Below are positions 1 through 33,272 of a DNA stretch of 33,272 bases, piece by piece. The notes below the pieces were generated by a model. It saw only the letters and a program-made list of their open reading frames with translations, ran no database searches and was not told the DNA's origin. The DNA lies in the NCBI GenBank assembly GCA_016342445.1, contig JAEIOF010000009.1, positions 1 to 33,272 of the forward strand. Direction: 5' to 3'. This DNA is from Verrucomicrobiota bacterium. GTDB lineage: Bacteria; Verrucomicrobiota; Kiritimatiellia; Kiritimatiellales; Tichowtungiaceae. Numbering within the stretch: the first letter of the stretch is position 1; each line of letters opens with the position of its first letter. The translations under genes and the position numbers were made by a program.

Positions 1-2
1 CA

Positions 3-1259
3 ATAAAGATTGAAGATTTCCTGCTCCGCCCGCCGGTTGAAAAGGGGGCCGATCAAATCGCCGCCGCCGTGCTGGCCGACATTAAAAAGCGCGGGGATAG
101 CGCTGTGCTGAAATATGCGCGGCAGTTCGACCGCGCACCGCGCACGCTGGTGGACTTCTGTGTCAGCAAAGCGGAGATCACCGCCGCTAAAAAAGCGGTG
201 GATGCCGAGTTCAAAAAAGCGGCCAAAGAGGCACACACGCGTATCACCCAATTCGCTATCGCCGGCCTGCGCGAAGACTGGAAAATGCCCTCGCCGCAGG
301 GCGGATGGCTTGGCGAAAAATTTGTACCGCTCGACCGGATCGGCGCCTACATTCCGGGCGGCGCGGCTCCGCTGGCCTCCACCGCGCTGATGACGCTGAC
401 GCTCGCGCAGGTTGCCGGGGTTCCCGAGCGGATCGCCTGCACGCCTTCCCGCGAAGATGGGTCGGTGAATCCGTACATTTTGTATGCACTCGACCTGGCG
501 GGGGCGACCGAGATTTATAAAGTCGGCGGCATTCAGGCCATCGGCGCCATGGCCTACGGCACGAAGACGATAGGCAAGGTGCAGAAAATTGTCGGCCCCG
601 GCGGGCCGTATGTGACCGCCGCCAAGCGGCTGGTCTATGGCGATGTCGCCCTCGATATGGTTGCGGGTCCGAGCGAAATCGCGGTGCTGGCCGACGACTC
701 CGCCAATCCGGCGCACGTCGCGGCCGATCTGCTTTCGCAGGCCGAACACGGAACCGGCTCCGAAAAAGCTCTGTTGATTGCCACATCCGAAAAACTGGCG
801 AAGGCGGTCCGTGTCGAGCTCGACACGCAGGCTAAGACGCTGACCCGCAAGGCGCCGGTCGCCAAGGTGCTGGCCCGCGGCTGCCTGCTGGTCGTGGTTC
901 CGAACATCGAGAAGGGGATCGAGCTGTGTAACCGTTTCGCTCCCGAGCACATGGAAGTGATCGTTAAAAACGCCGAGCGCGTCGCGAAAAAGATCAACAC
1001 CGCCGGCGCGATCTTTATCGGCCCGTGGACGCCGGAAGCGGTCGGCGATTTCGCCGCCGGGCCGAGCCATGTTCTGCCGACCGGCGGAACCGCCGCCTTT
1101 TTCTCCGGCCTGACCGTGGAAGACTTCCGCCGCCGCGTCAGCCTGATTCATTTCACCAAAGAAGACCTCAAAGAAACCGTATCGGTGGTCGAAGCGTTTG
1201 GCCGCGTCGAAACCCTCGACGCCCACGCCCGCTCCGCAAGCATCCGTTTGGAAAAATAG
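3..1259 (+). CDS. hisD: Histidinol dehydrogenase, 5' end truncated by window edge
   Basis: Open frame continues upstream of the listed start (IKIEDFLLRPPVEKGADQIAAAVLADIKK...); HisD motifs GPSEIAVLADD, LSQAEHGTGSEKALLI, NRFAPEHMEVIV, GPSHVLPTGGTAAFFSGL. Confidence 0.95.
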   Translation: MKIEDFLLRPPVEKGADQIAAAVLADIKKRGDSAVLKYARQFDRAPRTLVDFCVSKAEITAAKKAVDAEFKKAAKEAHTRITQFAIAGLREDWKMPSPQGGWLGEKFVPLDRIGAYIPGGAAPLASTALMTLTLAQVAGVPERIACTPSREDGSVNPYILYALDLAGATEIYKVGGIQAIGAMAYGTKTIGKVQKIVGPGGPYVTAAKRLVYGDVALDMVAGPSEIAVLADDSANPAHVAADLLSQAEHGTGSEKALLIATSEKLAKAVRVELDTQAKTLTRKAPVAKVLARGCLLVVVPNIEKGIELCNRFAPEHMEVIVKNAERVAKKINTAGAIFIGPWTPEAVGDFAAGPSHVLPTGGTAAFFSGLTVEDFRRRVSLIHFTKEDLKETVSVVEAFGRVETLDAHARSASIRLEK

Positions 1260-1263
1260 ACTT

Positions 1264-2313
1264 ATGAAAAATTTGATACGAAAATCTGTAGTAGAAATAG
1301 ACGGGTATGTTCCGGGGGAGCAGCCGAAGGGCGAAGAGATCATCAAGCTGAATACGAATGAGAACCCCTATCTCTGTTCACCGGAGGTGGACGATATTCT
1401 GCGTGAGCTCGATGTTTCAACGCTGGCGAAGTATCCCGATCCGCTCTGCGTGGAAGTGCGCAAGGTGATTGCGGAGAAGCATGAGGTTGGTCTCGACAAC
1501 ACCTTCGCGGGCAACGGTTCGGACGAAATTCTGGCGCTGTGCATCCGCGCGTTTGCGGAGCGCGACGGCGGGTCGGTCGGCTATTTTGATCCGTCCTACT
1601 CGCTTTATCCGGTGCTGGCCCGGATTGAGGAGATCGAAACGCGCCCCGTGGCGCTGGACGACAATTTTGAGTGGCAGATGCCGGACGGCTACGAGGCCTC
1701 GGTCTTCTTTCTGGCTAACCCGAATGCTCCCACCAGCCTGCTGTTTCCGAAGGATAAGGTTGAAGCCTTTGTGAAGGATTTTGCCGGCGTGGTGGTGATC
1801 GACGAGGCCTATGTGGATTTCTCCCGCGAGCACTGCATGGAGTTCGCGACGAAGTACGACAACGTGATCGTCACGCGGACGCTTTCGAAATCCTACGCGC
1901 TGGCGGGCATTCGCTTCGGCTACTGCGTCGGGAATAAAGAGCTGATCGACGCGCTCTATAAAATCAAGGATTCCTATAATTTAAACACCATCACGCAGGA
2001 GCTGGCGCGCGTCGCGCTGCTCGACGAGGGGACGATGGAGGCGGTCACGGCCGCGGTGAAAGGCTCGCGCGGGCTGTTCGCAACGGAGCTCAAAGAGCTC
2101 GGCTTTAAGGTCTATCCGTCCGAAACCAACTTCCTGTGGGTGAAGCCGCCGAAGCCCGGCGCGAAAAAGATTTTTGAGGAGCTCCGCAGCCGGAAGGTCT
2201 TCACTCGCTGGTTCGACGGCGACCGCACCAAAGACTATCTGCGCATCACCATCGGCACCAACGATCAGATGCTGGCGCTAGTCGATGCGCTGGAAGAAAT
2301 TCTGGGCAAATAG
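1264..2313 (+). CDS. hisC: Histidinol-phosphate aminotransferase
   Basis: ATG at 1264; PLP aminotransferase motifs [33 protein letters not shown]; directly downstream of hisD. Confidence 0.93.
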
Positions 2314-2314
2314 C

Positions 2315-2527
2315 ATGACGACGAACTGTCCGAACAAAGCAAAGAATCTGGCGGACTGCACCTGCTCCTATTCCTGCGCCAAGAAGGGGCTGTGTTGCGA
2401 ATGCGTGGCTCACCACCGCGCCAAGGGACAGATCCCCGCCTGCTTTTTCTCGAAAGAGGCCGAAGCCACCTACGACCGCTCCATCGCCGCGCTCTGCCGC
2501 GAGCAGGCTGAGCCTGCACCCAATTAA
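2315..2527 (+). CDS. Small cysteine-rich protein (resembles DUF6485-type proteins; assignment uncertain)
   Basis: [45 protein letters not shown]...; starts 2 nt after the hisC stop; Cys-rich C-x-C-x3-C-x5-CC-x-C pattern. Confidence 0.6.
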
Positions 2528-2682
2528 TTTTCCAAGCCCTGGAAACCGGCAATGCCGGTCTGTCTGATTTTTTCCAAACATGAACCATTCCCGCTGGTCA
2601 TTATTTTGCTTATAGCAAAATTATCTATCGCTTCGATTTCGGGGAAAAACGCGGGATAAAAGTTTCAATGAGTGGAAAAACT

Positions 2683-2715
2683 AAAAAGCCGCCACGGGGC
2701 TCGTGGCGGCTTTTT
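2683..2715 (-). terminator. Intrinsic terminator for the minus-strand lipoprotein gene
   Basis: AAAAAGCCGCCACG-GGGCT-CGTGGCGGCTTTTT: 14-bp stem counting the A/T flanks, T-run on the minus strand. Confidence 0.85.
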
Positions 2716-2734
2716 GCGTTCGGAGCGCGGCGAA

Positions 2735-3307
2735 TTACATTTGCTGGGCGACTTTGTAGGCTTCGTATTCTTTGATTTCGGCGTCGAGGTTTTCGAAGGC
2801 TTTGGTGGCCCGGAAGCGGGTGTAGAGCTCTTGTTCTTTTTCGAGCTGTGCCATGACCGCTTTGGGGTTGAGCTCCATCAGGGCGTAGGCGGTGACGGTG
2901 CCGTCGAGAACTTCATATTTCAGCTCTTTGGCCACGCTACCCTGAATCTGCTGGCTGGTGATGGCCTGCGCGGTGCTACTGAACTGCGCGAGAATCTGCG
3001 CGTTTTCGGCGAGGCCGGTTTCTTCGACAAAATCTTTCTGGATGGCTTCGATTTTGGTTTCGAGCAGTTGAGCCAGCTCCACGCGTCCGCGGGTTTTGGC
3101 TTTGTTGAGGGCGATTTCGAGGCTTTTGGATTCGCCGATGCCGACCACGGCTATGCCGCCGGATTCGAGGATCTTGGCGGACATTTTCTGGAAGTCTTCA
3201 AAGAGGGGCTGCTGGGCTTCGGCCTTTTTGGCTTCCGGTGTGCTGGAGCATCCGGAAAGTCCGGCGGCGAATGCGGAACAAACGACCCAGAATAATAATT
3301 TTTTCAT
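2735..3307 (-). CDS. Putative lipoprotein
   Basis: Start at 3307 gives MKKLLFWVVCSAFAAGLSGCSS, a lipobox signal peptide; the longer ORF start at 3388 is unlikely. Confidence 0.75.
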   Translation of the reverse strand: MKKLLFWVVCSAFAAGLSGCSSTPEAKKAEAQQPLFEDFQKMSAKILESGGIAVVGIGESKSLEIALNKAKTRGRVELAQLLETKIEAIQKDFVEETGLAENAQILAQFSSTAQAITSQQIQGSVAKELKYEVLDGTVTAYALMELNPKAVMAQLEKEQELYTRFRATKAFENLDAEIKEYEAYKVAQQM

Positions 3308-3411
3308 GACGGAACTCCTTTGTGTTCTCCGAAGCACCCCTTGCGCTTCCAATGTTTGGAAAATATAGCATCCAATAGGTTCAAGCAACCGATTTAACAG
3401 GGCGTTTCGGC

Positions 3412-3440
3412 TTGAGATGGGGGGGTCAAATCCCTATAAC
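3412..3440 (+). promoter_or_regulatory. Sigma70-like promoter upstream of etfB
   Basis: TTGAGA - 17 bp - TATAAC, 34 bp before the etfB ATG. Confidence 0.5.
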
Positions 3441-3473
3441 AAACACCTCTTTGTCTTATTGAAAGGAAAGTCT

Positions 3474-4259
3474 ATGAACATTGTGGTCTGCATTAAGCAG
3501 GTGCCCGATTCGGATAAGGTCACGATTGACCGCGAGACAAATCGTCTCAACCGCGCCGGTGTGCCGAGTATCATTAACCCTTTTGATGAAAACGCCCTCG
3601 AAATGGCGTTGCGGCTCAAGGATCTTCATGGCGGCAAGGTGACGGTCCTTTCGATGGGCCCGCCGCAGGCTGAAGAAGCTCTGCGCACGGCGCTTTCGCT
3701 CGGCGCGGACGAAGCGATTCTGGTTTCCGACCGCAAGTTCGGCGGGGCGGACACTTGGGCAACTTCCTACACGCTGACGCTGGCACTCAAGAAAATCGAA
3801 GAGCCGATTGACCTGATCCTGTTCGGCAAGCAGGCGATCGACGGCGACACCGCGCAGGTGGGCCCGGGCGTGGCCCACTTCTACGGCGTACCGATGATCA
3901 CCTACGCTAAATCGTGCGAAGTGATCGATAGCGGCTTCAAAATTCAGCAGGTAACCGACCACGGTTACAATGTCTGGGAAGTTGAAAAACCCGCCGCGCT
4001 GACGGTGGTGAAAGAGGCCAACGAACTTCGCATGCCGTCGCTCAAGAAGAAGCTCGCCGCCAAAAAGGCCGTGATCCCGACATGGGGATACGAAGACCTG
4101 AATCCCGAAGACGAAAAAATCGGTCTCAGCGGTTCGCCGACCAAAGTACACAAGGTATTTGCTCCCCCGGTCAAGTTGAACAAGGAGATCCTCTCCGGTG
4201 AACCGGCGGAAATGGTCAAGGAACTCATTTACAAGCTGCGGGAGAAAAAAGTCATATGA
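3474..4259 (+). CDS. etfB: Electron transfer flavoprotein subunit beta
   Basis: MNIVVCIKQVPDSDKVTIDRETNRLNRAGVPSIINPFDENALE..., GDTAQVGPGVA; AGGAAAG RBS. Confidence 0.93.
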   Translation: MNIVVCIKQVPDSDKVTIDRETNRLNRAGVPSIINPFDENALEMALRLKDLHGGKVTVLSMGPPQAEEALRTALSLGADEAILVSDRKFGGADTWATSYTLTLALKKIEEPIDLILFGKQAIDGDTAQVGPGVAHFYGVPMITYAKSCEVIDSGFKIQQVTDHGYNVWEVEKPAALTVVKEANELRMPSLKKKLAAKKAVIPTWGYEDLNPEDEKIGLSGSPTKVHKVFAPPVKLNKEILSGEPAEMVKELIYKLREKKVI

Positions 4260-5254
4260 GCACCAAAAAAGAAATCTGGGTTTATGCCGAGCAGGAAAAC
4301 GGCCATCTGGCCGGAACCGTGTTTGAGCTGCTCTCCGAGGGCCGCAAGCTGGCTGAGAAATCGGGCTTCACATTGTGCGCTGTGCTGGCCTCTGCCAACG
4401 GCAAGCCGATGCATCAGGAGCTGTTCAATTACGGCGCGAAGAAGATCTATAACGTGGAAGATCCCAAGTTGGAAACCTATCAGAACGACTACTTTGCCAA
4501 AGTGATCGATACGCTGATTAAAGCCGAAGAGCCGGAGATCATTCTGTACGGAGCCAGCACGATCGGCCGCAGTCTCGCGCCGACCGTCGCCGTCATGGGC
4601 TGGGCCGGCCTCACCGCCGACTGCACCGAGCTCGACTTCGACACCGAACGCAACATTCTGCTTCAGACCCGTCCGGCATTCGGCGGCAATATTATGGCCA
4701 CCATCATCTGCCCGGATCACCGTCCGCAGATGGCGACCGTCCGCTCCAACGTCTTCAAAAAAGAGAAGGTCGGTGAGGTCGAAACCGGCGAAGTGATCGA
4801 CGTAACGGTGGATATCTCGGGTGTGCGTGAGCGGATGAAACGAATTGAAAGCGTTGTCGAAGAGGTGAACACCGTCGATTTGAAAGCGGCTGAGTTCATT
4901 GTTTCCGGCGGCCGCGGCGTCGGCTCGCCCGAAAACTTCGACAAAATCGAAGCATTGGCCAACATCCTTGGCGGCGCGGTTGGCGCCTCGCGCGCAACCG
5001 TTGATGCCGGGTGGATCTCCCACCACCATCAGGTTGGCCAGACCGGCAAAACCGTCTGTCCGTTGATTTACATCGCCTGCGGAATTTCCGGCGCCATTCA
5101 ACATTTGGCCGGGATGCAGAGTGCCGATCTGATCATCGCGATCAATAAAGATTCCGATGCGCCGATCTTTGACGTGGCCGATTTTGGCCTGGTTGGATGC
5201 CTGCACGATATCGTGCCGGAGTTCACCAGGCAGATTGCCGCCTTGAGAGCCTAA
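4256..5254 (+). CDS. etfA: Electron transfer flavoprotein subunit alpha
   Basis: ATGAG overlap with etfB; C-terminal [39 protein letters not shown]-like FAD-binding signature. Confidence 0.93.
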   Translation: [332 protein letters not shown]

Positions 5255-5270
5255 GAGGAGTTGTCAGACC

Positions 5271-6191
5271 GTGGAAAAAGTCATCATCATCGGAACGGGG
5301 CCTGCGGGTCTGACCGCCGCAGTCTATGCGGCGCGGGCCAACCTCGATCCGCTGGTGATTGAAGGGTTTCAGCCCGGCGGTCAGCTGATCACCACCTCGG
5401 ACGTGGAAAACTACCCCGGCTTTCCCGAGGGGATCAGCGGTGCTGAACTGATGGATCTGACCCGCAAGCAAGCCGAGCGCTTCGGTGCCCGCTTTAAAGC
5501 CGGGGAAGTGGCGGCGGCCGGTCTGACCTGCCGTCCAATGAGTTTGACTTTGAGCGACGGCGAGAAGATTGAGGCGCAAACCATTATTGTGGCCACGGGC
5601 GCGAGCGCACAGTACATCGGGTTGGAGTCGGAGCAGAAGCTGATCGGCCGCGGCGTTTCCGGTTGCGCCACCTGTGACGGCGCATTCTACCGCGATGTTC
5701 CCGTCGCGGTCGTCGGCGGCGGTGACACCGCGATGGAAGACGCGCTTTTTCTCACCCACTTTGCCTCTAAAATCACCGTCATTCACCGACGCAATCAGTT
5801 CCGCGCCTCCCAGATTATGGCTGAGCGCGTGATCGCACATCCAAAAATCGAAGTGCTTTGGGACAGCGTCATTGATGAAGTGCTCGGCGTGGAGAAAAAC
5901 GAAGTCACGGGCCTGAAGGTTCGTAATGTTAAAACGAACGAAGTGTCAGAGCTGGCGGTCACCGGCCTGTTTGTGGCCATCGGACATAAGCCGAACACCG
6001 GCCCCTTCGCCGGGCAGCTCGACACCGATCACACCGGCTATCTGATCGCAAAAAACACCCGCACCAACATCGACGGCGTCTTTGCGGCGGGCGATGTGCA
6101 GGATTCGGTTTATCGCCAGGCGATCACCGCCGCCGGCTCCGGCTGCGCGGCCGCCATTGAGGCCGAACGCTATCTTGAGGCGCAGCAATGA
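5271..6191 (+). CDS. trxB: Thioredoxin-disulfide reductase
   Basis: GTG start; FAD motif GTGPAGLTAAVYAARA, redox motif GCATCDGAFY, NAD motif VVGGGDTAMEDALFL. Confidence 0.93.
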   Translation: MEKVIIIGTGPAGLTAAVYAARANLDPLVIEGFQPGGQLITTSDVENYPGFPEGISGAELMDLTRKQAERFGARFKAGEVAAAGLTCRPMSLTLSDGEKIEAQTIIVATGASAQYIGLESEQKLIGRGVSGCATCDGAFYRDVPVAVVGGGDTAMEDALFLTHFASKITVIHRRNQFRASQIMAERVIAHPKIEVLWDSVIDEVLGVEKNEVTGLKVRNVKTNEVSELAVTGLFVAIGHKPNTGPFAGQLDTDHTGYLIAKNTRTNIDGVFAAGDVQDSVYRQAITAAGSGCAAAIEAERYLEAQQ

Positions 6192-8029
6192 GTTCGAAAA
6201 AGAAGAGCGCCGAATTTTCATGGAGCATCTACCGGCGGCTTCTAAGTTTTACCCGTCCGTATGTGACGCGGCTGGTTCTCGGCATCGTTTGCGGTGTGCT
6301 CTACGGCGCAACTGCATTCGGGCTGATCATTATTATCTACTGGGCGGTCGGCAACCTGAGCGGCGAGGCCATGGGCGAGGGCGTCACCCAATTCCTCGAA
6401 AAGATTCATCTCGATCAGATGTTTGCTTCATCCCATAAAATCGAGCTGACCTCTGAGATGGGGCTGCGGAAATTGGTGATTACCGCCCTTGCACTCCCGC
6501 TGATTGCCCTGTTGCAGGGAGTTGTCTTTTTTGTTGGGAAGTACTGTGTTGAATGGGTCGGAACCCGCGTGGTGATGGATGTGCGCAGCAAGCTGTTTTC
6601 CCACATTCACGATCTGCCAATGCAGTTTTTCGGTCGCAGCCGCGTCGGCGAGCTGATTTCGCGGATCACCAACGACACGGCGATTGTTCGCGAGCTGGTG
6701 GCCAATGTCATCGGCGATCTGATCCGTGAACCTTTCACGCTGGTTGGCTGTGTCTTTGCGATGGTCGTGATCGACTGGAAGCTGTCCTTCATTTCGTTGA
6801 TTCTTTTCCCGATCTGCATCATCCCGGTCGCGATTCTCGGCAAGAAAATCCGCAAGGCATCTCGGCACGGGCAGGAGAAGCTGGGCGATTTGCTTTCCGT
6901 TGTTCAGGAATCGTTCGGCGGGGCCGTGGTGGTCAAAGCATTCCAAATGGAACAGGCTGAAAAGGACCGGTTCGACGGATTTAACAACCAGGTCTTCCGT
7001 CGACTGATGCAACAGGCGCGCGCCTCGTCGCTCAATGAACCGATTATGGTTTTTCTTGCATCCCTCGCCATGTCCGGCGTGGTCATCTATGCCTTCCTCA
7101 ATGATCTTTCCTCCGCAACCCTGATCGCGTTTGCTGTTGCGATGGGGCAGATGTACAAGCCGTTTAAAAAGTTGAGTAACATTCAGATACGAATCCAGAA
7201 AGCCGCCCCCGGAGCCGAGCGCATTTTTGAAATTCTCGACCTGGAGATCGGGGTGCGCGACAGTGAAACGGCCGTGGCGTTTGACGGGCCGATTCAAACC
7301 ATCGACTTTGAAAACGTCTCGTTTGCCTACGACGATACGGATGTGTTGAAAAACATCGACCTGAACGTTCGCGCCGGGCAGTGCGTCGCCTTCGTTGGCA
7401 GCTCCGGCGCGGGCAAAACGACCATCGTTAACCTGATCCCGCGTTTTTACGATGTCACCGGCGGACGCGTTCGCCTGAACGGAAAAGATCTTCGCGACTA
7501 CACCATTGCCTCCTTGCGCAGACAGATCGGAATCGTCACGCAGGAAACCATCCTGTTCAACCAGAGTGTGGCTGCCAATATCGCCTACGGCTCGCCCGAT
7601 GCCACCCGCGAAGAGGTCGAGGCCGCCGCGCGCCGCGCCAATGCGCACGAATTTATTTCCGCCATGGACGAGGGCTACGAAACCGTCATCGGCGAGCGCG
7701 GCACCAAGCTTTCCGGCGGACAGGCCCAGCGCCTCGCCATTGCCCGCGCGCTGCTCAAAAACCCGCCGATCCTGATTCTCGACGAGGCCACCAGCGCACT
7801 CGACACCGAATCCGAACGGCAGGTGCAGGGCGCGCTCGACGAGCTGATGAAAGAGCGCACCGTCTTCGTGATTGCCCACCGGCTCTCCACCATCATTCAT
7901 GCCGACAACATCGTGGTGCTCGATCAGGGGCGCGTCGCCGAGCAGGGCTCGCACGCCGAACTGCTTGCACTGGGCGGAAAATATAAATATTTTCACGGAA
8001 TTCAGTTTTCAGATAAAAAAGAATCGTAG
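6188..8029 (+). CDS. msbA: MsbA-like ABC transporter, fused permease and ATPase
   Basis: N-terminal ABC membrane domain; Walker A GSSGAGKTT, signature LSGGQAQRLAIARA, Walker B ILILDEATSALD. Confidence 0.85.
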   Translation: MSSKKKSAEFSWSIYRRLLSFTRPYVTRLVLGIVCGVLYGATAFGLIIIIYWAVGNLSGEAMGEGVTQFLEKIHLDQMFASSHKIELTSEMGLRKLVITALALPLIALLQGVVFFVGKYCVEWVGTRVVMDVRSKLFSHIHDLPMQFFGRSRVGELISRITNDTAIVRELVANVIGDLIREPFTLVGCVFAMVVIDWKLSFISLILFPICIIPVAILGKKIRKASRHGQEKLGDLLSVVQESFGGAVVVKAFQMEQAEKDRFDGFNNQVFRRLMQQARASSLNEPIMVFLASLAMSGVVIYAFLNDLSSATLIAFAVAMGQMYKPFKKLSNIQIRIQKAAPGAERIFEILDLEIGVRDSETAVAFDGPIQTIDFENVSFAYDDTDVLKNIDLNVRAGQCVAFVGSSGAGKTTIVNLIPRFYDVTGGRVRLNGKDLRDYTIASLRRQIGIVTQETILFNQSVAANIAYGSPDATREEVEAAARRANAHEFISAMDEGYETVIGERGTKLSGGQAQRLAIARALLKNPPILILDEATSALDTESERQVQGALDELMKERTVFVIAHRLSTIIHADNIVVLDQGRVAEQGSHAELLALGGKYKYFHGIQFSDKKES

Positions 8030-8083
8030 TGTATCAGGGCCGGCTGAGAGGTCGGGGATGTTAAAACGTAAGGAGAACAGACC

Positions 8084-9253
8084 ATGTCAGAAATTAATTA
8101 TGGACTGACCGAGGAGCAGAAGGAAGTACGCGACATGCTCGACGAATTCGGTCGTGAGCGCATTCTTCCGGTTCGTGCGGAACTGGACGAAAAAGGAATC
8201 TTCCCGACCGACCTGCTCAACGAGCTGGCGCAGATGGATATGATGGGCCTCTACATCGACGAAGCCTACGGCGGAATGGAAATGGGTCACCTCGGCTTCT
8301 GTGTTGCGGTTGAAACCCTCAGTAAATACTGCATCGGCCTTTCCGTTTCCTTCGCCGCTAACGCCCTCGGCGCCGACCCGATCATCATCGGCGGATCCGA
8401 AGAGCAGAAGAAAAAATATCTCTCCCCGCTCGCCAGCGGCGAAAAATGGGCCGCCTTCGGTCTGACCGAGCCGAACGCCGGATCCGACGCCGGCGGCATT
8501 GCCACCACTGCCGTCAAGAAGGGTGATAAATACATCCTCAACGGAACCAAGCAGTGGATCACCAACGGCGGCGAAGCCGACACCTACACGATCCTCGCGG
8601 TCACCAACAAGTCCAAGGGCGCCCGCGGCGTTTCCTGCTTTATTGTTGAAAAAGACACGCCCGGTTTCACCTTCGGCAAAAAAGAAGACAAACTCGGCAT
8701 CCGCGCCTCCGCCACCCGCGAGCTCATCTTCCAGGACTGCGAAGTCCCGGCGGAAAACCTCATCGCCCGCGAAGGCATGGGCTTCCTGCTCGCCATGAAA
8801 ACCTTCGACATCTCCCGTCCCGGCATCGCCGCGCAGGGTGTCGGTCTCGCGCAGGGTGCGCTCGACATGGCTGTTGACTACGCCCGCGTCCGTCACCAGT
8901 TCGGCAAACCGATCATCGCCAACCAGGGCTTGCAGTGGATGCTCGCCGACATGGCCATGAAAGTGGAAACCGCCCGCGCCATCACGTATGCCGCATGCAA
9001 TACCATCGATGCGGGAACCAAAGATGTCTCCAAAATCTCCGCCATGTGCAAATGCTATGCTGGGGATATTGCGATGTCCGTCACCACCGATGCCGTCCAG
9101 GTGCTCGGAGGCTACGGCTTCATGAAAGAGTATCCGGCTGAGAAAATGATGCGCGACGCCAAGATCCTTCAGATCTACGAAGGAACCAACCAGATCCAGC
9201 GCGACGTCATCGGCGCGGCTCTCATCAAAGAGTACGCCTCCAAAGCCAAATAA
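8084..9253 (+). CDS. Acyl-CoA dehydrogenase
   Basis: AFGLTEPNAGSDAGG, KQWITNGGEAD, QVLGGYGFMKEYPAEKMMRDAKILQIYEGTNQIQR signatures; AAGGAG RBS. Confidence 0.93.
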   Translation: MSEINYGLTEEQKEVRDMLDEFGRERILPVRAELDEKGIFPTDLLNELAQMDMMGLYIDEAYGGMEMGHLGFCVAVETLSKYCIGLSVSFAANALGADPIIIGGSEEQKKKYLSPLASGEKWAAFGLTEPNAGSDAGGIATTAVKKGDKYILNGTKQWITNGGEADTYTILAVTNKSKGARGVSCFIVEKDTPGFTFGKKEDKLGIRASATRELIFQDCEVPAENLIAREGMGFLLAMKTFDISRPGIAAQGVGLAQGALDMAVDYARVRHQFGKPIIANQGLQWMLADMAMKVETARAITYAACNTIDAGTKDVSKISAMCKCYAGDIAMSVTTDAVQVLGGYGFMKEYPAEKMMRDAKILQIYEGTNQIQRDVIGAALIKEYASKAK

Positions 9254-9278
9254 TTTCCAAGGATTGGAAATTATACAG

Positions 9279-9313
9279 CCCGGTTTTTCCAATCCTTGGA
9301 AAACCGGGTTTTT
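9279..9313 (+). terminator. Terminator of the acyl-CoA dehydrogenase gene, built around a TTCCAA-N3-TTGGAA palindrome
   Basis: CCCGGTTTTTCCAA-TCC-TTGGAAAACCGGG followed by TTTTT. Confidence 0.75.
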
Positions 9314-9318
9314 ATATT

Positions 9319-9385
9319 CCACGCAAAGACGCAGAGAACGCAGAGCATGTAAAAAATTCTTTGCGGACTCTGCGCCTTTGCGTGG
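9319..9385. repeat. Inverted-repeat element of the dispersed 'ACGCAAAGACGCAGAG' type
   Basis: CCACGCAAAGACGCAGAG (9319-9336) versus CTCTGCGCCTTTGCGTGG (9368-9385): 18-bp inverted repeat with one mismatch. Confidence 0.8.
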
Positions 9386-9423
9386 GAGAAGCCCTTTTTC
9401 ATAAACCGGGTTTTTCGGCAGGG

Positions 9424-9454
9424 GACTTTTGACTTTTGACCTGCGACTTTTGAC
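9424..9454. repeat. GACTTTTGAC short repeats (three copies)
   Basis: GACTTTTGAC at 9424-9433, 9431-9440 (overlapping) and 9445-9454. Confidence 0.8.
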
Positions 9455-9470
9455 GGATTAAATTCTTCTC

Positions 9471-9935
9471 ATGAAACTGCGGCTTAAACACTGGAAGCCA
9501 ATCGCGATCGGGGTTGGACTTCTCTTCCTTTTGATCCTTACGCGCTGTCACCTGATCGCAGCGCCGATGAGGCGCGCGGATGCGGTGATGAACATGAAGA
9601 CCACCGGCTACTGCGCCTGCCAGAAATGCTGCAGCTGGCGCGTCAACTGGATCGGCCTGCCGGTCTACGCATCCGGCCCCCTCAAAGGAAAAATCAAAAT
9701 CGTCGGACAGACCGCCAGCGCGCGCATGGCCCGGCCCGGCACCGTCGCCGTCGACCCGAAGGTGTTCCCTCGCGGAACCAAATTCTACATTCCCGGCTAC
9801 GGCTGGGGCCTCGCCCGCGACACCGGCGGCGACATCAAGGGCCGCCACCTCGACCTCTTCTTCTGGCAGCACCGCTCCGGCGAAAAGTGGGGCGTGCAGG
9901 ATAAAAAAGTCAAAGTCTGGTATCCCCGCGACTGA
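9471..9935 (+). CDS. 3D domain-containing protein (MltA/YuiC-type barrel)
   Basis: N-terminal [12 protein letters not shown]..., [42 protein letters not shown] with the three conserved Asp. Confidence 0.8.
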
Positions 9936-9955
9936 CTATTCCTAACGGGCGGATC

Positions 9956-10624
9956 TTATATGAGGAGGCGAGTCAGCTTGTCGAGGGTGAGGCCTTCGAG
10001 GGTGTCAACGACGGCGTCGGCTTGGGTGAGAAATTCCGCGTCATAGCTGTTGGTGACGGCGAGAACCTTCAGCCCCGCCCCTTTGGCCGAGGCGATGCCT
10101 GCGGGCGTATCTTCAATCGCCAGGCCGGACGAAATCGTTTCCAAACCTTGGAAAATTTCGGCCAGCCGGTTCCAAGCCTTGGAATAGGGGGCGGGATCGG
10201 GCTTGCTGATGTGGGTGTCGTCGGCGGTGACGATGGTGTCGAAGGCGGTTTCGATCCCGAGTTTTCCAAGGATTGGAAGAATGTCTTCGTGCAGCGCGCC
10301 GGAGCAGATGGCGAGCGGGATGTTTCCGGAGAGAGATTTAATCAGCTCCACCGCACCGGGCAGGGCGGCGGCGCCGTCGCTCTCCAGCAGATCCTGAAAT
10401 GCGGCGGCTTTCTTTTCAATCAGGGCCGCCAGTTCATTTTTTCCAGACATTGGAAAAACGGTGCGGAAGGCGTCGCGGTCGTCGAAGCCGATGTAGGTTT
10501 CGACGTAGTCCGGCCACGAGATGGGTTTCCCCAGCGGTCCGAGCACCTTGTTGAACGCCGCCCAGTGCAACCGTTCGGAGTCCACGATGATGCCGTCAAA
10601 ATCAAATAGGATTGCTGAAATCAT
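9956..10624 (-). CDS. HAD-superfamily hydrolase (beta-phosphoglucomutase / PGPase-like)
   Basis: ILFDFDGIIVDSERLH motif I, ICSGA motif II, DTIVTADDTHISKPDPAPY; contains four palindrome copies. Confidence 0.85.
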   Translation of the reverse strand: MISAILFDFDGIIVDSERLHWAAFNKVLGPLGKPISWPDYVETYIGFDDRDAFRTVFPMSGKNELAALIEKKAAAFQDLLESDGAAALPGAVELIKSLSGNIPLAICSGALHEDILPILGKLGIETAFDTIVTADDTHISKPDPAPYSKAWNRLAEIFQGLETISSGLAIEDTPAGIASAKGAGLKVLAVTNSYDAEFLTQADAVVDTLEGLTLDKLTRLLI

Positions 10625-10632
10625 GGCGGAGA

Positions 10633-11553
10633 CTATAGGTCAGCTGTTCGGGCGTCGCCAGCGGTTTTATAGCGGATTAAATCAAAAAATGTTTTGAGGC
10701 CGGAGTCGCCCCACATCCGGTCGGACAGGTCTTTATGAACCACATAGATGGCGTCGTCGAAGTCCCAGAATACAAGGGTTTTCCCCTTTGGCTTCAGCCG
10801 GAGCAGATCCCTGATGTTGTGCAGGTTGGAGACATGAAGAAAAAGATAGTCCGCCCGCGACGCCTGAACATCCCGGTAGAGCCCCTCCGTCAACGAGTCG
10901 AACGGCAGATAGGTGGAGGCCTTCAGCCAGAAAATCTGACCCGCAGCCATTTTCGGATGGCGATCTTTGAGATATCGGATGACCTCCTCGGAGATGGCGC
11001 TGATCAATACGCGATCCGTTATTTTCCGCTCCTTCACATCCGCCACGATAAAGTCGACCAGCCGGCAGTCTTCGTCCGCATCCCCGCGCGATTTGATCTC
11101 GATGTTGACCCGCCTGTTGCCGACCAGCTCCATTACCTCGTCATAAGCGGCAATTTCTCCGCCGGTTAATTCGCGGAGCTCGTCGTAGGTGGAGTCGGCC
11201 ACTTTGGCCATTCGTCCGAAGACCCGGAAGAGCCGTTCGTCGTGAAAAACGAGCACCCGGTTGTCGGCGGCATACTGCACATCGAACTCAATAAAGTCGT
11301 ATCGGGGGGATTCGCCGGCCGCCCGGATGGCGTCCAGTGTGTTTTCGATGTATGCCATTGAGGCACCGCGGTGGGCGCCCATCGTGCAGCGGTAGTCGGG
11401 CAGATTGTTCCGGAATCCGCCCAGTTCTTTGGTCAGGACGGTGTTGAGGCCGATGGTGTGTGCGGGCAGGGTACATCCGCTCAGAAGAAGGCCCGCCAGC
11501 AGAGCGGGTGATCCGGTTTTTATTGAAATCATTAAATTACGCATGGGGGTCAT
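10633..11553 (-). CDS. Glycerophosphodiester phosphodiesterase family lipoprotein
   Basis: LLAGLLLSGC lipobox; GAHRGASMAYIENTLDAI, DFIEFDVQYAADNRVLVFHDERLFR. Confidence 0.85.
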   Translation of the reverse strand: MTPMRNLMISIKTGSPALLAGLLLSGCTLPAHTIGLNTVLTKELGGFRNNLPDYRCTMGAHRGASMAYIENTLDAIRAAGESPRYDFIEFDVQYAADNRVLVFHDERLFRVFGRMAKVADSTYDELRELTGGEIAAYDEVMELVGNRRVNIEIKSRGDADEDCRLVDFIVADVKERKITDRVLISAISEEVIRYLKDRHPKMAAGQIFWLKASTYLPFDSLTEGLYRDVQASRADYLFLHVSNLHNIRDLLRLKPKGKTLVFWDFDDAIYVVHKDLSDRMWGDSGLKTFFDLIRYKTAGDARTADL

Positions 11554-11577
11554 TTTCAGGAAGGTGGAGAGGCTTTC

Positions 11578-13284
11578 TTAGAGAGTGTCGAGATATTCGC
11601 CGGCGTCGAGCTCTTTGAGGATTTTCTGCTCGGTGTATTCGTCGGCCAGACGATCCAGCCGGCTGTGTTTGAGCCAGAAGAAAGGTTTTTTCTGCGCCCC
11701 GGCGATGGCTTTGCAGTGCTTGGCGATCTTGTCGAAGGTCATGATGGTTTCGTTGAGGTAGATGCCGAGCAGCGGTGGCAGGTCGTTGCGGCCGACCTGT
11801 CCGGTGATGAGGTCTTTGGCGGCGGCGCTCTTCTGCACGTAGTCCGCGCGGGCCGCGAGAATTTTTTCCGCGAAGGCCTCGTAGTTTTCGTGTTCAGGGT
11901 CGAGCGAGATACTGAGGTTGCCGAGGATGACGCCGATCTGTGCGTAGAGTTCCTCGATCTGTCTGCGGCAGGAGAGGAAGAAGGCATGTCCGATATAGGG
12001 GCGCAGTTTTGCATCCAGTTTGCAAAGCACCTTCAGGTGATCGCCGATCCGTTCAATTTCCACAATGCAGCGGTCGAGATGCTGAACGAGCACCGCCTGC
12101 CGCCGCGAGAGAAAGCGCGAGGTGATGAGCGCGAGGTAGTCGCGGAAGGCGAGCTTGATGGCGTCGACCGTTTTTTCGTTTTGAAAAACGGCGCGCACGG
12201 TTCGCGCGTCCGGCGCGTCGAGCAGCGCGCGGTTGAGCGCCAGACTTTCGCGGCAGATATTGACGGTTCGCTGCAGTTCGCGCATGGCGGCGTGCAGCGC
12301 CTGTTCCGGCGTCGGGATCCGGGTTTCGTCGAGGAAGCTCGGTTGCGGCGCCATCCGTTTGGACGGGATGAGCTTGCGAACCAATGCGGCGTGCAGCGGC
12401 GCGAACGGCAGAACGATCAGTGCGGCGATCGCCATCTTGATCATATTCGCATTGGCGGCCTGATGAACCAGATCGCCGGGCAGCAGGGGAATCCATCGGT
12501 AGAACAGCGGCGCGGCGAGCGCGGCGAGGACGCCGCCGAAAATATTGAAGAGCAGGTGTGATACCGCGCTGCGTCGCGCCTCAATATGGGTGCCGATACT
12601 GCCGAGCAGCGCAGTGGCGCAGGTGCCGATGTTCGCGCCGATCAGAATCGGGAAAACACCGGACAGATCGGTGATGACGCCCGCCTGAATCAGCGCAAAG
12701 CTCATTCCGATCATCGCGCCGCTGCTTTGAATGATGCCGGTGACGGCGGTGGCCAGCAGAATGCCGCGGATCAGTCCGCCCGGCGTTGCGCCGTTGATCT
12801 GCTCAAAGAGCGGGACAAACGCGTCGCGGTGCGGGGCGATGGCCGCGCTCATGGTGGACATGCCGAGGAAAAGGAGGCCGAACCCGAGCAGCGCCTTGCC
12901 TGCCTGCTTGATTTGCATCTGCGGCGAAACGATGTGCAGCAGCACGCCGAGGGTGATGGCGACAAAGCAGTAGTCCGCCAGCTTAAAGGAGATCAGTTGC
13001 ATCGAAAGCGTCGTGCCGATATTGGCACCGAGCATCACGGGCACGGATTCGCCCAGCGTCATCAAGCCCGCATTGATAAAGCCGACCAGCATCACCGTCG
13101 CGGCGCTGCTTTGGACGAGGAAGCCGAGCGCGGTACCGAGGCCGAGTCCGCTCAGCCGGTTGCGGGTGGCGCGGGCGAGAATGCGGCGCAGGCTGTCGCC
13201 CGCGCAGCCTTTCAGACCGTCGGTCAGATTATTCATCCCGAAGATGAACAGCGCTAAACCGCCCAGAATGGAAAAAAGTTCCAT
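11578..13284 (-). CDS. Na/Pi cotransporter family protein with C-terminal PhoU-like region
   Basis: MELFSILGGLALFIFGMNNLTDGLK, QSSAATVMLVGFINAGLM and IIQSSGAMIGMSFALIQAG repeats; ORF can extend to 13308 but 13284 fits the family start. Confidence 0.88.
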   Translation of the reverse strand: MELFSILGGLALFIFGMNNLTDGLKGCAGDSLRRILARATRNRLSGLGLGTALGFLVQSSAATVMLVGFINAGLMTLGESVPVMLGANIGTTLSMQLISFKLADYCFVAITLGVLLHIVSPQMQIKQAGKALLGFGLLFLGMSTMSAAIAPHRDAFVPLFEQINGATPGGLIRGILLATAVTGIIQSSGAMIGMSFALIQAGVITDLSGVFPILIGANIGTCATALLGSIGTHIEARRSAVSHLLFNIFGGVLAALAAPLFYRWIPLLPGDLVHQAANANMIKMAIAALIVLPFAPLHAALVRKLIPSKRMAPQPSFLDETRIPTPEQALHAAMRELQRTVNICRESLALNRALLDAPDARTVRAVFQNEKTVDAIKLAFRDYLALITSRFLSRRQAVLVQHLDRCIVEIERIGDHLKVLCKLDAKLRPYIGHAFFLSCRRQIEELYAQIGVILGNLSISLDPEHENYEAFAEKILAARADYVQKSAAAKDLITGQVGRNDLPPLLGIYLNETIMTFDKIAKHCKAIAGAQKKPFFWLKHSRLDRLADEYTEQKILKELDAGEYLDTL

Positions 13285-13292
13285 ACAGCCTC

Positions 13293-15014
13293 TCAGGTTA
13301 TCAGCCAAACGGTTTGAAACGGTTTGAGTGAAAGCAGTTTGTTCGCGCCGGAAAGGCGTAAGCCGCTGAGCAGGTCGGTGCAGGGGGCGGCTCCGGCGAT
13401 TTCCGGAGCGTGCCCGTCCAGACGAAGCTCTTTCTGCACGGTGGAAAAGCTGCTGATGCAGACAACGCTTTCGCCGCTGGCGGCGGTGCGCACGAAGGCG
13501 AACAGATCGTCGCCGAGATCAAGAATGCGCTGCGCGGCGTCCGGGTGGAAGGCGGGATGCCGGCGGCGGATTTTCAGACGCTGTCGATATTCGTTGAAGA
13601 TGTGTGCGGTTGTGTTCTGGCCGTTGATCAGGGTTTCGAGCTCATCGGCATTCCATTTTTTGCGATTGAGCGAACGGGCGCGTCCGGTGGCGTTGAAGCC
13701 CTCCTGATCGTTGGGTGTGGCGGTGAGGCTGTGGAAGTAGATGCCGGGAACGCCTTTGAGTCCGAGCAGGACGGTCTGCGAGCAGAGGAAGCGCGCAATC
13801 TGAAGGTCGTCGCCGCCCATGGCATCGAGCCAGGTAATGTTCAGCTCGTAAGGGCTTTCGCTTCCGTCGCTGTTGCGTTTGGTGGAGACCTGTCCGCCGA
13901 GCTGTTTTATCTGCTCTGCCAGTGCGCCGATTTCCTTGTCCGGAATCAGTCCGGCAAGCGGGCGCACGCCGATGCCGTCGTGCGAGGCGGTAAAGTTGAA
14001 CCAGGTGCAGCCGTCCGGCGTTTCGCAGACGGTTTTTGCCCACCGACTGAGGTGCTCCGCCGTGCCGGTATGCAGGGCATGCAGGAGCAGGGGCGGCAGG
14101 CTGAACTGGTAGACCATGCGCGCTTCGTCGCCGGTGCCGAAGTAGGAGATGTTTTCCTCGTGCGGCACGTTGGTTTCGGTGAGCAGGATGACGCCGGGCG
14201 CGACCATGTCGAGCAGGTCGCGCATGAGCTTGACGACTTCGTGGGTCTGTTCGAGATGGATGCAGGAGGTGCCGGGCTGTTTCCAGAGATAAGCGATGGC
14301 GTCGAGCCGAATGATTTTCGAGCCGTTGGCTATGTAGAACAGCAGGATGTCGAGAAACTCGAACAGCACATCGGGATTGGCGAAGTTGAGATCGATCTGG
14401 TCGTCGCTGAAGGTGGTCCAGAGGTGTTTTTCGGTTCCGTTCCAGCGGATGGCGGTGAGCAACGGCAGGTTGCGCGGACGGACGACAGCGCTGAGATCGG
14501 TTTTCGGGTCAACCTCAATAAAGTAGTCGCGGAAGGGCGCGATGCCGGCGATGTAGTTTTTGAACCAGTTGCTTTTGCGCGAGACGTGGTTGAGGACGAG
14601 ATCGAACATGAGATCGAACTGTTTGCCGAGTTCGCCGATGTGCGCCCAGGTTCCGTAGTCGGGGTGGATCTGCCGGTAGTCGATCACGGAGAAGCCGTCG
14701 TCGGACGACCACGGGGAAAAGGGGAGGATGTGGAGGGTGCTGAGAGCCCCCTCGAAATGTTTTTCGGCGAAGTGCCGCAGCGTGACGAGCGGCGCTTCGC
14801 CGTCGCGGCGGAGCGTGTCGGCGTAGGTGATCAGCACGGCGGTTTTTTCGTCCCAGAGCGCGGCGTCGGTTCCGGTTCCGTAGCCGACGCCGTAGCGGCC
14901 GGTCATGGCGACGAGCCGTTCGATGCACTGCGCGGCGCGCTGCGGACCGTAGAGGCGGTTGAGGTGTTTGCTCATCGCGCTCAGGCGGTCGCTGGAGATG
15001 GCTTTAATCAGCAT
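13293..15014 (-). CDS. GH13_18-type sugar phosphorylase (sucrose phosphorylase / glucosylglycerate phosphorylase-like)
   Basis: LHILPFSPWSSDDGFSVIDYRQIHPDYGTW, FDLVLNHVSRKSNWF, IIRLDAIAYLWKQPGTSCIHL, FNFTASHDGIGVRPL. Confidence 0.85.
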   Translation of the reverse strand: MLIKAISSDRLSAMSKHLNRLYGPQRAAQCIERLVAMTGRYGVGYGTGTDAALWDEKTAVLITYADTLRRDGEAPLVTLRHFAEKHFEGALSTLHILPFSPWSSDDGFSVIDYRQIHPDYGTWAHIGELGKQFDLMFDLVLNHVSRKSNWFKNYIAGIAPFRDYFIEVDPKTDLSAVVRPRNLPLLTAIRWNGTEKHLWTTFSDDQIDLNFANPDVLFEFLDILLFYIANGSKIIRLDAIAYLWKQPGTSCIHLEQTHEVVKLMRDLLDMVAPGVILLTETNVPHEENISYFGTGDEARMVYQFSLPPLLLHALHTGTAEHLSRWAKTVCETPDGCTWFNFTASHDGIGVRPLAGLIPDKEIGALAEQIKQLGGQVSTKRNSDGSESPYELNITWLDAMGGDDLQIARFLCSQTVLLGLKGVPGIYFHSLTATPNDQEGFNATGRARSLNRKKWNADELETLINGQNTTAHIFNEYRQRLKIRRRHPAFHPDAAQRILDLGDDLFAFVRTAASGESVVCISSFSTVQKELRLDGHAPEIAGAAPCTDLLSGLRLSGANKLLSLKPFQTVWLIT

Positions 15015-16274
15015 TTAGTCGAGTCCGGTTATGTTGGTGATGAGGGTTCGCAGGCGGCGGCGCAGCAGTGGATAGCTGAAGAAGCGCTTGGCGACGGCAT
15101 AGTTGTGCTCGACCGTTTGTGCGCGGTAGGCGGGATCCTCGAGCAGGCGGCGGACTTCCTCGATGACCTGCCGGGTCAAAAAGCCGTCCATCAGCGGGAT
15201 GCGGAACCCTTTGGGTTCGATGTCGCGAGCAAAGATGGAGTAGCGGTTGATGAGAATCGGCAGGCGGAAGTAGATCGCCTCCAGAAAGGCGTTTCCGAAG
15301 CCTTCGTAGAGGCTTGGGTAGGTGACAAAGTCGATGTGCGGGTAGAGATCCCACAGCGTATACATTTTCTCACCCGCCGCATTCGTTTTGCGGATGTCGC
15401 TAATCCGGTCGCCGATGAGATGCAGGTCGACGCCCGACTCTTCGGCGAGCTCGGAGAGCATATGCAGATATTCATACCCCTCGTCGCCCGCATCATGAGA
15501 GATGACCAGTTTGTATTTCGGGTTCTTCAGCGCTTCGACCAGTTTGATGGAGTGCTCGATGCCCTTGCGCGGCACAATGCGGGTCGGCTGCAGAATGATC
15601 ACATCGTCGGGTGCGAAGCCGAGCTCGGCGCGGAGGTCTTTGGTGTAGTCGTCGATCTGCGGCGCGGGCACTTCAAAGTCGAACACATTTGGCACCAGCA
15701 GGGACGCGCTTCCCTTGCGAAAGGCCAGCTCCTCCTGCGCCGCTTCGTTGATCACCACATGCTGGATATTGTTCGCCCGCGGCGGGAAGGCGAAGTCGAG
15801 GTGGTCATTGACGGCGTTCACCGAAAAGCGGATGCGCTCCCAGTAGAAGTCGTGATGGTGCGCGATGGCGGGCATACGGGTTTCCGACAGGAACTCGGTC
15901 AGTGCTACGCCGAGTGGAACATTCATAGGAATGGTCAGCGCGTTCTGCGCGACGAGCACGGAGATGTCGAAACGCTTTGTGAAATCGTAGAGCGTGCTTT
16001 TGAGATAATCCGCCGTGTCGCGGATGCGGCGGCTGACGAGCGGGTCGCGTTCGTAGCGTCCCCAAATGCGCTGGTTGATCCAGATATTTTCCGGATGCTC
16101 AAAGTGCGCTTCCGGCACGCAGTGGCTGACCGCCGGATCGCGGTCCAGCAGGCCCGCGTACCAGAACGACTCGTGTCCATAGCTCCACAGCACCTCAGCC
16201 CACTTCGCGCTTTCCAGCGAAACCCCGTCGGTGCCGGCGAAACGCGTTGATACAAATCCGATCCGCTCACTCAT
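15015..16274 (-). CDS. Glycosyltransferase family 4 protein
   Basis: [57 protein letters not shown]; abuts the GH13_18 gene. Confidence 0.85.
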
Positions 16275-16347
16275 GCCTGAAGGATAGTGCCGAATGGAAA
16301 TTTATGAAGAATGAAAACGGGTTTTGTTTGCGCATTTCCGGCGAGGC

Positions 16348-16376
16348 TTGCCGTATTTGGGGTTTTACTTTATAGA
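16348..16376 (+). promoter_or_regulatory. Sigma70-like promoter for the peptidase-gpgS unit
   Basis: TTGCCG - 17 bp - TATAGA, about 20 bp before the ATG at 16397. Confidence 0.5.
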
Positions 16377-16396
16377 TAGACGCTCCGGGAGAGATT

Positions 16397-17578
16397 ATGA
16401 AAAACAACTATCACAATGTAGAAGAGATCGTGGCGGACCTGCCTGCGATTCGCGAGGCTTGCGTTTCGCTGAGCGAAACGCTGCTGGCCAACCTCGTCAT
16501 GCTCGGTGAAATCCCCGCACCCACTTTCGGCGAAGAAGCCCGCATCAACTTTCTGCTCCAGCGCTTTAGCGAGTGCGGTCTCACCAACACCTCGTCCGAC
16601 GAGTGCGGCAACGGATTCGGAATCATTCCCGGAAAAAACCGCGACCGAAATATCCTGCTGCTCGCGCACGCGGACACGGTTTTTTCGGAGCGGCGCGATC
16701 ATACAGTATCCGTTCATGCGAACCACATTCACGGACCCGGTATTGCCGACAACAGCCTCGGGCTCGCCGTGCTTGCCACCTTGCCGACGCTTCTCGACAA
16801 GCTCGGCTTCGAGCTGGACGCCGGGCTGATCCTGATGGGTGCCGCGCGCAGTCTCGGCCGCGGCGATTTAGAGGGAACCCGCTTTTTTCTCGATAACAAC
16901 AAGGCTCCGATCACGGCCGGCATCTGTGTGGAAGGCGTGCAGCTCGGGCGGCTCAGCTATGCCTCCGCCGGCATGCTCCGCGGCGAAGTCACCTGCCGCG
17001 TTCCCGAAGAGTACGACTGGATCCGGCGCGGAACCACCGGCGCCATTCTGGTTGTCAACGAAGTCATCAACCGGATTCTCGGCATCCCGCTTCCGCGCCG
17101 CCCGCAAACCTCCATCGTGCTCGGCTCCATTGAGGCCGGAACCGGCTTCAACATCATCCCCACCGAGGCCGTCTTGCGCTTCGAGGTGCGCAGCGAGTCG
17201 GCGGAGATCGTTCGTCAGATCGCCTCGGATCTCGATGACATCATGGAGGACGTTACCTCGCAGACCGGCGCGGAGGTCACCCTCGATGTAATTGCCCGTC
17301 GCGAACCGGCGGGGTTGGCGATCGGCCACCCGCTCGTTAAACAGGCGCGCGAGATCATGAGCGCACTGGATCTCCGCCCGCACATCACGCCCAGCATTTC
17401 CGAGTTGTCCACCATGATCGTCCACGGTGTTCCCGCCATCACCCTTGGCATCACCGACGGCGAGCGCCTGCACGAACAGCGTGAAACCGTTCTGCTCGAA
17501 CCCATGTTCACCGGCCTCACCCAGCTCGTCGCCGTGCTGCTGGCCATCGATGGAGGCTTCTGCGATGAAACTGAATAA
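16397..17578 (+). CDS. M20/M42-type metallopeptidase family protein
   Basis: EIPAPTFGEEARI, ILLLAHADTVF, GPGIADNSLGLAVL, GSIEAGTGFNIIPTEAVLRFEVRSES. Confidence 0.82.
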   Translation: MKNNYHNVEEIVADLPAIREACVSLSETLLANLVMLGEIPAPTFGEEARINFLLQRFSECGLTNTSSDECGNGFGIIPGKNRDRNILLLAHADTVFSERRDHTVSVHANHIHGPGIADNSLGLAVLATLPTLLDKLGFELDAGLILMGAARSLGRGDLEGTRFFLDNNKAPITAGICVEGVQLGRLSYASAGMLRGEVTCRVPEEYDWIRRGTTGAILVVNEVINRILGIPLPRRPQTSIVLGSIEAGTGFNIIPTEAVLRFEVRSESAEIVRQIASDLDDIMEDVTSQTGAEVTLDVIARREPAGLAIGHPLVKQAREIMSALDLRPHITPSISELSTMIVHGVPAITLGITDGERLHEQRETVLLEPMFTGLTQLVAVLLAIDGGFCDETE

Positions 17579-18536
17579 ATGGATCAGTCAAAACACCTTT
17601 CACCACGGTCAGTTCTGGGATCTCAGGCAGCTGGTTGAAGAGAAAGAGAAGCAGGGGCTTACCATCTCGCTGTGCCTGCCGACTCTCAACGAAGCGAAAA
17701 CCATCGGCAAAGAGATCATCCTGTTTAAATCCGAACTGATGGATCGCTACCCGCTGATCGACGAAATTGCTGTCATCGATTCCGGCTCCATCGATGACAC
17801 CCGCGAGATCGCCGCCGCCTTCGGTGCCGACGTTTATCTGTCCGCCGATATCCTTCCGCAATACGGCGAGAAAAAAGGGAAAGGCGAAAATCTCTGGAAA
17901 GCGGTTTATCAGCTCAAAGGCGACATCATCTGCTACGTCGATGCCGACATCGCCAACATCCACCCGCGCTTTGCCTATGGCCTCATCGCGCCGCTTCTCT
18001 ACCATCCCGAAATGAAATACATCAAGGCCTTCTACGACCGGCCGCTCGCCTTCTCGCAGGGCGTGCGCCCCTCCGGCGGCGGACGCGTCACCGAGATCCT
18101 CGTGCGCCCGCTCTTCTCGCTCTTCTACCCCGAACTCACCGGCCTCATTCAGCCGCTCTCCGGCGAATACGCCGTGCGCCGCGAAGTCCTCGAAGAAATT
18201 CCGTTCCCCATCGGCTACGGTGTTGAAACCTCGCACATTCTCGACGTCTATAGAAAATGGGGGATGGGAGCGTTCGGACAGACCGATCTCGACCAGCGCG
18301 TCCACCGCAATCAGGCCACACTCAGCCTCGGCAAAATGGCCTTTGGCATCCTGCGCACCTTCCTTGCCCGCTCGCAGGCCAAAGGGATGACGATCGACAT
18401 GGAACAGGTTTCCTCCATCATGCGGCAGTTCCAGGCTCACAACGACAAATACGAACAGATCGAATTTGAAATCGTCGAAGAGGAGCGCCCGCCCATGATC
18501 ACCATCCCCGAATACCGCGAAAAATTCGGGCGCTAA
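17565..18536 (+). CDS. gpgS: Glucosyl-3-phosphoglycerate synthase-like glycosyltransferase (GT81/GpgS)
   Basis: ATG at 17565 overlaps the peptidase end; ISLCLPTLNEAKTIG, AVIDSGSIDDTREIAAAFGADVY, GKGENLWKAVYQLKGDIICYVDADIANIHPRF, PLSGEYAVRREVLEEIPFPIGYGVE. Confidence 0.82.
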   Translation: MKLNKWISQNTFHHGQFWDLRQLVEEKEKQGLTISLCLPTLNEAKTIGKEIILFKSELMDRYPLIDEIAVIDSGSIDDTREIAAAFGADVYLSADILPQYGEKKGKGENLWKAVYQLKGDIICYVDADIANIHPRFAYGLIAPLLYHPEMKYIKAFYDRPLAFSQGVRPSGGGRVTEILVRPLFSLFYPELTGLIQPLSGEYAVRREVLEEIPFPIGYGVETSHILDVYRKWGMGAFGQTDLDQRVHRNQATLSLGKMAFGILRTFLARSQAKGMTIDMEQVSSIMRQFQAHNDKYEQIEFEIVEEERPPMITIPEYREKFGR

Positions 18537-19396
18537 ACCATCTCGGTGATCTGGCGCAGATCATCGACAATCGCGGTCGGTGTCAGTTTTTTGCAGCGCT
18601 TATCCTGTTCGCGCAGGCGCAGCGAGCGCTGATCACCCGCGAAGAGCACCGTGCGGCAGCCCGCCTCCGTTGCCGTCCAGATATCGTTGAGCATATCGTT
18701 TCCGACGTAGAGCGTTTTGCTGAAATCAGTTTCCAAACATTGGAAAAGTTCACCCGACGGCTTGGCATGGTGCTTTTTATAGGACCAGACGCAGAGGGCC
18801 GGATCGAATCCGAGCGCCTCGACGGATTTACCGAACAGCGCCTCGATAATCAGCGGCGTATAAAACTGGGCATTGGAGACAATCCCGAGGCGGAAGCCGC
18901 GTTTTTTTAGAAATGCAATCGTCTCAAGCGCGCCGGGCATCGGCCAGACGGGGTTGACGCGGCACTCATACTCCACCGCCAGTTGCAGAATTCTCTGCGG
19001 GTCGTCGTCCGGTTTCAAAAGTTCCAAACGGTGGAACTTTTCGATGGTTTTTTTCCAAACCCTGGAAATTTCCACCTCGGGAAATTCGATGCCGTCGTCA
19101 CGGGCGGTTTCATGCCATCGCGCAATCTCCGCCTTCATCAGAGCGGGGCCGAGTTCGCCTGCGCGCTCGAGGTCGCCCGCATAACCGGAAACAATCAGCG
19201 ACTGCGTCAACGCTTCGCCGCTGTCGGTCGCGGCGGCGGTGCCGACATCGCCCGAGCCGGAAATCAGCAGGGTGCCGTAAATGTCGAACAGGATCGTTTC
19301 GACGCCGTCGATCGGATGCAGGTCAATGATCGTTCCGGTCGGGATCGGTTCGAGCGGCGAGCTCAGGTTTTGTATGCGCTGGAGGAGTGATTTCAT
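18533..19396 (-). CDS. HAD-superfamily hydrolase; candidate glucosyl-3-phosphoglycerate phosphatase by context
   Basis: ETILFDIYGTLLIS motif I, LGIVSNAQF motif II, KHHAKPSGELF, LYVGNDMLNDIWTATEAGCRTVLFAG; convergent stop codons overlap gpgS. Confidence 0.75.
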   Translation of the reverse strand: MKSLLQRIQNLSSPLEPIPTGTIIDLHPIDGVETILFDIYGTLLISGSGDVGTAAATDSGEALTQSLIVSGYAGDLERAGELGPALMKAEIARWHETARDDGIEFPEVEISRVWKKTIEKFHRLELLKPDDDPQRILQLAVEYECRVNPVWPMPGALETIAFLKKRGFRLGIVSNAQFYTPLIIEALFGKSVEALGFDPALCVWSYKKHHAKPSGELFQCLETDFSKTLYVGNDMLNDIWTATEAGCRTVLFAGDQRSLRLREQDKRCKKLTPTAIVDDLRQITEMV

Positions 19397-20775
19397 GTTC
19401 TCAGCAGATTGAAACGTTGCGGTTGCAGAAACTGGTCGAGCAGCTTTTCGCCGTCAGCATAGCCAACGGTTCCCGGTTTGGCACTCATCAGTTTTCCATA
19501 AATTGAAAACAGATGATCGCCGTAGGCGACCGGTCCGTAGGCGCGTTCGGCCACCTGCCGGTTGGTTTCGACGGCTTCAGAAATTTGGAGCGAAAGGTCG
19601 ATCAGCGACGGGTCGGCTTTGACCGCACGGATGATTGTGCGCTGCATCTCCTCGTCGAGAATGCCGAAGTCGACTTGACCGTCTTGAACGAGTTCGGCCC
19701 GGGCCTCTTCGAAAAGAGCATCATGCCACTCGCGGCCATACGCTTCGTATGCCGCGCGCAGAGATTTTTCCAACCCTTGGAAAAATTCGTCTTCAATTTT
19801 CCAAGCATTGGAACTTAATGGAACGGGCAGGCGGTTGTAGAGGTTGGAAAGGTCGAGGCCGTGCTCCGCGAAGTCGCCGGTGATCTCCGGCAGATTGCGC
19901 CCGACCAGCGGCTTGCCCGCCAGCCATGGCTCGAGGAAGGCGAGGCCAAACCCTTCGGCGACGCTGGTGGTGATCAGCGCGTCGGCCTTCGCGATCATCT
20001 CTTCGAAGGAGCTCTTGGCTCCGGCATCGAACTCGACGTTCAGCCCGAGATCGGCGGCGAAGGCGGTCCATGCATCGTAGATCGCTTTGACCTCCGGGTT
20101 TTTCGGCGCGAGCGTGATCGCGAATTGAGCCTCCGGCATCAGCGTGCTCCACAGCAATAGCTCGCCGATGATTTTGCGGCGGATGGCCCGGCAAGGGTAG
20201 ACGTAGAGCGGTTCAGAATTCGGAGTTCGGGGTTCAGAGTTAGGGAGGGGAGAGACCGCATTGGGCAACAGGTGGAGGTTTTCTTCGGGGATTCCGGCTG
20301 CTTTCAGGAATTCAACGTCACGCTGGTTGAGGGCGGCGTAGTGGATGTGCGGGGCGACCGGGTAGAGGCGTTTTTTGAGTTTGCCGAGGTTGGAGTAGTT
20401 GTCGGGCCGTCCGTCTTCGGCGAAGTCGTGAATCTGCAACAGGATTTTCTGGCCGGTCATGGCGAGGTTGCTCACCTCCTGCGTCAGCGCCGGATTTTTT
20501 CCGAGGCAGTGGTTGTGAATATGCCAGAGATCCGGCTCGCCGCCGAATGCGCCGCGTGCTCGTTTTAAAAGTTCCAGGGGTTGGACGCTTTTGTCGGTGG
20601 AGTATCCAAGGTTTGGAAGAACCCGGATTTTTTTCTGGAGCGGCGTTGCGCCGCGGGCGGCCTCGCCGGTGAAAAACAGGCAGTGCGCCCGGTCGCCGAG
20701 CGATTCGACGGCGCGTTCGACCACGCGCGTGACGCCGCCCGGTCTGGCGTGGTAATGGACAATGGCAATTTTCAT
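19393..20775 (-). CDS. Glycosyltransferase family 4 protein
   Basis: IVHYHARPGGVTRVVERAV, LWHIHNHCLGKNPALTQEV, HLLPNAVS, ALITTSVAEGFGLAFLEPWLAGKPLVGRNLPEI. Confidence 0.82.
   Translation of the reverse strand: MKIAIVHYHARPGGVTRVVERAVESLGDRAHCLFFTGEAARGATPLQKKIRVLPNLGYSTDKSVQPLELLKRARGAFGGEPDLWHIHNHCLGKNPALTQEVSNLAMTGQKILLQIHDFAEDGRPDNYSNLGKLKKRLYPVAPHIHYAALNQRDVEFLKAAGIPEENLHLLPNAVSPLPNSEPRTPNSEPLYVYPCRAIRRKIIGELLLWSTLMPEAQFAITLAPKNPEVKAIYDAWTAFAADLGLNVEFDAGAKSSFEEMIAKADALITTSVAEGFGLAFLEPWLAGKPLVGRNLPEITGDFAEHGLDLSNLYNRLPVPLSSNAWKIEDEFFQGLEKSLRAAYEAYGREWHDALFEEARAELVQDGQVDFGILDEEMQRTIIRAVKADPSLIDLSLQISEAVETNRQVAERAYGPVAYGDHLFSIYGKLMSAKPGTVGYADGEKLLDQFLQPQRFNLLRT
20212..20246. repeat. Heptamer tandem repeat (TTCRGRR) inside the GT4 gene
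   Basis: TTCAGAA TTCGGAG TTCGGGG TTCAGAG TTAGGGA; encodes PNSEPRTPNSEP on the minus strand. Confidence 0.8.
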
Positions 20776-20801
20776 TGCCCGAAGGATAGCGGGTCGAAAC
20801 T

Positions 20802-21005
20802 CTAAGGTCGAAGGAGTTCTTCAATCTGTTGCGGCGTGAGCGGCTTTGGCTGTTGGTTTTTGAGATAGAAGTAGCGCCCGACAAGACCCGTCCAACAGAT
20901 GATGAGAATGAGCAGCAGCCATACTTTTTCTTCACCGGTCAGCGTGAAGCGTCCGCGCAGCCAGATCCACAGCTCTTCTAAAATGACGGGTCTCTTTTTC
21001 ATCAC
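20802..21005 (-). CDS. Small single-TM hypothetical protein
   Basis: MMKKRPVILEELWIWLRGRFTLTGEEKVWLLLILIICWTGLVGRYFYLKNQ...; plausible TM helix, downstream proline-rich tail. Confidence 0.5.
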   Translation of the reverse strand: MMKKRPVILEELWIWLRGRFTLTGEEKVWLLLILIICWTGLVGRYFYLKNQQPKPLTPQQIEELLRP

Positions 21006-21255
21006 GTCGCCAAGCCTACTGGTTTAAGCCATCAGTGGAAACCGTTAAGTCCGGTTACCGAAAAACCGGGACTCGGGTTTTGGGCAGGTGCAATGGACCG
21101 TCCTTGTCCGTATTCTAAATGAATAATTGATATAAACCCCTTGTTTAAAAGGCTCATGTTTTGAAAAAATGATTATTTTTATTATTCTTTAAAAATCAAC
21201 TGTGTTTTTAGCGAGTCTGTGTGCATAATGATGGTGTATAGAAAGGGGGAGGGCT

Positions 21256-21432
21256 ATGGCAACGAATCCAGTAGGAAAAGGGACCCGGACCATAGGAATC
21301 AACATGCCGGCTAAAATGGCAAAAGAGCTCGAAAGACGCGCGTTCTCAATGCACATCTCCAAGAGCAAGTACTGCAAGGTCATTCTTCAGCAGTGGCTTG
21401 ATTCCGGAAAAAAAATGACGCTCTCAGAGTAG
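21256..21432 (+). CDS. 58-aa ribbon-helix-helix-like small DNA-binding protein (absent from ORF track)
   Basis: MATNPVGKGTRTIGINMPAKMAKELERRAFSMHISKSKYCKVILQQWLDSGKKMTLSE; AGGGGGAGGG RBS; basic beta-strand then two helices as in Arc/CopG proteins. Confidence 0.75.
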   Translation: MATNPVGKGTRTIGINMPAKMAKELERRAFSMHISKSKYCKVILQQWLDSGKKMTLSE

Positions 21433-21524
21433 TGCGCCTTTTCCCGGGCTTTCCTGAGCTTTATGCGAAAGGGGGCTCGGAGTCGGCCTTGTCAGCAGAT
21501 TGGACGGGGCGTGAAAAATGAAGA

Positions 21525-21556
21525 CCCGAAAAGTGGAGCTCCACTTTTCGGGTTTT
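21525..21556. terminator. Bidirectional terminator between the RHH gene and dus
   Basis: Perfect 28-bp palindrome CCCGAAAAGTGGAGCTCCACTTTTCGGG followed by TTTT. Confidence 0.85.
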
Positions 21557-22513
21557 CTATGCGATCCACTCGGCGGCGTCGAGGTGTTCGCCAACGATGT
21601 TTTTGTAGGTGGAGATCCGCTGCGTCTTTTTTATTTTTTTAAACAGCTTGTTTCCGTTGGATAGGTTTCCGGACGGATAGCTCCAGAATTCCTTCATTTT
21701 CCCGAGCAGTGGAACATCGCCGTCGATCACCGCCTCGTAGCTTGCCAGCACCTCGTCGTGGAACGCGCGGAGCCGTGCAATGGCTTTTTCTGTTTTTGGA
21801 TTTCCGCTTTTGATCACCTCGCACAAAAAAGGATTGGCCAGCAGCCCGCGCCCGAGCATGAACCGGTTCAAGGTTGAAAAACATTTATCTACGGTTTGGA
21901 AAAACGCGAGGTCGTTGATGTCGCCGTTGTAGCAGACCGGGTGTTTGATTTCCTGAAACGCCATGGCGAAGGCGCCGAGATCGGCTTTTCCGTCATACAT
22001 CTGCTCCGCCGTGCGCGGATGAACAATCACCTCGCTCAGCGGGTAGCGGTTCAGTACCGGAATCAGCCGCATCAGCTCCGTCGGGTCGGAAACGCCGAGG
22101 CGGACTTTGACCGAGATTTTGCAGGGGCTTTGGGCGCACATCGTTTCGAGCAGGGCATCGACCCGGTCGGGATGCGGAAGCAGTCCGGAGCCGCGCTGTT
22201 TTTTGCGAACCGGTTTGTGAGGGCAGCCGAGATTCCAGTTTACCTCTTCATAGCCGAGATCGTGCAGGGCGCGGGCCATGTTCACAAAGTCGTCGGCGTT
22301 GTTGCCGATCAGCTGTGGAATCAGCGGCAGACCCGAGTTGTTTTCCGGCAGCACATCCTTCAGCAGTTTCGGATTAATCTTCTCCGCGCTCACCGTCGGA
22401 ATGAACGGCGCCATCTCGGCATCGAGCCCCGTGAAGTGCCGGACAAAGGCCTTGCGGTAGTACATCGTCGTGATGCCCCGCATCGGCGCTAAAATCAAAA
22501 TCGGATTACTCAT
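21557..22513 (-). CDS. dus: tRNA-dihydrouridine synthase family protein
   Basis: ILAPMRGITTMYYRKAF, VNWNLGCPHKPVRKKQRGSGLL, ISVKVRLG, VIVHPRTAEQMYDGKAD, VCYNGDIND. Confidence 0.88.
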   Translation of the reverse strand: MSNPILILAPMRGITTMYYRKAFVRHFTGLDAEMAPFIPTVSAEKINPKLLKDVLPENNSGLPLIPQLIGNNADDFVNMARALHDLGYEEVNWNLGCPHKPVRKKQRGSGLLPHPDRVDALLETMCAQSPCKISVKVRLGVSDPTELMRLIPVLNRYPLSEVIVHPRTAEQMYDGKADLGAFAMAFQEIKHPVCYNGDINDLAFFQTVDKCFSTLNRFMLGRGLLANPFLCEVIKSGNPKTEKAIARLRAFHDEVLASYEAVIDGDVPLLGKMKEFWSYPSGNLSNGNKLFKKIKKTQRISTYKNIVGEHLDAAEWIA

Positions 22514-22631
22514 TCCAATGACATGCCATAAAGCGGTGCAGAATGAAACCCGCGCTTCATGATTTCGCCGTATGGCGATCCGTCACCGCCCGGAAAGAGA
22601 GGGGAGCCCCGCAGGTGCGGGGCCGCCCGGG

Positions 22632-23036
22632 TTACTCGTTGAGCAGGACGAGCGCGACCTCGTTGTCGTCTGTGGACAGCACGACGAGGCAGGTCTCTGC
22701 CGAGACCGGGGCGCTGGCGTACAGATAGCGAAGATTCAGTCCGCCATTGCCGATTTTTTCGCACACGCTGCTGATCATCCCCGGGGAGTGGCGCAGCAGC
22801 ACCTCCACCGAGTCGACCTCTTCGGGAGCGTAGTTGTGCGCACGGAGCGCATCAACCGCCCGGAGGTTATCGTCTGTCACCATCCGGATAACCCCTTTGT
22901 TTCCGTCCTCCACCCAGGCCGCTGCCGCGCGGATATTGACTCCTTTTTCGGCAACGATCCGGGTGAGTTGCGCCACAATTCCAATGTCATTTAAGACGCG
23001 AACGGACACCTCCTTGCAGTGTTTTGCAGTGATCAT
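22632..23036 (-). CDS. ACT domain-containing protein (two ACT-like repeats)
   Basis: MITAKHCKEVSVRVLNDIGIVAQLTRIVAEKGVNIRAAAAWVEDGNKGVIRMVTDD...; ORF may start at 23045. Confidence 0.75.
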   Translation of the reverse strand: MITAKHCKEVSVRVLNDIGIVAQLTRIVAEKGVNIRAAAAWVEDGNKGVIRMVTDDNLRAVDALRAHNYAPEEVDSVEVLLRHSPGMISSVCEKIGNGGLNLRYLYASAPVSAETCLVVLSTDDNEVALVLLNE

Positions 23037-23201
23037 TCTTATCACCCCCCTCCGGTCACGATTCTCTTCGCATCCCCCGGTTTTGTCGAGTCTGGAACCC
23101 GCCTCAAACCAGCCGCCCAGCGGACAAACGCCTTCGATCGAGGCTCATATTGTGGCGGAGCGGGATTGCTTAGTTGGCATATTAAGCAGATAAGGGGCCC
23201 T

Positions 23202-24947
23202 CTGACTGCTCAAACTCATATTCTCGGCAAAGACGCCGCCCTCGAAGAAACCATCGGGAAAGCCAGAGAACTGCTCAGCACTCATGGATTTCCCGTCGAT
23301 CTGGTTTCCGGAAAAAACCCAATCCGGAACTGCTGGTCGGTTCATTTACGTTCCGCCGAATGTCCGCAGATTTATACCAACGGGAAGGGCGGCTCCAAAC
23401 TCGCCAGCGAGGCCAGTGCCATCCTCGAATTTTTCGAACGCATTTCCACCAATCTGTTTTTCTTCGACTACTATCTGGGGCTCCGTTCCGTCGAAAGCGA
23501 CTTTCTCTTTTATCCATCCGAAAAATGGTTTCCCATTGTCGACCCCTCCCTCCTGCCGACCCATCACCCCGATGGAACCGAACTGCTCAGCGAAACCCTG
23601 TGGGAATTTTATAATCCCGACGGGGAGCTGACGCCGGATCTGTTGCGCGACAATAACAGCGACGATGCCGCGCGCGGAATTGCGGCGCTCCCCTTTGAAC
23701 AGATCGACACAAAAGAGACCGTCTACTTTCCCGTCAACATCCTCACCAACATCTACGTCAGCAACGGCATGGCCGCCGGAAACACGCCCGCCGAATGCCG
23801 GGCGCAGGCTCTTGCGGAAATCCTTGAGCGTTATGTGAAGAACGAGGTCATCGCCAATGGCATCTGCCTTCCGACCGTGCCGCAAGCGGTGATCGACCGA
23901 ACCCCCCGCATCCGGCGGGATATCGAAGAGCTCCGGGAGCACGGCTTTTCCATCCTCGTCAAAGACGCCTCGCTCGGCGGTCAATACCCCGTCATTTGCG
24001 TCCTGCTCATCAACCCGGAGGACGGCGGATGCTATGCCTCCTTCGGAGCGAGCTGCCGGTTCGAAGTCGCACTCGAACGGACGGTCACCGAGCTGCTGCA
24101 AGGTCGCGGGCTTGATCAGCTCGACATCTTCGAGCGGCCTTCCCACGATGCCGAAGCCGTGGCCGACATCCTCAATCTGGAGAGCCACTTCATCGACTCG
24201 GTGGGACTGCTTTCGTGGAACATGTTCGGCGACACCCCGGACTATGAATTCAACGACTGGGATTTTCAGGGCTCCACCGCCGATGAATACGAACGGTTGA
24301 AAGGCATCATCACGGATCGCGGATTCGAAGCGTACTGCGCCGAATACCGGCAGTGCGGAATCTACACCTGCCGCATCCTCGTCCCCGGAATGTCCGACAT
24401 CTATCCGGTCGAAGACCTGATCTGGAGCAATAAAGTCTCCGGGGCCTCCCTCCGCCCGCAACTGCTCAAACTCTCCGTCCTCTCTGCCAGCGAGCTGACG
24501 GCCTTCTCGGAACATCTGGATGAACTCGGTCTGAGCGATCAGCTGTTAATTTCGGACGCCATCGGCGTCATCTTCGAAGAGGGGACCGCCTGGCAGACTC
24601 TGCGGATTGGCGAGCTCAAAGCCATGCTCGCTCTGGCGGCCGGCGATCTCGAAGAAGCCGCCCAGTGGTGCGATTGGTGTCACAACTTCGACTTCCTGCC
24701 CGCCGCGCGCCAAAAACTCTATCGTGCTGTGAGCGACCTCATCGCCTTCCGGATGAACGGCGATTCCCCTGCAGCGCTCCACCTCTTCTTCGAAGATTCC
24801 GATCTGCACGATGCCGCCGAAATCGCCGCGGGAAATCTCACCTTCCACGGCCTGCACTTCGCCGCCAGCTGGGAAGAGGTTTCGCCCGCCCACCGGAACT
24901 TCCTGCAAATTTACAACCGGCTGCGCCCCCTTAAAACCGCTGAGTGA
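23202..24947 (+). CDS. ycaO: YcaO domain protein resembling E. coli YcaO; proposed CTG start
   Basis: LTAQTHILGKDAALEETIGKARELLSTHGFPVDLVSGKNPIRNCWSVHLRSAECPQIYTNGKGGSKLASEASAILEFFERISTNLFFFDYYLG matches the YcaO N-terminus as I recall it; no ATG near this position. Confidence 0.88.
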   Translation: MTAQTHILGKDAALEETIGKARELLSTHGFPVDLVSGKNPIRNCWSVHLRSAECPQIYTNGKGGSKLASEASAILEFFERISTNLFFFDYYLGLRSVESDFLFYPSEKWFPIVDPSLLPTHHPDGTELLSETLWEFYNPDGELTPDLLRDNNSDDAARGIAALPFEQIDTKETVYFPVNILTNIYVSNGMAAGNTPAECRAQALAEILERYVKNEVIANGICLPTVPQAVIDRTPRIRRDIEELREHGFSILVKDASLGGQYPVICVLLINPEDGGCYASFGASCRFEVALERTVTELLQGRGLDQLDIFERPSHDAEAVADILNLESHFIDSVGLLSWNMFGDTPDYEFNDWDFQGSTADEYERLKGIITDRGFEAYCAEYRQCGIYTCRILVPGMSDIYPVEDLIWSNKVSGASLRPQLLKLSVLSASELTAFSEHLDELGLSDQLLISDAIGVIFEEGTAWQTLRIGELKAMLALAAGDLEEAAQWCDWCHNFDFLPAARQKLYRAVSDLIAFRMNGDSPAALHLFFEDSDLHDAAEIAAGNLTFHGLHFAASWEEVSPAHRNFLQIYNRLRPLKTAE

Positions 24948-24954
24948 TTCGTTC

Positions 24955-25069
24955 ATGATTCTGCCAAAATCTGATCCGTTCATGGTGAACCACTCACGGT
25001 GAACCGCACCGGGCTGGGAGAAGGAGATAGGCAGAATCATTTATAGGCAGAACGATTGGGAGAGGAAAA
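24955..25069. repeat. Dispersed inverted-repeat element, copy A
   Basis: ATGATTCTGCC (24955-24965) pairs perfectly with GGCAGAATCAT (25030-25040); tail ends GATTGGGAGAGGAAAA. Confidence 0.8.
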
Positions 25070-25071
25070 CG

Positions 25072-25348
25072 TTCCAGACCTTGGAAAAGTCAGGTAGGGC
25101 GGGCCTCGCCGAGGCCGCCGCGCTCCGCACCGGTTTCCAAACATTGGAAGAATTTCCACCACGAAAAACACGAACCACACGAAAAGTTCCAGACATTGGA
25201 AAATATTCAGCCGCAAAAACGCGCAGAAAGCGCCTGAAAGCGAAGCGATAAATAATTTCCGAAGGAAATAGTGCCGAAGGCACGGTTCAAAATTCCAGAC
25301 ATTGGAAAACGTAGACGCGATGCCTCGTTGCGGTTCCAATGCTTGGAA
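25072..25348. repeat. Cluster of five TTCCA-N5-TGGAA palindromes
   Basis: Copies at 25072, 25135, 25187, 25293 and 25334. Confidence 0.95.
25160..25186. repeat. 9-bp tandem repeat CACGAANNN
   Basis: CACGAAAAA CACGAACCA CACGAAAAG. Confidence 0.75.
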
Positions 25349-25358
25349 AATTACGAGA

Positions 25359-25751
25359 TTACGGGACCGACCCCTTCGCCCAGGTGCCGCGAACCTTCTG
25401 AAACTCCGAACACTCGTGATGGCGGTCCGCGCCGTCCGGGCCGACAAACTCCGCCACGAACTCAACCGTTCCCTCCGTATCCGACCGACCGCCCGCTTCC
25501 ACAGACAGTACATGCAACCGTTGCCATTCGACCTGTTTGATCCATTGACGGATTGATGCGGCCAGATCGGGCGTGCGCGATGCGGGCAGGGTGGTTTCCA
25601 CCAGATAGTCGACGTCTGCCAAAACATACGCCGTGTAGCGCGACCGCATTAGCGCCTCCGCCGTCGGCGCACCCTTGCGACCGGCAATCCACTTGCCGCA
25701 GCACGCCTGTAATATTTCCCCGCTTCCGCACGGGCAGTCCATTGTTTTCAT
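25359..25751 (-). CDS. YchJ family protein (SEC-C motif, UPF0225)
   Basis: MDCPCGSGEILQACCGKWIAGRKGAPTAEALMRSRYTAYVLADVDYLVETT. Confidence 0.85.
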   Translation of the reverse strand: MKTMDCPCGSGEILQACCGKWIAGRKGAPTAEALMRSRYTAYVLADVDYLVETTLPASRTPDLAASIRQWIKQVEWQRLHVLSVEAGGRSDTEGTVEFVAEFVGPDGADRHHECSEFQKVRGTWAKGSVP

Positions 25752-25877
25752 GACCCAACGTTAATTCAGTCGCCCCCGCCGCACGATTGAAAAGTTCCAG
25801 GCATTGGAAGCCGCGAGCCGCGGCGCCCGCATTGCGCTTCCAATGTCTGGAAAAATGAGCCGCAAAAGTTCCGAAAC

Positions 25878-25963
25878 ATGATTTTGCCAAAATATGATCC
25901 GCACCGGACTGAGTGGAGAAACCGGCAAAATCATTGATGGGCAAAATGATTGGGAGAGGAAAA
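25878..25963. repeat. Dispersed inverted-repeat element, copy B
   Basis: ATGATTTTGCC (25878-25888) pairs perfectly with GGCAAAATCAT (25924-25934); same tail GATTGGGAGAGGAAAA as copy A. Confidence 0.8.
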
Positions 25964-26161
25964 AAATAATCACCGCAAAAGAGCGTAGAGAACGCAGCGT
26001 TTCCTGTGGGTGGAGCAATTTATGCCCTTTTACCTCTGCAATAACGGGGCTTTGCAGTCTGGGCAAATACAATTGCATTTGAGGCCGGATTCAACCTCAG
26101 AAATATGAAAAAGAACTTCGTCCCTTAGGCCAAAAGGGAGTCTTATGCTCGCGTTGGTCCC

Positions 26162-26188
26162 ATTAGTGTCCATTAGTGTGAATTAGTG
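26162..26188. repeat. ATTAGTG repeat with 10-bp period (three copies)
   Basis: ATTAGTGTCC ATTAGTGTGA ATTAGTG. Confidence 0.8.
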
Positions 26189-26199
26189 GTTAAAAAATC

Positions 26200-28989
26200 T
26201 TAGTGAGCTTGCAACCAATTTTCCCCGACGCCGCAGTCGACGATGAGGGGGACACTTAAAGGAAGAGCGTCCTGCATGAGTTTCTGGATTTCGGGGATGA
26301 GGTGTTGTTCGTCGTTATGAAGGTCGAAGACGAGTTCGTCGTGCACCTGGAGAAGTAACTTCGTTTTTTTGCCGCGCAGGAGTTTTTCGATACGGATCAT
26401 GGCGATTTTGATCATGTCGGCGGCGGAACCCTGGATGGGGGCGTTGATGGCGTAGCGTTCGGCGGCGGCGCGGACGGTTCCATTCGCCGAGTTGATGTCG
26501 CGGATGTGGCGTCGGCGTCCGGAGATGGTTTCGACGTAGCCCTTTTCTTTGGCGGTTTCGATGACGCCGTCCATGAAGGTTTTCACGGCGGGGTACTGTG
26601 CGAAATAGCTTTCGATAATTTCGGCGGCCTCTTTGCGCGGGATGCGCAGCCTTTGCGAGAGGCCGAAGGCGGAGATGCCGTAGATGATGCCGAAGTTGAC
26701 CATTTTGGCTTTGCGGCGCATGTCGGAGGTGACATCGGCGAGTTCAACGCCGAAGACGTGCGCGGCGGTGGCGGTGTGAATGTCTTCGCCGCTGACGAAG
26801 GCGGCTTTCATGTGTGCGTCGCCGCTGAGGTGCGCCATGATGCGCAGCTCAATCTGCGAATAGTCGGCGGCCAGCAGGGTGAACTCGTTTCCGCCGGCGA
26901 CGAAGGCGCGGCGGATTTCCTGTCCCTGTTCGGTGCGGACGGGAATGTTCTGGATGTTCGGGTCGCTTGAGGCCAACCGTCCGGTGGTGGTGACGGCCTG
27001 ATTAAAGGAGGTGTGGATGCGGCCGGTTTTTTTGCAGATGTCTTCGGGCAGGGCATCGACGTAGGTGTTTTTCAGTTTGGCCGCGCCGCGGTAGTCGAGG
27101 ATGGTTGCGACGATCTCGTGCTCCGCGGCCAGATGCTGCAAGACCTCTTCGTTGGTCTGGTACTGACCGGTTTTGGTTTTTTTCGGTTTGTCGACGAGGT
27201 TCATTTCGTCGAAGAGCACTTCGCCGAGCTGCTTGGGGGAGTTGAGATTGAATTCGTGACCCGCCAGTTCGTAGACCTTTTTTTCCTGCTCCGCGATTTC
27301 GCCAGCTAGCTTGATCGAAATTTCGCCGAGCGCGGCGGTGTCGAGCGCAATGCCGTTGGCTTCCATTTCAACCAGCACCGGAATCAGCGGACATTCGATT
27401 TCATCGAAAACTTTTTTGAGTTCACGCTTCTTAAGTTGCGGCTCGAGAATTTCGCGCAACTGCAGGGTGACGTCGGCGTCTTCGCAGGCGTAGTCGCACA
27501 GTTTGTCGAGCGGCACGGTCGTCATCGAAACCTGTTCGCTCTTTTTCTCTCCAATCAGCGCGGTGATCGGAACGGGCGCGTAGCCGAGGTGGGTGCCGGC
27601 CAGCTTGTCGAGTCCGTGCCTTTGATCGGGGTCGAGCAGGTAGTGGGCGATCATCGTGTCGAAGAGTTTGCCTTTCACCTCAACCCCCGCTTCGCGAAGC
27701 ATGGCGATGTCGAATTTGAGGTTGTGTCCGGTCTTTTCAATGGTTTCGTCCGCAAACAGCGGCACGAAAAGCTCCAGCGCTTTTTTCAGCTCCTCGTCGT
27801 CCGGCGGGAGCGTCACATACCAAGCCTCGTGCGGTTTCACCGCAAAGGAGATGCCGATCAGTTTGTCGGCGCGCGGGTCGAGCCCCGTCGTTTCGGTATC
27901 AAAACAGAAGGAGGCGTTTTTCCGAAGGTTGGAAACCAAAGCGGTGCGTTCTTCCAAGGTTTGGACGAGGTGGTAGCGGTGCTTTACATCGGCGAGGGTT
28001 TTGTAGGCTTTTTCCACGGGCTCCTCCGGCGCGGGCGCATTGGCGGCAGCGAAGTCGAACAGATCGCCCTGTCCCTCTTTGGGCGGGGGCGGCGCGAAGC
28101 TGGCGGCGGGGGCGGGTGCTTTGCCGAACAGCCGTTTGGAGAAGGAGGTGAATTCGAATTCGGAGAAGAGGGCGGAGAGCTTGTCCTCGTCGAACTTGCC
28201 GCGGATCAGTCCGGCGGGATCGAGGTCGACCGGAACCTCGGTGTGAATGGTGACGAGCCGTTTACATAGATGTACGCGCTCGACGTTGGCCTCGATATTT
28301 TCCTTTTGTTTGCCCTTTAGCTCGCCGGTGTGCGCGAGCAGATTTTCAATCGAGCCGTACTGCGCAATCAGTTTTTGCGCGGTTTTGGGGCCGATGCCGG
28401 GCACGCCGGGAATATTATCGGCGGCGTCGCCCGCCAGTCCGAGGATGTCGATGACCTGCTCGACCTTTTCGATGCCCCACTGCTCAAGCACTTCTTTGAC
28501 GCCGAGCACTTCGGCGTCCGCTCCTTTTTTGGCGGGTTTCATCATAAAGGTGTGTTCGTCGACGAGCTGGGCGAAATCTTTATCCGGCGTGACCATGTAG
28601 GTGTCAAACCCCTCTTTTTCGGCGCGGCGGGCGAGGGTGCCGATGATGTCGTCGGCCTCGAAGCCCTGTTTGGTCAGCACGGGAATATTGAAGGCGGCCA
28701 GGAATTCTTTGATTTGCGGGACGGCGGCGCGGATTTCCTCGGGGGTTTCTTCGCGCTGCGCTTTGTATTCGGGAAATTCATCGTGCCGGAATGTTTTTCC
28801 CGAGACGTCGAAGGCGACGGCGATGTGGGTCGGATCCTGCTTATCGATGATCTCGAGCAGGGCGTTGATAAACCCGAACACGGCGGAGACGTTCTTCCCC
28901 TTCGAGTTGATCATCGGGTTGCGCATGAAGGCGAAATAGGAACGGTAGACCAGCGCCATCCCGTCGAGGAGAAATAATTTTTTGCTCAT
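26200..28989 (-). CDS. polA: DNA polymerase I with 5' nuclease, 3'-5' exonuclease and polymerase domains
   Basis: LFLLDGMALVYRSYFAF, GVPGIGPKTAQKLI, FCFDTETTGLD, AADYSQIELRIMAHLSGD, RRKAKMVNFGIIYGISAFGLSQRL, LQVHDELVFDL. Confidence 0.97.
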   Translation of the reverse strand: MSKKLFLLDGMALVYRSYFAFMRNPMINSKGKNVSAVFGFINALLEIIDKQDPTHIAVAFDVSGKTFRHDEFPEYKAQREETPEEIRAAVPQIKEFLAAFNIPVLTKQGFEADDIIGTLARRAEKEGFDTYMVTPDKDFAQLVDEHTFMMKPAKKGADAEVLGVKEVLEQWGIEKVEQVIDILGLAGDAADNIPGVPGIGPKTAQKLIAQYGSIENLLAHTGELKGKQKENIEANVERVHLCKRLVTIHTEVPVDLDPAGLIRGKFDEDKLSALFSEFEFTSFSKRLFGKAPAPAASFAPPPPKEGQGDLFDFAAANAPAPEEPVEKAYKTLADVKHRYHLVQTLEERTALVSNLRKNASFCFDTETTGLDPRADKLIGISFAVKPHEAWYVTLPPDDEELKKALELFVPLFADETIEKTGHNLKFDIAMLREAGVEVKGKLFDTMIAHYLLDPDQRHGLDKLAGTHLGYAPVPITALIGEKKSEQVSMTTVPLDKLCDYACEDADVTLQLREILEPQLKKRELKKVFDEIECPLIPVLVEMEANGIALDTAALGEISIKLAGEIAEQEKKVYELAGHEFNLNSPKQLGEVLFDEMNLVDKPKKTKTGQYQTNEEVLQHLAAEHEIVATILDYRGAAKLKNTYVDALPEDICKKTGRIHTSFNQAVTTTGRLASSDPNIQNIPVRTEQGQEIRRAFVAGGNEFTLLAADYSQIELRIMAHLSGDAHMKAAFVSGEDIHTATAAHVFGVELADVTSDMRRKAKMVNFGIIYGISAFGLSQRLRIPRKEAAEIIESYFAQYPAVKTFMDGVIETAKEKGYVETISGRRRHIRDINSANGTVRAAAERYAINAPIQGSAADMIKIAMIRIEKLLRGKKTKLLLQVHDELVFDLHNDEQHLIPEIQKLMQDALPLSVPLIVDCGVGENWLQAH

Positions 28990-29165
28990 GGGGCGAAAGC
29001 CTAATGGCTTTCGGGGCGAAGGTCAAAGGTGTCTGAAGGTCGAATGTCGTGAGGGGACTTCCAACCCTTGGAAAAACGGCTTCAGGGGCAGCTTGGTCAA
29101 GCCGCCCGCATAAGATGCGGGGGTTTCTCTTGCCCGGAGAGGGGGTTTCCAGTACAAAGTGCGCA

Positions 29166-30086
29166 GTGAAAAGAATTTGCCAACTCAGTCGGGTTGTTCG
29201 GGGGCTGACGTTCGCTATCGCCTCCTCCTGCGTGCTGTTTTCGCTGCCTCAATCCGGTTTTGCCTCATTGATTATCGATTCGGACACCTCTTTCTGGGCC
29301 CCGATCACCTATGGCGTCAACCTTGCCGATCCGGTGCTTGACCAGCAGACGGGCGGGCAGGATGGCGACTTGGTTGGCGACGCCAATCATTACGCATTTT
29401 ACACGCAGTTTGATGATGCCGGGACTTCCGACCTGACCGACGGAACAATCGCCTTTCGCGCCCGCCTGAACCGGGCAAAAAATTATTCCAAAATGGAATT
29501 TAATCAGTCCCTCTTCGTCGGCATTGACGCGAACCGGGATGGGGCTCTCGATCTGTTCGTGGGAGTGAACAACAGCCCAAGCGGAAACGGGGAGCTCGCC
29601 ATGTGGAATCCGGGAACGGGAGCGAACACCGGGCCGAGCACCACATCAATTGTCTCTCCGCCGGTGATCAGTGTGGTTGAGGCCCTGAAGGCTAATTATG
29701 ACTTCTCGCTGGTCAGCGCTACGATTGATCCGTCTGCGATTAATTTTGATATCGACGGAGAGGGAAACACCGATGTTTTTCTCAGCTTCAGCTTCGATTT
29801 CCGAACGATTGTCGACCTGCTGAACGCGAAGGGGATCAGCCTGGACCAGAATACCGCCATCAACTATGTGATGGCGACGTCGACTCAGGATAACGCCTTG
29901 AACATGGACCTGAACGGGATTGATGGGGGCATCGGCTCTACGATGACGTATGATGAGCTGGGTGCCACCAGCGATACGTTTTCTCCGACGGGTGATTCGG
30001 TTCCGGAGCCTGCCGTAATGGTTCTTCTCGCAACCGGAGTCTTTTCGATCCTGATCGGAAAACGGTTGGTTCCCGGTCGGACCTGA
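29166..30086 (+). CDS. PEP-CTERM sorting domain protein, paralogue 1 (GTG start proposed)
   Basis: Signal peptide, C-terminal VPEPAVMVLLATGVFSILIGKRLVPGR; aligned to paralogue 2 from VKRICQ / MKRPCQ. Confidence 0.82.
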   Translation: MKRICQLSRVVRGLTFAIASSCVLFSLPQSGFASLIIDSDTSFWAPITYGVNLADPVLDQQTGGQDGDLVGDANHYAFYTQFDDAGTSDLTDGTIAFRARLNRAKNYSKMEFNQSLFVGIDANRDGALDLFVGVNNSPSGNGELAMWNPGTGANTGPSTTSIVSPPVISVVEALKANYDFSLVSATIDPSAINFDIDGEGNTDVFLSFSFDFRTIVDLLNAKGISLDQNTAINYVMATSTQDNALNMDLNGIDGGIGSTMTYDELGATSDTFSPTGDSVPEPAVMVLLATGVFSILIGKRLVPGRT

Positions 30087-30145
30087 CGGAGTGACCATTC
30101 CCCGTCCGGGTTTGGTCATACGCACAAGATGCAGTGTTTTTTCTT

Positions 30146-30178
30146 GTCCATATGTGGTGGTTTGCACCACATATGGAC
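30146..30178. promoter_or_regulatory. Perfect 14-bp-stem hairpin upstream of the second PEP-CTERM gene
   Basis: GTCCATATGTGGTG-GTTTG-CACCACATATGGAC. Confidence 0.7.
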
Positions 30179-30225
30179 GGTGATTTCTCTTGCATTTGTG
30201 TAGTGGTTTCCTCTACACACGGGCG

Positions 30226-31155
30226 ATGAAACGCCCCTGTCAGCCAACACAGATTATTGGAAAGCTACCCTTTGCAATCGTTTTGTCGTTCATGTTCTTT
30301 TCGCTGCCGCTGTCAGGTTTGGCCTCGTTGGTTATCGATTCAGACACCACGTTCTGGTCCCCCATTACTTATGGCTGTAACATTCCGGATCCGTCTGTTG
30401 ACCAGCAAACCGGTCAAAAGTCCGGAGATTTGGTCGGGGATGCGAATCACCCGGCGTTCTACTCGCAGTTTGATGACGCCGGAACTTCCGATTTGACCGA
30501 CGGAGCGCTTGCGTTTCGAGCCCGGCTCAATGAAGTGAAAAACTATAAAAAAATGACGTTCGACTATTCCCTTTTAGTCGGGATCGACGCCGACCGGGAC
30601 GGCGGACTTGATCTGTTTGTGGGAGTGGATAACAGTCCGAGCGGACGCGGGGAGGTTTGCATGTGGTATCCGGGTGACGGGTCGAATACCCGGCCGAGCA
30701 CGACCTCAATCATTAATCCGCCAGCGGTTAGTGTGGAAAGGGCGCTGAAGGCCAACTATGACTTCTCGCTGGTCAGCGCAACGATCGATCCGGGGGCTGT
30801 TTCGTACGATGTCGACGGGGGTGGCGCCACCGATGCATTTCTGAGCTTCAGTTTCAATTTTTCCGATGTGGTCGATCTGTTAAGCGCGAAGGGGATCGAG
30901 ATCGATCAAAACACCCCCCTCAGCTATGTGATGGCCACAGCGACTCAGAGCCACTCCTTGAATATGGATTTGAACGGGGTGGACGGTATTCCCGACACGG
31001 ATAAGACGTTTTCAGAGCTGGGTGCTATCAGCAACACGTTTTTGGTGACGGGTGAGTCCGTCCCTGAACCCGCTGTGCTGGCTTTGCTTCTGGCGGGATG
31101 CTCTTCGATCCTGATCGGGAAACGGTTGCTTCCCCGTTCAGAGCTGAAGGACTAA
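30226..31155 (+). CDS. PEP-CTERM sorting domain protein, paralogue 2
   Basis: MKRPCQ... signal peptide; C-terminal VPEPAVLALLLAGCSSILIGKRLLPRSELKD; similar to 29166-30086 along its length. Confidence 0.85.
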   Translation: MKRPCQPTQIIGKLPFAIVLSFMFFSLPLSGLASLVIDSDTTFWSPITYGCNIPDPSVDQQTGQKSGDLVGDANHPAFYSQFDDAGTSDLTDGALAFRARLNEVKNYKKMTFDYSLLVGIDADRDGGLDLFVGVDNSPSGRGEVCMWYPGDGSNTRPSTTSIINPPAVSVERALKANYDFSLVSATIDPGAVSYDVDGGGATDAFLSFSFNFSDVVDLLSAKGIEIDQNTPLSYVMATATQSHSLNMDLNGVDGIPDTDKTFSELGAISNTFLVTGESVPEPAVLALLLAGCSSILIGKRLLPRSELKD

Positions 31156-31302
31156 ACGCTCTTCGCCCCCTTCTTCCGTTCCCGGGAACGTGCTCATTTT
31201 TCCAACCTCTGGAACGTTTCAGTTCATTTTTTGCCGCTGCGCTTCTTTTTGAAATACAAAAAGCACTTTCGGAATACCTCAGGTCCAAACATTGGAAACT
31301 CG

Positions 31303-32580
31303 CTACGCCAGGACGAAGTAACGAAGCCAGAGGTAGATCATGGCGAGGAAGACGGACTGGATCATGAAGGGGAAGCCCCATTTCATGAAGTGCATGAAGG
31401 TGATTTTGTAGCCGTTTCGTTCGCCGATTTTGCTGACAACCACGTTGGCCGAGGCCCCGATAATCGTTCCGTTGCCGCCAAGACAGGCGCCGAGCGCGAG
31501 CGCCCAGAAGAGCGGGTTGTCGCCGGTCGGCGCAACGCCGGTATCGACGAGCATTTTCTGGATGAGCGGCATCATGACGATGACAAACGGAATGTTGTCG
31601 AGTACGGCGGAGAGCAGGGCGCTGCCCCAGAGCACCACCATGGTGGTGAGCAACAAGTTGTCGCCGCAGAGGTTGAGCATGCCGTTCGCCAGCAGGTCGA
31701 TGACGCCGTTATGCTCCAGTGCGCCGATGATGATGAACAGCCCGATGAAAAACAGGATGGCGTCCCACTCGACGTGGCGGAGCATTTTTTCGCTCTTGGT
31801 GCGGCAGGTCAGTAACATGGCCCCCATCCCGGCGAGAGCGATGACGCCCGGCGGTACCCCGAGGTGATGATGGGTGAAGAAGCCGATGAAGATGAAGCCG
31901 AAGACAATGAGCGAGCGTTTCATTTTTTTCGCGTCGCGGATGGCCAGTTTCGGGCAGGCCTCAATGACGCGGGTGCGCACTTGATCGGGGACGTGAAGAT
32001 ATTTCCTCATCACGAAGTAGGCGGTGATGATAAACACCGCACCCATCACCAGAACGCCGGGGCTCAGGTGGACGATGAAGTCGTTGAAGGTGAGTTCGGC
32101 GCGTGAGCCGATGATGATATTGGGCGGATCTCCAATGAGCGTGGCGGTGCCGCCAATATTGGAGGCGAGCGCTTCGAGAATCAGGAACGGAAGTGTCGGC
32201 AGTTCCAGCAGCTGGGTGATCAGAATGGTGACCGGAGCCAGCAGGATGATGGTGGTGACGTTGTCGAGCAACGCAGAGAAGACCATGGTGACGAGAAGTA
32301 GCGTGATCAGGATCGGCGCGGCGCGGCCCTTCATGGCTTTGGCGACGGAGATGGCCACCCATTCGAAGAAGCCGGTTTCGGCCAGAATGGCGACGCAGGT
32401 CATCATCCCGACGAGCAGAAAGATGACGTTGAGGTCGATGGCGCTCATCGCGCTTTCAAAGTCGATCAGCCCGCCGATGATGACGGCGGAGGCCCCCAGT
32501 ATGGCGGCAACAGATTTCTCGACTTTTTCGGAAGCGAGCAGGATATAAACCAGAACAAAGATGACAATTGAAGCGATCAT
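31303..32580 (-). CDS. ArsB/NhaD-type ion transporter (SLC13/IT superfamily permease)
   Basis: LDNVTTIILLAPVTILITQLL, EALASNIGGTATLIGDPPNIIIGS, LLSAVLDNIPFVIVMMPLI, GNGTIIGASANVVVS. Confidence 0.88.
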   Translation of the reverse strand: MIASIVIFVLVYILLASEKVEKSVAAILGASAVIIGGLIDFESAMSAIDLNVIFLLVGMMTCVAILAETGFFEWVAISVAKAMKGRAAPILITLLLVTMVFSALLDNVTTIILLAPVTILITQLLELPTLPFLILEALASNIGGTATLIGDPPNIIIGSRAELTFNDFIVHLSPGVLVMGAVFIITAYFVMRKYLHVPDQVRTRVIEACPKLAIRDAKKMKRSLIVFGFIFIGFFTHHHLGVPPGVIALAGMGAMLLTCRTKSEKMLRHVEWDAILFFIGLFIIIGALEHNGVIDLLANGMLNLCGDNLLLTTMVVLWGSALLSAVLDNIPFVIVMMPLIQKMLVDTGVAPTGDNPLFWALALGACLGGNGTIIGASANVVVSKIGERNGYKITFMHFMKWGFPFMIQSVFLAMIYLWLRYFVLA

Positions 32581-32582
32581 AA

Positions 32583-33272
32583 TTAGGCACTCACCAAAAT
32601 TTTGTCGACGATACTGAAGCGGTCAATGACCCCGAGAAGTTTTTTGTTTTCGTCCACCACATAGAGCAGGGGCTTGTTGCGGGTGGCGATTTCAAAGACG
32701 ATTTCCATCAGTGTGGCGTCGGCGGAGATCGTCGGCGATTCCCGTTTGATGTTGAGCTCGCTGATCTGGATGTCGCGTTCGCCCTGGAAATATTTCTCGA
32801 AGGGATCCATGTTGCGGACGAACGAGATGGTGTGGAGATTTCCGAAGAAGTCGGGCAGGCCGCTGGAGAAGAGGTCGTAGCAGGAGATGTCGCCGGTGAA
32901 ACATTCCTCTTTATCGAGAATCGGCAGGGAGTCGCAGTGGTATTTGTGCAGCGCGCGTGCCGCATCTTTGAGCGAGGCCTCTGTGCCGATATGGCCGATT
33001 TGCGGCCGCATGATGTCTTTGGCCAGAATGTTTTGGTCGATTTTGATGCCGCTTTTGTTGATCAATTGCCACACCTCGAAGGCGTCTTTGGCGCTCAGAG
33101 CGGCGCGGCGGATTTCCTGTGTGGAGAGGAAGCGGACAATCGCGGCGCGGCTGAGCAGTAGCAGATTGGCCTTGTCTTGCGGGACGATGGAGAGCACGAA
33201 AAACTGGGCGGGCTTCTGATCTAGGCTCTGGAATTCTGCGCCCGAAGGGCAGATGCCGATGAGGGTGTAGGA
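32583..33272 (-). CDS. PTS EIIA-like domain fused to CBS-domain pair, 5' truncated by window end
   Basis: Frame stays open to 33272: SYTLIGICPSGAEFQSLDQKPAQFFVLSIVPQDKANLLLLSRAAIVRFL (EIIA-2-like C-terminal half), then AKDIMRPQIGHIGTEASLKDAARALHKYHCDSLPILD and a second CBS motif. Confidence 0.75.
   Translation of the reverse strand, partial: SYTLIGICPSGAEFQSLDQKPAQFFVLSIVPQDKANLLLLSRAAIVRFLSTQEIRRAALSAKDAFEVWQLINKSGIKIDQNILAKDIMRPQIGHIGTEASLKDAARALHKYHCDSLPILDKEECFTGDISCYDLFSSGLPDFFGNLHTISFVRNMDPFEKYFQGERDIQISELNIKRESPTISADATLMEIVFEIATRNKPLLYVVDENKKLLGVIDRFSIVDKILVSA

Follow-up and report, generated by a model that had tools for sequence, protein, structure and literature searches.

Four palindromes in a HAD phosphatase gene

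We analysed a stretch of 33,272 nucleotides (the window) from a bacterium of the order Kiritimatiellales. On its minus strand lies a 222-aa open reading frame (ORF) that a profile match assigns to the HAD-superfamily phosphatases (Pfam HAD_2, E 4.4e-30). Orthologues of this ORF were found in 42 of 43 genomes of the order, and the AlphaFold model of its product has a pLDDT of 92. An earlier note, made from the letters of the DNA, had claimed that the ORF contains four palindromes that encode the minus-strand peptides FQGLE, SKAWN, PILGK and FPMSGK and that together occupy all three reading phases. We found all four to be exact copies of TTCCANNNNNTGGAA and to encode the peptides named; offsets from the start codon place them in phases 0, 2, 1 and 1, such that every phase is used and two copies share one. 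The gene and its palindromes are listed here, with distances also given in helical turns:

9956..10624, minus strand: HAD-superfamily phosphatase ORF, 222 aa.
10139..10153: palindrome TTCCAAACCTTGGAA; sense peptide FQGLE, phase 0; in a loop after helix 145-157 of the model.
10170..10184: palindrome TTCCAAGCCTTGGAA; sense peptide SKAWN, phase 2; in a helix; 31 bp (2.97 turns) from the copy at 10139.
10264..10278: palindrome TTCCAAGGATTGGAA; sense peptide LPILGK, phase 1; in a helix; 94 bp (9.00 turns) from the copy at 10170.
10441..10455: palindrome TTCCAGACATTGGAA; sense peptide FPMSGK, phase 1; in a loop; 177 bp (16.95 turns) from the copy at 10264.

The earlier note had raised a location in loops as a possibility, which holds for two of the sites; the other two are in helices, and placement is thus not restricted to loops. 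Ten of 12 other orthologues in the genus keep the palindrome at 10264 with zero or one mismatch. At 10441, the arms are kept across the genus while the centre varies. Most members of the genus share two of the HAD sites, at an unvarying distance of 177 bp and with differing centres.

The window as a whole contains 22 exact and 7 one-mismatch copies. These 29 copies with at most one mismatch compare with 1.24 +/- 1.07 in shuffled sequences (maximum 4). Copies other than those in the HAD gene are:

2530..2544: lone exact palindrome.
2663..2677: lone one-mismatch palindrome.
3347..3361: lone exact palindrome.
9255..9301: intergenic exact pair, 32 bp apart.
18731..18745: lone exact palindrome, in ORF 18533-19396.
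19022..19067: exact pair, 31 bp apart, within the same ORF (18533-19396), a second HAD-like one.
19494..19508: lone one-mismatch palindrome.
19768..19813: exact pair, 31 bp apart, within ORF 19393-20775.
20572..20618: one-mismatch pair, 32 bp apart.
25072..25348: five exact palindromes with spacings of 63, 52, 106 and 41 bp (6.03, 4.98, 10.15 and 3.93 turns).
25795..25852: exact pair, 43 bp (4.12 turns) apart.
27920..27966: one-mismatch pair, 32 bp apart, inside the DNA polymerase I gene (26200-28989, minus strand).
29059..29073: lone exact palindrome.
31200..31297: exact palindrome at 31200 and one-mismatch palindrome at 31283, 83 bp (7.95 turns) apart.

Three other features of the window were recorded alongside these copies. 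A 40-base direct repeat, 88% identical between its two instances (25030-25069 and 25924-25963), flanks the palindrome cluster. A GC-rich second 15-bp dyad (ACCGGCAATGCCGGT, GTCGGCGCTGCCGAC, GCAGGCTGAGCCTGC) often directly adjoins the TTCCA dyad in 42-bp pairs, and was seen at 2545-2559 of the window and in the linkers of 42-bp pairs on contigs of genome G000. The ORF at 31303-32580 (minus strand) encodes a transporter whose best match is the magnetosome MamN model, at a score far under the cut-off of that model; it is probably an ordinary anion or arsenite-type transporter.

Abundance within the genome and the class

The genome from which the window comes (2,085,568 bases, or 2.09 Mb, in 182 contigs) contains 1,091 exact copies of TTCCA-N5-TGGAA, against 3 copies of a control, the same pattern read backwards. 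We calculated spacing and gene statistics from a 735-kb sample of this 2.09 Mb, with gene calls from a simple codon-score script. The sample contains 378 exact copies, where 2.5 would be expected from the frequencies of the arms, and among all 5-bp dyads with gaps of 0 to 12 the TTCCA dyad and its in-register extensions stand far above the rest. The extended consensus is approximately TTTTCCA-R-N-S-N-Y-TGGAAAA, with a central C or G. About half of the copies in the sample (182 of 378) lie wholly inside predicted genes. Sites are enriched between convergent genes, and copies show no strand preference.

Within the phylum, the TTCCA dyad is confined to one class, where its distribution is patchy, from approximately 0 to 2,297 copies per genome. 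Pairs of sites 29-33 bp apart occur in 94 of 240 genomes of this class, with a maximum of 1,349 in a single genome, and the control pattern never forms such pairs; among the matches listed, nearly all are 31 or 32 bp apart. Since only 7 viral stretches with a 31-bp pair were detected among 2.9 million viral contigs, no phage carrier emerged. We also observed solitary 31/32-bp pairs in two nearly site-free genomes (loci L240 in G059 and L245 in G343), close to ORFs that by eye are nucleotidyltransferase-like and RhuM-like. The presence of solitary pairs near such ORFs in almost site-free genomes suggests transfer.

Spacing between copies follows the helical repeat of DNA

Distances between exact copies in the 735-kb sample fall at 22, 30-32, 41-42, 52, 62-63, 73, 82-84, 93-95, 105 and 115 bp, and so on. 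A period of 10.44 bp at zero phase fits best (power 134.8, from the 171 pairs that are 18-150 bp apart), and the signal persists at pair distances of 250-500 bp, where its power is still 20.2. Because pairs within clusters are not fully independent, we added tests restricted to neighbours. Phasing was detected both for neighbours that share a gene (n = 71, power 50) and for those between genes (n = 125, power 90). Of 160 nearest-neighbour distances of 18-420 bp between exact copies, 89% deviate from a whole number of turns by no more than 0.15 turn, compared with 30% by chance. One-mismatch copies share the same helical phase.

Codon phasing was considered and rejected, as the period-3 signal is weak and the 10.44-bp signal strong; a period-3 excess among intergenic neighbours is due to the dominant spacings of 22 and 31 bp. 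Spacings thus follow 10.44 bp and not 3 bp, which upholds the view of the earlier note that no codon or protein motif explains the copies. Since the spacing in helical turns is not a multiple of three, the copies in the HAD gene land in different reading frames; their mixed frames track the DNA helix rather than codons. We likewise rejected the possibility that the 31-bp pair is a single mobile unit, since the linker sequences are unrelated.

Across 58 of the 94 genomes that have such 29-33 bp pairs, we counted 7,250 of these in-phase pairs and 46 out-of-phase pairs (34-38 bp); when one genus (g2) is left out, 7,092 and 5 remain. In genus g2 (G228), sites are abundant and phasing is weak; hence, phasing is not universal. 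Some dyads of this genus (G228, G160) form clusters with a spacing of 17 bp, a geometry unlike that of the rest of the class. In a sample of genome G000, A/T steps in the surroundings of isolated dyads have maxima at intervals of 10.4 bp, to an extent reached by 0 of 400 shifted controls. The phasing of A/T steps around isolated sites was not significant in G081, G318 or G228.

Origin and conservation of coding copies

The earlier note had attributed the copies to selection or insertion at the level of DNA or RNA. Comparison of the HAD gene with relatives in the order at first suggested insertion of a 15-mer or of a 24-bp pair. The outgroups led us to reject this: HAD homologues from Geobacter, Geomonas, Lentisphaerae and Planctomycetes have the long form of the loop in which SKAWN and FQGLE lie here, and the loop is therefore of ancestral length in the gene studied here. 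We conclude that the relatives in the order lost the loop, and that the HAD dyads arose by substitution. At the FQGLE site (10139), the outgroups have an FPG-type sequence of unchanged length. The other two sites were also substituted in place, and there is a net deletion near FPMSGK. Palindrome-free homologues that conserve FQGLE or SKAWN at the same positions, which according to the earlier note would speak against a DNA- or RNA-level signal, did not occur. One HAD orthologue (L017, in G316) has an insert of ~26 residues in the same loop as the SKAWN/FQGLE pair of the window.

Insertion is thus not supported as an origin, and the DNA-level signal stands, since the arms of coding copies are kept between species better than the centre or the flanks. 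Gap-free alignments to the orthologues of two congeneric species (the relatives compared being species representatives) give an identity of 87-92% for the arms, 58-66% for the centre and 70-72% for the flanks. Of 52 coding copies, 29 are kept exactly, against ~10% of control windows that keep the same ten positions. In 45 of 53 orthologue comparisons of coding sites there is no indel within eight residues, and small indels lie nearby in the remaining 8. Selection at the RNA level was not borne out: among imperfect dyads, the sense strand has the G-U form in 15 cases and the A-C mismatch form in 18.

One lineage has switched its half-site

In genome G234, TTCCA sites number only 29. A sample of this genome showed TTACG-N5-CGTAA dyads, and a genome-wide count gave 190 copies of this dyad, against 0 for the control. 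The sister genome G265 has 35, and other genomes of the class have 0-6. In G234, the TTACG-N5-CGTAA copies are arranged in 31-bp arrays, the same as those of the TTCCA dyad; hence, the geometry was kept while the sequence changed. We conclude that G234 has largely switched its half-site to TTACG-N5-CGTAA.

A putative reader protein

From the abundance of the sites, their dyad symmetry and helical spacing, the conservation of their arms in coding DNA, the way they arose in the HAD gene, by substitution, and the one lineage with a switched half-site, we infer that the palindromes are rather likely to be genome-wide sites for a putative dimeric DNA-binding protein that acts cooperatively on one face of the helix. 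Such a sequence-specific protein would bind each copy as a symmetric dimer, and neighbouring dimers would touch or be bridged only if they sit on the same helix face. A requirement for same-face contact would hold the distance between copies to two, three, four or more full turns, the preferred spacing being three turns (31/32 bp). Arrays of bound dimers may bend, wrap or loop the DNA, as a global architectural protein would. Conservation of the sites could also come from a drive process that copies them.

Dimers of the Lrp family bind 13-17 bp dyads that are two or three helical turns apart, and wrap DNA (PMC2995911). The operators of Lrp/AsnC proteins (e.g. that of Ss-LrpB, TTGCAAAATTTGCAA) are similar to the sites described here in having a 15-bp dyad and in placing neighbouring sites on one face at a distance of two or three turns (PMC2995911, PMC4046817); the geometry here is likewise that of a 15-bp dyad with whole-turn spacing, with a period of 10.44 bp. 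Binding of dimers and wrapping of DNA are known for those operators (PMC2995911, PMC4046817), whereas here they are proposed. Moreover, Lrp arrays serve few promoters, whereas the dyads here number in the hundreds to thousands, and coding DNA contains about half of the copies.

A resident Lrp-family protein was rejected as the reader, since neither its presence nor its recognition helix tracks the sites. Most genomes of the class have an Lrp-family gene, PF01037 is mostly single-copy whether a genome is rich in sites or free of them and shows no co-variation with sites, and the recognition helix varies within the genus while the site is constant and does not stand out in G234. AbrB of Bacillus is a global regulator with a bipartite motif of the TGGNA type. 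The site described here is also bipartite and of the TGGNA type, but an AbrB/MazE-type reader was rejected because PF04014 has no match in the site-rich genomes G000 and G081 (the latter a single contig), and also none in G130 and G248. We also discarded the possibility that solitary pairs mark the promoter of the gene for the binder itself, since the ORFs that flank them are of differing kinds. A protein for which more than 1,000 such sites are conserved would, as far as we know, lack a close precedent.

Alternative explanations

It is unlikely that the sites are analogues of uptake sequences, with the natural-transformation machinery recognising the dyad and copies accumulating by substitution in all frames, driven by preferential uptake and recombination. 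Such sites would share with the DUS of Neisseriaceae their copy number, their placement in genes, their conservation and a dialect-like switch of motif: DUS occur in approximately a thousand or more copies, including in genes, and have dialects, and in some species they form paired dyads, of which the overlapping dyad DUS pairs of Simonsiella muelleri are suggestive of dimeric recognition (PMC3630211). Overrepresentation extends genome-wide through coding and intergenic DNA, as for DUS, and the solitary pairs held by otherwise site-poor genomes fit uptake as well. However, uptake does not need helical phasing, and the spacing here is strongly phased; helical phasing is not known for DUS, and the dyad described here is gapped. 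We detected ComEC-type genes in 222 of the 240 genomes, just as often where sites are absent; being near universal in the class, ComEC does not discriminate for a role in uptake. Across the class, the ComEC-domain open frame is ~520-680 aa in some families and at least 760 aa in others.

We assign a low probability to a mechanism similar to that of HIP1 in cyanobacteria, in which a DNA methyltransferase or repair system would recognise the whole dyad or a portion of it and maintain the sequence. The HIP1 palindrome likewise occurs genome-wide, and in some lineages it has been replaced by alternate palindromes with cognate methyltransferases (PMC4390886), which recalls the switch in G234. Unlike the gapped dyad, HIP1 is a contiguous octamer tied to a methyltransferase, and PMC4390886 makes no mention of helical spacing, whereas phasing is the strongest feature of the sites described here.

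Insertion of mobile palindromic elements into genes (of the Rickettsia palindromic element, MITE or REP type) is very improbable. Rickettsia palindromic elements are short dispersed palindromes that lie in genes. The many copies described here, some of them within genes, and the small indels near a minority of coding sites would be consistent with such an origin, and in being short, dispersed and palindromic the sites do resemble both these and REP/RAYT elements. However, elements of the Rickettsia or MITE type insert into genes, and the HAD loop is of ancestral length, with its copies substituted in place; most orthologue comparisons have no nearby indel, the linkers of 31-bp pairs are unrelated, and insertion does not predict helical spacing. 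REPs rarely overlap coding regions (PMC12306157), a location at odds with that of the half of the copies that lie inside genes. A RAYT transposase was rejected as a partner because its occurrence is not linked to the sites: PF01797 is absent from the site-bearing genomes G151 and G322 and present in site-free genomes.

That the sites are RNA hairpins under selection in transcripts, such as terminators or stabilisers, is hardly credible: each copy can fold, weakly (-4.2 to -6.5 kcal/mol), and the enrichment between convergent genes would fit, but spacing by the DNA helix is meaningless in RNA, roughly half of all copies are genic, and neither strand form of the imperfect dyads is preferred. No Rfam family was matched in the window.

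Significance

Dispersed genome-wide repeats are well known, as are helically phased operators at single promoters. To our knowledge, no known system joins abundance and lineage switching of the DUS or HIP1 type with the geometry of Lrp operators. In the literature that we searched, we found no description of the TTCCA-N5-TGGAA site, and no whole genome in which conserved sites in such numbers (hundreds, genic in about half of the cases) share one helix face over hundreds of base pairs.

Taking the sites to be bound by a cooperative dimeric protein, we tentatively raise the possibility that this class carries a sequence-written chromatin lattice, in which conserved, phased dyads would position a cooperative architectural protein, and in which the half-site code could be rewritten with the geometry kept. 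The lattice would take in genic and intergenic dyads alike, hundreds to thousands in each genome, all conserved and helically phased. If a cooperative protein does explain the sites, a second, helix-periodic code shapes protein-coding sequence in this class, and the spacing of the sites would be a natural readout of the helical repeat (10.44 bp). If true, the sites would also reveal how changes in site specificity and in the protein go together.
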